Part shown: one piece after another, positions 1 through 64,000 of the stretch | Layout of the letters: the number at the start of each line of letters is the position of its first letter | Numbering within the stretch: position 1 is the stretch's first letter | Source of the DNA: an uncultured Gammaproteobacteria bacterium | Lineage (GTDB): Bacteria > Pseudomonadota > Gammaproteobacteria > UBA6429 > Thiohalophilaceae | Assembly: GCA_913064945.1 (NCBI GenBank) | Contig: CAJYAN010000002.1 | Coordinates: 1 to 64,000 of the forward strand | Direction: 5' to 3' | DNA length: 64,000 nt | Made by a program: the position numbers and the translations under genes | Notes under the pieces: generated by a model | What the model was told of the DNA's origin: nothing | Database searches by the model: none | Seen by the model: the letters and a program-made list of their open reading frames with translations, nothing else

Positions 1-345
1 CATTGAAAGAACACTGTCGTCTCCTCTGGGCACGGCAGATAAAAGTACTTTTCGAACCTGCGACGAAATAAATTCAGCAGGTTTGACCAATCGGCAGCGC
101 CGATTGGGACGCACGAAGTGCGCCCCGCAGGGGTGAGTCTCGAAGAGACGAATCAATCCTGCCGGGCGCGCCAAACATTGAAAGAACACTGTCGTCTCCT
201 CTGGGCACGGCAGATAAAAGTACTTTTCGAACCTGCGACGAAATAAATTCAGCAGGTTTGACCAATCGGCAGCGCCGATTGGGACGCACGAAGTGCGCCC
301 CGGAGGGGTGAGTCTCGAAGAGACGAATCAATCCTGCCGGGCGCG
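1..345. repeat. Tandem duplication of a 175-bp non-coding unit
   Basis: Bases 1-170 recur at 176-345 with a single visible difference (C128 versus G303), so the period is 175 bp. Each unit begins with CATTGAAAGAACAC and ends with a run resembling the 3' end of a tRNA (copy 1, about 153-173, ends in GCGCGCCA; copy 2 stops at GCGCG and lacks the CCA). The single difference lies in the 3-base loop of a small hairpin, leaving its stem intact. No convincing coding sequence is present. Because copy 1 starts at base 1, more copies or the parent tRNA may lie upstream of the window. Confidence 0.95.
55..173 (+). other. Hairpin cassette ending in a tRNA-like 3' end (copy 1)
   Basis: Five perfect hairpins follow each other: 55-61/77-83 (AACCTGC/GCAGGTT), 87-95/99-107 (9-bp stem, loop AGC), 110-114/118-122 (5 bp, loop GAA), 123-126/130-133 (CCCC/GGGG, loop GCA) and 137-141/145-149 (GTCTC/GAGAC, loop GAA). 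The third and fourth abut with no spacer. The cassette then runs into TCCTGCCGGGCGCGCCA, which looks like the T-arm and acceptor 3' strand of a tRNA (Arg type from memory). The second unit repeats this at 230-345. Function unknown; it matches the cassette at 55008-55100 in architecture but not in stem sequence. Confidence 0.75.
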
Positions 346-434
346 GAATAGATTATAGGGTCGAGGAACGAGTGACGAGTTCCGAGAAACATAGCCTTGA
401 CCCTCGATACTCGTCCCTCGTAACTATCTACTAT
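346..434. other. Short spacer with degenerate CGAG-rich inverted repeats
   Basis: Between the duplicated unit and tRNA-His lies a stretch rich in CGAG/CTCG words. It contains GGAAC...GTTCC (369-387 region) and AGGGTC...GACCCT, which could fold together. It may carry the tRNA-His promoter, but I see no clear -35/-10 pair. Confidence 0.4.
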
Positions 435-511
435 GGTGGCTATAGCTCAGTTGGTAGAGCCCCGGATTGTGATTCCGGTCGTCGAGGGTTCGAGTCCCTT
501 TAGCCACCCCA
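435..511 (+). tRNA. tRNA-His (GTG)
   Basis: A 77-nt cloverleaf with the extra 5' G typical of tRNA-His. The acceptor GTGGCTA pairs with TAGCCAC, the anticodon loop is TTGTGAT (anticodon GTG), the T-loop is GGTTCGAGTCC and CCA is encoded. A T-run follows directly at 512-519. Confidence 0.97.
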
Positions 512-1051
512 TTTTTTTTGGGTTATGTGATGGCAATCAATAACCCGGTCATAAAAGACGATATGTCTTTTCCTTGCCAGTATTCATCCTGTGTTTCAGC
601 ATCGTCCCAACACGTTCCATATTCCCATTAAGTCTGATGGGCCGGCTTGTCAGTCGGTGCGGTCGTGTTTCGGGGACGTCACGTTAATGAGCAAATTTGC
701 CTGTTGTAACAGGGTCTGCCGGAGGCGAGGTTAGTTTACTGCCTTGCGGCGTCTGCAAGGTCCTTGAGGTGAGCAGACGATTCCGTTTGTTCGCTCCCGT
801 TATGACTTAGCTATATATAGTATGTGGGTTCTGCTGTGCCTGGGAATACTACTTTCACCTGTGTGAGCAGTGATTAAGTCATTGTCGATAGTAGCGTTTG
901 TTTGTATCAATAGATATCTATGGTCGACATCTATAAATGCAATTTTAAATTGTATCGAAATGGTTGCATGCTGTGCCTTCATAATCCGGGGAGCCGTATG
1001 TCTGATATACGGCCCGGATAGGGTTAACACTCGGATAACAAGGGCATCGCA
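512..1051. other. Intergenic region, 540 bp, no supported gene
   Basis: The region contains a perfect short inverted repeat at 553-571 (AAAAGAC, 5-base loop, GTCTTTT) that may terminate tRNA-His transcription. Small open frames here (for example 870-1070 and 800-1171 minus) have no recognisable protein character and overlap the aldolase start. The promoter for the aldolase-dab block is expected here but I cannot place it with confidence. Confidence 0.5.
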
Positions 1052-2251
1052 ATGGCGTTGGTTAACATGAAAGATTTGCTCAATCATGCCTATGCTAATC
1101 ACTATGCGGTTGGTGCGTTTGAGATCGTCAGTCTGAAGCTCCTGCATGCGGTGATTACGGCTGCAGAGCAAACCCGTTCACCAGTAATTCTGAATATTGT
1201 TGAGCCGCATTTTGACCTGTTCGATGTCGAGCTGTTAATGCCCTCCGTTGTCGATGTTGCCAGGCGCGCAAGCGTGCCGGTGGCCGTGCACATGGATCAC
1301 TGCGAAAGCCTGGCATCGGTACAGTCCGCCATTCGTCTGGGCTGCAATGGCGTGATGGTCGATGGCGCACAAGATGAATTGCCTGACAATATCAATAAAA
1401 CCCGTGAGGTTGTTACTCTGGCGCATGGCTGCGGCGTACCGGTCGAGGGTGAATTGGGGCATGTTCCCGGCATGAAACCCGATATTGACGATGATGCTAA
1501 ATCGGTACAGACCTCGGCCAATGAGGCCAGGGTTTTTGTCGAACGCACTAACGTGGACTTTCTGGCAGTCTCTATTGGTACGATGCATGGGGTCGCCAAC
1601 GGTAAACTGCGTCTGGACTATAATCGACTGTCAAAAATCAATGAAGCTGTGAATATTCCTCTGGTGATTCATGGCGGTACCGGGTTAACGGATCAGCAGT
1701 ATCATAAGCTCATCGATCAAGGTGTGGCGAAGATCAATTACTTTACGGCCCTCGCAGAACTGATTGTTGCTCAGACGCAAAAAAATCTCTCGAAAAAAGA
1801 AGTAGGCTATCGGGGGATGTTTGCCAATGTTCATGAGGCACTGGTCGCTGAGGTGAAGCGAGTCATGCAGGTCTGGCGTAGCGCCGGGCGTGCCGCAGAG
1901 ATCCTGATTCAATGCAGTACCTGGAATAATGTCGAGCACGTCATTGTGTATAACACCAATGACAACGATCCCACCGTTACCCAAATTATGCTACGTAAAG
2001 GTAAACAAAAGCTCAGTAGTATTCCGGGTGTGCTGGAGGTCCGTATTGGTCGAGCGACTGACGATAAGAGTAAGTATCGGTACTGCTGGCTGGTGCGTTT
2101 TGCCCATGAAAACGTGATAGAAAATTATAAAAATCATCCTGTGCATGTTGAGTTTGCCGATAGTTATTTTCGTCCCCTCGCCGTGGATCGCGTTACTAAC
2201 GATTATGAGATTATTGATGACATGGAGCTGGCTCGGCAGTTTCGTGCCTGA
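1052..2251 (+). CDS. Class II fructose-bisphosphate aldolase-like protein fused to a Dabb domain
   Basis: 399 residues. Residues 1-285 are a class II (zinc) ketose-bisphosphate aldolase: HMDHCES (D82 catalytic, H83 zinc), GELGHVPG around E134, GTMHG (H179 zinc) and VIHGGTG (H207 zinc). The aldolase fold at this length is the short GatY/KbaY-like type. Residues about 293-392 form a separate C-terminal domain (starts VEHVIVYN, later HPVHVEFAD) that I read as a Dabb (stress-responsive alpha/beta barrel) domain. Such a tail is not part of the ordinary aldolase. Cleavage or formation of fructose- or sedoheptulose-bisphosphate would suit the Calvin cycle genes downstream, but the substrate is inferred. 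The ATG at 1052 follows a weak AAGG. Confidence 0.85.
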   Translation: MALVNMKDLLNHAYANHYAVGAFEIVSLKLLHAVITAAEQTRSPVILNIVEPHFDLFDVELLMPSVVDVARRASVPVAVHMDHCESLASVQSAIRLGCNGVMVDGAQDELPDNINKTREVVTLAHGCGVPVEGELGHVPGMKPDIDDDAKSVQTSANEARVFVERTNVDFLAVSIGTMHGVANGKLRLDYNRLSKINEAVNIPLVIHGGTGLTDQQYHKLIDQGVAKINYFTALAELIVAQTQKNLSKKEVGYRGMFANVHEALVAEVKRVMQVWRSAGRAAEILIQCSTWNNVEHVIVYNTNDNDPTVTQIMLRKGKQKLSSIPGVLEVRIGRATDDKSKYRYCWLVRFAHENVIENYKNHPVHVEFADSYFRPLAVDRVTNDYEIIDDMELARQFRA

Positions 2252-2426
2252 ACGGCGCATTTTTTCGGTAGTCATTATTCTTAGTCATTTTCAGCGATGA
2301 AGATATGCGGTCGTCTGTTCGATGAGGATGGCATAGCTTTTCGCCTATTACTGCTATGCGTAAGTTCGATATGTCAGTCACCTCTGCCCGTGTAGACTCG
2401 CCTGGTGATGAAATGAAGGCGAATCT

Positions 2427-4106
2427 ATGGAACAGCTGATTACGAGTATACCGGCACTGCCGATTATCTCAGCCATCCTGACACAGGCCCTGGCAAGCCG
2501 ACTTGATCGACGGGTTGCCTGGTTGAGCGTAACGATGTTGGCGCTCACGTTTGCATTGACGGTTGTGATATTGGTAGCGCACCTGGCGGGGTTTGACAGT
2601 CAGGTCGTTGGTGCGACACATAGCTGGGGTATCTTACTCAATGACCCCCTGAGTGCGATCATGGGTGTGCTGATCTCTGGCATTAGTTTAATCGTGCACA
2701 TCTACTCAGTACGTTATATGGCGGAAGAACCGGGATATGCCCGTTTTTTTGTCCTGCTCGATTTAATGACAGCAAGCCTGCTGGTGATGGTTGCTGCAGG
2801 TGACTTGATCACGTTGTTGGTGGCCTGGCACTTTATCGGAATACTGCTGTATTTTCTGTTGGGCTATGACATGCGCCGTCAGAGTCCTTTTCGTTATGCC
2901 TTCTGGACTTTTATTACCTATCGTATTGGCGATATTGCAATGGTCGCGGCGGCGGCGATCTTGTATTACGCGTATGGATCGTGGTCACTAACCGATATTT
3001 TTTCCGGTATTCAGAATAATCCAAACGTTTCCGGCCTGATGGGGATGACCGCCGTGCAGACGGCAGCCGTATTGCTTGCTTTGGCGGCGTTTGCTCGTTC
3101 CGCGCAGTTCTTCCTGCATAACTGGTTACCGTATTCGATGGATGGGCCGACACCGGTGTCGGCGCTGATGCACGCCGGTATTGTCAATGCCGGTGGTTTT
3201 TTGATTAATCGTTTTGCGCCGGTGTTTGTCCAGGCCGGTGATGTGCTACATGGTCTGTTTATTGTAGGTCTGGTTACAGCTGTCATCGGTTCGGTGCTGA
3301 TGCTGACACAGAATGACGTTAAGAAGTCACTAGGCTACTCCACCATGGGCCAGATGGGCTTCATGATCATGGAGTGTGGCGTCGGCGCCTTCTCGTTGGC
3401 GATATATCACCTTATCGCACACGGTCTGTTTAAGGGGACGCTGTTCCTCAGCGCGGGGAGTGTCATTAATGCCGCGCGGGGTGATGATGGTGTGCCGAAA
3501 AATGATCTGTATAAATTTGTCGTGGAGCGTCGACCGGCACAGCAGCGTCCGCCATGGTTACTGATGGCCGCCATTACCCTGATAGTCCCGGCATCTGTTT
3601 TATTCATGGCACACTGGCTGGTATCGCAGGACTTTTTCCAGAAGCAGGGCGTGATCGTGCTGTTGTTTTTTGGTTGGGTGACTGGGGCGCAACTGATCTT
3701 TTCAACTTATCGTATGCGTGCCGAGAGTACCGGACGGCTGTTGACCATGGTGTTAGCCTCTTTCACCGTGGTGGTGGTTGGCTATACCCTGATCGCCCAC
3801 GCCTTTGAGCTGTTTTTATATCCGCAGGCGTACTTCCGTGAGCTGATGCATAGCGCGTCCAGCTTTAATGTGTTGTGGTTTGACATCATGGTCATTGTAA
3901 CCACCGTCGTGATCGTCCTCGGCTGGTTACTGACCTATTACTCGGAACGTAACGGGAAGCGGGTTCGTCGCCAGCCGAAACGTGTCTGGTTGAGTTTTTA
4001 TGCCTTGATCTCCCGTGAATTCTACATTGCCGATGTCTATGCCTGGTTAACACGGGTGACATTGCGGTTCGCGGAATCTCTCAACGTCTGGTTAAGGTGG
4101 GCCTGA
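2427..4106 (+). CDS. dabB: DabB: proton-conducting-type membrane subunit of the DAB inorganic carbon pump
   Basis: 559 residues, almost entirely hydrophobic helices, of the NuoL/MrpA antiporter-like family (PF00361). Family features include the lysine/histidine-bearing segment MDGPTPVSALMHAGIVNAGG (about residues 239-258) and KKSLGYSTMGQMGFM (about 299-313). DabB pairs with DabA to form an energy-coupled bicarbonate/CO2 uptake complex in chemolithoautotrophs; cation flux through DabB is thought to drive DabA. Position one gene upstream of dabA in the same operon supports this assignment over a complex I subunit, as no other nuo genes are nearby. An RBS-like GAAGG precedes the start. Confidence 0.93.
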   Translation: MEQLITSIPALPIISAILTQALASRLDRRVAWLSVTMLALTFALTVVILVAHLAGFDSQVVGATHSWGILLNDPLSAIMGVLISGISLIVHIYSVRYMAEEPGYARFFVLLDLMTASLLVMVAAGDLITLLVAWHFIGILLYFLLGYDMRRQSPFRYAFWTFITYRIGDIAMVAAAAILYYAYGSWSLTDIFSGIQNNPNVSGLMGMTAVQTAAVLLALAAFARSAQFFLHNWLPYSMDGPTPVSALMHAGIVNAGGFLINRFAPVFVQAGDVLHGLFIVGLVTAVIGSVLMLTQNDVKKSLGYSTMGQMGFMIMECGVGAFSLAIYHLIAHGLFKGTLFLSAGSVINAARGDDGVPKNDLYKFVVERRPAQQRPPWLLMAAITLIVPASVLFMAHWLVSQDFFQKQGVIVLLFFGWVTGAQLIFSTYRMRAESTGRLLTMVLASFTVVVVGYTLIAHAFELFLYPQAYFRELMHSASSFNVLWFDIMVIVTTVVIVLGWLLTYYSERNGKRVRRQPKRVWLSFYALISREFYIADVYAWLTRVTLRFAESLNVWLRWA

Positions 4107-4107
4107 T

Positions 4108-4863
4108 ATGTCGTTGCCTGTGCTGTTAGTTGCTGGCCTGTTTCTGCCGCTATTTCCCTTTAGCATGCTATTTAATGTGCTGTATGCGCGTGTACGGCAT
4201 CCGGTATTGCGCGGGGTGTTGCTACTTGTCTGGCCGCAGATTGGTCTGGCGATAATACTCATGTCCAGCGCATCGATACCGCCATGGCTGCCGGTGTGGG
4301 CACTGTTGACGTCACTGCTCTATGCCTTGCGAGCCCTGGCCTTGCGTGAGTTGGGTTTATGGACCAGTTTTATCGCAACCTCGGCCTGGGCATTAGTGTG
4401 GATTGTCCTTAGTAGCGGTGCGAGCATGACACAACTGCAATGGGTTGGTTTGGGAATTAGTGCCCCGTTGCTACTGATGGCCTTTCTGGTTGCCGGTCTG
4501 GAACATCGTTTCGGTGCCGCATACCTCGATCTGTACGGTGGTCTGGCACAAACCATTCCGCGTTACACGACCGTGCTGGTAATAGTCATACTGGCCATTA
4601 TTGCCAGCCCGTTGTTTCCTACCTTCTTTGCCATGTTGTCAATAATCATCAAGGTCTTCCCGGTCAGACCTTCTATGGCCATTGGTGTTGGTGTTGTCTG
4701 GCTGTTATGGAGCTGGGCCGGGGCGAGAGTATTGCAGGGATTGATTATCGGTCCAGGGCATCGGGATGTTGTCGACCTGAAGCAGGCAAGTCTATGGCTT
4801 TATCTTCTGCTGCTGGCTGGATTGATCGTTAGCGGTGTCTACGGGTTAGGAGGAATGCTATGA
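4108..4863 (+). CDS. Membrane protein between dabB and dabA, function unknown
   Basis: 251 residues with about seven predicted transmembrane helices and no catalytic motif that I can identify. It starts one base after the dabB stop and overlaps dabA by four bases (ATGA), so it is translated as part of the dab operon. An unknown membrane gene occupies the same place in the carboxysome-linked dab operon of Halothiobacillus neapolitanus as I recall it; whether it is homologous cannot be settled here. Some segments resemble the helices of NuoL/M-type subunits, so it could be a small auxiliary subunit of DabB. The function is unproven. Confidence 0.8.
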   Translation: MSLPVLLVAGLFLPLFPFSMLFNVLYARVRHPVLRGVLLLVWPQIGLAIILMSSASIPPWLPVWALLTSLLYALRALALRELGLWTSFIATSAWALVWIVLSSGASMTQLQWVGLGISAPLLLMAFLVAGLEHRFGAAYLDLYGGLAQTIPRYTTVLVIVILAIIASPLFPTFFAMLSIIIKVFPVRPSMAIGVGVVWLLWSWAGARVLQGLIIGPGHRDVVDLKQASLWLYLLLLAGLIVSGVYGLGGML

Positions 4864-7800
4864 GCGTCGCGCTGGGTCAGCAGTTAAAAATTCGCAGCAT
4901 GATCTATGTGGCGGCCGAACCCGTGCCATATTTCTGGCCAATGCGGTCTTTTATCCATCACAACCCATTGCATGGTCTTGAAGACATGTCCTTCTCGGAG
5001 GCGCTGGATAAAGGTGCGAAGTTGTTTCATGGCCAGGCCTATCTACCACGAACGGTCTATCAGCGGTATTTACGTGACGGCAAGATTGAACGTCAGCATC
5101 TACGTCAGGAGGTGGAGCGTTTTCTGGAGCAACATACAGGCGCGGTTTCTACCGGGATGCCGGACAGATTAATGAACCTGCTAACACAAATGGAATCGCC
5201 GGTTATGCTGCCGACGGCACTGGCCAGTGATGCGGACATCCAGTCAGCCCTGCAGGGGCGTCCGCTCGATGCGAGGAATACCTCCGCGACGGCCGTCGAG
5301 GATTCCATCCGTGAACGCCTGCGCCAAAACCTGTTGGGTGGCCGGCCGATCTACGAAGCCGTGGACAGCATGTATGGTACGGACATTAGTAGCAGCCTCG
5401 ATGAGCTGGTGATCAAGAGTTGTCTGGATTTTTTTGATGAAGGCCAGTCCGTCTGGCGCATGCCCAATCGCGAACAGGGATTTTTTGCCGCCTGGCGACA
5501 GGTGGCAAAAAGGAATATCCGTTTATTCCTGCGCGGTTTACACATCAACGATATTCTTGCCGTCGACGAGACACCGGAAGGTGTTATCGATTATGTGATG
5601 ACAACGCTGCAGATCCCGCAGGAGAGCTGGGTAGATTATTTCACCCAGGAGTTGGCACGCCTGCATGGTTGGGCCGGTTTTATTCGCTGGCGTGCCACGG
5701 CCAAGCACTATCACTGGACGCAGCGTTTCCCCGGCGACCTGGTGGATTACATGGCGATCCGCCTGACACTGGCGCTGGCACTATTGAGTGAATGTAGCCG
5801 TCGGCGGGTGGCCTGTACCGCCGAATCCATTAATGAACTCATCGCGACGCGCACCCACGAGGCCTATTTACGCTACGAGCTTTATAGCGGTGCTGTGGTT
5901 CCATCCTTCGCACATCGCATCGAGACGGCACTGTTGCGGGGCCGTGATACGTTAATCAAACAGACGTTTACGGATTACCTGCAACATAAACGTCAGCAGG
6001 AGGCACAGCAGCAGAGTGAACATTTGCATCGTTGGCTGTCACAATGCGATGCCGGTGCTGACCTGGCACAACTGCCAGCACAGGACTTTGCCAGTACGAT
6101 GGCATTGCTGCGTGAATTCGAACGTCAGGAAGGCATGTGCTGGTTACGTGCTATGGAAACACATGCCATGCAGGCGTTGTTACATGGCGTTAACCTGATG
6201 ACTGTCGAGACACGTGAGAAACGCCCCTTTGCACAGGCGTTGTTCTGTATCGATACGCGCTCCGAACGGATCCGCCGCCAGCTGGAAGGCATTGGTGATT
6301 ATCAGACCTTTGGCATTGCCGGATTTTTCGGCGTACCGGTCAGCTTTATGGAGCTTGGCAAGGGGAGTGAGACGCACCTGTGTCCGGTGTTGTTAACGCC
6401 AAAAAACGTGGTCCTGGAAATGTCCATGAATGGCGAACAGAAACCTGCTGCCCTGGGGGTTCTGGAAAAGGGCCTGCATGCGCTCAAGGAATCCGTGCTG
6501 ACGCCGTTCGTCACCGTCGAGGCTATCGGCCTGTTGTTTGGCTTTGACATGGTCGGTAAGACCCTCGCGCCGCGTGTCTATAACCACTGGCGTCATGGCC
6601 TGCATCCACAAAAACCGGTGACTCGCCTGTTGCTCGACAAACTGACACGTGAACAGGCGGACTCCATTGTGCGTGCCGTGCAGCGAGCCGTTATTGTCAA
6701 GGCGCTGGAGCAGGAACTGGGACAGGCGACCGAAAAACTGAATGATGAATTGATCCGCGACCTGCGTGAAGCGGCCATGGGGCACGATTGTCAGTATCGA
6801 CAGCATGCCAGAGAACTCGATGTCAGCGAGGCTCAACTGGATGACTTTATCCAGCGCCTGCGCGAGGGTTATCGGATCAATGCGGCATTTGCACAGATCC
6901 AGCTGGAACAACTTGGCCGCATCGGTTTTACCCTCGATGAGCAGGTGCGCTTTGTCAGCCAGGCACTCAAGTCTATCGGCCTGACAAAGGGCTTCTCCCG
7001 TTTTGTGTTGTTGGTCGGGCATGGAAGTAGCTCCGAGAATAATCCTTATGAATCCGCGCTGGATTGTGGTGCCTGTGGCGGTAATCACGGCCTGGTCAGT
7101 GCGCGGGTACTGGCACAAATGGCCAATAAAGCGGATGTGCGTAAACGTCTAAATGAAAAGGGTTTTCAGATCCCGGAAGACACCTGGTTCGTATCGGCGT
7201 TGCATAACACCACGACCGATGAAATCAGCGTATCCGACCTGGACTTGCTGCCGTCATCTCATCTGGTCTATCTGGATCGACTACGTAAAGGCCTGACGGC
7301 CGCATCACGGTTGTGCGCGCAGGAACGTTTGCCCAGCCTGCAGTTAGTACGGGGTAATACGGAGACGCCTGAGGCGGCGTTTCGTATGACGCAACGCAAT
7401 TCCCTGGACTGGTCGCAGGTGCGGCCGGAGTGGGGACTCTCCGGTAATGCCTATTTCATTATTGGTAATCGTACCCTGACCCGTCAGATGAAACTCAATG
7501 GCCGGGCCTTTTTACATTCCTACGATTATCGTCTCGATAGCAAACGGCAGTTGCTGGAGAACATTCTCACGGGTCCGTTGGTGGTGGGGCAGTGGATCAA
7601 TATGGAACATTACTTTTCAGCGGTCGACAACGAACGCTTTGGCAGTGGCAGTAAGGTCTACCATAACGTCGCTGGCCGCTTTGGGGTCATGACCGGTAAC
7701 CTCAGTGATCTACGAACTGGCCTGCCTTCACAGACTGTGCATGAACAGGGCCAGCCATACCATCAACCGCTGCGATTGATTACCGTTATCGAGGCTCCAT

Positions 7801-7991
7801 TCGAACACGCACGACGTGCGGTCGAGTCCGTTGTCTCGGTGAAGTACCTGGTTCGCAATGGCTGGATTCGACTGATGGTCATGGACCCGGAATCACAAAC
7901 GGTATTTGTTTATGACGATGGCGACTGGTCTGAGCAGGCTTGCACAGGCGCCGTCTCTACAGAATCGCCAAAGGAGCGTATGTCATCATGA
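4860..7991 (+). CDS. dabA: DabA: zinc-binding, carbonic-anhydrase-like subunit of the DAB pump (DUF2309)
   Basis: 1043 residues, the usual size for UPF0753/DUF2309. The four residues that coordinate zinc in characterised DabA are recognisable: C463 and D465 in FCIDTRSE, H721 in VGHGSSS and C736 in LDCGACGG; the H-to-C spacing of 15 matches the family. DabA resembles beta-carbonic anhydrases and is thought to hydrate CO2 vectorially on the cytoplasmic face when coupled to DabB. The start overlaps the preceding membrane gene and the stop overlaps the PII-like gene, indicating tight translational coupling. A 241-residue minus-strand open frame inside it (6393-7118) is a codon-bias shadow. Confidence 0.96.
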   Translation: MSVALGQQLKIRSMIYVAAEPVPYFWPMRSFIHHNPLHGLEDMSFSEALDKGAKLFHGQAYLPRTVYQRYLRDGKIERQHLRQEVERFLEQHTGAVSTGMPDRLMNLLTQMESPVMLPTALASDADIQSALQGRPLDARNTSATAVEDSIRERLRQNLLGGRPIYEAVDSMYGTDISSSLDELVIKSCLDFFDEGQSVWRMPNREQGFFAAWRQVAKRNIRLFLRGLHINDILAVDETPEGVIDYVMTTLQIPQESWVDYFTQELARLHGWAGFIRWRATAKHYHWTQRFPGDLVDYMAIRLTLALALLSECSRRRVACTAESINELIATRTHEAYLRYELYSGAVVPSFAHRIETALLRGRDTLIKQTFTDYLQHKRQQEAQQQSEHLHRWLSQCDAGADLAQLPAQDFASTMALLREFERQEGMCWLRAMETHAMQALLHGVNLMTVETREKRPFAQALFCIDTRSERIRRQLEGIGDYQTFGIAGFFGVPVSFMELGKGSETHLCPVLLTPKNVVLEMSMNGEQKPAALGVLEKGLHALKESVLTPFVTVEAIGLLFGFDMVGKTLAPRVYNHWRHGLHPQKPVTRLLLDKLTREQADSIVRAVQRAVIVKALEQELGQATEKLNDELIRDLREAAMGHDCQYRQHARELDVSEAQLDDFIQRLREGYRINAAFAQIQLEQLGRIGFTLDEQVRFVSQALKSIGLTKGFSRFVLLVGHGSSSENNPYESALDCGACGGNHGLVSARVLAQMANKADVRKRLNEKGFQIPEDTWFVSALHNTTTDEISVSDLDLLPSSHLVYLDRLRKGLTAASRLCAQERLPSLQLVRGNTETPEAAFRMTQRNSLDWSQVRPEWGLSGNAYFIIGNRTLTRQMKLNGRAFLHSYDYRLDSKRQLLENILTGPLVVGQWINMEHYFSAVDNERFGSGSKVYHNVAGRFGVMTGNLSDLRTGLPSQTVHEQGQPYHQPLRLITVIEAPFEHARRAVESVVSVKYLVRNGWIRLMVMDPESQTVFVYDDGDWSEQACTGAVSTESPKERMSS

Positions 7992-8314
7992 AAAATCTTA
8001 ACTTCAGTACTCTCAAAAAACTTGAAATCATCCTCGAAGGTGAGCATCAGGCCTTTGTCACAGACTTGCTCGACCGTAGCGGGGTAACCGGGTATACGAT
8101 CATTAATAATCTGTCGGGCAAGGGCAGTCATGGTTTTCATGAGGGCCATCTGATGTTCAATGAGGACGATGTCCTGATCATGGTGATTGTGGCCGTGCCG
8201 GAAGATTTGGTGAATCCGATTCTGGAAGGACTGGCACCCTTCTATAGTGAACACTCCGGGGTGGTATTTATCACGGGTATAGAAGTCACGCGCATGGTCA
8301 AGTTTCGTCATTAA
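7988..8314 (+). CDS. Carboxysome-associated PII-like protein (CPII type)
   Basis: 108 residues, a short ferredoxin-like fold protein of the PII superfamily, with core strands KLEIILEGEH, GYTIINNLSG and VLIMVIVAV. The start ATG lies inside the dabA stop (ATGA), so the longer in-frame start at 7940 inside dabA is unlikely. CPII proteins encoded beside carboxysome and bicarbonate-uptake genes bind adenine nucleotides and bicarbonate. By analogy this protein could gate the DabA/DabB pump in response to energy or carbon status. The T-loop is short, and no uridylylation tyrosine is evident in the standard context, so it is not GlnB/GlnK. Ligands here are inferred. Confidence 0.8.
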   Translation: MKNLNFSTLKKLEIILEGEHQAFVTDLLDRSGVTGYTIINNLSGKGSHGFHEGHLMFNEDDVLIMVIVAVPEDLVNPILEGLAPFYSEHSGVVFITGIEVTRMVKFRH

Positions 8315-8356
8315 GCCTCGATAACGGAGACCCGCTTCAGGCGATAGAATGCTGGC

Positions 8357-8935
8357 TTAGGCGTAACGCTGACGCAGGGCGTTGACCGGGTTACGCATGG
8401 CGCGCGTCTTCTCCAGCATGCGGTAGGTAGAACGGAAATTGTTGTAGTGCATGACGTCGTGCAGCGAAAACCATGCGATGTCGAGTGATTCGTCGTTGCC
8501 CGGGATGTTCAGACGATCATCGATCTCGACGATGAAACGAATATCGATGTGTTCATGCAAAGGTATTGCCCCCATCGCGGGAGTACGATGAATATCGACA
8601 TCGAAAATAGACGTCTCAATGAGACGTATCTGTCCTGGCTCAAGTCCGGTTTCTTCTGCACATTCTCGCAAGGCGACACGCAGGATATCGTTGTCGCCGT
8701 CGGCGTGTCCTCCCGGCTGAAACCATCGGTTGAGTTTGCGATGATGGAGTAGTAATACCTGCTCACGGTCGGGACTGACGACCCAGGCTGAACCGGTGAC
8801 GTGGATGGGGGTTTCGCGGTCGAAAATTTTCTCATGTGCATGAATAAAGTCGATGGCCCGTCTGACATAGGCAACCTCGTCCATGAAGCGAGAATGGTGA
8901 GAGGTGAGTAAGTTGAGTAACTCGGCGCGATGCAT
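8357..8935 (-). CDS. Nudix hydrolase encoded beside csoS1D
   Basis: 192 residues. The Nudix box begins at G76 and reads GHADGD-N82-DILRVAL-RECAEETGL. The catalytic REUxEE core (R90, E91, E94, E95) is intact, but the first glutamate of the Gx5E element is asparagine (N82). The gene lies three bases after the csoS1D stop and would be co-transcribed with it, divergent from the carboxysome operon. Nudix genes accompany several alpha-carboxysome loci, where a role in clearing misfire sugar phosphates or nucleotides has been suggested. The substrate is unknown. Confidence 0.88.
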   Translation of the reverse strand: MHRAELLNLLTSHHSRFMDEVAYVRRAIDFIHAHEKIFDRETPIHVTGSAWVVSPDREQVLLLHHRKLNRWFQPGGHADGDNDILRVALRECAEETGLEPGQIRLIETSIFDVDIHRTPAMGAIPLHEHIDIRFIVEIDDRLNIPGNDESLDIAWFSLHDVMHYNNFRSTYRMLEKTRAMRNPVNALRQRYA

Positions 8936-8938
8936 GAC

Positions 8939-9580
8939 TTAAGTCCGCGAGGGATTCTCTACCGCCGCAATCGCCGCCGCGGCGGCTTCATCGACATCGG
9001 CTTCGCGGCCTGATAAGAGCAGACGGCCATAAGCGCCGACAGCACGGACATCGATCAAGGTGATATTGGCCGCTTTTTCCGCCTGGTTGGCGGCATAGAC
9101 AATATAGCCGGCAGGTTCTGTCTCAAGAATGAACATGCTTTGTTCAGGCAGGATCATGGAACCCATGCGATTTTGCCGATTAATCAGCACGCAGTGCTCA
9201 GGACTCATGCCACGGATGATCTCAGTCCAGGCGATAGTCGGCTTCGAACGGTCATCCACCTGGGCATTCATTCTGCCCAGCAGCGTCTGTCCGGCAGAAA
9301 TGACATCGCTTTGATCACGGTGATGGATCACCATCGAACCGTATTCCCGTTCGACAATTTTCTGGGTCAGGTGAACCTGGGTCGCCTTGAGTGCAATATC
9401 GGTGACTCGATGAATGGCCATACCGGGTGACACCTCGACCCACAGACAGGCATCACCGGGGACGGGAGGAAAACCCTGTGAAACGGTGGCCATGTACTCG
9501 GCCAGTTGCGGCTGCAGCGAGTCGATAAAGACATACGTCCTCAGCTTCATCCGGGCCTGTGCACTACTATAGATACTCAT
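8939..9580 (-). CDS. csoS1D: CsoS1D: tandem BMC-domain (trimeric) carboxysome shell protein
   Basis: 213 residues made of two BMC domains in tandem (about 8-105 and 110-205). The second domain carries [18 protein letters not shown] and [14 protein letters not shown], typical of BMC-T proteins. CsoS1D trimers stack and have a large gated pore proposed to admit RuBP and release 3-phosphoglycerate. The gene is read away from cbbL with a shared 359-bp upstream region, so both directions may respond to the same regulator. The C-terminal alanine-rich tail (EAAAAAIAA) is low complexity. Confidence 0.9.
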
Positions 9581-9939
9581 TCATCACTTACCTGACTTTT
9601 TGATGGGGTGATTCTACAGGCTGGTAAGGTATCTCTGATAATTCGAAAAGCGATGGGTTTACATAGATAAAACTCTATCAATAGCGATTTGCATGGTTAT
9701 ATAACATGCGTGGTTGGCTCAGATTGACAAATGGACCGCTAATTTGCCGAAATAGCATAAACTTGTACCGGCTTTTGAATGATAACCCCACGCATCAACC
9801 GCCCGCGATAGTCATAGATTTTTATCAATGAGAAATCAATAAAACTTCGATTGGTATGCTATCCCTGGATCGACGTACTCTTCATCCCACGCAAAATACG
9901 CTCAACATTTTTTTATGAAAACTGAATCAGGAGTAGATC
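9581..9939. promoter_or_regulatory. Divergent regulatory region between csoS1D and cbbL
   Basis: This 359-bp non-coding region must carry the carboxysome operon promoter and probably CbbR sites. It is AT-rich relative to the flanks. Visible candidates are an imperfect palindrome GCATGGTTATATAACATGC at 9692-9710 and two segments sharing ATCAATA near 9678 and 9826-9842 with LysR-like T-N11-A spacing. A TTGACA at 9724-9729 has no good -10 at 17 bp. The RBS AGGAG lies just upstream of the cbbL ATG. Assignment of CbbR binding is inference. Confidence 0.6.
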
Positions 9940-11352
9940 ATGGCTAAACAATACGAAGCGGGTGTCAAGGAGTACCGCGAAAAGTACTGGACCCCCGACT
10001 ATGTGCCCTTGGACACAGACCTGCTGGCATGTTTCAAGTGCACCGGTCAGCCTGGCGTACCTCGTGAAGAAGTCGCCGCCGCAGTAGCCGCCGAATCTTC
10101 AACCGGTACCTGGAGTACAGTATGGTCAGAATTGCTGACTGACCTCGAATATTACAAGGGCCGCGCCTATCGCATCGAAGACGTCCCCGGTGACTCTGAA
10201 TCATTCTATGCGTTTATCGCCTATCCTATCGACCTGTTCGAAGAAGGTTCAATTGTAAACGTATTGACTTCGCTCGTGGGTAATGTCTTTGGTTTCAAGG
10301 CGCTCAAGCACCTGCGACTTGAAGATATCCGCTTCCCGATTGCTTATATTAAGACCTGCGGTGGTCCTCCCGCCGGTATCCAGGTCGAGCGTGACCGTCT
10401 GAACAAGTACGGTCGCCCAATGCTCGGTGCCACCATCAAGCCGAAACTGGGTCTGTCAGCCAAGAACTATGGTCGCGCGGTCTATGAGTGTTTGCGCGGT
10501 GGTCTCGATTTAACCAAAGATGATGAGAACGTCAACTCTCAGCCCTTTATGCGCTGGCGTGATCGTTTTGAATTCGTCGCCATGGCGATCGATAAAGCTG
10601 AGCGCGAGACTGGTGAGCGTAAGGGACACTACCTTAATGTTACCGCAGCAACGCCTGAAGATATGTATGAGCGCGCTGAATTTGCCAAAGAAGTCGGTTG
10701 CCCCATCATCATGCACGACTTCCTGACCGGTGGTTTTACAGCGAACACGGGCCTGGCTAACTGGTGTCGTAAAAACGGCATGCTGTTACACATTCACCGC
10801 GCCATGCACGCGGTCATCGACCGTCATCCAAAACATGGTATTCACTTCCGTGTACTGGCCAAGTGCCTACGTCTGTCCGGTGGTGATCATCTGCACACTG
10901 GTACGGTTGTCGGTAAGCTCGAAGGTGATCGTAACTCAACACTGGGTTTCGTTGACCAGTTGCGTGAATCGTTTGTTCCTGAAGATCGTGCCCGTGGTGT
11001 GTTCTTCGACCAGGACTGGGGTTCACTGCCCGGCGTCTTTGCCGTTGCTTCAGGTGGTATTCACGTATGGCACATGCCGGCGCTGGTGACCATCTTTGGT
11101 GATGACTCGGTTCTGCAGTTTGGTGGTGGTACGCAGGGTCATCCATGGGGTAATGCTGCAGGTGCAGCGGCTAACCGCGTTGCACTGGAAGCCAGTGTCA
11201 AGGCCCGTAACGAAGGTCGCCAGATTGAGAAAGAGGGCAAGGACATTCTGATGGAAGCGGCAAGACATAGCCCGGAACTCGCCATCGCAATGGAAACCTG
11301 GAAAGAAATCAAGTTTGAATTTGAAACTGTTGACAAGTTGGACGTTGGCTAA
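9940..11352 (+). CDS. cbbL: RuBisCO large subunit, form IA (carboxysomal)
   Basis: 470 residues, full length. Catalytic residues are visible: K167 in TIKPK, the carbamylated K193 with magnesium ligands D195 and E196 in LTKDDENV, and loop 6 in GTVVGKLEG. The sequence is of the form IA type that is encoded in cso operons. The enzyme fixes CO2 onto RuBP inside the carboxysome. The start is supported by an AGGAG RBS (9930-9934) and the conserved N-terminus [13 protein letters not shown]. First gene of a twelve-gene same-strand cluster. Confidence 0.99.
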
Positions 11353-11408
11353 GGCCACTGTCTATCACGGTTAGTAAATTCATACGTCTATTTTTAGAGG
11401 ATAAATAA

Positions 11409-11747
11409 ATGGCACAGCAAACAACAGGTGACTACCAAACCTTAAATACGCTGGAAACTTTCGGTTTTCTGCCCAAGTTAACGCAGGACGAGATCTACGC
11501 GCAAATTAATTACATTATTGCGCAGGGTTGGACGCCAGCGATTGAACACGAACATCCGAGTCGTGCTTTCGATCACTACTGGACAATGTGGAAGCTTCCT
11601 TTCTTCGGTGAGACCAACCTGAATAATGTTGTTGAAGAACTTGATGCCTGCCGTCGTTCATATCCTGATCACCATATTCGGTTGACAGGTTATGACAACT
11701 ACACGCAAGGCCAGGGTTCATGCTTTGTGGTATACGAGGCCAGGTAA
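11409..11747 (+). CDS. cbbS: RuBisCO small subunit
   Basis: 112 residues, typical of form IA CbbS. It carries the conserved opening [22 protein letters not shown] and the core [21 protein letters not shown]. It starts 56 bp after cbbL with an AGAGGA RBS and assembles with CbbL into the L8S8 enzyme, whose surface near CbbL/CbbS is the binding site for the CsoS2 N-terminal repeats in characterised systems. Confidence 0.98.
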
Positions 11748-11760
11748 ACAAAACTGTGAA

Positions 11761-11786
11761 CGGCTGCCTGGATTAGCAGGCAGCCG
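11761..11786 (+). promoter_or_regulatory. Perfect 10-bp stem-loop between cbbS and csoS2
   Basis: CGGCTGCCTG at 11761-11770 pairs exactly with CAGGCAGCCG at 11777-11786 around the loop GATTAG. No T-run follows, so it is unlikely to be a complete terminator. A stable hairpin at this point would stabilise the upstream cbbLS message or partly attenuate transcription into the shell genes, giving more RuBisCO than scaffold. This is inference from structure and position. Confidence 0.8.
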
Positions 11787-11827
11787 GACATAGGTTCAAT
11801 CAAGACATTGATGCAGCGGAGATAAAC

Positions 11828-14086
11828 ATGGCAGAGACTGCTAAAAAGACAGCGCGCGAAATTGCAATGGAACGTCGTCGTCTTTCTTATGAAAGCGGCA
11901 AGGCGGGCCTTCACAAAATGCAAGGTGGTGGCGTCAGTTCGATTGTTGCAACTTCTACATCGACGGCTCCCGCACGTGCAATGACGACGAGTGGTACCTC
12001 TACGGCCAGAAAGGCTTCGCTGGTACGCCGGCTGGCAATGTCAGCGGGTGGTAAGGCATCAATTGTCAGCAAGGATCGGACTCGTGGTGACGAGATGAGC
12101 GGAATAACGCAGGCCACTTCAGCTGCACCGGTCATCACACCATCGACAGAGACAGCAGCAGAAAAACGTGATTGTGGATGTGGTTGTGGTGCAAGCAAGT
12201 CTGAGCGGCCTGCCGCCTCACTTGCGACGAGTCCTGTTGCCATCAAGACGCGTCCAGGGAAAAAGATTATTAATCCGACACGTGCGGCATCGCTTGCACG
12301 TCGTGTGGCACTGTCAACAAAAGGCAAGGCAGCCATTTCGGCTAAAGGCCCCAGCGCGGCGCAAACCGCCCGTGCCAGTAACCCCAATATTTCAAGTCGT
12401 GAGCTGGCACAAACTGTTCGCGAAGAACGTAGTCACAAAGGCAAGTGCAAAACAGCCACGGGCAAATGCCGACCCACAGGTCGTATGCGTCCAGGCAAAG
12501 AGCAACCTGGCGCCGCCGAAGATCAACCATGGAAAGTAGGTGCGGGTGAGACCACGCATGGGCAAACTGTCACCGGCACTATGGTAGGTCGTAGTACGAG
12601 TGTGACCGGCGATGAGCCAAGCACCTGTCGTCCGATTACCGGAACAGAATATCTTGGTGCCGACATCTTTCGCGAGTTTTGTCAGAGCGATGCAACAAAG
12701 TCACCACGTAAGGTTGGTGTGACATCGACAGCCACAGGCAATACCGTGAGCGGCAATGAAGTAGGTCGCAGTAAGAAAGTTACGGGTGATGAACCTGGTA
12801 CCTGCAAGCGTGTGACTGGCAACCAGTATGTCGGCGCAGGTCAGCTGCAAGAGTTTTGTGGTACGTCGATTGAAGCGGGCCCGGCAAAATTTTCCAGCGC
12901 GGAAACTCGCAAAGGTAAAACCGTGACCGGTAACAATGTCGGTCGCTCAGAAAAAGTGACGGGCGATGAGTCTGGCTCCAAACGCGAATTAACCGGAACT
13001 TCAATAATGCAGTCCGGTGAAGGACGTGCTCCGGCAAAGGTTGGTAAAAGTGCAACGCTGCGTGGTGGTAACGTAACGGGCACGATGGTCGGCCGTAACC
13101 AGAATGTGACTGGTGATGAACCGGGTAGTTGTCGCAACGTTACCGGTGATGATTATGTGGGTCAGGAACAGTACAGCACGTTCTGTGATACAACACCAAA
13201 ATTTACTGATCGAAAAGTCGGTGTTTCCGTAACTTTAAACAATAAAGCAGTCACCGGCACGATGACCGGTCGTGATAGCAAAGTCACTGGTGATGAGCCG
13301 GGCACCTGTAAGGCCGTGACCGGCACACCATATGCGGGAATTGAAAATTATAAAGATTTCTGTGATACACCAGCGACGAGCATGGCCGCTGCACGTGCAA
13401 AGCCACGCCGTGCCACGGCGGGAATGCCGATGACCGGTATTCAACCTGGTATTGGTGGTGAAATGACGGGTGCATCAAAAGGTGCCTGTGAACCACTTAC
13501 CGGCACACCTTATATTGGCGCCGATCAGTTTGCGAATGCCTGCCCAAGTGTACCGGCGGATAGCAATAGTCCAGATTTCCCGCAGCCGATTGGCGGCACA
13601 CCCTGGGGACAGTTCAGTGTGACTGCACCGACGCATGCGTCACAGACCGCAATGGAACATAGTTCTGTTACCGGCACACAGTATGAGAAAGGTCATATTA
13701 CAGGTCCTTTTGGCATGGCGGGTGGCAAGGTTACCGGCACCGAAGATGCCCGTTTTGGTAATAGTGGACGTGGACCCGTTGAAACGTATACCGCACAGCT
13801 GGTTGACGAACGTGCGCCGAGTCGTGTTACGGGTGAAGGTCTGGATGCAGGTTTACGCATCACTGGTGATGACTGGGGCCGCAATGAACGAGTAACCGGC
13901 ACCGAAGGGTTATCGGCCACACGCCGCAACCCGACACGTCGTGGCAGTGTGGATGCAATGGCGATGGAACAGGCTCAGCTAAAGCGAAATGAAGAACTAC
14001 CCGTACCCAATAGTAAGGTGACAGGTAGTAGTGGTAATACAGACAAGGGTTCACTAATTACTTATTCAGGTGGGGCACGGGGTTAA
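11828..14086 (+). CDS. csoS2: CsoS2: carboxysome assembly scaffold
   Basis: 752 residues, basic and low in hydrophobics, with the three-part CsoS2 layout. N-terminal RuBisCO-binding repeats are seen at IAMERRRLSYESGKAGL, SLVRRLAMSAGGKASI and SLARRVALSTKGKAAIS. About six middle repeats follow, with VTGTMVGRS, VTGDEPG and cysteine-ending segments such as EYLGADIFREFC and PYAGIENYKDFC; the third is degenerate and lacks its cysteine arm. A C-terminal shell-binding region begins at about residue 590 and ends LITYSGGARG. A possible -1 frameshift signal at 13576 would give a shorter CsoS2A. The scaffold nucleates RuBisCO and recruits shell proteins. Confidence 0.97.
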   Translation: MAETAKKTAREIAMERRRLSYESGKAGLHKMQGGGVSSIVATSTSTAPARAMTTSGTSTARKASLVRRLAMSAGGKASIVSKDRTRGDEMSGITQATSAAPVITPSTETAAEKRDCGCGCGASKSERPAASLATSPVAIKTRPGKKIINPTRAASLARRVALSTKGKAAISAKGPSAAQTARASNPNISSRELAQTVREERSHKGKCKTATGKCRPTGRMRPGKEQPGAAEDQPWKVGAGETTHGQTVTGTMVGRSTSVTGDEPSTCRPITGTEYLGADIFREFCQSDATKSPRKVGVTSTATGNTVSGNEVGRSKKVTGDEPGTCKRVTGNQYVGAGQLQEFCGTSIEAGPAKFSSAETRKGKTVTGNNVGRSEKVTGDESGSKRELTGTSIMQSGEGRAPAKVGKSATLRGGNVTGTMVGRNQNVTGDEPGSCRNVTGDDYVGQEQYSTFCDTTPKFTDRKVGVSVTLNNKAVTGTMTGRDSKVTGDEPGTCKAVTGTPYAGIENYKDFCDTPATSMAAARAKPRRATAGMPMTGIQPGIGGEMTGASKGACEPLTGTPYIGADQFANACPSVPADSNSPDFPQPIGGTPWGQFSVTAPTHASQTAMEHSSVTGTQYEKGHITGPFGMAGGKVTGTEDARFGNSGRGPVETYTAQLVDERAPSRVTGEGLDAGLRITGDDWGRNERVTGTEGLSATRRNPTRRGSVDAMAMEQAQLKRNEELPVPNSKVTGSSGNTDKGSLITYSGGARG
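13576..13582 (+). promoter_or_regulatory. Candidate -1 ribosomal frameshift heptamer in csoS2
   Basis: TTTCCCG lies in the reading frame as T TTC CCG (codons for D583-F584-P585), the X XXY YYZ register needed for -1 slippage. After slippage the new frame runs 26 codons to a TAG at 13660-13662, giving a product of about 611 residues that lacks the C-terminal domain. Small inverted repeats follow (CACAC...GTGTG, CAGT...ACTG). CsoS2A/CsoS2B production by frameshifting is established in Halothiobacillus; its use here is inferred. Confidence 0.6.
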
Positions 14087-14115
14087 CCTGCGCTTATAAC
14101 GGATAAAACACTATT

Positions 14116-15636
14116 ATGTTGCATACTCGTCGAAAAATTGCACGCCAAGCTCGCTGGTCTCAACCAGCGAGTGGACAGGCTGCCCCCATGCGTTCTGGAG
14201 ACAGGGCCATGTCGACGCGTGTCGCAGAGTTTGTAAGGACCCGTGCTGGCTTTCATCCCTTAACGGATCAAAGCGAGAATCAGCAACTTTATGCATATGA
14301 GCAGCGTGTAAAGAGTGCCTTTGACGCGATTGTGCCAAGTCTCAAACGCATCTCGGCCCTTCAGCACGAGGTGGATTTTGAGCGCCAGGCACAGGCCATT
14401 ACGCGTGAGCAGCTCGGCTTTGAGTTACCAGAGGAAACGCTGGCGGATGCCTGGGTCGACCAGCTGGATCTGCGTAAATTGTTTGCCTGGTGCGTATTTC
14501 AAACGTATCAGCGTTTTTCAGATGAATTTTTTAGCGGCCAGCAGTTAATTGAAGATCAGACCTTCCAGTCTTTTTTGATGGAATGCGGTTTTCATACGCT
14601 GGATGTGTCTCCCTGTGCGGATGGACGGCTGGCACACGTCATTAGCTATGTGCTGCGCTTGCCCTATCGTGAGGTTCGTCGTAAGTCCTATGCGGGTGCC
14701 ATGTTTGATATCGAAGACAGTCTGGCGAAATGGACCGAAACGGAATTTTTACGCTTTCGGGAAGGACGGCCAAACACCGCCGATGCACAGACAAGGTATC
14801 TGAAAGCGGTGGTCTATCACTTCAGTTCGAGTGACCCCGATCATGAAGGCTGCGCCGCACATGGTTCTGACAGCGGCAAAGCGGCACAGGCTGGTGTGAC
14901 CCGCCTGCGCGGTTTTCAGCAAGCGGTTGAAAATAGTTTTTGTTGTGGCGCATCCATCGATCTGCTCCTGATGGGGCTGGATACGGATACCGACACCATT
15001 CGTGTGCATGTTCCAGATGAGGATGGTGAAATTAATTTGTCGACCTATGTGGATGCGGGTGAGGTGTACGCCGAGACCTTCAATATGAATGCATCGCAGG
15101 CCGCAAGCGTTGTTGAACAACGTGTGCGGGATGTCAGTACGGGTGCAACAGAAGGAATGATAAAACTGGTTGTGCGCCTGATGACAAAAAATATTTCACA
15201 GATCGATTATGTGAAGCAGTTTTTTAATCAGCAATATTCCGATATCGGTCATGCGGAAAGATTTATAGGTGCCGGGATTGGCTTTGAGGAAGTTCAGTTA
15301 CGCAATCTGACCTACTTTGCCTATATGAATACCGTGGAAGAGTCGACGGCGGATCTGGATGTTGGTATCAAAATATTTACGGGACTGAATGTGTCGCACG
15401 GCTTACCAATTCCCATTGTGATTCGTTTCGACTATCACGGCAACGTTCCTGGTGCACGAGATCGTGCCGTTGCCAACTGTCAACGTGTATCTGAGGCCCT
15501 GCGCGCACGATACGAAGAACTTGCACAAAGCGGTTTATTACACACACTGCTGGCGATACGTGATTGTGCGGCAGGTGAGCAGATTGAAGTCATTGAGTCT
15601 TCAGTCTATTCACAGAATACAGCGGGAGCACATTGA
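14116..15636 (+). CDS. csoS3: CsoSCA: carboxysomal epsilon/beta-type carbonic anhydrase
   Basis: 506 residues. The zinc site is visible as C167 in SPCADGRLAHV, H235 in VVYHFSS and C246 in HEGCAAHG; the 11-residue H-to-C spacing matches characterised CsoSCA. D169 and R171 form the usual catalytic dyad. The first 40 or so residues are basic and low complexity, consistent with the flexible tail that anchors CsoSCA to RuBisCO in some species. It converts bicarbonate to CO2 in the carboxysome lumen. The stop overlaps csoS4A by one base. Confidence 0.97.
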   Translation: MLHTRRKIARQARWSQPASGQAAPMRSGDRAMSTRVAEFVRTRAGFHPLTDQSENQQLYAYEQRVKSAFDAIVPSLKRISALQHEVDFERQAQAITREQLGFELPEETLADAWVDQLDLRKLFAWCVFQTYQRFSDEFFSGQQLIEDQTFQSFLMECGFHTLDVSPCADGRLAHVISYVLRLPYREVRRKSYAGAMFDIEDSLAKWTETEFLRFREGRPNTADAQTRYLKAVVYHFSSSDPDHEGCAAHGSDSGKAAQAGVTRLRGFQQAVENSFCCGASIDLLLMGLDTDTDTIRVHVPDEDGEINLSTYVDAGEVYAETFNMNASQAASVVEQRVRDVSTGATEGMIKLVVRLMTKNISQIDYVKQFFNQQYSDIGHAERFIGAGIGFEEVQLRNLTYFAYMNTVEESTADLDVGIKIFTGLNVSHGLPIPIVIRFDYHGNVPGARDRAVANCQRVSEALRARYEELAQSGLLHTLLAIRDCAAGEQIEVIESSVYSQNTAGAH

Positions 15637-15893
15637 TGAAGATCTGCCAGGTTATTCGTCCACTGGTCTCGACCAATCGTATTCCAGGGCTGGAACATAA
15701 ACATTTACAGGTGGTTAAGGATGGAAGTGCCTCAGCCGTCGCCGTCGATGCCGTAGGCAGCAAACCCGGTGACTGGGTCATCTGCGTAGGTAGTTCGGCA
15801 GCACGTGAAGCGGCAGGTAGTAAAGAATATCCAAGTGATCTCACCATTGTTGGGATTATTGATCACTGGCCACCTCAGGGTGAGAACGCCTGA
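15636..15893 (+). CDS. csoS4A: CsoS4A: pentameric vertex shell protein
   Basis: 85 residues of the BMV/EutN-CcmL family, starting MKICQVIRPLVSTNRIPGL with the core VAVDAVGSKPGDWVICVGSSAAR. The true ATG overlaps the csoSCA stop (TGATG); the extra in-frame TTG at 15633 is not needed. Pentamers cap the icosahedral vertices. Confidence 0.96.
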   Translation: MKICQVIRPLVSTNRIPGLEHKHLQVVKDGSASAVAVDAVGSKPGDWVICVGSSAAREAAGSKEYPSDLTIVGIIDHWPPQGENA

Positions 15894-16150
15894 TGGAAGT
15901 CATGCAGGTCGAAGCACCGCTGGTTTGTACCTACCGGGTGGCAGGCTTGCAACACGTGAGCCTGAGGGTGTTGCGTGATGTGAAAACCGGCAAACGACAG
16001 GTCGCCGTGGATCCGGTCGGTTGTCGACAGGGGAACTGGGTATTTACATCTATGGGATCTGCAGCGCGGTATGCCGCTGGTAATTTTGAAGTCCTGACGG
16101 ACCTCACGATCTGCGGAATTATCGATTCATGGCAAGAGGAACAGCAGTAA
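15893..16150 (+). CDS. csoS4B: CsoS4B: second pentameric vertex shell protein
   Basis: 85 residues, paralogous to CsoS4A (VAVDPVGCRQGNWVFTSMGSAAR). Its ATG overlaps the CsoS4A stop by one base. The pair is diagnostic of alpha-carboxysome operons. Confidence 0.96.
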   Translation: MEVMQVEAPLVCTYRVAGLQHVSLRVLRDVKTGKRQVAVDPVGCRQGNWVFTSMGSAARYAAGNFEVLTDLTICGIIDSWQEEQQ

Positions 16151-16214
16151 GTTCATCTTCCGGGTAACACAAAAAGTTTTAAATTAAACAACCGAGTCAG
16201 AAGGAGACACGAAA

Positions 16215-16529
16215 ATGGCAAGTGAAAACTATGGTATAGCACTGGGTATGATTGAGACACGTGGACTGGTACCTGCTATTGAAGCAGCAGACGCCATGAC
16301 CAAAGCCGCAGAAGTACGTCTGATTGGTCGCGAATTCGTTGGCGGTGGTTACGTTACCGTACTGGTTCGTGGTGAAACAGGTGCTGTCAACGCTGCAGTT
16401 CGCGCTGGTGCGGATGCCTGCGAACGCGTTGGTGATGGTCTGGTTGCTGCACACATCATTGCACGTCCACACAAAGAAGTTGAACCTGTATTGCCTACTG
16501 GTGGTGCTGCAAGTAAGACTGCTGCCTAA
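16215..16529 (+). CDS. csoS1: CsoS1: hexameric BMC shell protein (copy 1)
   Basis: 104 residues, a single BMC domain beginning MASENYGIALGMIETRGLVP. Hexamers tile the shell facets and have a small charged pore. A strong RBS (GAAGGAGACAC) precedes the start, as expected for a very abundant protein. The C-terminus (LPTGGAASKTAA) differs from copy 2. It shares a 62-base stretch with copy 2 without a single difference. Confidence 0.97.
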   Translation: MASENYGIALGMIETRGLVPAIEAADAMTKAAEVRLIGREFVGGGYVTVLVRGETGAVNAAVRAGADACERVGDGLVAAHIIARPHKEVEPVLPTGGAASKTAA

Positions 16530-16571
16530 CCAAGGTATTGAAATTTAACTGAACAGACAGGAGATTACACC

Positions 16572-16886
16572 ATGGCCAATGAAAGTTATGGCATTGCACT
16601 GGGCATGATCGAGACCCGTGGACTGGTACCTGCTATTGAAGCAGCAGACGCCATGACCAAAGCCGCAGAAGTACGTCTAATTGGACGTGAATTTGTCGGT
16701 GGTGGTTATGTCACCATTTTAGTCCGCGGTGAGACGGGTGCAGTGAATGCTGCCGTACGCGCCGGGGCGGATGCCTGTGAGCGGGTCGGTGATGGCCTGG
16801 TTGCTGCGCACATCATTGCCCGTCCACACAAAGAAGTCGAACCCGTACTGGGTGAAGCGATGGGCAACCGTCCGCAGCGTAGTTAA
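16572..16886 (+). CDS. csoS1: CsoS1: hexameric BMC shell protein (copy 2)
   Basis: 104 residues, nearly identical to copy 1 until residue 92, then ending LGEAMGNRPQRS. Preceded by CAGGAG. Bases 16617-16678 are identical to 16260-16321 of copy 1, while flanking sequence differs at many synonymous sites. Paralogous CsoS1A/B/C copies are the norm in such operons; I cannot assign a letter. Confidence 0.97.
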   Translation: MANESYGIALGMIETRGLVPAIEAADAMTKAAEVRLIGREFVGGGYVTILVRGETGAVNAAVRAGADACERVGDGLVAAHIIARPHKEVEPVLGEAMGNRPQRS

Positions 16887-16908
16887 CTGACTGGTTGTTG
16901 CAAGTCAG
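16887..16908 (+). promoter_or_regulatory. Weak intercistronic hairpin after csoS1 copy 2
   Basis: CTGACT (16887-16892) pairs with AGTCAG (16903-16908) around a 10-base loop, without a T-run. It may mark the 3' end of a stabilised shell-protein message; support is only the short stem. Confidence 0.35.
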
Positions 16909-16922
16909 GGTAAGGCCACGAC

Positions 16923-17396
16923 ATGTATGTTGCAAATGCTGATCCGCTAGTACTCGGGTATCTTGGACGTGCTTTGAGTCTGGAGCTGTCTGCGGTGCAG
17001 ATGTACAGCACTCAGGCCCGCCTCCTGGCGGCCTGGGGATTAGCAGAGGCAGCGAATCGCATGAGTGAAGAGGCCCGTGAAGAACTCGGGCATGCTGATC
17101 GAATTATCGGTCGCATGCTCGCCCTCGGGGCGGCGCCAAATGCTTCACAACTACGTCCTGTAAAACTGGGAAATAGCTTGCGGGACCTGCTGGTCCACGA
17201 CTACGAGTTCGAAAACGAACTGGTAAAGTTATATTCGAATGCCACGCATCACTGTAGCCGTATTGGTGATCAGGACAGTCGTCTGTTTTTTGAAACACTG
17301 CTCAATGAAGAGAGGAAACATTCGGACGCCTTAACGCAATGGCTTAAACAGCTTGAACAACCCGGCACGGGCCAGAATTCGGCGCATGCCAAATAA
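16923..17396 (+). CDS. Carboxysome-linked bacterioferritin-like protein
   Basis: 157 residues, all-helical ferritin-like fold. The first helix contains LSLELSAVQMYSTQA and the second EEAREELGHADRIIGRML; the last has ETLLNEERKHSDAL. Glutamate and histidine positions suggest that a di-iron site could be kept. Bacterioferritin-like genes are regular passengers of alpha-carboxysome operons; their role is not established, with iron storage or redox protection proposed. It lies in tandem with acRAF. Confidence 0.88.
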   Translation: MYVANADPLVLGYLGRALSLELSAVQMYSTQARLLAAWGLAEAANRMSEEAREELGHADRIIGRMLALGAAPNASQLRPVKLGNSLRDLLVHDYEFENELVKLYSNATHHCSRIGDQDSRLFFETLLNEERKHSDALTQWLKQLEQPGTGQNSAHAK

Positions 17397-17406
17397 GGAG
17401 ACCAAG

Positions 17407-17679
17407 ATGAGCGAGCAATGGCAAGAGCGAAATCGCCCTCAACGTCTGGAACGTCGCTATGACTTTGAGGATTACTCCAGTCTGCGTGATTTTCTGGATC
17501 GTGCGGCTGAAGTTTCCGAACGAGAAGGTTTATTCCCAGATATGGGATTCGGTCGTGATTATGTCAACATCACGATTCACACCGACGAGGATTGTGACAC
17601 GCTCGGTGAGACTCAGCGACGTTTAGCCACACAACTCGATGCCTTGCTAGAGACCGGGGCGCAGGCCAGCGGGGACTAA
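17407..17679 (+). CDS. acRAF: pterin-dehydratase-like RuBisCO assembly factor
   Basis: 90 residues with the fold of pterin-4a-carbinolamine dehydratase (YDFEDYSSLRDFLDRAAE, RDYVNITIHT). The catalytic histidine pair of the true enzyme is absent (LFPDMGFGRDY in its place), which is what is seen in carboxysomal acRAF chaperones that act on RuBisCO large subunits. I choose ATG 17407, which has AAGGAG upstream; the open frame extends further 5' only by overlapping the ferritin-like gene. Confidence 0.9.
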   Translation: MSEQWQERNRPQRLERRYDFEDYSSLRDFLDRAAEVSEREGLFPDMGFGRDYVNITIHTDEDCDTLGETQRRLATQLDALLETGAQASGD

Positions 17680-18306
17680 ATGCCCGTTATTGCCCTGGTT
17701 GGTAATAAAGGTGGCGCGGGTAAAACGACGCTGACGGTCAACCTGTCCGTCGGTCTGGCGCGTCTAGGCCGGACAGTTATTCTCGATACCGACCCTCAGG
17801 GTTCATCTGCACAGTGGCGGACCATTGCAGATGACACGAGTCTGCCCAGTGTGTTCGCTGCAAGCGATCAGTTAATTGCGAAGGTACACGACCTGACAAG
17901 TGATTATGAGTATGTCGTCGTAGACTGCCCACCTTCCGTACAGGCACCACAAACCTTATCTATTCTACAGGTGACGGATCTGGCATTGATCCCGGTTCAG
18001 CCTTCGCCGTTTGATCTGTGGGCATCAGTACATATAGAAGAGGCCGTTCATCAGGCGCAGCAACATAATCCTCGATTACAGGGGTTGCTGGTCATTAATC
18101 AACTTGAACCACGCACGACACTCTCGCAGCTGATGCGTGAGGCACTGGGAGAGATAAATGTCCCGGTGGCTGAGACAGCGATTCGACGACGTGCGGTCTA
18201 CCGGGCAAGCGCCCTGGAAGGCCGAAGCGTGTACGCCATGGGGAAACGCGGCGCCGAGGCGGCTGCAGAACTCGATCAACTCATTCAGGAGGTAACCCGG
18301 CAATGA
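17680..18306 (+). CDS. mcdA: McdA-type ParA ATPase positioning carboxysomes
   Basis: 208 residues. A deviant Walker A motif NKGGAGKTT (residues 8-16) and the switch region LDTDPQGSSAQW are typical of ParA/MinD ATPases; VVVDCPPSV is Walker B. In alpha-carboxysome operons this protein forms a gradient on the nucleoid and, with McdB, spaces carboxysomes and ensures inheritance. It starts directly after the acRAF stop and overlaps mcdB by ATGA. A general plasmid ParA is unlikely given the context. Confidence 0.92.
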   Translation: MPVIALVGNKGGAGKTTLTVNLSVGLARLGRTVILDTDPQGSSAQWRTIADDTSLPSVFAASDQLIAKVHDLTSDYEYVVVDCPPSVQAPQTLSILQVTDLALIPVQPSPFDLWASVHIEEAVHQAQQHNPRLQGLLVINQLEPRTTLSQLMREALGEINVPVAETAIRRRAVYRASALEGRSVYAMGKRGAEAAAELDQLIQEVTRQ

Positions 18307-18545
18307 CGGCAAAGGACAAAACCCGACAGAAACTCATGGGATCCATGCGTAAGACCAAGTCTGATGCAGGTATTGGTGACAGCAGTACCGAGACCAAGCC
18401 TGTCGAGAGCAGGCCAAAGGAAGTCGCGCCCCCACGTCAGTCTGCCGCCCCAAAATCCCTCAAGACGACTACGGCAGCGACAGCAAAAGGCGCGTCTGGC
18501 GAGACAAATTCCTATCAGGGAGGTCGGCGAGTCTGGCCGGATTAA
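18303..18545 (+). CDS. mcdB: McdB: small disordered partner of McdA
   Basis: 80 residues, rich in K, S, T, P and A, with no predicted fold. It ends in GGRRVWPD; a tryptophan-containing C-terminus of this kind is a hallmark of alpha-McdB and mediates association with the carboxysome. Its N-terminus (KDKTRQKLMGSMRK) is basic and probably contacts McdA. Overlap with mcdA supports co-expression. Confidence 0.88.
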   Translation: MTAKDKTRQKLMGSMRKTKSDAGIGDSSTETKPVESRPKEVAPPRQSAAPKSLKTTTAATAKGASGETNSYQGGRRVWPD

Positions 18546-18672
18546 CTATTTCCTGATACATAGATAATAATAAATATATAATAAATATTATATCTATTAA
18601 AAACTATATTAAAGCTGGCGTATCCTAAGCCATTGGCTGGCAGTCAGATCAGTGCAACCGAGGATCCATACC
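18546..18672. promoter_or_regulatory. AT-rich region upstream of cbbR
   Basis: 18561-18610 is almost pure A/T and contains an imperfect inverted repeat TAGATAATAATA...TATTATATCTA (18563-18598). No T-rich terminator for the cso operon is evident. The region probably holds the cbbR promoter and could be an autoregulatory site. Confidence 0.45.
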
Positions 18673-19662
18673 ATGTCGACGGCAGATAATGATGACAACC
18701 CCCCAATTTCAATGCCGGATTACCTGATTCGGCACGCCACACTCCGTCAGTTACAGGTGTTTGAAGCCATTGTACGTCACGGTAATTTCACTCGCGCCTC
18801 AGAAGAGCTTTTCCTGACTCAGCCTACGGTTTCCATGCAAGTCAAAAAACTGGCGGATGCCATGGGCCTGCCGCTGTTTGAACATGTCGGACGCACGGTG
18901 AAACCAACCGAGGCCGCGCTGGAATTGTATGAGGCTTGTCGCGATATTTTCGAGACGCTGGCCAACCTGGAGATGAAAATTGCCGACATCAAGGGTATCA
19001 AACGCGGGCGCCTGCGCCTGTGCGTGGTGAGTACGGCCAAATACATCGCCCCGGAATTGCTGGGTGAATTCAGTCAAATGCACCAGGGGATCGATGTGTC
19101 ACTCAAAGTGACGAATCGAGACCGCGTACTGGATCGCATGCAGGCCAATGAAGATGACCTGTACATCATGGGCCAGGCGCCGACGGATGAGTTGCAGGTC
19201 GAGGCCTATGCCTTTGCCCCCAATCCTCTGGTGATTTTGGCGCCGCGCAATCATCCTCTGGTGGGGAAGAAAAAGATCCCGCTTAGCCGTATCGCCGAAG
19301 AACCCCTTATCATGCGCGAACCTGGATCGGGTATCCGTGACGCCACCCTGAGCCTGTTTTCCGCGGCGGGGCTGCGCCCCCGGGTGCGCATGGAGCTGGG
19401 CAGTAACGAGGCCATTAAGCACTCGATTGTCGGTGGGTTAGGCCTGTCGATCCTATCCCTGCATACCCTGACCCTGGAGGGGAGTGATGGTCCGGTCGCC
19501 GTGCTGGATGTCGAGGGCTTTCCCATTCAGCGTAAGTGGTACATTGTGCATCCTAAAGGCAAAGAGCTATCGGTGGTGGCCAAGGCCTTTCTCGAATACG
19601 CGGTTGACAACGAACCGAAGATTCGAGAAAGGCTGGAACAGCTCTGGCCGGGCCTGCTCTGA
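18673..19662 (+). CDS. cbbR: CbbR: LysR-type regulator of CO2-fixation genes
   Basis: 329 residues from ATG 18673 (GAGG upstream); a GTG at 18652 would add seven residues. The N-terminal winged helix reads LRQLQVFEAIVRHGNFTRAS...TQPTVSMQVKKLAD. The effector domain carries KGIKRGRLRLCVVSTAKYIAP and EPGSGIRDATLSLF, both characteristic of CbbR. CbbR activates cbb and carboxysome operons in response to metabolites such as RuBP or NADPH in other bacteria. Here it lies downstream of and parallel to the operon it probably controls, not divergent from cbbL as often seen. Confidence 0.92.
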   Translation: MSTADNDDNPPISMPDYLIRHATLRQLQVFEAIVRHGNFTRASEELFLTQPTVSMQVKKLADAMGLPLFEHVGRTVKPTEAALELYEACRDIFETLANLEMKIADIKGIKRGRLRLCVVSTAKYIAPELLGEFSQMHQGIDVSLKVTNRDRVLDRMQANEDDLYIMGQAPTDELQVEAYAFAPNPLVILAPRNHPLVGKKKIPLSRIAEEPLIMREPGSGIRDATLSLFSAAGLRPRVRMELGSNEAIKHSIVGGLGLSILSLHTLTLEGSDGPVAVLDVEGFPIQRKWYIVHPKGKELSVVAKAFLEYAVDNEPKIRERLEQLWPGLL

Positions 19663-20467
19663 CCTGGCAAGGGTTTGCGCCTTCACGTCATCGACATGGT
19701 TGTTGATGCAGAAAGCCGAAGCCGCCACTAGCCGGGTTTTAAACATTTCCAAGATACATCTGTATGCCAGTCAGGCAATCGATCTGCGTGTGTGATATCT
19801 CGGTGTATCAAAAATGTAAATGGGAGGCCTAACGACCCTGAACCTGATGGGACTGGCTTGCCTTCGGTGTGGCCGCCATCCTGACAGGTGGGCGAGCTCC
19901 TGCAACAAGATTGGCGACTTGACCTGCTGCCTTCGGTGCTATCGAGGTTGTCCATCCCCTTCATTATGCTTGGATACCGATAGAACAGCGATAACCTCAA
20001 GGTCATGACGATGCTCCCGGGACATCTGCCGTGTGGTTGGACTGACACTTAATAGTATTACCACGAACAACTGTCACTGCTGCACCATTATGTTATCTCG
20101 CTGTCTTTAGTGACGCAGCCTCGTGCCGATCGCTATTAAAAGACAGACATTGGGCGCGGCCAATAACCCTATGGTGTCTGTTGAATTGGTGGTTCGGCTG
20201 GGGCGACCCTTTAAAATCGCTGAGACACGACTTCTTGGTCTGACAGGGCCACTGGTATAGGGATTTTAATATCGTGGTGGGGAGGTTTAGTCTATTTGAT
20301 ACTCGATATATAGGCTAAAAAAACGTTGACCTATAACGAAATAGTAATTCTGGAGTTGATTTTAATGGAGGCTTAAAGCAAATGTGGTTCAGAGATTTAG
20401 CAAACTAACCGATAGATAGTTTCAGTCCGGAATTCTATAGAATAGCTTTTTTAACCCCGGAGAATAT
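19663..20467. other. Intergenic region, about 800 bp, no supported gene
   Basis: Frames here are short and low in coding character. One stretch at about 19850-19915 reads in one frame like a fragment of a protein (LAFGVAAILTGG) and could be a decayed gene, but it has no extent. Bases 20280-20467 are AT-rich and should contain the promoter of the PhnD/GGDEF operon; an RBS-like CCGGAG lies at 20456-20461. Confidence 0.45.
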
Positions 20468-22054
20468 ATGGGAAGATTTGTATTTGCATTTACTTTATTA
20501 CTCGTGCTGCTACCGTTACCAGTGGCCAGTGGCGCAGCGCCGCAGACAAGTTATCGGCTAGGGGTCTTTCCCTACATGGCCCCGCGACAAACCGTGGAAT
20601 TTTTTGGTCCGGTCGCAGCGAGTATGGAGGCTGCACTTAAGCGCCCGATCAGGCTCGAAAGTGTACAGACACTGAGTGCCTTCAAGCGTGCATTAAAGCT
20701 GCAAGTTTATGATATCGCACTGATACAACCTTTCGACTTTCCCAAAGTGGTAAATAAATATGGCTATTTACCGCTGGCGCAATTTTCCAGACCGCTGGTC
20801 TCACAATTCTACGTGCGTAACGATAGTCGATACCATCATCTTGACGACCTGCGTGGGACAACCATTGCTATGCCGGCAGAACTTTCTGCCAACAGCCGTA
20901 TTGGAATGCGCGTCCTGTATGACAATAAACTTATCCCCGGACGTGACGTAAAATTACGGTTTTTTAATTCACATGATTCCTGTCTCCAGCAAGTCTGGGC
21001 GGGTACGGCCAGTGCCTGTAGCACGGTAGCCTCACAGGTACAGATTTTTGAGACACGCATGCAGGCCAGGTTGCGACCGATTCACGATGCGCGACCTATT
21101 CCACACGTCTTATTTGTCGTCAGTTCTCGCGTTCCTGCCGATGAACGCGCCAAGTTACAGCAAGTGATTACGGGCTGGGTCAGGACCGAACAGGGGCGGG
21201 CATTGTTAAAGAACCTGGGTTTTTCACCGGGTTTCATTTTGCCAAAAACCGCAGAGTACGCCAGGATGGATAACTATGCAGCGATAAGCAGTACTGATCA
21301 CATGTCAGCATCGGCGATCGATCATCAACTCGTACTCGGGGTGTTTCCCTTCCTGACGGCCCGACAACTCGCACGTAATTTTGCGCCGGTGCTACCAGCC
21401 TTGAGCCGGGCCAGTCATGTCATGGTACATTTACGCACTGCGACAAACTTTGAAAGTTTTAGAGAGGCCATACGGTCAGCCGCCTATGATATTGTGTTGG
21501 TGCAGCCTTTCGATTACGCCACGGCAGCCCACCACGGTTATCTACCGCTGGCAGCGATGAAAGAACCGGCACAGGGAACATTCTTTGTGTTGAGGGATAG
21601 TCCCTTTAAACAGATTACCGATTTTAAGGGGCATGAGATTGCGATGCCGCCCATTGAATCCGCGCAAGGTTATCTAGGGCGTCTGGCCTTGCGACAGGCC
21701 GGACTCGTCCCAGGACGTGATGTTACGATTAATTATCGTCCAACCCACGACTCCTGCCTGCGACAGGTGCAACAGAAGTTGGCGGTAGCCTGTATCACAT
21801 CGACACTGGTCCTGCCGATGGTGCCTGCCAGCATTGGCCAGGGATTGCGTAGCGTCGGGGTTTCCAAAAAAATACCGGGTGCCGTGTTTATGGTACACAG
21901 ACGTCTGTCGCCTGATAGGCGTGAACAGCTGCGTACAGAGATCCTGTCATGGAATCACATCATTCAGGGTAAGAAAATTCTGCGCTCGATCGGACTTGGT
22001 GAATTTGTCCCTGTAAACGTCAGTCTCTATCGACGATTATCCGGGTTTGATTAA
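20468..22054 (+). CDS. Tandem PhnD-like periplasmic binding protein
   Basis: 528 residues. A signal peptide (MGRFVFAFTLLLVLLPLPVASG, cleavage near residue 24) is followed by two homologous PhnD-type solute-binding domains, about 30-260 and 285-520. Each opens with LGVFPY/LGVFPF and has DIALIQPFDF or DIVLVQPFDY, IAMP, PGRDV and THDSCLRQV-like segments. No ABC permease or ATPase is nearby; instead the stop overlaps the start of a GGDEF-EAL gene. This suggests a periplasmic ligand sensor rather than a transporter component. The ligand is unknown; PhnD relatives bind phosphonates, phosphite and other small anions. Confidence 0.88.
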   Translation: MGRFVFAFTLLLVLLPLPVASGAAPQTSYRLGVFPYMAPRQTVEFFGPVAASMEAALKRPIRLESVQTLSAFKRALKLQVYDIALIQPFDFPKVVNKYGYLPLAQFSRPLVSQFYVRNDSRYHHLDDLRGTTIAMPAELSANSRIGMRVLYDNKLIPGRDVKLRFFNSHDSCLQQVWAGTASACSTVASQVQIFETRMQARLRPIHDARPIPHVLFVVSSRVPADERAKLQQVITGWVRTEQGRALLKNLGFSPGFILPKTAEYARMDNYAAISSTDHMSASAIDHQLVLGVFPFLTARQLARNFAPVLPALSRASHVMVHLRTATNFESFREAIRSAAYDIVLVQPFDYATAAHHGYLPLAAMKEPAQGTFFVLRDSPFKQITDFKGHEIAMPPIESAQGYLGRLALRQAGLVPGRDVTINYRPTHDSCLRQVQQKLAVACITSTLVLPMVPASIGQGLRSVGVSKKIPGAVFMVHRRLSPDRREQLRTEILSWNHIIQGKKILRSIGLGEFVPVNVSLYRRLSGFD

Positions 22055-24453
22055 TGTTTGGTAAGTTGTCACTGCGTTATCGTATTGCTCTGGTTATTTT
22101 TATTCTGGAAGCATGCATGCTGGCGAGTGTATTAAGTGTGACACTCAGCCAGTCGCATCAAACGGCAAGTGATTTTAATACGGCGAGTCAGAAAGCCAGT
22201 TTTGATTTGCTTTCGAATCTGAGTATCACGGCGCTGTTGACGAGTGAATATTCCGATTATCAGCTTTACATTCAGGACGTCCAAAAGCAGCCATCCCTAC
22301 AGCGGATAGTGCTGGCCGATTATACCGGGCGGGTCGTTGCGGCGAGTCTGGTAACCGATGTTGGTCAAAATATTAAGGATGTCGTACGACAGCGTGACCC
22401 TGGCTGGAGAGTCCAGGCAGTGAATACGCCTGCGGGATCACTCGGTACACTGGCGGTACAGTATTCCGACGCTGCCCTGACCTTGTCGTATAACAAGACG
22501 CGTAATCTGGCGATGGTGATTGCGCTAACCGGTATGAGCATTATTGCCCTAGTTGGTCTAGTCACCGGTTTTGCATTGACGCGTCGCTTAATGACGGTGG
22601 CCGAAACGGCAAGGCGGTTTGCGGCCGGTGATCACACGGTTCGTAGTCAGGTGAGTGGTAGTGATGAGGTGGCATTACTTTCCCAGAGTGTTGACCGCAT
22701 GGCGAGTGTGATTGGTGAAAAGGAGCAGCAGTTAGGTGAGCAAGGTGAATACATTGAACTTCTCCTCGACTCCACGGCAGAAGGGATCTACGGCGTTGAT
22801 GCCGCGGGGATCTGTACCTTTGTAAATCCGGCCTGTCTGCGCATGCTTGGTTACGAACACGAGAGTGATCTCATCGGTAAAAGTATCCATGAATTGATTC
22901 ACCATACGTTTCCGGATGGACGTGACTATCCGAAGGAGGAGTGCAGGATCCGCCTCGCCACACTGCAAGGTCAATCGACCCGCACAGACGAAGAGGTACA
23001 CTGGCGTGCGGATGGTAGCAGTTTCCCGGTGGAGTACTGGTCCCGCCCCATGTATCGTGATGACAAACTGATCGGTACGGTCGTTGCCTTTATTGATATC
23101 AGCGAACGTAAGCAAGCGGAAGAACAAATTCGCAGCCTGGCCTACTTTGATCCATTAACCAAACTGCCGAATAGAAGACTCCTGATGGACCGATTGAATC
23201 AGGCCATTATCGCCAGTAGTCGAACACATGAATTCGGTGCCCTGATCATCCTGGATCTCGATAATTTCAAAGTGTTGAATGATACCCAGGGGCATGATGT
23301 TGGTGACCGTCTATTGATCGATGTTGCACAACGTCTTCTTGATATCGCTCGACAGGAGGATACCGTCTCACGTCTGGGCGGTGATGAATATGTGATCATC
23401 GTGGAGCATTTAGGTGAGGATGAAACGGTGGCGGTTAGCAGGGCCAAGGTGATTGCCGAAAAGATACACCATGAGCTCAATCGGCCCTATGCAATTTCAA
23501 AAAGTCTGCAGGCTCACCATAGTACACCGAGTATCGGCTTAACGTTGTTTTGTGGGCAGACGCTCTCTGTCGATGACCTGTTGAAACAGGCGGATGTCGC
23601 CCTCTATCAATCCAAGGGGTCGGGGCGAAATACGATTCGCTTTTTTAACCCGGAGATGCAGGCAGCAATTGATTCGCGCTCAGCGATGGAGTCTGCGATG
23701 CGAAGAGGACTACAGCAAGGCGAATTTCAGTTGTATTACCAACCGCAGGTCGATATGGAGGGACGTTTGATTGGTGCAGAGGCGTTGTCGCGCTGGTTAC
23801 CACAGAATAGTCCGATTATCTCTCCAGTGGACTTTATTCCACTAGCAGAGGAGACGGGCCTTATCGTACCGTTAGGCCTGTGGGTGATGCAAACCGCCTG
23901 TGCACAACTGAAAGTATGGTCAGACAATGCACGCACACGCGACCTGCAGATTGCGATCAATGTCAGCGCCCGCCAGTTTCATTTGCCCAGTTTCATTGAG
24001 CAGTTAAAAGATTGTCTGCAGCATTCTGGTATTAACCCTGCCATGCTTAAGCTGGAATTGACAGAAAGTGTTGTCCTTGAAAATATTGAGGATGTCATCG
24101 GCCGCATGCAGGAGATCAAAGAACTGGGAGTTTCATTTTCACTGGACGATTTCGGTACGGGATTTTCATCGCTATCCTATCTCAAACGCCTACCACTGGA
24201 TCAGGTGAAGATCGATAAATCATTTGTTCGTGACGTCACCACTGACATGAATGATGCAGCCATTGTTCGCGCTATTATTGCCATGTGCGAGTCACTGGAT
24301 ATGCAGGTAATTGCCGAAGGGGTGGAAACTGAGGCGCAATTAGCATTTTTGCGCGATAACGGCTGCACGCGCTACCAGGGTTATTTATTCAGCAAGCCGA
24401 TAGCGATCGAAGATTGGGACGAATTTTTATCCTGGCGAATAAAAACCGGCTAA
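22054..24453 (+). CDS. Membrane HAMP-PAS-GGDEF-EAL cyclic-di-GMP enzyme
   Basis: 799 residues. A transmembrane helix (about 10-30), a periplasmic domain (about 31-150), a second helix (about 152-175), HAMP (about 175-228), PAS (about 230-350), GGDEF (about 360-530; GGDEY at 442-446) and EAL (about 545-795; EAL at 576-578) follow in order. Both catalytic motifs are kept (SLDDFGTGFSSLSYL, KIDKSF, AEGVET in the EAL domain), so it may have both diguanylate cyclase and phosphodiesterase activity. It overlaps the PhnD-like gene by one base, suggesting that ligand binding outside controls c-di-GMP inside. Confidence 0.93.
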   Translation: MFGKLSLRYRIALVIFILEACMLASVLSVTLSQSHQTASDFNTASQKASFDLLSNLSITALLTSEYSDYQLYIQDVQKQPSLQRIVLADYTGRVVAASLVTDVGQNIKDVVRQRDPGWRVQAVNTPAGSLGTLAVQYSDAALTLSYNKTRNLAMVIALTGMSIIALVGLVTGFALTRRLMTVAETARRFAAGDHTVRSQVSGSDEVALLSQSVDRMASVIGEKEQQLGEQGEYIELLLDSTAEGIYGVDAAGICTFVNPACLRMLGYEHESDLIGKSIHELIHHTFPDGRDYPKEECRIRLATLQGQSTRTDEEVHWRADGSSFPVEYWSRPMYRDDKLIGTVVAFIDISERKQAEEQIRSLAYFDPLTKLPNRRLLMDRLNQAIIASSRTHEFGALIILDLDNFKVLNDTQGHDVGDRLLIDVAQRLLDIARQEDTVSRLGGDEYVIIVEHLGEDETVAVSRAKVIAEKIHHELNRPYAISKSLQAHHSTPSIGLTLFCGQTLSVDDLLKQADVALYQSKGSGRNTIRFFNPEMQAAIDSRSAMESAMRRGLQQGEFQLYYQPQVDMEGRLIGAEALSRWLPQNSPIISPVDFIPLAEETGLIVPLGLWVMQTACAQLKVWSDNARTRDLQIAINVSARQFHLPSFIEQLKDCLQHSGINPAMLKLELTESVVLENIEDVIGRMQEIKELGVSFSLDDFGTGFSSLSYLKRLPLDQVKIDKSFVRDVTTDMNDAAIVRAIIAMCESLDMQVIAEGVETEAQLAFLRDNGCTRYQGYLFSKPIAIEDWDEFLSWRIKTG

Positions 24454-24769
24454 TTATTATATTGAACTGTAAGACAGGAACGTTTGTAATGTTTTTCGTG
24501 GATTTGTGCAGGCAGGGTATTCTATGGCAATCTTGGGAAACGTTTTATCCTGTCTGCCGAGGAATGCACAAGACCTTTACTGCTGCGATAACCGCTCAAA
24601 GCTTCGTTGTTGTTCACGCATGTCGGCGAGTGATGATGCATTTAATTTTCGTATTAACGCTTACAGAACACCTGATTGTCTATACTTTCGATTGATATGG
24701 AACAATGTCTTTGCCACACAAACAACGTAGATATAAATGACCTGCCACTAAACTCAGCGAGGTAATCGT
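24454..24769. other. Intergenic region, 316 bp
   Basis: Short open frames at 24414-24695 and 24506-24730 are cysteine- and hydrophobe-rich without recognisable families, and neither has a good RBS. I see no terminator hairpin. The promoter of the following small gene should lie near its end; AGCGAGG precedes its ATG. Confidence 0.45.
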
Positions 24770-25132
24770 ATGACGCAAATGATGTCACTGAACAAGTATG
24801 AACATCTGGTAATTCCGAAGTTTCGCGAGCAACTTAATCAGGCGGAATCGGTTGAAGATGTCAAAAAATTTTTTGTTGGTACCGTTCAGGAATTTCTGGG
24901 ACTGGCGACGGATGGAACATTATCTGCAAATTATGAGGACATTTCACTTATACCCGATGCACAGCCCCCCTATATGCTCGCTTCGGAAGTGACCGACAGT
25001 AGCGCAATGAAGGCGCTGGAGGCCAGCGATCTCTGTGCGGTGTTACAGCGGATCGCGGAACAGGCATCACACCGATATAAGCACCTGGCCAAGAATAATC
25101 TCAAAACCAACCTGAAAATCAAACACCATTAG
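24770..25132 (+). CDS. Conserved-looking small protein, function unknown
   Basis: 120 residues, soluble and probably helical (NKYEHLVIPKFREQLNQAES at the N-terminus). A lysine-rich, probably disordered tail closes it (KNNLKTNLKIKHH). No catalytic motif, membrane segment or family is recognised. It is a single-gene unit, with a clear terminator beginning 21 bases after its stop, an RBS (GCGAGG) and good codon bias, so I consider it real. Confidence 0.7.
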   Translation: MTQMMSLNKYEHLVIPKFREQLNQAESVEDVKKFFVGTVQEFLGLATDGTLSANYEDISLIPDAQPPYMLASEVTDSSAMKALEASDLCAVLQRIAEQASHRYKHLAKNNLKTNLKIKHH

Positions 25133-25153
25133 TCATGTCATTGGCTTGAGATT

Positions 25154-25192
25154 AAACCGGCGTCCAGACGACGCTATGCGGCCGGTTTTTTT
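25154..25192 (+). terminator. Rho-independent terminator
   Basis: AAACCGGC (25154-25161) pairs with GCCGGTTT (25181-25188) and is followed by a T-run to 25192. It closes the small unknown gene. Confidence 0.85.
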
Positions 25193-25388
25193 GTCTGTCA
25201 GGCCGGCATTTTGGGATCTCCCCCTGCAGGACATTTGGACTTGTGAAAAATCGAACAAAGCCATACAATTCCGCGCGTTATGTGGTTGACGTATCCAGGG
25301 GGGGATTCTAACTGGAGGACGTCACAGGGGGTTCCCCTGCAGACCATCCCATTTTATGGTGATTGGCATTCCCATCACTGCTGAATCG

Positions 25389-25464
25389 GGGCCGTTAGCT
25401 CAGTTGGTAGAGCAGGAGACTCTTAATCTCTTGGTCGAGTGTTCGAGTCACTCACGGCCCACCA
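25389..25464 (+). tRNA. tRNA-Lys (CTT)
   Basis: A 76-nt cloverleaf; the acceptor GGGCCGT pairs with ACGGCCC, the anticodon loop is CTCTTAA (anticodon CTT), and ACCA is encoded. Confidence 0.95.
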
Positions 25465-25547
25465 TTTCCAGACCCGGATAATCCTGCAATAGTGACTGTA
25501 TCCGGGTTCCTACACCGAGTATAATATGCGGCTATTTTTAGCCCAAA

Positions 25548-25632
25548 GCGGGAGTGGTGAAATTGGTATACACGCCAGATTTAGGTTCTGGTGCCGCAAG
25601 GCGTGAGAGTTCGAGTCTCTCCTTCCGCACCA
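25548..25632 (+). tRNA. tRNA-Leu (TAG)
   Basis: 85 nt with a long variable arm (GGTGCCGCAAGGCGTGAG). The acceptor GCGGGAG pairs with CTTCCGC with one G-T pair. The anticodon loop TTTAGGT gives TAG. ACCA is encoded. Confidence 0.95.
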
Positions 25633-25689
25633 ATTTTAATGAAAAATCATATATCTTATTGAAATTAATTAATATTTAAAGGAATTCCC

Positions 25690-27006
25690 ATGCAAGTCTC
25701 GGTTGAGTCTACCGGCGCCTTACAGCGTCGAATGAAAGTTGAGCTACCTGAAGACCAAATCAGTCAGGCGGTTGAGAGTCGTCTGCAAAACATGACCCGT
25801 ACGGCCAAGATCAAGGGTTTTCGTCAGGGCAAAGTACCGCTCAAAGTGGTCAAACAGCACTATGGCAAACAAGTTCGCCAGGAAGTGGTCGGTGAGCTGA
25901 TTCAGTCGACCTTTTATCAGGCGATTAGTCAGGAAAAGCTCAAACCAGCCGGTATGCCCTCTATCGAAGACTCTGCCGATGAGCGTGGCAAGGGTTTTGT
26001 CTATACGGCCAGTTTTGAGGTCTACCCGGAATTTGAAGTCAAAGGTCTGGACGGTGTTGCGGTCGAGAAACCTACGGCCGATATCTCCGACGCCGATGTC
26101 GACGATATGCTGGAGACGATTCGCAAACAGCATATCGTATGGACCGAGGTGGATCGCGCTGCTCAACAGGATGACCGCACGACAGTCGATTTCAAGGGTA
26201 CTATTGATGGCGAAGTCTTTGAAGGCGGTAGTGGTAGTGATATGGCGCTAGAGATTGGTCAGGGCCGTATGATTGCCGGTTTTGAAGATGGGATTGTCGG
26301 TAACAAGCCTGGCGAGGCCTTTAACCTGAACCTGACCTTTCCCGTGGAGTACCATGCCAGGGAACTGGCCGGTAAGCCAGTTCAGTTCGAAATCACACTG
26401 AAAAAGATCGAGGCACCTGTTTTACCCGAGGTAAACGATGAATTCGCCAAAAAACTGGGCATTGATGGCGGTATGGACAAAATGCGCCAGGAGATCCGTG
26501 ACAATATGAACCGGGAAATGGCGGCGGCGATTGGTAACAAGACCAAGGAAGCCGTCATGAATGCCCTACTGGAAGCCAATCCGATTGACATCCCTGAGGC
26601 ACTGATTGAGGAGGAGTCACGGCACATGCTGGAGCAAATGGCCGATAATTTTGCCCAGCAGGGCATGTCCCGGGAGCAGGTCATGGGGAGTCTACAACCC
26701 GGCATGTTCGCGGACCAGGCCAAACGCCGGGTGGGTCTGGGTCTTATTTTGGCCGAGATAGTTAAGGCAAATGAGATTAAGGCCGATGAAGAGAAGGTCA
26801 AGGCCAAGATTGCCTCCATCGCTGAGCCCTATGACCGCCCGGAGGAGGTCGTTCAGTGGTATCGTGGCGATAAGCAGCGTATGGCTGAGGTGGAATCCCT
26901 GGTCCTGGAGGAGCAGGTCGTTGAATGGGCTATGCAACAGGCAAATGTGACAGATACGGCATCATCATTCAAGGAGTTGATGAATTCCCAGCAAAGCGGT
27001 AAATAG
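25690..27006 (+). CDS. tig: Trigger factor
   Basis: 438 residues, the usual length. The N-terminal ribosome-binding domain has the signature GFRQGKVPLKVV (about 39-50), followed by an FKBP-type peptidyl-prolyl isomerase domain (about 155-245; DFKGTIDGEVFEGG) and the helical C-terminal chaperone domain. It acts on nascent chains at the ribosome exit. It heads a tig-clpP-clpX-lon cluster; an AAAGGAATTCCC RBS precedes the ATG. Confidence 0.98.
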   Translation: MQVSVESTGALQRRMKVELPEDQISQAVESRLQNMTRTAKIKGFRQGKVPLKVVKQHYGKQVRQEVVGELIQSTFYQAISQEKLKPAGMPSIEDSADERGKGFVYTASFEVYPEFEVKGLDGVAVEKPTADISDADVDDMLETIRKQHIVWTEVDRAAQQDDRTTVDFKGTIDGEVFEGGSGSDMALEIGQGRMIAGFEDGIVGNKPGEAFNLNLTFPVEYHARELAGKPVQFEITLKKIEAPVLPEVNDEFAKKLGIDGGMDKMRQEIRDNMNREMAAAIGNKTKEAVMNALLEANPIDIPEALIEEESRHMLEQMADNFAQQGMSREQVMGSLQPGMFADQAKRRVGLGLILAEIVKANEIKADEEKVKAKIASIAEPYDRPEEVVQWYRGDKQRMAEVESLVLEEQVVEWAMQQANVTDTASSFKELMNSQQSGK

Positions 27007-27042
27007 CGTTATTCTAAATCGACTTTAATGAAAGGATTTGTA

Positions 27043-27693
27043 GTGAGCGACAATTCAGCTAATTCACAGTACACAGCGCCCGTAGGTCAGATGGTGCCAA
27101 TGGTCGTCGAACAGACTTCGCGCGGTGAGCGTGCCTACGATATCTACTCACGGCTTCTCAAAGAACGTGTCATTTTTCTGGTTGGCCCGGTAGAGGACCA
27201 CATGGCCAATCTCGTGGTCGCCCAGTTACTGTTTCTGGAGTCAGAAAATCCCGATAAGGATATCCATCTGTATATCAATTCACCCGGCGGGTCTGTGACG
27301 GCGGGACTGTCTATTTATGACACCATGCAGTTCATCAAGCCGGATGTCAGTACCATGTGTATTGGCCAGGCGGCGAGCATGGGGGCGGTGTTACTGGCGG
27401 GTGGTGCCGCGGGTAAGCGGTATGCGCTCCCGCATTCAAGGACTATGATTCACCAGCCACTGGGCGGTTTTCAGGGGCAGGCATCCGACTTTGAGATCCA
27501 CGCCAAGGAAATCCTTGATATTCGTGAGCGTTTAAACACCATCCTGGCCAATCATTCCGGTCAGTCCATGGAGCGGATCCGTCAGGATACTGACAGAGAT
27601 TTCTTCATGAGCGCCAAAGAATCGGTAGACTATGGCCTGATTGACAAGGTGATGGAGCAAAGAGCCCTCCCTGTAGAGGGTAAAGAGGATTAA
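27043..27693 (+). CDS. clpP: ClpP: ATP-dependent Clp protease proteolytic subunit
   Basis: 216 residues from GTG 27043, which has AAAGGA at ideal spacing; ATG 27028 would add five residues. The catalytic triad is S112 in GQAASMGA, H137 in MIHQPLGG and D186. The motif INSPGG is present. It forms the double heptamer that degrades proteins fed by ClpX. Confidence 0.97.
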
Positions 27694-27825
27694 AACGGTG
27701 AATAAATCGCCGATTAAGCCTAAATACGGAATAATGTGTCGATGAAAAAGTCTATCGAGTGACTTGAAATAATGGCAAATAAGTTGCATGTTCTACACAT
27801 AGCGGCAGTTGATTGAGGTGTCAAA

Positions 27826-29112
27826 ATGAGTGACGACAAAAACACCACTGGTGATAGCGGCAAGTTGCTGTATTGCTCCTTTTGTGGAAAGAGCCAGCAT
27901 GAGGTACGTAAACTCATTGCCGGACCTTCGGTGTTCATATGCGATGAGTGTGTCGAACTGTGTAACGATATTATTCGTGAAGAGGTCCAGGAACAGGCGG
28001 CCGCAGTCTCGGGTAACCATCTACCGACACCCCATGAAATCAAGGATATTCTCGACGAGTATGTGATAGGCCAGCAGCGAGCCAAACGAGTCCTGGCGGT
28101 GGCGGTCTATAACCACTACAAGCGTCTCGAAAATGGCCAGAAAAAAGACGATGTCGAGTTGGCCAAGAGCAATATACTGCTGATCGGGCCTACCGGTAGT
28201 GGTAAAACCCTGCTGGCGGAGACCCTGGCACGCCTGTTGAATGTCCCCTTTACCATCGCCGATGCCACCACACTGACGGAAGCCGGTTATGTGGGTGAAG
28301 ATGTAGAAAACATTATCCAGAAATTATTGCAAAAATGTGATTATGATGTGGAGAAGGCGCAGACGGGCATTGTCTATATCGATGAAATTGACAAGATCTC
28401 CCGCAAATCCGATAACCCCTCCATTACCCGGGATGTGTCGGGTGAAGGTGTGCAGCAGGCCCTGCTGAAACTCATTGAAGGTACGGTCGCCTCGGTACCG
28501 CCGCAGGGAGGCCGTAAGCATCCCCAGCAGGAATTCCTGCAGGTAGACACCGGTAATATCCTCTTCATCTGTGGTGGCGCCTTTGCCGGTATTGACCGCA
28601 TTATTCGTGATCGCTCTGAAAAGGGTGGCATCGGCTTCGCCGCCCAGGTCAAAAGTAAGGATGACAAGAAGAGTGTTAGTGACGTGCTGCACTCTGTCGA
28701 GCCGGAAGACCTCATCAAATTTGGTCTGATACCTGAGTTTGTCGGCCGTCTGCCTGTCGTCGCCACCCTGAGCGAGCTCGATGAAGATGCGTTAATTCAG
28801 ATACTTACCGAACCAAAGAATGCACTTTCCAAGCAGTATCAGAAGATGTTCGAAATGGAAGGCTGTGAGCTGGAATTTCGTGAAGAGGCGCTACGGGCGG
28901 TGGCACGTAAGGCAATGGAACGTAAGACCGGTGCGCGTGGTCTTCGCTCAATACTCGAGCATATTCTGCTGGACACCATGTATGACCTGCCTTCCATGGA
29001 AAATGTCGAAAAAGTGGTCATTGATGAATCAATGCTCACCGAGACTGATGCCAAACCTCTGCTGATTTACGAAGGTTCGGAGCAACCGCGCGCCGCCTCT
29101 GACGACGCTTAA
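27826..29112 (+). CDS. clpX: ClpX: ATPase subunit of ClpXP
   Basis: 428 residues. The N-terminal zinc finger (CSFCGK ... CDECVELC), Walker A GPTGSGKT, pore loop GYVGED and the ClpP-docking loop GIGFAAQ are all seen. It unfolds tagged substrates and threads them into ClpP. It is separated from clpP by 132 bp with no clear terminator. Confidence 0.98.
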
Positions 29113-29148
29113 GTCTTTTCTGTTTTCATCCGCTATATCTACCGGGCT

Positions 29149-29169
29149 CTGGGGAAATAATAACCCCAG
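29149..29169 (+). other. Hairpin between clpX and lon
   Basis: CTGGGG (29149-29154) pairs with CCCCAG (29164-29169) around AAATAATAA, without a T-run. It may be a partial attenuator or an mRNA-stabilising element. Confidence 0.4.
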
Positions 29170-29275
29170 CGTCCGGCCTATTGAAATTGTTCTGGCCTGC
29201 CCTTATGTTGTTTATATACGAAGGGGAACCCCGCCTCTGTAAACCGTTATAAATGCGACCCGAGAGAAAAATTAC

Positions 29276-31687
29276 ATGTCTACAGTCATTGATGACCAGC
29301 TTGCCGCTATCCCCGTCCTACCTCTTCGCGATGTAGTCGTTTATCCACATATGGTCATTCCTCTGTTTGTTGGTCGCGAGAAATCGATTCACGCCCTTGA
29401 ACAGGCGATGGAAGGCGATAAACAAATTCTTCTGGTTGCGCAAAAGAGCGCCGCACAGGATGACCCAACACCGGAAGATGTCTATAACATCGGTACCGTA
29501 TCGACCATTTTACAGCTACTCAAACTCCCTGATGGCACGGTCAAGGTTCTGGTTGAAGGTAACCATCGAGCACGCATTGTGCATTATCTGGGGGCCGATG
29601 ATTTTTTCAAGGCGCAGGTCGTCAGGCTTGAAGAAGAAGTGCTGGACGAACGCGAGTCCGAAGTACTGGTACGTTCATTAACGACACAGTTCGATCAGTA
29701 TGTAAAACTGAATAAAAAAATACCGCCGGAGATCCTCACTTCCCTAGCCAATATTGATGACCCGGGTCGCCTGGTGGATACCATTGCGGCGCATCTCTCG
29801 CTGAAAATCGATGAGAAGCAGAATATTCTTGAGATTAAAGAACTCACCAAACGTTTTGAACACATGATGGGGTTGATGGAGTCTGAAATTGATCTCTTAC
29901 AGGTTGAGAAACGAATCCGTGGTCGCGTCAAACGTCAGATGGAAAAGAGTCAGCGCGAGTATTATCTCAACGAACAAATGAAGGCGATCCAGAAAGAATT
30001 GGGCGAAATGGAAGACGTGCCCAATGAAATGGAAGAACTGGAAAAGAAAATTGAAAAGGCCGGTATGTCCAAAGAGGCCAAGGTTAAAGCCACTGCCGAG
30101 TTGAATAAGCTCAAAATGATGTCACCAATGTCGGCCGAGGCAACGGTAGTCCGTAACTATCTCGACTGGCTGGTGGGTGTGCCCTGGAAAAAGAAAACTA
30201 AAATTCATCAGGACCTTAGCAAAGCAGAAGCTGTACTGGAAGAAGACCATTACGGCCTGGAAAAAGTCAAAGAGCGTATTCTCGAGTATCTTGCGGTACA
30301 GCAGCGCGTGAAAAAACTCAAAGGCCCGATCCTCTGTCTGGTGGGGCCCCCCGGTGTTGGTAAAACATCATTGGGCAAGTCCATTGCGCGTGCCACGAAT
30401 CGAAAGTTTGTGCGTATGGCCCTGGGTGGTGTGCGTGATGAAGCAGAGATTCGCGGTCATCGTCGTACCTATATCGGTTCGATGCCCGGTAAGATTATTC
30501 AGAACCTGAATAAGATCGAAACACGCAATCCACTATTTCTACTGGACGAGATCGACAAGATGGCCATGGACTTTCGTGGTGACCCTGCTTCGGCATTATT
30601 GGAAGTGCTGGATCCTGAACAGAATCACACCTTCAACGATCACTACCTGGAAGTGGATTTTGACCTGTCCGATATCATGTTCGTTGCCACCTCTAATACC
30701 ATGAACATTCCCGGTCCACTCCTGGATCGTATGGAAGTTATTCGCCTATCGGGTTACACCGAAGATGAAAAGGTCAATATTGCCGAGCGTTATCTCGTGA
30801 CCAAGCAGATCAAAAACAATGGCCTGAACAGCGAGGAGATTGATATTCAGCAGAGCGCGATTCGCGATATCATTCGCTACTACACACGCGAGGCCGGTGT
30901 GCGAAATCTTGAACGTGAGATTGCCAAAATTTGCCGTAAGGTTGTCAAAGAAGTGTTACTCAAGCCGGCAGAAAAGCAGGTGACCATTAACGAGGACAAT
31001 CTGGACGCCTATCTGGGCGTCAAGCGCTTTCGCTTTGGTATGGCGGAAGAGAATAATCAGGTAGGGCAGGTGACGGGCCTGGCCTGGACAGAAGTCGGCG
31101 GTGAGCTACTAACCATTGAAACGGCCGTGATGCCGGGCAAGGGCAAGCATTCGATTACCGGTCAGCTGGGTGATGTCATGAAGGAGTCTATTCAGGCCGC
31201 GCTGACTGTCGTTCGTAGCCGGAGTGAGGTGCTGGGGATTGATAATGAAATATTCGAAAAGAATGATATTCATATCCACGTTCCCGAGGGCGCAATCCCC
31301 AAGGATGGCCCCAGTGCCGGTATTGGTATGTGCACGGCCCTGGTCTCGGCCCTGACCAGGATCCCGGTGCGTGCCGATGTCGCGATGACCGGTGAAATTA
31401 CCCTGCGTGGTGAGGTCCTGCCGATTGGTGGTTTGAAGGAAAAATTACTGGCGGCGCGTCGTGGTGGCATCAAGACGGTCTTAATCCCGGAAGAAAACCG
31501 CCGCGATCTAACCGAGATTCCGGAGAACGTGCAACAGGACCTGGATATCAAACCAGTACGCTGGATTGATGAGGTGCTGGAACTCGCCCTGGAGAGGCTG
31601 CCAACGCCTGACAATAAGGCCGTCGCCACCGCACCGCAAAAAGCGAAAGGTAAGGCGGGTAAACGTAGCAATATCCACACACATTGA
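29276..31687 (+). CDS. lon: Lon protease
   Basis: 803 residues: an N-terminal substrate domain (about 10-205), a coiled coil, an AAA+ module with Walker [10 protein letters not shown] and LLDEIDKM, and a C-terminal protease domain with the catalytic serine S680 in KDGPSAGIG. It degrades misfolded and regulatory proteins. The C-terminal tail is lysine- and alanine-rich. Confidence 0.98.
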
Positions 31688-31773
31688 GAAAAACTGAGCT
31701 CAATGTGGTGAAGTTGCTTGACCTGCTGGCAATGCCATTGGTATAAACTCATCCACACTTCGAATTAAAAAAG

Positions 31774-31802
31774 CCGCCAGTACCACTGGCGGTGTTTTTT
31801 TG
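31774..31802 (+). terminator. Rho-independent terminator after lon
   Basis: CCGCCAGT pairs with ACTGGCGG around ACC, followed by TG and a T8 run. It separates lon from hupB, so hupB needs its own promoter or depends on read-through; the gap to its start is under 40 bp. Confidence 0.9.
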
Positions 31803-31839
31803 TCCATTCTACCGAACGAGAAAAAAGGGGAGACACTCC

Positions 31840-32112
31840 GTGAATAAAGCTGAATTGATTGACATGATTGCAGAGTCTGCAGATATTTCCAAAGCCGCCG
31901 CTACCCGTGCGCTGGATACCGTTTTTGGCGGTATCACTGAAGCATTGAAAAAAGGTGAGCAGGTAACGCTGGTGGGCTTTGGTACTTTCCAGGTACGTGA
32001 CCGTGCCGCGCGTACTGGTCGTAACCCTAAAACGGGTGAAGCCATACAGATCGCCGCATCAAAGAATCCTGCATTTAAGGCTGGCAAAGCGTTAAAGGAT
32101 GCCGTAAACTAG
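31840..32112 (+). CDS. hupB: HU-type DNA-binding protein
   Basis: 90 residues from GTG 31840 with AAGGGGAG upstream. The sequence is classic [15 protein letters not shown], the beta-arm [21 protein letters not shown] and the closing [16 protein letters not shown]. The longer frame from 31792 crosses the lon terminator and is rejected. Confidence 0.97.
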
Positions 32113-32125
32113 CGCGCCTTCCAGG

Positions 32126-32201
32126 GGGTGGTTAGCTCAGCTGGTAGAGCATCGCCCTTACAAGGCGAGGGTCGGGGGTTCGATCCCCTCACCACCCACC
32201 A
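32126..32201 (+). tRNA. tRNA-Val (TAC)
   Basis: 76 nt; the acceptor GGGTGGT pairs with ACCACCC, the anticodon loop is CTTACAA (TAC), and ACCA is encoded. Confidence 0.96.
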
Positions 32202-32206
32202 AGTTC

Positions 32207-32283
32207 GGACCGGTAGTTCAGCTGGTTAGAATGCCGGCCTGTCACGCCGGAGGTCGCGGGTTCGAGTCCCGTCCGGTCCGCCA
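32207..32283 (+). tRNA. tRNA-Asp (GTC)
   Basis: 77 nt; the acceptor GGACCGG pairs with CCGGTCC, the anticodon loop is CTGTCAC (GTC), and GCCA is encoded. Only five bases after tRNA-Val, so both are processed from one transcript. Confidence 0.96.
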
Positions 32284-32291
32284 AATAAATC

Positions 32292-32328
32292 AAGGGCGTT
32301 GCTTTATTTAAGGCACGCCCTTTTTTTT
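32292..32328 (+). terminator. Rho-independent terminator after tRNA-Asp
   Basis: AAGGGCGT pairs with ACGCCCTT around a 15-base loop, followed by an uninterrupted T-run. Confidence 0.88.
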
Positions 32329-32380
32329 ATGGTACGCTTTCGGAAATTCACAATACAACTTCAACTTTCAGTGTATAACC

Positions 32381-34321
32381 ATGTTGCAAATAATTCGTGA
32401 TCGCGCGCAGGGCATAATTGTATGGACGATAGTCGGTTTGATTATCATTACCTTTGCCTTATTTGGAATGAGCTCATACCTCTCAGGTTCATCCGTAAAG
32501 GCTATTGCCAGTGTTGATGGAAAAGATATCAGCCAGAAAGATTTCCAGCAGGCCTATCGTCGATATCAGGATCGCCTGCGCCAGATGCTGGGAGCGAGCT
32601 ATCGTGCGGATATGTTTAATCCCGCCATGGTAAAACGACAGGTGCTGGATGGGCTGATAAATCAACGGCTCCTGACCAGTTACCTGGATGATAAAAAGAT
32701 TTTCCCGGCCGACCAACTGGTTGCTGACGCGATTCAAAACATCCCGGCCTTCAAAAACGAGCAGGGTCAGTTTTCAAAACAACGTTATCAGGAATTATTG
32801 AGTCGTCAGGGGATGAGTCCTGCTGGCTTTGAAGCCGACCTGGCACGCGATATTGCCAGCCAGCAACTTAGCACGGCTTTAGCTAAAACGGCATTTGTGA
32901 CACCCAAAGAACTGGCCTTATATCAGCGTCTTAAGCATCAACAGCGTGATGTCGGCTACCTATTGCTGGAGAAGAAAGCATATCTGTCTGGCACTAAGGT
33001 TAACGATGCGGATATTGAAAAATATTACCAGGCCCACCTGGCTGATTTTATGACGCAGGAAAGGGTCAAGGTAAATTATGTGGAGCTGGACTTAGCCAAA
33101 CGTGCCGATGGTGTCTCGATTGCTGATGCCAAAGTCCAGGAATACTATAAGGCCAATCTGGCAAATTATGTGAAACAGGCGGAGCAGCGTCGTGCCAGTC
33201 ATATCCTCATTAATGTTAATAAAGATACGGATGATGCCGCCGCCAGGGCAAAATTGCAGACGATTCTGGCTGAATACAAGGCAGGTAAATCGTTTGCCGC
33301 GCTGGCAAAAAAATACTCACAGGATCCCGGCTCGGCGAAAAAAGGCGGAGATCTGGGATTTTTTGACCAGAAAATGATGGATAAGGCCTTCACCAAGGCC
33401 GCCTTTTCACTTAAAAAAGGCGAGGTCAGTGCGCCGGTTAAATCCCGTTTTGGTTATCATTTGATCCTGGTCACTGATATCAAGCCCGCTCAATATAAGC
33501 CGCTGGATGAAGTAAAAGCAAAAATTAAACACCAGCTGCAAATGGCCGCCGTCGAACAACAATTCTATGTCGATGCCGAAAAACTGGATAACCTGAGTTA
33601 CGATAATGCCAATAGCCTGACTTCCATCGTGGATCAACTCGGTCTGCCATTAGAGCACAGTAATTTTTTCACACGTCAGGGTGGTCAGGGTTTGTTTGCC
33701 AATCGAAAAATTATTGAGGCGGCATACAGTGATGATGTCCTCAATCAGGGACATAACAGCGCCGTTATCGAAATTAGCAGTACACATCTGCTGGTTCTGC
33801 GTCTGGCGGAGCATCAGCTTGCCAAACAAAAACCCTTGAGTGATGTCAGGCCGGTCATTGTCAAAAAACTGCAAATTGAGGCCGCGATTCAACAGGCAAC
33901 AAAAGATGCTGATACCGCCATGCAGGCTTTGCGTGGCGGCATGAATCCATCGACCTGGTCGAAAGAAAATAAAAAGGGACAGTGGTATGAGGCAGGCTTC
34001 ATTGGTCGAACAGCCAGTCTTGACCCGCATGCCGTGAAGGAAAATAAGAGGGAATTGCCCGCAGCACTACGACGGAAGGCCTTCCAGCTACCGCAGCCGA
34101 GCAAGGGGCAGGCCTCAATTGAGGTGGTTTCATTGGCCGATGGTGATCGGGCAGTATTAGTGCTACACAGTATTAAGGATGTTGAGGTAGATGCGCGCAC
34201 GTCCACGCAGTACAGACAACAACTGCAGTCAGCGATGGGACAGGCGGATTATAATGATTTTATCCAGGAACTCCGGGCGGGGGCGGATATTAATATCCAC
34301 ATGGAAAACGTCCAGGAGTAG
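32381..34321 (+). CDS. ppiD: PpiD/SurA-type periplasmic folding factor
   Basis: 646 residues. One N-terminal membrane anchor (about 12-34, IIVWTIVGLIIITFALFGM) is followed by a SurA_N-like helical region and a parvulin PPIase domain (about 266-363; RRASHILI ... KYSQDPGSAKKGGDLGFF ... FGYHLILV). PpiD assists outer-membrane protein folding at the Sec translocon. Its place after hupB and tRNAs downstream of lon matches Gammaproteobacteria. Confidence 0.94.
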   Translation: MLQIIRDRAQGIIVWTIVGLIIITFALFGMSSYLSGSSVKAIASVDGKDISQKDFQQAYRRYQDRLRQMLGASYRADMFNPAMVKRQVLDGLINQRLLTSYLDDKKIFPADQLVADAIQNIPAFKNEQGQFSKQRYQELLSRQGMSPAGFEADLARDIASQQLSTALAKTAFVTPKELALYQRLKHQQRDVGYLLLEKKAYLSGTKVNDADIEKYYQAHLADFMTQERVKVNYVELDLAKRADGVSIADAKVQEYYKANLANYVKQAEQRRASHILINVNKDTDDAAARAKLQTILAEYKAGKSFAALAKKYSQDPGSAKKGGDLGFFDQKMMDKAFTKAAFSLKKGEVSAPVKSRFGYHLILVTDIKPAQYKPLDEVKAKIKHQLQMAAVEQQFYVDAEKLDNLSYDNANSLTSIVDQLGLPLEHSNFFTRQGGQGLFANRKIIEAAYSDDVLNQGHNSAVIEISSTHLLVLRLAEHQLAKQKPLSDVRPVIVKKLQIEAAIQQATKDADTAMQALRGGMNPSTWSKENKKGQWYEAGFIGRTASLDPHAVKENKRELPAALRRKAFQLPQPSKGQASIEVVSLADGDRAVLVLHSIKDVEVDARTSTQYRQQLQSAMGQADYNDFIQELRAGADINIHMENVQE

Positions 34322-34331
34322 TGATTGAATT

Positions 34332-34357
34332 AAAAAGGCCCGGCAGGGCCTTTTTTT
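34332..34357 (+). terminator. Rho-independent terminator after ppiD
   Basis: AAAAAGGCCC pairs with GGGCCTTTTT around GGCA, with the T-run included. It begins 11 bases after the ppiD stop. Confidence 0.9.
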
Positions 34358-34386
34358 AGTTTGAAAGCCCAAAAAGGAGATCGCAA

Positions 34387-35688
34387 ATGTTTCGACTGGC
34401 ACTACATTGGCAAATCCTTATCGCCCTGGTACTGGCGGTCATAGCCGGGGTGTTGACTGGCAAAGATGCCGCCATTTTCAGTATCAGTTTTTATGCGATC
34501 TACGCTTTTCTTGGCAGCTTATTTTTAAATGCGCTGAAGATGATCATTGTACCGTTGATCGTCTCTTCAATTATTGTCGGGATTGCGGGAATTGGCGGTG
34601 GTCGAGGGCTGGGACGCATCGGCGGTAAAACGCTGTTGTACTATGTTATCACCAGTCTGCTGGCAATTTTGACGGGACTCGTCCTGGTCAACCTGTTTAC
34701 CCCCGGCATTATTAACGGTGTGCCGCTGCAGAGTATTTTTAATCTTGACAGTGGTGCGGCGGCTGCCGTCACCGAACGCGTCGCCGGCCGTGGCATTGCG
34801 GATATTGCCGATGTTTTTCTCTCGATGGTGCCATCTAATATTATTGCGGCGGCGGCCAATGGTCAGATGCTGGGGCTGATTTTTTTCAGTCTGGTGTTTG
34901 GTTTCTTTATGACGCGAATTAATGAGGCCTATGCTGAAGCCCAGTTTAATTTCTGGCATGGTCTGCATGAAACCATGTTAAAAATTACCGACTGGGTGAT
35001 GCTGTTTGCCCCGCTGGGGGTCTTTGCCCTGGTGGCTAAGGTGATTGCCGGGATGCAAGGGGAAGATCTGGCGACGCTGGCCACTTCCCTTGGGACATTT
35101 TTTATGACCGTGTTGCTGGCACTGGCCGTCCATATGTTTGTCAGCCTGCCCCTGCTCCTCAAACTGGTCGGTCGGGTCTCTCCCCGCCGCCATTTTCGTG
35201 CTATGTCACCGGCCTTGCTCACGGCCTTTTCCACGGCGTCTTCCTCAGCCACGTTGCCGATGACGATGGAGTGTGTTGAGAAAAATGCCGGCGTCTCCAA
35301 CCGGACTTCGTCGTTTGTCCTGCCGCTGGGGGCCACCGTCAATATGGACGGCACGGCGTTGTACGAGTGCGTCGCGGCAATGTTTATTGCCCAGGCCTAT
35401 GGTATCGAGTTGAGCCTGACGACTCAGTTCCTGGTGGTGACCATTGCCTTGTTGACGTCGATTGGTGTGGCCGGCATCCCGGCAGCCAGCCTGGTGGCCA
35501 TTTCGATTATCCTCGCCGCGATAGGATTGCCGGCGGAGGCGATTGGTCTGATTCTGGCGGTGGATCGGGTACTGGATATGTGCCGGACCACGGTCAATGT
35601 CTTTAGTGACTCCTGTGGGGCGGTGATTATTGCCAGTACTGAAGGCGAAGCGGGCCTGCTGCTAGACCCTCAGCGGCAACCTGCCTAG
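34387..35688 (+). CDS. Dicarboxylate/amino-acid:cation symporter (DAACS family)
   Basis: 433 residues with about eight helices and two re-entrant loops. Family signatures are the serine-rich [16 protein letters not shown] (about 283-298), the [15 protein letters not shown] motif and [16 protein letters not shown] near the C-terminus. It imports glutamate, aspartate or C4-dicarboxylates with sodium or protons. It would give this autotroph some access to organic acids. The stop overlaps the convergent fabI stop by three bases. The exact substrate is not determinable. Confidence 0.92.
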
Positions 35689-36476
35689 ACGCTGTCAAGC
35701 GGACGCATACCAATGATGTTGTAGCCGGAATCTACGTAGGTGATTTCACCGGTGATACCACTGGCCAGGTCAGAGCACAGGAAGGCGGCGGCATTGCCGA
35801 CTTCTTCGATAGTGACATTACGACGCAGTGGGGCGGTCTTTTCCACCTCATCGAGCATCTTGCGGAAGTTGTTGATACCGGCGGCGGCCAGGGTCTTGAT
35901 AGGTCCCGCAGAAATGGCATTGACACGGATACCGTCAGGGCCAAGGCACTGTGACATATAGCGGACATTGGCCTCCAGGCTGGCCTTGGCGAGCCCCATA
36001 ACGTTGTAGCTGGGCATAGCGCGTTCTGCACCCAGATAACTCAGCGTTAGCATGGCACCGTTGCGGCCTTCCATCATGCGAACACCCGCCTTGGCCAGGG
36101 CCGCAAAGCTGTAGGAGCTGATTTCATGGGCTAACCGGAAACCATCACGGGTCACGCTGTCGAGATAGTCACCTTCCAGCTCCGCGCGCGGCGCGAAGGC
36201 GACGGAGTGAATAATGATATCCAGCCCATCCCAGTAGTTGTCGAGATGGTCAAAGACCTTGTCGATTTCCTCATCACTGCTGACGTCACAGGGGACAACA
36301 ATCTCAGAGCCCAATTCAGAGGCCATTTTGGCAACACGGTCTTCCAGTTTTTCGTTTTGAAAGGTAAATGCCAGGTCGGCGCCCTCACGATGCATGGCCT
36401 GGGCGATCCCCCAGGCGATTGAGCGATTACTCGCCAGACCAACGATGAGTGCGCGTTTGCCTTGTAAAAAACCCAT
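35685..36476 (-). CDS. fabI: Enoyl-ACP reductase (NADH), FabI
   Basis: 263 residues from ATG 36476, with GAGAGGAATT upstream; an upstream in-frame extension to 36725 is not conserved-looking. Short-chain reductase fold: [16 protein letters not shown] nucleotide-binding loop, and the catalytic Tyr-x6-Lys pattern in [14 protein letters not shown]. It completes each cycle of fatty acid elongation. Divergent from the peptide-transporter operon. Confidence 0.96.
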
Positions 36477-36634
36477 AGTAATTCCTCTCGCCCTTGTTAT
36501 TTTTAATGTGCAATGTATGTGTTTATCTTGATAATTTTCGGTATTATCTACCACTAAGCAGAGAATACAAGTCCGGAACGAATTCTTCGCGAACAGGTCT
36601 GCAAAGAATGATAACCTGCGAAACAGGAAATAAT

Positions 36635-38413
36635 GTGCCGTTGAGATACCTGGTCTGGCTTTTACTATTTTTTCTCCCCGCCCCCGGGTATGCGTCGTCG
36701 TCAATCGCCCTCGGCTATACGCCAAAATACGCCACTCACTTCAAACACTTTGATTATGTCAATCCGAATGCCCCCAAGGGCGGCACCATCACCATGCCGG
36801 GTTTTGGTAACTATGACAGCTTTAACCCGTTTACTCTCAAAGGTGTGCCGGCTGCCGGACTGACTCAACTCGTGTTTGAATCGTTGATGGTGCAGAGCCA
36901 GGATGAGGCCTATAGCCTGTATGCCAACCTGGCTGATGACATCCAGTTAGCACCGAATAAGCTGTCCGTCACATTCCATCTCGATCCACGGGCGCGTTTT
37001 TCCAACGGTGACCCGGTACTGGCTAAAGATGTGAAGTTTACCTTTGATACGCTCAAAAGTGATAAGGCGCATCCGCGTTATCGTCTCTACTGGAGAGACA
37101 TTACCCGGGCCGTTGTGGTGAGCAAACGCACCATTCGTTTTGATTTTGCACGTGTGAATCCTGAGTTACACCTGATTATTGCACAAATGCAGGTCTTTTC
37201 GCCGAAGTGGCTCGGCAGCACATCGTTTGACAAACTGGACCGTACTTTGCCCATCGGCACGGGACCCTATACTGTTGAAAAATATCAGCTGGGTAAGGAT
37301 ATTGTCTACAAGCGAAATCCAAACTATTGGGCACGTAACTTACCCAGCCAAAAGGGGATGTATAATTTCGATCATATCGTCTTCAAGTATTACAGGGATT
37401 TTACCGTGATGCTGGAGGCGCTGAAAGCTGGTGAATATGATTTCATTGCCGTCAATAATTCCAAACAGTGGGCGCGCGATTATGTGGGCCCACAATTTGA
37501 TGATGGTCGTATTATCAAAAAAGAAATCCATCATAAAAATAATGCCGGTATGCAGGGCTTTATTTTCAATATACGACGTGAACTCTTCAAGGACCGACGT
37601 GTGCGGCGCGCCATCAGTCTGGCCTTTGATTTTGACTGGTCAAATAAAAAGCTGTTTTATAATCAGTACACACGTTGTGATAGCTATTTTAGTAATAGTG
37701 AACTGGCATCAAGTGGACTCCCCAAAGGCGATGAACTGAAGCTCTTAAATCAGTATCGGGATCAACTCCCGGCTGATGTCTTTACCCAGGTCTGGCATCC
37801 GCCAAGAACCAATTATCCCGGGGCACTGCGTAAGAACCTGATCAAGGCACAAAAGCTATTAAATGAAGCAGGCTGGAGGGTCAGGGATGGTGTTCTGCAA
37901 AATGCAAACGGTAAAAAATTTGAATTCAGTGTCATGCTGGTGCAAAAGGGCTTTGAACGTATCCTGGCACCGTTCGCCTACAATCTGCGCAAGCTGGGTA
38001 TTATCGTACATTACCGCACAGTGGATGTCTCTCTGTATGAACAGCGCGTGAGGAATTTCAAATTTGATATGGTGGTTGCTTCATTTGGCGAATCTCAGTC
38101 ACCGGGCAACGAACAATTTGATTACTGGTCATCCCGGGCGGCGGATCAAAAAGGTTCGCAAAACCTGATCGGAATCAAAAACCCGGTCGTCGATGCGCTA
38201 ATTAACAAGGTGGTGTTTGCCAGGAATCGCAAGTCATTAATCATCGCGACTCACGCTCTGGACCGCGTCCTGTTACATGGTGAGTATCTTATTCCCAACT
38301 GGTATATCGCGACGCATCGTATTGCCTACTGGAACAAATTTTCCTATCCCAAAAAACTACCGCTGTATTATCAGGCAGAGTCATGGGCGTTAGCTACCTG
38401 GTGGAAGAAATAA
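36635..38413 (+). CDS. yejA: Periplasmic oligopeptide-binding protein, YejA-like
   Basis: 592 residues from GTG 36635, which follows ACAGGAAAT and gives a good signal peptide ([19 protein letters not shown]). ATG 36608 is an alternative. Family 5 solute-binding fold with the YejA-like opening [15 protein letters not shown] and NYDSFNPF. It captures peptides (in relatives, microcin C-like compounds) for YejBEF. First of a four-gene operon with one-base or overlapping junctions. Confidence 0.92.
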
Positions 38414-38414
38414 A

Positions 38415-39476
38415 ATGTGGGCCTATATCCTAAAACGCCTGCTGTTGATGATTCCGACGTTGTTCGGGGTCATGCTGGTGACGTTCACGGTCACCCAGTT
38501 TGTGCCGGGCGGGCCTGTCGAGCAACTCATCCATCAACTACAACATGCCCCGGTGGGCATCGGTGGTGCCGAGGCGGGGGGGGCAGGACAGCGTCTCTAC
38601 CGGGGCAGTACCGGTCTGGATCCAGAGAAAATAAAGGAAATCAAGGCGCTGTATGGATTCGATAAGCCGGCCTATGTGCGGTTTTTTGAAATGATTCGCA
38701 ATTACGCACGCTTTGATTTTGGCAACAGCTTTTATTATCAACAGTCTGTGGTGAGCCTGATTGCCTCAAAGATGCCGGTCTCGATCAGCCTCGGGATGTG
38801 GACATTTTTCATTGTCTACCTGTCTTGTATCCCACTGGGCATCCGCAAGGCGATCAAAGATGGTTCCAGTTTTGATGTCGCCAGCAGCACGATCATTTTG
38901 GTCGGTTATGCGATTCCTGGATTTGTGTTGGGTATTTTCCTGGTGGTGTTGTTTGGTGGCGGTTCGTTCTGGGATGTATTTCCCTTGCGTGGGCTTATTT
39001 CTGATAACTGGGCGACCCTGAGCTGGTTTGCCAAAATTAAAGATTATCTATGGCATATGGTCCTGCCGGTGACTTCTCTGGTGGTCGGGAGCTTTGCGAT
39101 TATGACCATGCTGACCAAGAATAGTTTTCTGGAAGAAATTCGCAAACAATATGTAGTTACCGCAAGGGCCAAAGGCCTGGCTGAGAGACAGGTCCTCTAC
39201 AAACACGTGTTTCGCAATGCGATGATTCCATTGATCACCGGTTTTCCCAGTGCCTTCATTATGTCGTTTTTTGCCGGCAGTATTCTGATTGAGCAAATCT
39301 TTTCCCTGGATGGCATCGGCCTGTTGATGTATGACTCGATTATGAAGAGAGACTACCCGGTTGTTTTAGGTGAGCTTTTTATTATTACGCTACTGGGACT
39401 GGTTGCGAAATTACTGACCGATCTGTGTTACGTGCTGATTGACCCGCGGATTCAATTTGAGACGGTGAACCAGTGA
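38415..39476 (+). CDS. yejB: Peptide ABC transporter permease, YejB-like
   Basis: 353 residues, DppB-family permease with six helices. It opens with WAYILKRLLLMIPTLFGVM and has the EAA-like loop KQYVVTARAKGLAERQVLYKH that docks to the ATPase. It contains the extra glycine-rich insert near residues 47-70 seen in YejB-type proteins. One base separates it from yejA. Confidence 0.94.
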   Translation: MWAYILKRLLLMIPTLFGVMLVTFTVTQFVPGGPVEQLIHQLQHAPVGIGGAEAGGAGQRLYRGSTGLDPEKIKEIKALYGFDKPAYVRFFEMIRNYARFDFGNSFYYQQSVVSLIASKMPVSISLGMWTFFIVYLSCIPLGIRKAIKDGSSFDVASSTIILVGYAIPGFVLGIFLVVLFGGGSFWDVFPLRGLISDNWATLSWFAKIKDYLWHMVLPVTSLVVGSFAIMTMLTKNSFLEEIRKQYVVTARAKGLAERQVLYKHVFRNAMIPLITGFPSAFIMSFFAGSILIEQIFSLDGIGLLMYDSIMKRDYPVVLGELFIITLLGLVAKLLTDLCYVLIDPRIQFETVNQ

Positions 39477-40543
39477 CACAGGTAAAATTGACAACAGCGC
39501 GAGACGAGCAGCTTCGTCAAGTAAATGCATCACAGACAATTCGAGCCTGGCGGCGCTTTCGTGCCAATAAACGTGGTTACTACAGCTTAATTATTTTTGT
39601 GCTACTGTTTGGTCTAAGTCTTTTTGCTGAAGTCCTGAGCAACGATAAACCTCTGATTGTTTATTATGACGGCGGTTATTATTTTCCGTTACTGAAATCG
39701 TATTCAGAGAAGACCTTTGGCGGTGACTTTGATACTGAAGCTGATTATGTCGATCCGTATGTAGAGAAACTGATTACGCAGGGAAAAAACTGGGCGATTT
39801 ACCCGCTAAATCACTTTTACTATGACACAATTAATTATCAAAACACGGCGCCGAATCCAGCACCACCCTCCGCACAAAACCTGCTCGGTACCGATGATCG
39901 TGGCCGTGACGTCCTCGCCAGATTGATCTATGGTTTTCGCCTGTCGGTTATATTCGCATTGATTCTGACCAGTATCGGGGTGGTACTCGGTGTGATCGCC
40001 GGTGCCATTCAGGGTTACTTTGGAGGCAGGGTGGATATCATTTCACAACGACTGATCGAGATCTGGTCAGCCATGCCAGAACTCTACCTGTTGATTATTT
40101 TTGCCTCGTTATTCCAGCCCAGCGTCTTATTGTTAATCGTTCTTTTATCCCTGTTTGGCTGGATGGGGCTGGCCGATTATGTGCGCGCGGAATTTCTCAA
40201 GGGCCGTAACATGGATTACGTGATTGCGGCTCGAGCGATGGGTCTGTCGGATCGTGCCATTATGTGGCGACACCTGTTACCGAATGGACTGACACCGGTG
40301 ATTACTTTTATGCCGTTTCGCATTAGCGCGGCGATTATGGCATTGACCAGTCTGGATTTTCTCGGACTAGGCGTGCCACCATCAACCCCGAGTCTCGGCG
40401 AACTACTGGCGCAGGGTAAAGACAATATTGAATCCTGGTGGTTATCACTCACCACCTTTGTCGTCCTGGTGGGCACCTTAATGTTACTAATCTTTATCGG
40501 TGAAGCGCTGCGAGAGGCAATGGACACCCGGAGGGGTGGATGA
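39473..40543 (+). CDS. yejE: Peptide ABC transporter permease, YejE-like
   Basis: 356 residues. It has an N-terminal DppC-type segment (AWRRFRANKRGYYSLIIFVL), a long periplasmic insert (about 60-140) and the permease core with the EAA loop MDYVIAARAMGLSDRAIMWRH. It overlaps yejB and yejF by four bases each. Confidence 0.94.
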   Translation: MTQVKLTTARDEQLRQVNASQTIRAWRRFRANKRGYYSLIIFVLLFGLSLFAEVLSNDKPLIVYYDGGYYFPLLKSYSEKTFGGDFDTEADYVDPYVEKLITQGKNWAIYPLNHFYYDTINYQNTAPNPAPPSAQNLLGTDDRGRDVLARLIYGFRLSVIFALILTSIGVVLGVIAGAIQGYFGGRVDIISQRLIEIWSAMPELYLLIIFASLFQPSVLLLIVLLSLFGWMGLADYVRAEFLKGRNMDYVIAARAMGLSDRAIMWRHLLPNGLTPVITFMPFRISAAIMALTSLDFLGLGVPPSTPSLGELLAQGKDNIESWWLSLTTFVVLVGTLMLLIFIGEALREAMDTRRGG

Positions 40544-42153
40544 GCGAGACGCCGTTATTGTCCATTGATTCACTGAGTGTTGAGTTTGGCCGCGGTGAGG
40601 GACCTTATACTCGTGTGGTGGACAACATCAGTCTCAACGTCGGCCGTGGTGAAAAGCTTGCCCTGGTCGGTGAATCCGGTTCCGGCAAGTCAGTTACAGC
40701 GCTCTCGGTTTTGCAATTGCACGAAACTAATCTTTGTCGTTATGCGAGCGGTAAGATCCTTTTTGAAGGTAATGACCTGCTCACATATAACGATTCACAA
40801 ATGCGTGGTGTCCGGGGCCGTGATATTGCGATGATCTTTCAGGAACCCATGACGGCCTTTAATCCGGTTTATCGTATTGGCGACCAGCTTATTGAACCCT
40901 TATTAATACATGAGGGCCTGGATCGTTCGGCGGCCCGAAAACGTGTCATTGAATTGCTGGATCGTACCGGGATTGTGGATCCACATAAACGCATTGATGC
41001 CTTCCCCCATATGTTATCCGGTGGTCAGCGCCAACGTGCGATGATTGCCATGGCGCTGACATGTAAACCGAAACTGTTAATCGCCGATGAGCCTACCACG
41101 GCCCTGGACGTCACCATTCAGGTACAGATTCTCGAACTGCTGGAAGACTTGCAGCAGGACTTTGGCATGTCGGTACTGATGATTACCCACGACCTGAATA
41201 TGGTACGCCGTTTCGCCGATCGTATATGTGTCATGCAAGAGGGGCATCTGGTTGAAGAGAATAGCGTACAGGTGTTATTTGACGCACCGCAACATCCTTA
41301 TACGATCCACCTCCTGAATAGCCAGCCAGAGAGTCTGGGGGTGGAAAATGAAGCCCTGGAGGATAACAAAATTCTTCTGCAGGCCGAAGCTATAAAATGT
41401 TATTTTCCAATCAAGGCCGGATTCTTTAACAAACATGTCGGTGATATTAAAGCCGTCGACCATATCTCCCTGGACCTGGTGCGTGGTGAGACATTAGGGA
41501 TCGTCGGTGAGTCGGGTTCAGGTAAGAGCACTTTGGGGATGTGTCTATTGCGACTGCAGAACTGCGAGGGCGCGATTGTCCTTAATGGTCAGAATCTGCA
41601 GCAGCTATCTCCGCGGCAATTGCGTCCACTACGTAAAAATTTTCAGGTCGTCTTTCAGGACCCTTTTTCATCACTGTCACCGCGCATGACGGTGGAGCAG
41701 ATTATCGGTGAAGGTCTGCGTGTACACTTTCCGGAAATGAATCAGGCACAACGTTATGCCCTTATCGTGAAGACAATGCAGGAAGTGGGACTCGAAGAGA
41801 ATATGCTGTCACGTTATCCGCATGAATTCTCTGGTGGTCAGCGGCAGCGCATCGCCATTGCCCGTGTCATTATTCTGGAACCGAAATTAATCTTACTGGA
41901 TGAACCGACCAGTGCCCTGGATGTCTCGGTGCAGAAACAGGTGTTGGCGTTATTACGTGACCTGCAGAAAAGGCATGAGGTGAGTTATTTGTTTATCACT
42001 CATGACCTACGCGTCATCCGTGCCATGGCACACCGCGTTATGGTCATGAAAGAGGGGCAATTGATTGAGGCAGGCAAAACCGAAGATCTATTTACGCAGC
42101 CAAAGAGTGATTATACCCGGGCTTTGCTGAATGCCTCCCTGTATTCAGCCTAA
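40540..42153 (+). CDS. yejF: Peptide ABC transporter ATPase with two nucleotide-binding domains, YejF-like
   Basis: 537 residues with two complete ABC cassettes in one chain: Walker A GESGSGKSVTA and signature LSGGQRQRAMIAMA in the first (about 1-260); GESGSGKSTLG and FSGGQRQRIAIARV in the second (about 280-535). The fused arrangement distinguishes YejF from separate DppD/DppF. It energises peptide import by YejABE. It converges on mltD with a 16-bp gap. Confidence 0.95.
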   Translation: MSETPLLSIDSLSVEFGRGEGPYTRVVDNISLNVGRGEKLALVGESGSGKSVTALSVLQLHETNLCRYASGKILFEGNDLLTYNDSQMRGVRGRDIAMIFQEPMTAFNPVYRIGDQLIEPLLIHEGLDRSAARKRVIELLDRTGIVDPHKRIDAFPHMLSGGQRQRAMIAMALTCKPKLLIADEPTTALDVTIQVQILELLEDLQQDFGMSVLMITHDLNMVRRFADRICVMQEGHLVEENSVQVLFDAPQHPYTIHLLNSQPESLGVENEALEDNKILLQAEAIKCYFPIKAGFFNKHVGDIKAVDHISLDLVRGETLGIVGESGSGKSTLGMCLLRLQNCEGAIVLNGQNLQQLSPRQLRPLRKNFQVVFQDPFSSLSPRMTVEQIIGEGLRVHFPEMNQAQRYALIVKTMQEVGLEENMLSRYPHEFSGGQRQRIAIARVIILEPKLILLDEPTSALDVSVQKQVLALLRDLQKRHEVSYLFITHDLRVIRAMAHRVMVMKEGQLIEAGKTEDLFTQPKSDYTRALLNASLYSA

Positions 42154-42169
42154 CCATGACGTGGCATTA

Positions 42170-43813
42170 CTAGGTCCCGGATTGGCGCGTAACGTCGACA
42201 AACAGGGTCAGGAACTGTCCCGGCTGCAGGACTTTATCGCGATCCAGTTTGTTCCAGTGTAATAACTGATGCACTGTGACCTTAAACTTTTGTGAGATGA
42301 GTGCCAGCGAATCACCGCTGCGTACGCGATAGCCTATTCGTTTCATGACCTGGCGGTGCAGGGGGATGTTGATATTACCCAGTTGCGTGGCCGAGGCACT
42401 TTCACTGCTGCGTGACCAGATCACCAGTTTGGTACCAGGGACGAGCGGGTCGCGTGGTGCCATATTGTTCCAGCTGGCCAGTTGGCGTACGCCTACCTTA
42501 TGGACCTGTGCCAGGTCCCAGAAGGTATCACCCGCGCTGACAATATGTGTGACCTTAATCCCCTTGCGGTGGATATTCTGTTTGCGGGCGCGTCGCTGAT
42601 TGGCGCTGAGTTGATAAGTGCGCAGGCTTTTCTTGGCGACGGGGATGGTAAGATTGTGACCTGCCCGAATCGTCCTGCCTTTAATCCCGTTTACGCGTTT
42701 AATCACATTGATACTGGTGTGGTATTGCCGGGCAATAGTGCTCAGCGTCTCGCCGCGACGAATATGGTGTCTAACCCATTTGATAAGCTGCCTGTCAGGA
42801 ATCTCGGCGAGGCGGGTTTCAAACGCCTCCGCCTTGTCCTTGGGCAGGAGCAGATAGTGCGGTCCGTTGGGTGGTGTGGCCCAGCGGTTATGCCCCGGGT
42901 TGAGGGCATAAAGCTCATTGAGCGGGATGCCGGCCAGCTCAGCAGCCAGCGAAAGGTCGATCTGTGAGCCGACATCAACCAGTTTAAAAAAGGGTGCATT
43001 CGGGATGGGGGCCAGTGTCAGGCCGTAGGCCTGGGGATCGGCAATAATCCGCTTGATGGCAAGCAGTTTTGGGACATAGGCGCGGGTTTCCGGCGGTAGG
43101 TCGAGCGAGAAAAAATCGGTCGGCTTACCGCGGCGCTTATTGTGGCGAATGGCCCGGATGACCGTGCCCGAGCCAGAGTTGTAGGCTGCCAGGGCCAGCA
43201 TCCAGTCGCCGTTAAACTCATTGGCCAGGGTTTTAAGTAGTTTAATCGCGGCAATGGTGCTGGCATGGACATCTCGGCGACCGTCATACCACCAGTTTTG
43301 TTTCAGTCCAAGCCGTCGCCCGGTCGAGGGGATAAATTGCCAGATGCCGGCCGCACGACCATGGGAATAGGCAAAGGGCTGGAAGGCGCTCTCTACTATT
43401 GGCAGCAAAGCGAGTTCGCTGGGGACATTTTCCTGTTCCAGCTGAGTGACAATATAGTAAAGGTAGGGTTGTGCACGCTCGGCAACGCGATTCATATACT
43501 CCTGATGACGTCGGTACCAGGCCACCTGTTCATCTATACGTGGATCGTTGACGGCGGGCAGGCTAAAGTGGTTGCGAATACGTGCCCAGAGATCGGTTAC
43601 GGTGGGGGGGCCCAGTAGCGGCGGCTTTTTTGGTGCGACGGCTGCCGGGGTGGGGGCGTCCGTGGCGGGTTGTGTATCGGCCTGCTGTGCTGGCAGGGGG
43701 CTGGATTCTGGTGTTTTATCGGCAACATCAGTGGGGACCTGGGGTTGCAGGCCGAGGCTGGCGCAGCCGGTGGCAAGCAACGTCATACATATCAACAGCA
43801 GAATTTTTGTCAT
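42170..43813 (-). CDS. mltD: Membrane-bound lytic murein transglycosylase D with three LysM repeats
   Basis: 547 residues. Lipoprotein signal MTKILLLICMTLLATGC (lipobox LATGC, acylated C17), a proline/alanine-rich linker, the SLT domain (about 105-260; LALLPIVESAFQPFA with the catalytic glutamate and AYSHGRAAGIWQFIPSTGRR) and three C-terminal LysM repeats starting VRHHIRRGETLS, VTHIVSAGDTF and YRVRSGDSLA. It cleaves peptidoglycan to leave anhydro-muropeptides. Divergent from the methyltransferase gene, as in other Gammaproteobacteria. Confidence 0.94.
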   Translation of the reverse strand: MTKILLLICMTLLATGCASLGLQPQVPTDVADKTPESSPLPAQQADTQPATDAPTPAAVAPKKPPLLGPPTVTDLWARIRNHFSLPAVNDPRIDEQVAWYRRHQEYMNRVAERAQPYLYYIVTQLEQENVPSELALLPIVESAFQPFAYSHGRAAGIWQFIPSTGRRLGLKQNWWYDGRRDVHASTIAAIKLLKTLANEFNGDWMLALAAYNSGSGTVIRAIRHNKRRGKPTDFFSLDLPPETRAYVPKLLAIKRIIADPQAYGLTLAPIPNAPFFKLVDVGSQIDLSLAAELAGIPLNELYALNPGHNRWATPPNGPHYLLLPKDKAEAFETRLAEIPDRQLIKWVRHHIRRGETLSTIARQYHTSINVIKRVNGIKGRTIRAGHNLTIPVAKKSLRTYQLSANQRRARKQNIHRKGIKVTHIVSAGDTFWDLAQVHKVGVRQLASWNNMAPRDPLVPGTKLVIWSRSSESASATQLGNINIPLHRQVMKRIGYRVRSGDSLALISQKFKVTVHQLLHWNKLDRDKVLQPGQFLTLFVDVTRQSGT

Positions 43814-43975
43814 TTTACTTGATAAATTATTAGGTTAAGTGATTATTCTATATATAATGTGAAGTATCGGCGTGGGTCAAGGTGATTTGGCCCATTTTGC
43901 CGAGAATGTCCACTATTCATACACAGTTTTCAAGGACGGCATGATGGGGTACTCAACATCAGGTGTCAAACAGGC

Positions 43976-44785
43976 GTGAGGCTGTTGGCGAAATTCAAAC
44001 GGGAAAAACTTCACCGATGTGGTGATAGCACCGCCCAGATCTGGTCTCGACTCCAGACTTGGTACCAGACGCCAACTGGACAGCGACTACAGGAGCTGGA
44101 ACGACAGCAGCTCGAACAGGTATTACCGGACCTGTTTGGCTACCATCTGGTGCAGATCGGTTATGTTGGACAGGCCGACCTGACGGCGGCCAGTCGTATC
44201 TCACACCGTGTCCTGATGTCAGCGGATGATCGTACTCTGCCAGAACACGCTATTCAGTTTTGTGGTGAGTCGAGCCGATTACCCATCGCGACGGATAGTG
44301 TCGATGTCGTTGTCCTGCCACACGTGCTGGAATTTTCTCCTTACCCGCATGAAGTCTTACGTGAGGTCGACCGCATCCTGGTGCCCGAAGGCCATGTGAT
44401 CATTTTGACCTTCAATCCCTTTAGTTTCTGGAATGGCTGGCGATGGACATATTCCTGGGGCAGGAAAATCCCCTGGTGTGGAAAATTTCTGAGCGCCACC
44501 CGCCTGCGCGACTGGCTGGCCCTGCTGGGCTTTGATATGGTGCAACAGCAGGGCTATGGTTTTATGACACCGGGAAATACACTGTCGCTGGAAGACCGCC
44601 TGGAACGCATCGGGCAACGATTTCTGTCATTTGCCGGTGGTAGTTTGCTACTGGTCGCCAAAAAGCGCGTCACCACCCTGACACCGATTCGTCCTGGCTG
44701 GCGTCAACGCCATAAAGCCCGCTGGGTAGCGGGTGGTCTGGTCGAACCCTGTACTAGCCATAAGAATCAACGAAAGGTTTCATGA
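43976..44785 (+). CDS. SAM-dependent methyltransferase (type 11), YafS-like
   Basis: 269 residues from GTG 43976. A class I methyltransferase core is seen at [48 protein letters not shown], with the later block [12 protein letters not shown]. The first SAM-binding glycine loop is poorly defined, as in the YafS group near mltD/rnhA/dnaQ. Its substrate is unknown. It overlaps rnhA by four bases. Confidence 0.85.
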
Positions 44786-45231
44786 ACGATCCATCTCGTA
44801 TACACGTCTTTACCGATGGCGCCTGTCGGGGTAATCCCGGTCCGGGGGGCTGGGGTGTTGTCCTGCGCTATAATCAGCATGAGAAGGAACTGTATGGGGG
44901 CGAGCGCGAGACCACTAATAATCGCATGGAGTTGATGGCGGCAATCAAGGCACTGGAGTCACTGTCACGGCAGTGTCAGGTCACAATTACGACCGACTCA
45001 AAATATGTTCAGCAGGGCATCACGGAGTGGATCGTAAACTGGAAAAAACGTGGCTGGCAAACGGCGGCAAAAAAACCCGTCAAGAATAAGGACCTCTGGA
45101 TACGTCTGGATGCACTGGTAACAGAACACCAGGTAACGTGGGAGTGGGTTAAAGGTCATTCTGGGCATGAAGAGAATGAACGGGCGGATCAACTGGCCAA
45201 CCGCGCCATCGATGAAATGGTCTCGGCCTGA
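44782..45231 (+). CDS. rnhA: Ribonuclease HI
   Basis: 149 residues. Active-site residues lie in [33 protein letters not shown] and [15 protein letters not shown]. It removes RNA from RNA-DNA hybrids. It overlaps the methyltransferase gene and is followed by dnaQ after 63 bp, the conserved rnhA-dnaQ pair. Confidence 0.97.
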
Positions 45232-45294
45232 GGGCAATCACAATGTTATTGATGCCCTGACGCGAACAGCACACGATACGGAAGGAGAAGATTA

Positions 45295-46020
45295 ATGCGC
45301 CAAGTCGTCCTGGATACAGAAACCACCGGGCTGGAGCCAAGCCAGGGGCACCGTATTATTGAAATCGGTTGTGTTGAACTGATCAGCCGTCGTATTACAC
45401 AGCAGCGTTATCATCAATATATCAATCCGCAGCGTGCGATCGATGAAGGCGCATTGCAAGTTCACGGATTAAGCGAGACGTTTTTGGCTGATAAGCCGGT
45501 CTTTTTTAAAATTGTCGACGATTTTCTCGACTTTGTGCGTGGTGCCGAGCTGATAATCCATAATGCGCCCTTTGATGTCGGTTTTATCAATCACGAATTA
45601 AAACAGGTCAACGCTGCAATCGATAAAATTGAATCCTGCTGTGTTATTACCGATACCCTGACACTGGCCCGGCAAATGCACCCCGGTCAACGTAATAGCC
45701 TGGATGCCCTGTGTAAGCGATATGGTATCGATAATACCCACCGTGAACTTCACGGTGCACTGCTGGATGCTGAAATACTCGCCGATGTCTATTTAGCAAT
45801 GACGGGAGGGCAGACGGCGCTGTCCTTTCAGACAAGCGATGCTGACGGCCCACAGGCGGCGCAACTGACGGCCAGGGCTGCACAGCAGGTACGAGACCAT
45901 CAGAAACTCAGGATTATCCCCGCGAATCAAACAGAGCTTGAATTACACGAGCAGCGTCTACAGGCGATCGATAAATCGAGTCATTCGACAACCGTCTGGC
46001 GTGACGACCCTGCGGGTTAA
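45295..46020 (+). CDS. dnaQ: DNA polymerase III epsilon subunit (proofreading exonuclease)
   Basis: 241 residues, the normal length. DEDDh motifs: LDTETTGLEP at the N-terminus, IIHNAPFDVGF, and HGALLDAEILADVYL. The C-terminal tail (about 190-241) binds the alpha subunit. RBS GGAAGGAGA precedes the ATG. Confidence 0.96.
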   Translation: MRQVVLDTETTGLEPSQGHRIIEIGCVELISRRITQQRYHQYINPQRAIDEGALQVHGLSETFLADKPVFFKIVDDFLDFVRGAELIIHNAPFDVGFINHELKQVNAAIDKIESCCVITDTLTLARQMHPGQRNSLDALCKRYGIDNTHRELHGALLDAEILADVYLAMTGGQTALSFQTSDADGPQAAQLTARAAQQVRDHQKLRIIPANQTELELHEQRLQAIDKSSHSTTVWRDDPAG

Positions 46021-46347
46021 GCGGTCCCCGTCAACGGTGGTTGATTGACGCCGCCGCACGATCCAGCATGGTCATGACATAATAAATGTCCATTTTAGCG
46101 TGGCACCGTAGCGGCGCTGGCCGAGATAACCGTGTCAATACGACGCGTCTCAATTTAATTATCTTATAATTCATGCGCTTACAAGTAGTTGCGGTTTATG
46201 CCTGGGAGGCGAAAAAGATTAAAGCCGGGCACCGGCATGGCCGACACATATACTATCAACGGTGCAGTACTGTTTGATGAGTTGAGTTGATTGACGTTTT
46301 TTTTGTAATGAGTTCCTCCCCTGCGCAGACATGCGCAACACACTCTG

Positions 46348-46373
46348 GCCCTGCGTGAGCAGGGCATTTTTTT
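46348..46373 (+). terminator. Rho-independent terminator in the dnaQ-STAS gap
   Basis: GCCCTG (46348-46353) pairs with CAGGGC (46360-46365), followed by A and a T7 run. Confidence 0.85.
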
Positions 46374-46686
46374 GTCTGCAGGCTTGATGGTGTAGAAATA
46401 AGATTGAGGCTAAATGATCAAGTTTTTCAGTAAAATACCGATAGAATAGGCGAAGCAGCGAAAACAACCCATGGCGGAATTTGAACATCAAAGGACAGCT
46501 AGTCGGACGCCTGTAAAAACAGCGTCGCACACAGAGAGTATCGTGATTGCCCGGTAATGTGTGCGACGTTGAGAGAGGGTAATCGATTTGCCTGCAACAG
46601 TTTGAATACTGATTGTCAGATTGGCGTGACAGAATAACTTTGCCGACATGAGCAGGTAAGCTGAATACAGTTTTTAGTTAGATTGA

Positions 46687-46717
46687 TTGACACGATTATA
46701 CAAGATGTAATACATCT
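46687..46717 (+). promoter_or_regulatory. Putative sigma70-type promoter overlapped by a palindrome
   Basis: TTGACA at 46687-46692 is followed at 15-17 bp by TAATAC/ATACAT. The perfect inverted repeat AGATGT-AAT-ACATCT (46703-46717) covers the -10 area and could be an operator. It lies 70 bp upstream of the STAS gene, whose RBS is GGAGG. Confidence 0.5.
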
Positions 46718-46787
46718 GTTTACAGGTTCGATGTAAATAAAAACAGTGACACCGGTTTGTTTGATTATTTTATGGAGGATTTTTTGA

Positions 46788-47090
46788 ATGTCAGTGACGC
46801 ATAATATTTTAGATAACGGTAATGAAGTTGTGATTAATATTTCAGGGAAGTTTGATTTTAATGTGCATCAGAACTTTCGTGACACCTATCGAAACGAAAA
46901 ACCAGAAGCTAAATACACGATAAAAATGGATGGTGCTGACTATATTGATAGTTCGGCATTGGGGATGCTGTTGTTGTTACGTGAGCATGCCGGAAATGAT
47001 AAAGCCAATATAACAATATCAGGGTGTAAAGACGAAATTCGTAAGATTCTCTCAATTGCGAATTTTGAACGGCTATTTACTATTGTATAA
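46788..47090 (+). CDS. STAS-domain anti-sigma factor antagonist
   Basis: 100 residues, a stand-alone STAS domain. The phosphorylatable serine is in YIDSSALGMLLLLREHAG (S56 or S57). Such proteins bind an anti-sigma/HATPase partner when dephosphorylated. It is followed after 21 bp by a REC-PP2C-HATPase protein that carries both the phosphatase and the kinase-like partner, a layout like HsbA/HsbR in Pseudomonas. The target output is unknown. Confidence 0.9.
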   Translation: MSVTHNILDNGNEVVINISGKFDFNVHQNFRDTYRNEKPEAKYTIKMDGADYIDSSALGMLLLLREHAGNDKANITISGCKDEIRKILSIANFERLFTIV

Positions 47091-47111
47091 ACTTTTCGTG
47101 CTTAGTATAAA

Positions 47112-48797
47112 ATGAGAATACTTGTCGTTGATGACGAGCCAACGAATCGTCTGATTTTACAGGCGATGCTGTCCAGAGAAGGCCATGATATTTTTCAGGC
47201 AGATAATGGGCAGCGTGCTATTGAGGTATTTACCGAAGAAGACATCGATATTGCCCTGATGGACGTCATGATGCCTGTAATGGACGGTTACACCGCCGCG
47301 AAAGAAATAAAACGATTATCGGGTGAGCGCTTTGTTCCCATTATCTTTTTGACCGCAATTACCGATGAAGAGGCGTTGGTAGAGTGTATTCGAAATGGTG
47401 GTGATGATTTTTTAACTAAGCCCTATAACAGAATCATTCTTAAGGCAAAGATGGATGCCTTAATCAGGATACAGGACCTGTATCGGACCGTCAGAAAGCA
47501 AAATGATATTCTGGAGCGCTATCAGCACAATTCCCAGCGCGAACAGGAACTCGCGGAGAAGATTTTTTCAAATATCATGAATTACGGTGAGCGTGAGCTT
47601 CCCTACATCGACATGATACATCAGCCGGCGGAAACCTTTAATGGAGACATCGTTCTGGTGGGCAAACATCCTACTGGCGCCATCTGTCTGTTGGTAGGCG
47701 ATTTTACCGGACACGGACTGGCATCGGCACTGGGGGCTTTTCCCGCGGCACAGATTTTCTCTGCCATGTGCAAAAAAGGTTTTTCGATTGCCGAGATCAT
47801 TATTGAAATCAATGCCCGGATGACCAACCTGTTGCCGACGGGGATGTTTCTGGCCGCTTCTCTGGTACAGATAAACCCTGTCACTGGCGATACCGTTATC
47901 TGGAATGCGGGTCTTCCCGAAATCTATATCGTTGGTACCGATGGAAAAGTAAATCGTCGTATCGCCTCCTCACATCCACCTCTCGGCGTTATTCGTACCA
48001 ATAATCTGGATATCTCAGCCGAAAAGATAATAATGAAACTTGGGGAACGGCTGGTCATGTATACCGATGGCATTATTGAAACAAACAATGATCAGGGTGA
48101 GATGTTTGGAGAGCAAAATTTATTATTACTCATCGAGACGCCTGCGGACGAACCATTAACGGTGAGTATGCAAAGAGAATTGCAGCGGTTCCGCGGGGCC
48201 GCCAAGCAGTCAGATGACCTGACCTTGCTTGAATTTACCTTTGATCAGGAGAAGTTTGATGAGCTACTACAATTACAGAATATGGACGCCCAGACGGGCA
48301 AACACTGGCAATTTTCATTAAATCTCAATGCGGCTGTCCTCAAGTGTGTCGACACGGCCTCGATGTTGTTGCAGATGATCAATGATATGCAGGGCTTGCA
48401 TATTCATAATGAAATCCTTTATCTCATCGTTGCCGAGTTGTATTTGAATGCCCTGGATTACGGTGTCCTGAAACTGGATTCCGATTTGAAGAAAACCGCC
48501 ACCGGCTTTTCGGAATACTATGAAGAACGGGCGCGCCGCCTGGAGAATCTGACTGACGGCTCCATTAACATCCATGTCGAAAGTGAATGGTATGACGATT
48601 TCGGTAATCTCAAGGTGAGAATTGAGGATAGTGGCGAAGGTTTTGACTATGCAAACCGCAAGGCGACCAACATGGAAGCGTCGCTTGCCCACCATGGGCG
48701 TGGCCTGGCATTGTTGAATTCGCTGGGCTGTTCAGTTCACTTCGAGGGCAAAGGCAATATCGTGGTCGCCGATTATCAATTAAAAACCGGTTTTTAA
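47112..48797 (+). CDS. Response regulator with PP2C phosphatase and HATPase domains (HsbR/RsbU-like)
   Basis: 561 residues. A receiver domain (1-120) has phospho-acceptor D51 in IALMDVMMPVMDGY and K at LTKPYN. A SpoIIE-type PP2C phosphatase follows (about 165-375; FNGDIVLVG, LVGDFTGHGLASALGAFPA, MYTDGIIE, SDDLTLLEF). A C-terminal HATPase_c anti-sigma-like domain completes it (about 400-560; ELYLNALDYGVL, RIEDSGEGFDY, HHGRGLALLNSL). It is expected to toggle phosphorylation of the adjacent STAS protein. Uses in other bacteria include motility, biofilm and stress responses. Confidence 0.92.
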   Translation: MRILVVDDEPTNRLILQAMLSREGHDIFQADNGQRAIEVFTEEDIDIALMDVMMPVMDGYTAAKEIKRLSGERFVPIIFLTAITDEEALVECIRNGGDDFLTKPYNRIILKAKMDALIRIQDLYRTVRKQNDILERYQHNSQREQELAEKIFSNIMNYGERELPYIDMIHQPAETFNGDIVLVGKHPTGAICLLVGDFTGHGLASALGAFPAAQIFSAMCKKGFSIAEIIIEINARMTNLLPTGMFLAASLVQINPVTGDTVIWNAGLPEIYIVGTDGKVNRRIASSHPPLGVIRTNNLDISAEKIIMKLGERLVMYTDGIIETNNDQGEMFGEQNLLLLIETPADEPLTVSMQRELQRFRGAAKQSDDLTLLEFTFDQEKFDELLQLQNMDAQTGKHWQFSLNLNAAVLKCVDTASMLLQMINDMQGLHIHNEILYLIVAELYLNALDYGVLKLDSDLKKTATGFSEYYEERARRLENLTDGSINIHVESEWYDDFGNLKVRIEDSGEGFDYANRKATNMEASLAHHGRGLALLNSLGCSVHFEGKGNIVVADYQLKTGF

Positions 48798-48894
48798 CGC
48801 CCCTGGTTTTTCCTGTCCTATAATTAGGCATGTAAATTTTCTGTAATGCCGTTAAAATACCGTCTTTCCTCAAGACGATATACGGAACCCCTAC

Positions 48895-50310
48895 ATGACC
48901 ATACGTACACGCTTTGCCCCCAGCCCCACGGGATACCTGCATATCGGGGGCGCACGGACGGCGCTGTTTTCCTGGTTATACGCCCGTAAACACGGTGGTC
49001 AATTCATACTGCGTATTGAAGATACTGATCTGGAACGTTCTACGGCGGAATCCGTTAATGCCATTCTCGAGGGGATGACCTGGCTGGGCCTGGAATACGA
49101 TGAAGGTCCCTTTTATCAGACACATCGTTTTGACCGCTATAAAGAAATTATTCAACAGTTGCTCGATACGGGCCATGCCTATCACTGTTACTGCAGTAAG
49201 GAAGAGGTCGATGCCATGCGCGAGGCGCAAATGGCGAATAAGGAAAAGCCCCGCTACGATGGCCGCTGTCGGCATCGTACTGGAACACCCCCGGCAGGTG
49301 TGCCGCCTGTGGTGCGTTTCAAAAATCCTCTCGAGGGACAGGTGATCGTGGATGACATGGTTCGGGGCAAAGTGGTCTTTCAGAATAGCGAACTGGATGA
49401 CTTGATCATTGCCCGCTCCGATGGCACGCCGACCTATAATCTGACCGTTGTGGTCGATGATATGGATATGCAGATCAACCACGTCATTCGCGGTGATGAC
49501 CATCTCAACAATACACCACGGCAGATCAATATCCTCAAGGCCCTGGGGGCCGAGCCACCACGTTATGCCCATGTCCCGATGATTCTCGGCGACGATGGCA
49601 AACGCCTGTCCAAACGCCATGGGGCGGTGAGCGTGATCCAGTATCGTGAAGACGGTTATCTGCCCGAGGCGGTGATCAATTTTCTGGCGCGTCTCGGCTG
49701 GTCGCACGGCGATCAGGAAATATTTACTGTCGATGAGTTGACCCAGCTGTTTGATGTGGAAGACATCAACCAGTCTGCCTCCAGCATGAATACCAGCAAG
49801 CTGCAGTGGCTCAATCAACACTATATGAAAGAAAGCCCGCCGGAGCGCATTGCACATCATTTAAGTTATTTCCTCGGTAAACTGGGCATCGATCCAACAG
49901 ACGGACCGGCGCTGGCCGAGGTCATTGTGGCGCAGCGCGAACGTGCCAAGACCCTGGTAGACCTGGCGGGCTCCTGCCAGTTTTATTATCACGATTTTGA
50001 CAGTTACGATGCCAAGTCAGCCAAAAAGGCCTTCAAGCCTGAAGCCGTCAATATTCTTGAACAGGTGAAACAGGGTATGGCGGCACTTGAGGCTTGGAAT
50101 CGCGAGAACCTGCATCAGCTTATTGCCGACACCGTTGAAACGCTGGAGGTTGGTTTTGGCAAGGTGGGGATGCCGCTGCGGCTGGCGGTGACAGGCGGGG
50201 CGCCATCACCGGACCTCGACCTGACGCTCTATCTGGTCGGCAAGGCAGCCTGCCTGCGACGAATCGATCAGGCGATTGCCTATATCCAGCAAAACGTCGA
50301 AAATGACTAA
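48895..50310 (+). CDS. gltX: Glutamyl-tRNA synthetase
   Basis: 471 residues, class I synthetase with the HIGH motif in [15 protein letters not shown] and the KMSKS counterpart KRLSKRHG. It charges tRNA-Glu, one gene for which lies 2.2 kb downstream. The 294-residue minus-strand frame across it (48976-49860) is a shadow. Confidence 0.97.
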
Positions 50311-50345
50311 GCTGACTCCCGGACAATACACAGGATATTTAATTT

Positions 50346-52043
50346 ATGACGTCGAGTGACGACACCCGTTCCAGCAACTTTATTCGTCAGGTCATTGATG
50401 AAGACCTGGCGGGCAACAAAAACAACGGCAGGGTCGCGACACGCTTTCCGCCGGAGCCCAATGGCTACCTGCATATTGGCCACGCCAAGTCGATTGTGCT
50501 GAATTTCGGTATCGCCCAGGATTACAACGGCACCTGCAATCTGCGTTTTGACGATACCAATCCGCATAAAGAAAACGATGAATTCGTCGAGGCCATCCAG
50601 AAGGACGTGCAGTGGCTCGGCTATCAATGGCATGACAAGGTCTACTTCGCCTCGAACTATTTCGAAGCGTTGTACACCTTCGCGCTGGAACTCATCGACA
50701 AGGGCCTGGCCTATGTCGATGACCTCAACGCCGAAGAGATCCGTGAATACCGCGGCACGCTAAAAGCAGCGGGCAAGGACAGTCCCCATCGCCAGCGCAG
50801 CGTGGAGGAAAATCGCGACCTGTTCCAGCGTATGCGTGCCGGTGAGTTTCAGGACGGTGAAAAAGTCCTGCGCGCCAAAATTGATATGGCCTCGCCGAAT
50901 ATGAATCTGCGCGACCCAACGCTGTATCGGATCCGCCATGGTGTCATCCATCACCAGACGGGGAGTGAGTGGTGCATTTACCCGATGTATGATTTTACCC
51001 ATCCGATCTCCGATGCGCTGGAAGGTATTACCCATTCGATCTGTACACTGGAGTTTGCCGACCATCGACCACTGTATGACTGGTTGCTGGACAATGTCTC
51101 GGTACCCTGTCATCCACAGCAGATCGAGTTCTCTCGTCTGAACCTGCAATACACAGTGATGAGCAAGCGCAAGCTGACGCAGCTGGTCGATGAAGGCCAT
51201 GTGGAAGGCTGGGATGACCCGCGCATGCCGAGCATAGCCGGTCTGCGTCGCCGCGGCGTGCCACCGGCCGCGCTGCGTGATTTTTGCGAACGTATTGGTG
51301 TCACCAAGTCCGACAACCTGGTGGAGATGGGCGTCCTGGAAGACTGTATACGCAGTGACCTCAACACCAACGCACCGCGTCGTATGGCCGTGTTACATCC
51401 GCTGAAAGTGGTGATCGAAAACTATCCAGAAGGACTGGTTGAGGAACTCAGCGTCGCCAATCATCCACAGGATGACAGTATGGGCAGCCGTACGGTGCCA
51501 TTCAGTCGTGAAGTCTATATCGATGTCGATGACTTCCGCGAAGAGGCCAATAAAAAATTTAAAAGGCTGGTTGCGGGCCAGGAAGTGCGCCTGCGAAACG
51601 CCTACGTGATTCGCTGTGACGAGGTCATCAAGAACCAGCAGGGTGATATTATCGAGCTGCGCTGCGCTTATGACCCGGCGACGCTGGGTGCCAATCCAGA
51701 AGGCCGCAAGGTCAAGGGCGTGATTCATTGGGTCTCCGTTGCCCATGCCATCAATGCCGAAGTCCGCCTGTATGACCGTCTGTTTAGCCACCCTAGCCCT
51801 GACGCGGGCAAGGAGGGTAGGGAGTATAAGGATTACCTTAATCCTGAGTCGCTACGAACCTTGACGCACTGTAAGCTGGAGCCCGCGTTACGTGCCGCCG
51901 GGGTCGGTGAGGCCATCCAGTTCGAGCGTGAGGGCTATTTCTGTCTGGATTCAGCCAGCGCGGCGGACGGTGCGCCTATTTTTAATCGCACGGTGACTTT
52001 GCGTGATACATGGGCAAAGATTGAGCAGGAAAATAACAGTTAA
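50346..52043 (+). CDS. glnS: Glutaminyl-tRNA synthetase
   Basis: 565 residues. HIGH motif in [19 protein letters not shown] counterpart VMSKRKL, and the two C-terminal anticodon-binding barrels. Presence of GlnRS is typical of Gammaproteobacteria and means Gln-tRNA does not depend on the transamidation route. It follows gltX after 35 bp. Confidence 0.98.
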
Positions 52044-52146
52044 AATTACTGGTAAATCAATTATTTGGATTAAGAAAAATAATCCCAGAAATATTAGTAA
52101 ATGCTTGATTGGGGTGGTGCCATACAGTAGAATGCCCGCCTCTTTC

Positions 52147-52222
<76 letters not shown>

Positions 52223-52267
52223 GAATACCGGAGGTCAGGGAGTGGCTTCTGTGATAGAGGTAAGACA

Positions 52268-52498
52268 ATGCATCAGCGAATAGGTCGGTGGATGGTATAT
52301 ACGGGAATTTTCCTGATTGCCATTGGTCTATTCGTCGGTTTTGGTGCCATGTTTCAACATGTCGACAATATCGCGGTAAGAGCCCTGGGGTTGGTACCGA
52401 TAGGATTCGTTGTTTTACTGGCAGGTACGGTAGCCACACAGCTATCAAAACCGGCAACAAAGGAAACAAATACAATGGAACGTAAAGAACCGTTGTAA
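52268..52498 (+). CDS. Small two-helix membrane protein, unknown
   Basis: 76 residues from ATG 52268 with GAGGTAAG upstream. Two hydrophobic helices (about 8-30 and 38-60) and a charged C-terminal tail (KETNTMERKEPL). The longer frame from 52178 would start inside tRNA-Ala and is rejected. It sits between two tRNA genes; no function is recognised. Confidence 0.65.
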   Translation: MHQRIGRWMVYTGIFLIAIGLFVGFGAMFQHVDNIAVRALGLVPIGFVVLLAGTVATQLSKPATKETNTMERKEPL

Positions 52499-52521
52499 CT
52501 GTCGCAAGACAGAAAGAATTC

Positions 52522-52597
52522 GTCCCGTTCATCTAGAGGCCTAGGATATCGCCCTTTCACGGCGAGTACAGGGGTTCGACTCCCCTACGGGACGCCA
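52522..52597 (+). tRNA. tRNA-Glu (TTC); integration hotspot
   Basis: 76 nt; the acceptor GTCCCGT pairs with ACGGGAC, the anticodon loop CTTTCAC gives TTC, and GCCA is encoded. Its last 20 bases plus one A (52579-52598) recur at 55081-55100, marking it as an attachment site. Confidence 0.97.
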
Positions 52598-52598
52598 A
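52579..52598 (+). repeat. Putative att core at the tRNA-Glu 3' end (left copy)
   Basis: ACTCCCCTACGGGACGCCAA is identical here and at 55081-55100. Direct repeats of a tRNA 3' end are the usual scar of tRNA-targeted integration. Confidence 0.8.
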
Positions 52599-52610
52599 TA
52601 CAGCATAGAA

Positions 52611-52635
52611 AAAGGTCCTTTATGGACCTTTTTTT
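52611..52635 (+). terminator. Rho-independent terminator after tRNA-Glu
   Basis: AAAGGTCC pairs with GGACCTTT, followed by T7. It lies just inside the putative attachment site, so it may belong to the inserted DNA. Confidence 0.85.
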
Positions 52636-52641
52636 ATGTTC

Positions 52642-52703
52642 GTACGAAAATTTATACGGAAAAGTGATTTTGTTTTATTGGTATTACAGCCCATTTTTCG
52701 TAC
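52642..52703. promoter_or_regulatory. Inverted repeat upstream of the CsrA-like fragment
   Basis: GTACGAAAA (52642-52650) and TTTTCGTAC (52695-52703) are perfect inverted repeats 44 bp apart. They lie directly upstream of a good RBS (CAGGAGAC). They may be operator half-sites or element ends; undetermined. Confidence 0.4.
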
Positions 52704-52737
52704 ATACTAAATATATGGCTTTAAACAGGAGACAAGG

Positions 52738-52857
52738 ATGCTCACACTCGAAAGACTCGAAGGCGAATCATTGGTTATTCAGCATAACGGCGAAGAGTTA
52801 CTGATCAGACTATCTGAGATATACGATGAAAAACAGGGTCTGAAAAACAGGGTCTGA
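52738..52857 (+). pseudogene. CsrA-like N-terminal fragment
   Basis: 39 residues starting MLTLERLEGESLVI, which fits the CsrA/RsmA N-terminus (MLxLxRxxGExxxI), with RBS AGGAGACAAGG. The usual QVRLGIxAP core is absent; the frame enters tandem 14-bp repeats and stops. I read it as a csrA-type gene cut by the adjacent repeat/transposon. CsrA homologues are common cargo of integrative elements. Family assignment rests on 14 residues. Confidence 0.5.
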
Positions 52858-52869
52858 AAAACAGGGTCA
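52828..52869. repeat. Three tandem 14-bp repeats
   Basis: GAAAAACAGGGTCT occurs at 52828 and 52842, and with a final A at 52856. The third copy merges into the left inverted end of the RAYT-derived element. The core AAAAACAGGGTCAGGC occurs again at 55663-55678. Confidence 0.9.
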
Positions 52870-53213
52870 GGCCTTACATTTGACATTCCCCTTAATGACG
52901 GCCTAGTCTTTTATGGAAGCAAACTTCATGGAGGAAGTCGCTGGCTAGACCACTCGGAATTGAATTTGCTGGTGTGTTGTATCACGTGACCGTGCGTGGT
53001 AACGCACAGCAAAATATCTACCTTAGAAGAATTGCCCGATTAAACCTTTAACTTTTTATAAGGACAAGTACCAAAGTAGGAATAGGGCAATGGCAGAAGC
53101 TTATCGAAGCGGGCACTATACATTGTCTACAGTTGGCGACGCATTTGGCGTAAGCTATGCTACCGTCAGCCGAGCCATAAAAGAATATGAATGTCAAATG
53201 TAAGGCCTGACCC
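52864..53213 (+). mobile_element. Internally deleted RAYT (REP-associated tyrosine transposase) element, MITE-like
   Basis: A 350-bp segment is bounded by a perfect 25-bp inverted repeat: 52864-52888 and 53189-53213, starting GGGTCAGGCCTTACATTTGA. Inside, bases from about 52945 encode the N-terminus of an IS200-like transposase (ARPLGIEFAGVLYHVTVRGN) and from about 53061 its C-terminal helix-turn-helix (RNRAMAEAYRSGHYTLSTVG, then DAFGVSYATVSRAIKEYECQM). The catalytic middle with the HUH/tyrosine is deleted. The stop codon lies inside the right inverted end. It could move only with a transposase supplied in trans. Confidence 0.85.
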
Positions 53214-53379
53214 CAGACCCTACTTCGCGTTCAGCGACTTCGGCTTTGAGTAAGGTTTCAAGTATAGGCAGGGCCTGTTGATAAACCGGTGACGCCTGTT
53301 CACTGAGGTTATCGATGGTCTCGGCCATGCCGAAGAGTTTAAGGTTTTTAAGGGTACTCATCATGGCATCATTGTTCAT
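53194..53379 (-). pseudogene. istB: IS21-family helper ATPase IstB, 5' fragment
   Basis: The frame starts MNNDAMMSTLKNLKLFGMAE and runs about 52 residues as IstB before fusing at about 53224 to the RAYT-derived end (VGSGVRPYI) and stopping. The AAA+ core is missing. The start overlaps the istA stop by four bases, as in intact IS21 elements. Loss of IstB makes this copy non-autonomous. Confidence 0.88.
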
Positions 53380-55001
53380 GGTTTACTCCTTCGTAATTGA
53401 TCATATCGGTTAGTATTGGCAACGGGTTCCGTCACCAGCTTTAACGCCGGTGGTGGTGCCAGAGGTTTAGGGACAGGTGTATCGCTGAGGCGTCCCAGGC
53501 AGTTCAGTACATGTTGCTTGGACGGTTGTTCGACTTTTAGGGCTTCGGTAATCGCCTGTTCAACAAGGCGTTCATCATGCAGTAACACCAGTGCCAGCAC
53601 ATCGACCATTTCACGGTCACCACCGGGACGTTTCAGCAGGATGGCTTGCAGTTGCTTGAAGCAGTCCGGCAGTTCATTAAACGGCGCTCCGTTACGCAAG
53701 GCGCCGGGCTTTCGTTGAATCACCGAGAGGTAATGCCGCCAGTCATAAATGGTTTTACCACTTTGGCTTTTATCCCGGCTAAAGACACGCTCATGCACCG
53801 CTATGACATTGGCTTCAGCCACAATCACCAGTCGCTCGGCATACACACGTAAACTCACCGGTCGGTTAGCAAAGCTGGCTGGCACGCTATAGCGATTATG
53901 TTCATGCGTAATTAAACACGTTGAGCTGACACGTTTGTTATGTTCGACGAAGCCATCGAAGGCAGAAGGCACCTCCATCAAGCCATCGCGCTCAGCTTGC
54001 CAGTAGTCATGCAGTGTTCTTGCTTTATCCTGGGGATGCGGGAGTTCATGCCAGAGTGTAAGACAACGTTGTTTCAACCAGCTATTGAGTTCAGCCAGGG
54101 TTTTAAACTGCCCAGCGGATTGCCAGATACGATGACGTGCATCACGCACGTTCTTCTCCACCTGGCCTTTCTCCCAACCGGCTGCCGGGTTACAGAACTC
54201 CGCCTCAAACAGGTAATGACTGACCATGGCTAAGAAACGTTTGTTCACGGTACGTTGCTTACCACGTCCGACTTTATCCACGGCGGTTTTCATGTTGTCG
54301 TAGATGCCCCGCTCGGGTATCCCACCAAAGGCCATAAAGGCATGGTAATGGGCATTGAACAACATCTCGTGACTCTGTTGCAGGTAGGCGCGCATGAAAA
54401 ACGCACGCGAGTGACTGAGCTTGAAGTGCGCGATCTGTAACTTGGTCGAGCGACTATTAATCACCACGTAGTCTTCACTCCAGTCAAACTGGAAGGCTTC
54501 ACCCGGTGCAAAGGCTAAGGGGACATAGGTGTTATTTGCAGAAGTGCGTTTAGCCTCGATCTGTTCACTTCTCCATGATCGGGCAAACGCCGCCACCCGG
54601 TCATAGGAACCGCTGAAGCCCAGCTGCACCAGATCACTGTGCAACTGCTTAACTGATTTGCGCTGTTTACGATGTCGCCGACTCTCACGAAACAGCCAGC
54701 TGGTCAGCGTTAGCTCGTAGTCATCCAGCTTGGATGGGGTTTTGCGTTTGGGGTAGCAGGGTTCCACCACGCCACTGGCTAAATACTTGCGAACGGTATT
54801 TCGGCTCAGCCCGGTTCGCCGGGTAATTTCCCGGATTGGCATGCCTTCCCGGAAATGCCATCGTCGGATTACACTTAATAATGCCACGTCGATCACTCCA
54901 AATTTCTCCTGCACTGATGGGTTGCAGGAGTAGTTGTACGTGGGTCAAAATTAGATGCAAATTAGGGGGCTAGGTGGATCACTTTTGGGTGCAATTCAAC
55001 A
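53224..55001 (-). mobile_element. Truncated IS21-family insertion sequence
   Basis: istA plus a remnant of istB read leftwards. The outer end near 55001 reads TGTTGAATTGCACCC on the minus strand and is followed by the terminal repeats GATCCACC and TTTTGACCCACGT typical of IS21 ends. The other end has been lost to the RAYT-derived element. Confidence 0.85.
53376..54914 (-). CDS. istA: IS21-family transposase IstA
   Basis: 512 residues, apparently intact. An N-terminal helix-turn-helix (MPIREITRRTGLSRNTVRKYLASG) precedes a DDE catalytic core: the first aspartate in EAFQFDWSEDYV, the second in IYDNMKTAVDK, the glutamate in GWEKGQVEKNV. It cuts and joins IS ends but needs IstB, which is truncated here. 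Confidence 0.94.
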   Translation of the reverse strand: MQEKFGVIDVALLSVIRRWHFREGMPIREITRRTGLSRNTVRKYLASGVVEPCYPKRKTPSKLDDYELTLTSWLFRESRRHRKQRKSVKQLHSDLVQLGFSGSYDRVAAFARSWRSEQIEAKRTSANNTYVPLAFAPGEAFQFDWSEDYVVINSRSTKLQIAHFKLSHSRAFFMRAYLQQSHEMLFNAHYHAFMAFGGIPERGIYDNMKTAVDKVGRGKQRTVNKRFLAMVSHYLFEAEFCNPAAGWEKGQVEKNVRDARHRIWQSAGQFKTLAELNSWLKQRCLTLWHELPHPQDKARTLHDYWQAERDGLMEVPSAFDGFVEHNKRVSSTCLITHEHNRYSVPASFANRPVSLRVYAERLVIVAEANVIAVHERVFSRDKSQSGKTIYDWRHYLSVIQRKPGALRNGAPFNELPDCFKQLQAILLKRPGGDREMVDVLALVLLHDERLVEQAITEALKVEQPSKQHVLNCLGRLSDTPVPKPLAPPPALKLVTEPVANTNRYDQLRRSKP

Positions 55002-55007
55002 GTTCGA

Positions 55008-55100
55008 CAATTTTGTCGGGAACAAAATTGAACGTCGCATAGCGACGGCCCGAAGGGCGAGGCGCAGGGAAGCGCCGAGTACTCCCCTACGGGACGCCAA
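55008..55100. other. Hairpin cassette ending in the tRNA-Glu 3' end
   Basis: Four perfect hairpins follow the IS21 end: 55008-55016/55022-55030 (9 bp, 5-base loop), 55033-55038/55042-55047 (6 bp, loop ATA), 55048-55051/55055-55058 (GCCC/GGGC, loop GAA) and 55061-55065/55072-55076 (GGCGC/GCGCC). Then GAGT and the 20-base tRNA-Glu end. The second and third abut with no spacer. Stem order (9, 5-6, 4, 5 bp) and spacers match the cassette at 87-149, with different stem sequences. Confidence 0.75.
55081..55100 (+). repeat. Putative att core (right copy of tRNA-Glu 3' end)
   Basis: Identical to 52579-52598 over 20 bases. It lies between the hairpin cassette and the recombinase fragment. The preceding GAGTAC also occurs in tRNA-Glu just before its T-arm, as if the T-arm half was deleted. 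Confidence 0.8.
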
Positions 55101-55108
55101 ATTTGTAT

Positions 55109-55141
55109 AACCCGAATCGAGTATATTCCCGATTCGGGTTT
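55109..55141 (+). terminator. Terminator-like hairpin right of the att copy
   Basis: ACCCGAATCG pairs with CGATTCGGGT around an 8-9-base loop and is followed by TTT. It overlaps the recombinase 3' coding end; on the plus strand it could be the displaced tRNA-Glu terminator. Confidence 0.5.
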
Positions 55142-55662
55142 TCCCTTCAAATCGCCAGCCATCCTCGGCGGGTAAAATTATCAATGGTCCATCAAGTAGC
55201 TGTTTAAGAGCGTTTTTAGCTTTTACCGTATCGCTATATATCAAAGTCTTGAAATCGCTCGCACGGGCAGTGAGTACTTCGTTTAATTTGTTTGCATCTA
55301 TCTCGTTATGGACTGAAGTTGTTACATCAAGTAGCTCAGGTTTTAAAGACTTTAGTCGTTCCTCTCGTTGGGTTACTTCATTGAGTATGGATTCAGGAGT
55401 ATCACCAGAGGCGATTAAACGCATAAAGTTTTCTAGTTCACGCTCGATTTTCTGGGCTTCATTTTTTAAAAGAGAAGGTCGGTCTGTTGCTTGTTCTTCC
55501 TCTTGCTTCTCACGTACCAATTGCATTGCACGAGAAACAATAGATGCAATGATGTCCGGTGTTAATATTTTTGATTGAATTATCGATAGAACCGCTCCCT
55601 CAATTTTTTCAATACGAACACTCGTATTGTTGTCACAAATTGTTACTCCGCGCTTATAACAA

Positions 55663-55678
55663 AAAAACAGGGTCAGGC
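55663..55678 (+). repeat. Solo RAYT/REP end remnant
   Basis: AAAAACAGGGTCAGGC matches the left end of the deleted RAYT element (52857-52872). It joins the cut recombinase to the IS3 end. Confidence 0.6.
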
Positions 55679-55743
55679 TGAACCTCCCCCAGTTTAACGG
55701 ACACTTTTAATCAGCGACAAGCGTCTCTAAAAGGAGTGTCCCA

Positions 55744-56052
55744 ATGACCAAGAAACGTAAGTCCTATAAGACGTACACCAAAGAGTTTAAACTAGAAGCC
55801 CTTCGCCTGATGGAGACCTCTGATCGACCGTCAAGCGAAATTGCCATGCAGTTAGGGATCAGACGAAACCAGCTTTATAAGCGAAAACCCCAAATGACAA
55901 CAAAAGGTGATGTGGCCTCCGCCAAACGTGGACGGCCAAAGAAAGAAGACCTAAGTGAAACGGCCAAATTACGCCAGGAGAACAAACGGCTCAAAGAGGA
56001 GAACGAAATCCTAAAAAAGGCCGCCGTATTCTTTGCAAAGGAACTGAACTGA
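55744..56052 (+). CDS. IS3-family OrfA (transposase DNA-binding subunit)
   Basis: 102 residues: helix-turn-helix (FKLEALRLMETSDRPSSEIA ... LGIRRNQLYK) and a leucine-zipper-like coiled coil (LRQENKRLKEENEILKKAA) ending FFAKELN. RBS AAAAGGAG. Normally OrfAB is made by frameshifting into orfB, which here is defective. Confidence 0.93.
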   Translation: MTKKRKSYKTYTKEFKLEALRLMETSDRPSSEIAMQLGIRRNQLYKRKPQMTTKGDVASAKRGRPKKEDLSETAKLRQENKRLKEENEILKKAAVFFAKELN

Positions 56053-56415
56053 AGTACAACTTCATTCAACAACACCGCAAAGAATACAAAGTGGTAAGCC
56101 TATGTGAGGCTCTGGAAGTGTCGAGGAGTGGTTTTTACGACTGGCACGATAGACCTGAAAGTACCCGGGCGCAGGAAAATTGACGACTGATGGAAAAGAT
56201 AAAGGATTATCATCACCGTTCACGTGGGATCTATGGTTCTCCCAAGATACATCAGGATTTAATCGATGAAGGGGAAGTGTGTAACGTGAAACGAGTCGCC
56301 AGATTAATGAAAGTGGCGGATATTCAATCCAAGCTGGCGCGTAAATTTGTCATCACCACCGACTCAAAAAACACGCTACAGCCAGCCACTGACCTGCTTA
56401 AGCGGGAGTTTGTCA
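56053..56415 (+). pseudogene. IS3-family OrfB fragment (interrupted and truncated)
   Basis: The frame reads KYNFIQQHRKEYKVVSLCEA ... SGFYDWHDRPES, hits an in-frame TGA at about 56182, resumes as RLMEKIKDYHHRSRGIYGSP and continues to LLKREF before homology ends. The DDE catalytic core is entirely missing. Confidence 0.88.
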
Positions 56416-56470
56416 TCGGGAGGAAAGGGGTCAAATCTAGCAATATAAATAAATTGTACTACGCTGATAT

Positions 56471-56578
56471 ATGGCTCTACCACTTCGAGGCGAATATCTC
56501 GGTGCCTGGTGCAATGTCATGAACCGTGGTGCAGGTCGTAGAGCGATCTTCAAAAGCGACGAGAAAAAAATGGAGTAA
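56471..56578 (+). pseudogene. Second RAYT/IS200-like transposase N-terminal fragment
   Basis: 35 residues: MALPLRGEYLGAWCNVMNRG then AGRRAIFKSDE and a stop. This is the Y1-transposase opening (M-A-x-PLR-x-E-Y-x-GAW-x-x-V-MNRG), from a different subtype than the fragment at 52945. The preceding GGGGTCAAATCTAGCAAT resembles a RAYT end. Confidence 0.75.
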
Positions 56579-56613
56579 GAGACTGAGGGATCCCCGTAAA
56601 ATTTTAGCCACAG

Positions 56614-56726
56614 GTCATTGCGAGGAAATACTGAATAATGACTATTTTTCAGTGTTGAGGTGGCAATCTCAAGAATATTCTGTGTATCACGAGATTGCGT
56701 CAGTCGCTTCACTCCTCCGCAATGAC
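56614..56726. repeat. Palindromic repeat (GTCATTGCGAGGA type)
   Basis: GTCATTGCGAGGA at the left is mirrored by TCCTCCGCAATGAC at the right, and internally GGCAATCTC (56662-56670) pairs with GAGATTGC (56691-56698). This is the familiar dispersed palindromic element with CATTGCGAG ends seen in many bacteria. Confidence 0.7.
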
Positions 56727-57044
56727 GGGCTTTTTTCATTAGATGACATTGGTGCTGGATATTCTAGTCTTAGTTACTTAAATAAGTTTGATATCGACAC
56801 GCTCAAAATTGATCAGTCGTTTGTAAAAGAGCTCACCGATGAAGATGATAACGCAGTTTTGGTTAAGGCTGTCATATCAATGGGTAATAGTCTGAATCAT
56901 TGTGTGCTTGCCGAGGGCATCGAAACACTTGCGCAGTATACATTTCTTTTAACTCAGCACTGTGACGAGGGGCAGGGAAATTATTTTAGTCATCCTTTGC
57001 CGACCCATGAGTGCACCCGTATATTGCGAGATGGTATTGCATAA
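56727..57044 (+). pseudogene. EAL-domain C-terminal fragment
   Basis: About 105 residues of an EAL phosphodiesterase: FSLDDIGAGYSSLSYL, KIDQSFVKEL, VLAEGIETLAQY and a closing LRDGIA. The N-terminal half, including the EAL motif itself, is missing, and the frame runs upstream into the palindromic repeat. Not a remnant of the 22054 gene, whose C-terminus is different. Confidence 0.85.
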
Positions 57045-57462
57045 AAACTCTTGCAGGATGCTTTGATATAGGTATTTGTGAGCTATGCTCCGTATACGAT
57101 GCAGCATAAGCGCTGTCAATTAGCGGCTTTCAAAATGCTTCTGTAGTGTTATTTTAAACAGGATTTATCTTGTTTTTTCATATCGTTATTCCCGATAACA
57201 AACATCAATATATATCGTTTGCCAATCATCAGTAAGACTTATATCTTTTTCCCTGTCCTTATAAAAGTAAATAATAGGTTTCGTTGTGGTGGCGCTATGA
57301 CTTATACACTGCGGATGCTGGTGTGCTAATCCAGGCATACGCTATACAAATAGTAGTATACCGCTGAAATTATTTTTGCTTGCGCGGGCAGATTTTCGTC
57401 GCGCCTTCAATAAAGGTTGTAACAGACAATATATAGCTGATTTATGACAGGGGAGAAGTTTT
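57045..57462. other. Intergenic region, 418 bp, upstream of cfa
   Basis: AT-rich and without a supported gene. The start of cfa has GGGGAG as RBS. A small inverted repeat GTTAT-TCCCG-ATAAC lies near 57185-57199. No clear sigma70 or RpoS-type promoter is identified. Confidence 0.4.
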
Positions 57463-58641
57463 ATGTTGAATGAAGAAGTTCTGTCAGACAATTCGATTAC
57501 CGATTTGGCGCGAGAGTCTTATGCGCCGGCACCGCCGACACTGCAGGAACTTGCGGCGTTGGCTGGCGTCACTTTTTCTGGTGATGCGCCCTGGGATATT
57601 CAGGTTAAGTCACCCACTGTATATAAACGAATTTTGACTCAGGGCTCGCTTGGTTTTGGTGAAGCTTATATGGATGGTTTATGGGAGTCAGAATCTCTGG
57701 ATCAGCTTTTTACCCGGATTTTACAGTCTGATGTAGATGAAAAACTCGTCGGCTGGGCCCGTTTCAGGTTGCTGGGTGACATGGCTCGGCACTGGCTTTT
57801 TAATTTACAGTCGATACAGCGCGCGTTTCAGGTTGGCGAACAACACTATGATATTGGTAATGATGTATTCAGATCCATGCTGGACCGGAGTATGAGCTAT
57901 TCCTGTGGTTACTGGCGGCACGCAGATAACCTGGAACAGGCGCAACATGACAAGCTGGATTTAATTTGCCATAAGCTTGATTTAACCCCCGGCGAACACC
58001 TGCTTGAGATTGGTTGTGGCTGGGGTGGTTTGGCGCGACATGCGGCCCGCTATTTTGGTGTCAAGGTTACCGGAATTACTGTCTCTCGAGAGCAGCAACA
58101 GCTGGCGCAGGAACGCTGTGCCGGGCTTCCTGTTAATATTGAACTCATGGACTATCGTGATTTACAGGGACAATATGACAAGCTGGTATCCGTCGGTATG
58201 TTCGAACACGTGGGGCCAAAGAATTATCGTGCCTACTTTGACACTGCGATGCGACTGCTAAAGGACGACGGCCTTTTTTTGCTGCATACGATCGGCATCC
58301 ATGCCAGCTCACGCACAGCAGATTCCTGGATCGATAAGTATATTTTTCCGAATGGTAAGTTGCCATCGGCCTGTGAAATTACCAGCGCCATTGAAAAACG
58401 TTTTCTGATCGAAGACTGGCATAATTTTGGTCAGGACTATGACCGTACTTTAATGGCCTGGTGGGAAAATTTTGACAACGCATGGCCGCAGTTGGCCGAA
58501 AAATATGATACGCGATTCTATCGAATGTGGAAATATTATTTGTTGAGCTGCGCAGGGTTTTTTCGCTCTCGTCAGGGTCAACTATGGCAACTGGTGTTGA
58601 GTAAGCGTGATCGTACTACTATGTATCATTCACGGCGATAG
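57463..58641 (+). CDS. cfa: Cyclopropane-fatty-acyl-phospholipid synthase
   Basis: 392 residues. An N-terminal lipid-interacting region (about 30-125; LGFGEAYMDGLWES) precedes a SAM methyltransferase core (LLEIGCGWGGLARHAA, SVGMFEHVGPKNY) and the C-terminal helices (GQDYDRTLMAWWENF). It adds a methylene bridge to unsaturated acyl chains in the membrane, usually in stationary phase or stress. Monocistronic. Confidence 0.96.
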   Translation: MLNEEVLSDNSITDLARESYAPAPPTLQELAALAGVTFSGDAPWDIQVKSPTVYKRILTQGSLGFGEAYMDGLWESESLDQLFTRILQSDVDEKLVGWARFRLLGDMARHWLFNLQSIQRAFQVGEQHYDIGNDVFRSMLDRSMSYSCGYWRHADNLEQAQHDKLDLICHKLDLTPGEHLLEIGCGWGGLARHAARYFGVKVTGITVSREQQQLAQERCAGLPVNIELMDYRDLQGQYDKLVSVGMFEHVGPKNYRAYFDTAMRLLKDDGLFLLHTIGIHASSRTADSWIDKYIFPNGKLPSACEITSAIEKRFLIEDWHNFGQDYDRTLMAWWENFDNAWPQLAEKYDTRFYRMWKYYLLSCAGFFRSRQGQLWQLVLSKRDRTTMYHSRR

Positions 58642-58771
58642 CGAACGTTAGTTTCAGTGAGCGAGCCCCTACGTACATTGCAGTAATGGGTATTTTGTCT
58701 ATGTCAAAATCTTCACACCAGTCTGTTACGGGTTGTGAGTATAGTAGGGTGAATAGATTTGTATTAGCGGA

Positions 58772-59257
58772 TTATGGTGAAAGATTTAGTAGTGGCTCGA
58801 CCTTCTGAAACAACGCCTGACGATCGATGGGTTTTGGGAGAAAGCCATTGGCACCGAGGCGTGAACCCCATATCTGGTCTGTACCTTGCTGGTTTGCGCT
58901 GACCATGATAATGGGGATGTTTTCTGTGTCAGGATTTTTACGGATTTCGCGCGTCGCCTGAAAACCATTCATGCCGGGCATCACTACGTCCATTAGAATC
59001 AAATCGGGATGGCGCTGTCGGGCCAGGTCAACTCCACGCTTTCCTGAATCGGCCTCAATAGTCCTGTAACCACCCTGGTTGAGGATTTTTTTGAGCATAA
59101 AAACAGCGGTTCGGGAATCGTCAACAATCAGGATGGTCGTACCTTCCGGAGGGTGAATGCGTGGCTCTTGACGGCGCTCTTTTGCCGTGCTGTGTCGCAT
59201 TCGTGAAAATAGACCCTTAAATCCCGATGCGGCCATGCGCCTACCTTGAGTGAGCAA
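58772..59257 (-). CDS. CheY-like single-domain response regulator (PilH/PilG-like)
   Basis: 161 residues: about 38 residues of basic N-terminal extension, then a receiver domain (ILIVDDSRTAVFMLKKIL, phospho-acceptor in LILMDVVMPGMNGFQ, and LPKPI). No output domain. The closest pattern is PilH-type regulators of twitching motility, but no pil genes are in the window. The start may be the internal ATG at 59236. Confidence 0.88.
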   Translation of the reverse strand: MLTQGRRMAASGFKGLFSRMRHSTAKERRQEPRIHPPEGTTILIVDDSRTAVFMLKKILNQGGYRTIEADSGKRGVDLARQRHPDLILMDVVMPGMNGFQATREIRKNPDTENIPIIMVSANQQGTDQIWGSRLGANGFLPKPIDRQALFQKVEPLLNLSP

Positions 59258-59436
59258 TTGATTGTTTAAATTTTAGCCTATTGTACAAGATGAGACAAGC
59301 AAGCGACGCTGTGATAGCGTCCTGTGCAGCAATTCGGTAGGCTATGCTGTCATATAACCAGCTCGCTTAGAAAAGATTTTAAGGTCGATATGTGGCATAC
59401 CGGACAGCGGCATTCAAAATTAGGTAAACTTTATTG

Positions 59437-60759
59437 ATGGATACTCAAACTCAAGATGTTGTCATTATTGGTGGTGGTGTCTCGGGCACAGCACTGCTCT
59501 ATATGTTGTCGTGTTTCACTGATCTCACATCTATAACCCTGTTGGAAAAATATAACGGGGTCGCACAGGTCAATTCCAATGGTCGTCACAATAGCCAGAC
59601 CCTGCATTGCGGCGATATCGAAACCAATTACAGTCTGGAAAAGGCATTGCAGGTAAATGCTACGGCACAAAAGGTCGTGCAATATGCAAATGCCCTGGAC
59701 GATGCCAGTAAGATTGTCTTTAAGTGCCCGAAAATGGTCCTCGCGGTCGGCCAGGAGGAGTGTGATCAACTCCGTCAGCGCTTTAAAAGGTTCCAGCCAC
59801 ATTTTCCCTACATGGAATTGTGGGAGGCGGATCAAATTGCCGAAGTCGAACCGTTGGTGGTGGCGAACCGAGTGGAGCCGGTCGTAGCGATGGGGACAAT
59901 GGAACAGGTCACGACGGTCGATTTCGGCGCCTTATCAGAGTCATTTGTGCAACAGGCACAACTGGTTACCGATAAAAAGATCACCCTGGCCTTCAATTGC
60001 AGGGTGACCGACATTGTGCCTGATGGTCAGCAATTTCGTATCAGGTCGAATGGTCAGGAGATCCGCGCTCGTTATGTGGTGGTCTGCGCCGGTGGACATA
60101 GTTTGTGGTTTGCGCAGCGTATGGGTTATGGACTGGAGTATTCCTGTCTGCCAATGGCAGGCAGCTTTTACTTCACCCCCAAGTTGCTAAACGGCAAAGT
60201 GTATACCATGCAAAACGATAAGCTTCCTTTCGCGGCAGTCCACGGTGACCCGGATGTGCTGATGCAGGGGAAATCTCGGTTTGGTCCAACCGCTCTCGTT
60301 TTACCACTACTGGAACGCTATAACTGGAAGACCATGCCGGAGTTCTTACAGGTATTAAAACTGGATAGCAAAGTGTTGCATGTGTTCTGGGATTTGTTCA
60401 AGGTAAAAGATATTCGCAATTATATTCTGCGAAATTTTCTCTTTGAGGTGCCAGGTATACGTCGACGACTTTTCTTACAAGATGCGCGCAAGATCGTGCC
60501 TTCATTAAAGCTTGAAGACCTGACATTTGCGGATGGCTTTGGTGGTATTCGTCCCGTTATGATTGACAAGAACAATCGAAAACTGCTGTTGGGTGAAGCC
60601 AAGATTGCGCCTGGCAACGGTCTTGTCTTCAATATGACCCCGTCGCCAGGGGCGACCAGTTGTCTGGGTAACGCGGAAAAAGACATGCGTATGATTGCGG
60701 ATTACCTGGCCTGTCGGATTGACGAAAAACGCTTGTCGGCGCTATTTACCACACCATAA
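59437..60759 (+). CDS. mqo: FAD-dependent malate:quinone oxidoreductase
   Basis: 440 residues. An N-terminal FAD-binding motif (VVIIGGGVSGTALLYMLS), the substrate-region pattern NGRHNSQTLHCGDIETNY, and the C-terminal TPSPGATSCLGNAEKDM fit the Mqo family (short type, below 500 residues). It oxidises malate to oxaloacetate and passes electrons to quinone. A relative such as L-2-hydroxyglutarate oxidase is a less likely alternative. ATG 59437 follows a weak AGGT. Confidence 0.87.
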   Translation: MDTQTQDVVIIGGGVSGTALLYMLSCFTDLTSITLLEKYNGVAQVNSNGRHNSQTLHCGDIETNYSLEKALQVNATAQKVVQYANALDDASKIVFKCPKMVLAVGQEECDQLRQRFKRFQPHFPYMELWEADQIAEVEPLVVANRVEPVVAMGTMEQVTTVDFGALSESFVQQAQLVTDKKITLAFNCRVTDIVPDGQQFRIRSNGQEIRARYVVVCAGGHSLWFAQRMGYGLEYSCLPMAGSFYFTPKLLNGKVYTMQNDKLPFAAVHGDPDVLMQGKSRFGPTALVLPLLERYNWKTMPEFLQVLKLDSKVLHVFWDLFKVKDIRNYILRNFLFEVPGIRRRLFLQDARKIVPSLKLEDLTFADGFGGIRPVMIDKNNRKLLLGEAKIAPGNGLVFNMTPSPGATSCLGNAEKDMRMIADYLACRIDEKRLSALFTTP

Positions 60760-61194
60760 CTGGGCCGCAGACGAGTTCAATGTGGCGGGTTTTGAACATT
60801 CTGTGTGAATTCTGATATTAAATCGGTTACTACGGGCTAGCCGGTCAAACCTACGGGACGGGTCTGTGTCAGAGTGTTAAAAATGCCATTTTTAACGGTA
60901 AGTGTAGAGATTTTATACCTCAATGCGTGTAAAATTGCTCAAATATCAGGCTTAAGAGGTTCTTCGATGGAAAAATTTCCGCTTCCAGACTGCGGAAACA
61001 ATCTTCAGATGATGAGCATTGATATCGATTAATGGGGGAATTGAGAATAGCCATTGTGTTGATCTGCAAATCAGGCATGACATCAACATACGGATATTCT
61101 TTGAAGTTTCACCTTACTGAGTCAGGTGTTATATGCGCAGTTCTGAGAGTCATCACGACCATGATACGAACATTCTATGGTCTAGAAAACGACG
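60760..61194. other. Intergenic region, 435 bp, with a perfect 21-nt palindrome
   Basis: GTTAAAAATG-C-CATTTTTAAC (60876-60896) is a perfect inverted repeat and may be an operator or bidirectional terminator. A 21-codon open frame at 60967 has AAGAGG upstream but no family. Nothing else is recognised. Confidence 0.55.
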
Positions 61195-62499
61195 ATGTTA
61201 ATTACTGAACCTAATTTTCAGCGAAAATCCCATCGCGTTGATATTCCATTATTTGTCGAGATTAATAGCCAGTTGTTTCGCGCAATTGACTGGTCAATCG
61301 GCGGTCTGGCGATTCAGCAGGATAAAAATGAGAATGTTGTTGGTCAAATTGTTGCCGGGCGTGTTGTACTGCCGTTGGGTGATGCTAGATTAAGCCTGGA
61401 TGTTGAACTTGTTATCAGGCGTCTGGCGACGAGTGAAATAGGCTACGAATTTCACGAACTATCTGAAAAGAATCGGCGTATTCTGCGCCACTATATCCAG
61501 CTCCATGTCGATGGTAAATTAGAAAATGCTGAAGACCTGGTGGCGATATCAACAGGCCCCGAGTTCAGTACGCCCCTCAATGAGGCACTGACGCTTTCCG
61601 AGGAAAATACTGACGCCCTCGTCAAAGGCTTCAAACATCGAGGTATGATCGCGTTGGGATTGATCCTGTTGTTTGTGATTGTGTTTGCCTCTGTGCTCTT
61701 TTACAACACTCAATATCGCCTTGAAACCACCGGTGTCGTTATTGGTAATGCTGATCGTGTTACAGCGAATTATGATGGCATATTGCTTGGCGTCGATACG
61801 AAGCTTGAGACCTATGTACGTGCGGGGACACCTCTGTTTCGTTTGAAAAATATGGCCGTATCTGGGACGGCGGCATCGTCGAGTAGATCATCCATAGAGA
61901 TACAACGAGCCCTCCTGAAGAGTCTTGAGACCGAAGCGACCTTTCGTCATCAGGGCTATCGCAATGCCTTAATGCTGTATCAGCAACGACTGATTACGCG
62001 CAAGGATCTGGAGAATGTTCAGAACAGCTATACGACATCTCGAACAGCCTACCTGCGACAGAAGACATTACTCGATGGTGTCGACACCCAGAGTAAGGCA
62101 ATAGGCCATCAACAAGGTGGACCATTATATCCGATCATTAGGGCACCTCATGACGGACAGGTCGTTGCAATTTCGGGAACGACAGGAAGCCATGTCTCCG
62201 CGAATGACGTGATTGTTATTCTCCAGCGTAATGATAAGGTGCCACAGATTGCCATTTCTGTAGAGAATAAACATGCGCTTAAATTGCATATTGGTATGAA
62301 AGCCAAAATTTACGTTCCATTCCAGGAAAAAAGTTACCTGGCTGAAATCTCATCTATCGGACGGGCTGCTATTAATACGGCACTCACCGAAAGTATGGAG
62401 GCCAGTTTAAATGGAACGTTAATAACTCTGGCGTTCGATGATCCGTCCGTACGCCTGCCTTTTAACGCACGCGTACGTGTCTGGATTAAGACTTTGTAG
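61195..62499 (+). CDS. PilZ-HlyD membrane protein, Alg44-like c-di-GMP effector
   Basis: 434 residues. An N-terminal PilZ domain has both c-di-GMP motifs: RKSHR (RxxxR, residues 10-14) and DWSIGGL (DxSxxG). One transmembrane helix (about 153-172) is followed by a periplasmic HlyD/membrane-fusion-like domain with a coiled coil (IEIQRALLKSLETEATF) and a barrel. This is the Alg44 layout: c-di-GMP binding switches on a partner glycosyltransferase, here encoded immediately downstream (12-bp gap). The polymer is not known. Confidence 0.9.
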   Translation: MLITEPNFQRKSHRVDIPLFVEINSQLFRAIDWSIGGLAIQQDKNENVVGQIVAGRVVLPLGDARLSLDVELVIRRLATSEIGYEFHELSEKNRRILRHYIQLHVDGKLENAEDLVAISTGPEFSTPLNEALTLSEENTDALVKGFKHRGMIALGLILLFVIVFASVLFYNTQYRLETTGVVIGNADRVTANYDGILLGVDTKLETYVRAGTPLFRLKNMAVSGTAASSSRSSIEIQRALLKSLETEATFRHQGYRNALMLYQQRLITRKDLENVQNSYTTSRTAYLRQKTLLDGVDTQSKAIGHQQGGPLYPIIRAPHDGQVVAISGTTGSHVSANDVIVILQRNDKVPQIAISVENKHALKLHIGMKAKIYVPFQEKSYLAEISSIGRAAINTALTESMEASLNGTLITLAFDDPSVRLPFNARVRVWIKTL

Positions 62500-62511
62500 G
62501 GATACTGGCGT

Positions 62512-64000
62512 ATGGAACGCCGTTATGGACGCAGAGTAGCCTTACATTCGCTTGTCGCACCTGCCTTGTTTTACGGTTTGCTCGGTGTTGGCATATTATG
62601 GTTGATGTGGCCCTATTTCTATTATGTGAAAAATGAAACCGTGTTACTGCTAGGAGCGTTCGCGCTGTGGCGGTATAGCTGGATGATATTAAATTTCTCG
62701 CGCTCTTTGTTATACGGCTGGTATGTATATCCGCGTTTACAACAAAAGGCCTATACATTACCCGCTAAAGATAAATATCCCGACCGTATTTTTTTTGTTA
62801 TTCCTTCTTATTGCGAGGAATCCTGGGTCAGTGTTGAATGCTTTCAGTCGTTATTTTCCGAACTGGCAAGTATTCCCTGCGCGGCAACCATTGTGGTGGC
62901 GAGTGGCTCGGACCAGGATGATGCCGTGATTGCCGCCGCTTACAATGCCCATCCTGCACATTATAAAATCGACCTGGTATTACAACGACAGTCAGAAGGC
63001 AAGCGAATTGCAATGGGCCATGCGTTGCGTGCAGTAGCAAGACGATATCAGGATGAACCGAATAGTGTCACCATTTTAATGGATGGTGACAGCTATCTGG
63101 AAGCCAACACACTTCACCGAGTGTTACCCTTTTTTGCCGCCTATCCACGGTTGGGCGCCGTCACTACGAATGAGCTGGCTTTTATTAATACCAAGTCTCC
63201 ATGGTACAAGGAATGGTTTAATCTCAAATTCGGTCAGCGTCATGTCCTGTTTCAATCGCACAGTCTGTCACGCAAAGTTTTAACCTTAACGGGCAGGTTT
63301 TCTGTTTTCCGTACTTCTGCCGTGGTCAACGAGAAGTTTATTCGCCAAATTGAAAATGATGTTCTGACACACTGGCTACATGGGAAATTTAGATTTTTGA
63401 TGGGTGACGACAAGAGTAGCTGGTTTCATCTCTTGGCAAAGGGCTGGGATATGCTCTACCTTCCAGATGTGATGGTCTATTCGCTGGAAAGTCGTGATAC
63501 TGATTTTTTCGATCTGAGTTTGTCATTGCCTTATCGGTGGTATGGCAACACGCTGCGTAATAGTAATCGAGCTTTGGCATTGGGTCCAAAACGCATCGGC
63601 TGGTTTATCTGGTGGGCAATCCTGGATCAACGGATTAACATGTGGACAGCCCTGGTCGGTATCAGTGGTGCATTGATACTGACATTCAGCAAGTCGTTTA
63701 TTTATTTTTATTTCTATATCGCCTGGATCCTTATGGTCCGAGTTGTACAGATTTCTTTTATAGCCTTACGTGGTCACCCGGTGGGCATGCGTACGATACC
63801 ACTTATGATCTACAATCAGTGGTTTGGTGCCGTTATTAAAATACGCGCCTATTTTAATCTGGCAGATCAAAAATGGTTCAAAGGGGGAGAGACACAGACT
63901 GGAAATAACGATCATGTACCAATTCCTCATAAATGGGCACCCGCAATGGCAAAGACCTTGTTTTTATCGTCGATCTTACTATTTGGCTTTGTGATGCTTG
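62512..64000 (+). CDS. Processive family-2 glycosyltransferase, Alg8-like (partial, runs off window)
   Basis: At least 496 residues, open at the window end. Two N-terminal helices precede a GT2 core with VIPSYCEESWVS, the metal-binding MDGDS, GDDKSSWFHL and the R-W motif LPYRWYGNTLRNSNRALALG, which matches Alg8 closely. Two or three further helices follow. With the PilZ-HlyD protein it should form a c-di-GMP-controlled exopolysaccharide synthase. Alg8 polymerises mannuronate; the sugar here cannot be read from sequence alone. Confidence 0.88.
   Translation, partial: MERRYGRRVALHSLVAPALFYGLLGVGILWLMWPYFYYVKNETVLLLGAFALWRYSWMILNFSRSLLYGWYVYPRLQQKAYTLPAKDKYPDRIFFVIPSYCEESWVSVECFQSLFSELASIPCAATIVVASGSDQDDAVIAAAYNAHPAHYKIDLVLQRQSEGKRIAMGHALRAVARRYQDEPNSVTILMDGDSYLEANTLHRVLPFFAAYPRLGAVTTNELAFINTKSPWYKEWFNLKFGQRHVLFQSHSLSRKVLTLTGRFSVFRTSAVVNEKFIRQIENDVLTHWLHGKFRFLMGDDKSSWFHLLAKGWDMLYLPDVMVYSLESRDTDFFDLSLSLPYRWYGNTLRNSNRALALGPKRIGWFIWWAILDQRINMWTALVGISGALILTFSKSFIYFYFYIAWILMVRVVQISFIALRGHPVGMRTIPLMIYNQWFGAVIKIRAYFNLADQKWFKGGETQTGNNDHVPIPHKWAPAMAKTLFLSSILLFGFVML

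Follow-up and report, generated by a model that had tools for sequence, protein, structure and literature searches.

Background

Table 3 of a 2010 article (PMC2942843) assigns both Pfam01116 and Pfam07876 to cbbA of Acidithiobacillus ferrooxidans, and the available part of the same article places cbbA last in the cbb1 operon, after cbbQ1-cbbO1, where it is co-transcribed with cbbLS and the cso genes according to RT-PCR. The product, AFE1676, is one of three predicted aldolases in the accessible part of a second source (PMC2621215). According to the available portions of two further articles, cbb1 transcripts drop as CO2 rises (PMC6458275), and most cbb1 proteins (AFE_1676-AFE_1691) are enhanced in iron-grown cells, AFE_1676 not being singled out there (PMC6450195).

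Few bacterial operons have been studied as closely as those of RuBisCO, and the gene, frequent in them after the activase gene, is filed simply as 'fructose-bisphosphate aldolase'. A sequence-only reading of the locus described below had suggested that an extra Dabb domain could regulate Calvin-cycle aldolase, a link not known to it from earlier descriptions. The fusion was already on record in the 2010 table, without comment on the tail in the available part of that article; as far as seen, the active-site changes reported here are new. No discussion of the tail or of the active-site changes, and no enzyme assay, was found in the open-licence literature.

Domain organization of the fusion protein

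The window, i.e., the whole stretch of 64,000 nucleotides analysed here (contig CAJYAN010000002.1 of an uncultured gammaproteobacterium), contains a gene in which a predicted class II aldolase is joined to a Dabb domain. The gene, its key residues and its main neighbours are listed in Table 1.

Table 1. Coordinates of the fusion gene, its domains and selected residues, and of neighbouring genes in the window
Feature	Coordinates	Strand	Evidence and remarks
Aldolase-Dabb fusion gene	1052..2251	+	ATG start, 399 aa
Class II aldolase domain, residues 4-280	1061..1891	+	PF01116 (F_bP_aldolase) E=1e-80; full-length model matches class II aldolases
D82 and H83, both intact in window protein	1295..1300	+	Alignment with E. 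coli KbaY, GatY, YdjI
E134, intact in window protein	1451..1453	+	Alignment with E. coli KbaY, GatY, YdjI
H179, intact in window protein	1586..1588	+	Alignment with E. coli KbaY, GatY, YdjI
H207, intact in window protein	1670..1672	+	Alignment with E. coli KbaY, GatY, YdjI
Dabb domain, residues 294-386	1931..2209	+	PF07876; fold search; profile search of PDB sequences
H296, putative Dabb pocket	1937..1939	+	Aligns with first-strand His of olivetolic acid cyclase; kept in 46/47 active-site-intact members
Y359, putative Dabb pocket	2126..2128	+	Aligns with olivetolic acid cyclase Tyr; kept in 43/47 active-site-intact members
H365, putative Dabb pocket, second His of HPxH	2144..2146	+	Aligns with olivetolic acid cyclase; kept in 42/47 active-site-intact members
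dabB	2427..4106	+	Proton_antipo_M, proton-antiporter families; named from position before dabA
dabA	4860..7991	+	PF10070 E=5e-259
RuBisCO large subunit	9940..11352	+	PF00016 E=2.2e-137
csoS2	11828..14086	+	PF12288 CsoS2_M E=7.8e-174
csoSCA	14116..15636	+	PF20686 E=3.6e-111

The PF01116 match (271.7 bits, above cut-off) extends over the entire model, positions 1-277 of 277. The protein retains H83, H179, H207, D82 and E134, of which we take the three His residues to be the zinc ligands of the family, D82 the catalytic Asp and E134 the active-site Glu. The full-length AlphaFold model (pLDDT 82.6, six sequences) has 1rvg as its top structural match, followed by other class II aldolases. No NCBIfam equivalog or subfamily assignment resulted, as the protein scored below the cut-off in all 23 models matched (best score, 244.3 of 396; nearest miss, TIGR00167, with 211.7 of 215.6). 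By profile and active-site residues, the window protein is classed as a class II aldolase.

The Dabb profile matched both the whole protein (E=2.6e-9, 38.1 bits) and the tail alone (2.6e-10, 41.3 bits), the cut-off being 25. The AlphaFold model of the tail as a single chain (four sequences, pLDDT 75) shows a beta-alpha-beta-beta-alpha-beta order with a ferredoxin-like fold, and Foldseek ranked 3bde, a 'dabb family protein', first (1.8e-4), with 5b09, an olivetolic acid cyclase, close behind (4.5e-4); both families were found again when a profile of four tails was compared with PDB sequences (4e-6 and 7.8e-6). Chance resemblance of the tail to Dabb is ruled out, since the Pfam profile, the fold and the PDB profile search concur. 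The sequence-only reading had described a complete class II aldolase with an extra Dabb-like domain of about 100 residues, and both parts of that description were borne out. Dabb in this sense is the dimeric A/B barrel of Pfam, which has only its spelling in common with the transporter gene dabB.

The residues of olivetolic acid cyclase with which H296, Y359 and H365 align are presumably catalytic in that enzyme, and PDB entries for its mutants H5Q, Y72F and H78S were among the fold-search matches. All three residues are kept in 41 of 47 fused proteins with an intact aldolase site versus 14 of 30 with an altered one (Fisher p=0.0002, uncorrected). The His/Tyr/HPxH pattern is common in Dabb domains, and its presence therefore points to a functional Dabb pocket rather than to cyclase chemistry. 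Recognition of the domain by Pfam varies among relatives: Dabb was recognised at E<=0.01 in only 15 of the 22 fused proteins scanned (alignment A3), and among seven altered copies scanned singly two scored above the Dabb cut-off (L095, L180b), three below it (L070, L079, L087) and two gave no match (L084, L086).

The window locus and its host genome

The fusion gene ends 175 bp before dabB, which starts at position 2427 on the same strand; cbbL follows 7.7 kb further downstream, beyond dabB-dabA. The dabA, RuBisCO and carboxysome genes found downstream agree with the earlier placement of the gene in a CO2-fixation locus, and the fusion may be co-expressed with its neighbours in the window. A promoter and terminator scan gave a count of terminator-like elements equal to that of shuffled sequences.

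Several other features of the locus may be mentioned. A P-II-like protein (7940-8314, + strand) overlaps the end of dabA, and a similar ORF follows dabA in locus L004. Two genes on the opposite strand separate dabA from RuBisCO, one coding for a NUDIX protein (8357-8935) and the other for a protein of 213 aa that matches a BMC (shell) domain close to its end (8939-9580); homologues of the two occur in L040 and L077. The contig opens (1-350) with a 175-bp unit in tandem repeat (98%), after which a tRNA-His is found at 436-511.

The genome codes for two PF01116 proteins, the fusion and a canonical aldolase on another contig (G000:C12), and a Pfam profile search of the genome gave the fusion protein as the sole Dabb match. 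A second RuBisCO operon, cbbL-cbbS-cbbQ-cbbO on contig C1 (L101), has no copy of the fusion within its 19 kb stretch.

Gene neighbourhoods of the fusion

We mapped 84 loci that hold the fused gene or part of it. RuBisCO or activase genes are present in at least 34 of them, cso genes in at least 9, dab genes in at least 7 and cbbR in at least 30, and at least 47 contain any of these or SbtA; the counts are lower bounds, since many stretches are short or cut by a contig end and some of the weaker matches fall under the thresholds (e.g., CbbO by L062 and L174). The commonest order is cbbR (divergent)-cbbL-cbbS-cbbQ-cbbO-fusion, followed by cbbL-cbbS-cbbX-fusion in seven loci, and in other loci the fusion adjoins a divergent cbbR together with dab or cso genes. 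CbbQ and CbbX differ in their Pfam make-up (PF17866 was taken as CbbX after the available part of PMC7895386), and the occurrence of two such unlike activases indicates that the fusion goes with the RuBisCO-plus-activase unit and not with one activase. A paired control comprised the 19 genomes for which both coordinates were listed: in 11 of them the distance from the fusion to RuBisCO is at most 15 kb, versus 2 of the 19 for the canonical aldolase. Taken as a family, the fusion is a RuBisCO-operon gene, since it co-occurs with cbbLS and activases and shares their gene order.

Among the 77 fused proteins aligned below, 24 show no Calvin-cycle gene over the thresholds in their stretch and nine occur in an unrelated context. 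The genomes of 20 of these 24 have a RuBisCO match, two are without one (L059, L176), and the remaining two proteins come from genomes outside the RuBisCO search. The fusion matches in L082, L089, L092 and L097 are in broken pieces only, and the gene is therefore either damaged or badly assembled there.

A position after the activase gene, with either of two activase types, would also fit a metabolite-repair enzyme that splits misfire or inhibitor sugar phosphates (e.g., xylulose 1,5-bisphosphate), freed from RuBisCO by CbbQO or CbbX, to give DHAP plus a small aldehyde phosphate; ketose phosphates of the DHAP type are substrates of class II aldolases. Loci of this kind also hold copies whose catalytic residues are altered, and we consider such a function very unlikely.

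A second conserved neighbourhood consists of a divergent NhaR-like LysR gene, an HPF-like (S30AE) gene and, in at least five cases, a gene for a Bax1-I/BI-1 membrane protein, followed by the fusion. It is found in eight loci (L091, L094, L095, L166, L168, L170, L179 and L180) and in part in L008, and the active site is altered in seven of its nine fused copies. In locus L180 (8304-11425, + strand) the fused gene is present as a tandem pair, both copies heavily altered and separated by a second BI-1-like stretch. In the carboxysome locus of G036, a very divergent aldolase-like protein (L090:8261-9016, - strand; 25% identity) lies beside the fused copy. Small proteins of 109 aa (L042:14133-14462, - strand) and 140 aa (L050:1980-2402, + strand) recur within RuBisCO operons, in many cases ahead of cbbQ and following cbbO, and gave no Pfam match up to E 0.01.

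Distribution and co-occurrence with RuBisCO

Protein matches place the fusion in at least 59 of 369 genomes of the class, 57 of them by a match, sometimes in pieces, that extends at least as far as residue 333, and two (G121 and G236) recognised as fused once the proteins were read. The class and phylum figures are those among the matches listed, from which weak fused homologues may be missing. On this basis, the RuBisCO family PF00016 gave a match for 57 of the 59 fused genomes versus 130 of the 310 others (Fisher p=7e-17, uncorrected for relatedness). The matches in the 57 fused genomes are all at E 1.2e-116 or better, whereas some of the other 130 are weak and need not be RuBisCO, as PF00016 also matches in B. 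subtilis. Among the matches listed, DabA shows no enrichment (17/59 fused versus 65/310 other genomes, p=0.23); within genomes that have a RuBisCO match, the figures are 17/57 and 40/130. The tie to carbon fixation that had been proposed from the window is thus upheld, but a specific link of the fusion to the DAB pump is rejected, DabA not being enriched.

The two fused genomes of the class without a RuBisCO match are drafts, G264 in 270 contigs and G300 in 400. PF00485 matches strongly in each of them, but this is weak support, as the family also matches in E. coli. In a sample of 329 genomes of the phylum, at least five carry the fusion, namely the window's own and four outside the class; these four all have a RuBisCO match, in one case a contig-edge fragment only, and another of them, G625, is 9% contaminated. 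The fusion is found in 18 of the 40 genomes sampled from the order, and G700 has a 54-residue fragment of it; 14 fused genomes of the order were not already counted, and RuBisCO is present in 13 of these, the exception being G713. Considering all fused genomes searched (59 + 4 + 14 = 77), 74 have a RuBisCO match, and the three that do not are draft assemblies (G264, 97% complete; G300, 93%; G713, 71%); the named loci L005, L006 and L008 belong to genomes outside this search. Fused homologues common in heterotrophs with no link to carbon fixation, which would have spoken against the initial proposal, were therefore not the pattern encountered. A search of plasmids gave 400 matching records, three of which cover at least 80% of the query; the one of these three that is among the matches listed is a Rhizobium aldolase with 25% identity.

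Active-site changes and selection

The five residues D82, H83, E134, H179 and H207 were checked in an alignment of 77 fused proteins using the following sample: (i) Partial, broken or short (<330 aa) loci were left out (L008, L082, L083, L089, L092, L097, L098 and L099), as were unfused or divergent copies in L067, L073, L090 and L100, and L165, which is from the same genome as L004. (ii) L173 and L175 were kept, their first 16 and 38 residues missing at a contig end. (iii) Six genomes (G001, G067, G122, G681, G692 and G694) contribute two proteins each.

All five residues are kept in 47 of the 77 proteins, and at least one is changed in the other 30. H179 is the only residue changed in 12 proteins (Gln in 11, Arg in one) and E134 in one; in the remaining 17, termed heavily altered, D82 or several residues are changed. 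Unfused relatives keep all five in 31 of 32 cases, the exception (nf_L122) being perhaps misaligned. With the active site altered in 30 of 77 proteins, catalysis is not what the family conserves. The distribution by context is as follows: 4 intact and 8 heavily altered copies at cso/dab/SbtA loci (n=12); 17 intact, 11 with H179 only and one with E134 only changed at cbbLS-activase loci; one intact, one H179-only and one heavily altered at cbbR-only loci; 2 intact and 7 heavily altered in the HPF context; and 23 intact and one heavily altered where nothing was seen nearby.

For the aldolase domain, three heavily altered pairs gave dN/dS values of 0.22-0.23, compared with 0.06-0.11 for four H179Q pairs and 0.08-0.15 for the eight intact pairs with usable dS; the values come from a simple counting method, and several dS are above 1. 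Altered aldolase domains are thus still under purifying selection in the pairs tested, and this erosion of the active site under continued selection is the surprising, newly described part of the family. Usable values for both parts were available in 15 pairs, and in 13 of these the tail has a higher dN/dS than the barrel; in the H179Q pairs it drifts (0.13-0.67), whereas the barrel stays tight. The window protein and its nearest relative form one of the two exceptions, with 82% identity in the tail and 74% in the barrel.

The canonical aldolase in the same genome, the broken state of some copies and the faster change of the tail would all suit an ordinary spare Calvin-cycle aldolase, with the tail a mere dimerisation add-on and the altered copies decaying duplicates kept by chance. 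Such an account is at odds with the altered pairs tested, whose dN/dS is far under 1, and with the long open frames and conserved neighbours; we hold it to be decidedly unlikely.

A tree of the aldolase domains of all 77 fused proteins together with 18 unfused relatives, from which the active-site columns were excluded, groups the fused proteins in one clade (support 100, quick method). The fewest changes required on the quick tree are four for any loss, six for the group of 17 and five for rows with two or more losses. The AU test did not reject a single clade in any of three groupings: the 17 heavily altered rows gave p=0.215, the 30 altered rows together p=0.267, and a set of six altered rows on shorter branches p=0.142. 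Long branches meet in the tree, and they include six of the 17 heavily altered rows. Several independent losses of the active site are consequently not supported (AU p=0.14-0.27). A dependence of the loss on RuBisCO linkage or context is likewise not supported, with two usable independent pairs (those starred) and a sign test of p=1.

An aldolase of Helicobacter pylori is instructive in this regard, as structures of its H180Q variant are titled with DHAP and with FBP (5ud2, 5ud3). H180 is presumably, by motif, the same zinc ligand as H179, and Gln in this position need not abolish binding. These titles, together with the low dN/dS in a family where 17 of 77 proteins have D82 or several residues changed and 12 have H179 only, and with the altered site in 8 of the 12 copies at cso/dab/SbtA loci, would fit a main conserved role that is non-catalytic: the barrel would bind a sugar bisphosphate as a sensor or scaffold for the RuBisCO/CO2-concentrating system, and catalysis would be an ancestral leftover in window-like members. 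The evidence against this is that the whole site is kept in 47 of 77 proteins, that six of the 17 heavily altered rows are on long branches, that the link of context and loss lacks support once relatedness is included, and that the Dabb profile is weak too in altered proteins (2/7 above cut-off). We regard a mainly non-catalytic role as unlikely.

Proposed role of the fusion

The account that we favour, somewhat cautiously, is that of an active Calvin-cycle aldolase with a Dabb module, to which a non-catalytic role may have been added in some lineages. On this view, autotrophic Pseudomonadota would have in the fusion a second class II aldolase, one reserved for the Calvin cycle and separate from the housekeeping aldolase, and the fusion would descend from a single event that joined a class II aldolase to a Dabb domain. 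The intact zinc site and catalytic Asp suggest that the window protein most likely acts on DHAP-type ketose bisphosphates, making or splitting FBP and/or SBP in RuBP regeneration. The Dabb tail most likely contributes a dimer interface and a small-molecule pocket that may tune or tether the enzyme. In some lineages the catalytic residues are gone and the protein is kept nonetheless, which suggests the further, non-catalytic role. Behind this account stand the co-occurrence with RuBisCO, the gene order and the paired control, the single clade, the Dabb-pocket residues kept along with an intact aldolase site, and the co-transcribed cbbA of A. ferrooxidans. Points against it are the second RuBisCO operon of the genome, with no copy in its 19 kb stretch, the altered sites in 30 of 77 proteins, the 24 proteins with no Calvin-cycle gene over the thresholds and the nine in an unrelated context, the broken copies, the uneven recognition of Dabb and the missed NCBIfam cut-offs. 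The original proposal, that the tail could bind a metabolite or protein and regulate aldolase activity, is too narrow for the whole family, given the many relatives with changed aldolase active-site residues.

A bolder and, in our view, improbable reading is that of an aldolase-derived family turning from enzyme to sensor, in which the barrel would bind a Calvin-cycle sugar bisphosphate, in some lineages without cleavage (zinc His replaced by Gln, or the whole site gone), and the Dabb module would report carbon status to RuBisCO, the activase or the CO2-concentrating system. If the fusion carries a regulatory module and is without the catalytic residues in some lineages, the matching of RuBP regeneration to RuBisCO activity in these bacteria would have an unexamined component, and genome-based models would be mistaken for some species in counting the gene as an aldolase.

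Comparison with known systems

The cbbA product of A. ferrooxidans (ACK80290.1, AFE_1676) is listed with the same two Pfam domains as the window protein, and the likeness is that of the listing in the available part of the source; its gene follows cbbO, whereas the fusion in the window lies upstream of dabB. The canonical aldolase of the host genome (G000:C12, L100) shares PF01116 with the fusion but is 28% identical to it, has no Dabb match and lies in a 15 kb stretch free of the reference Calvin-cycle genes. The class II FBP/tagatose-bisphosphate aldolases 1rvg, 7ncc and 1gvf have the barrel fold, zinc ligands and catalytic Asp in common with the window protein, which differs in its extra Dabb domain, in missing each NCBIfam cut-off and in belonging with fused relatives whose site is altered in 30 of 77 cases. 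Mll5499 (3bde) and olivetolic acid cyclase (5b09) share the fold and the His/Tyr/HPxH pattern with the tail; their chains comprise about 100-120 aa without an aldolase part, whereas the Dabb domain of the window protein is fused to an aldolase.
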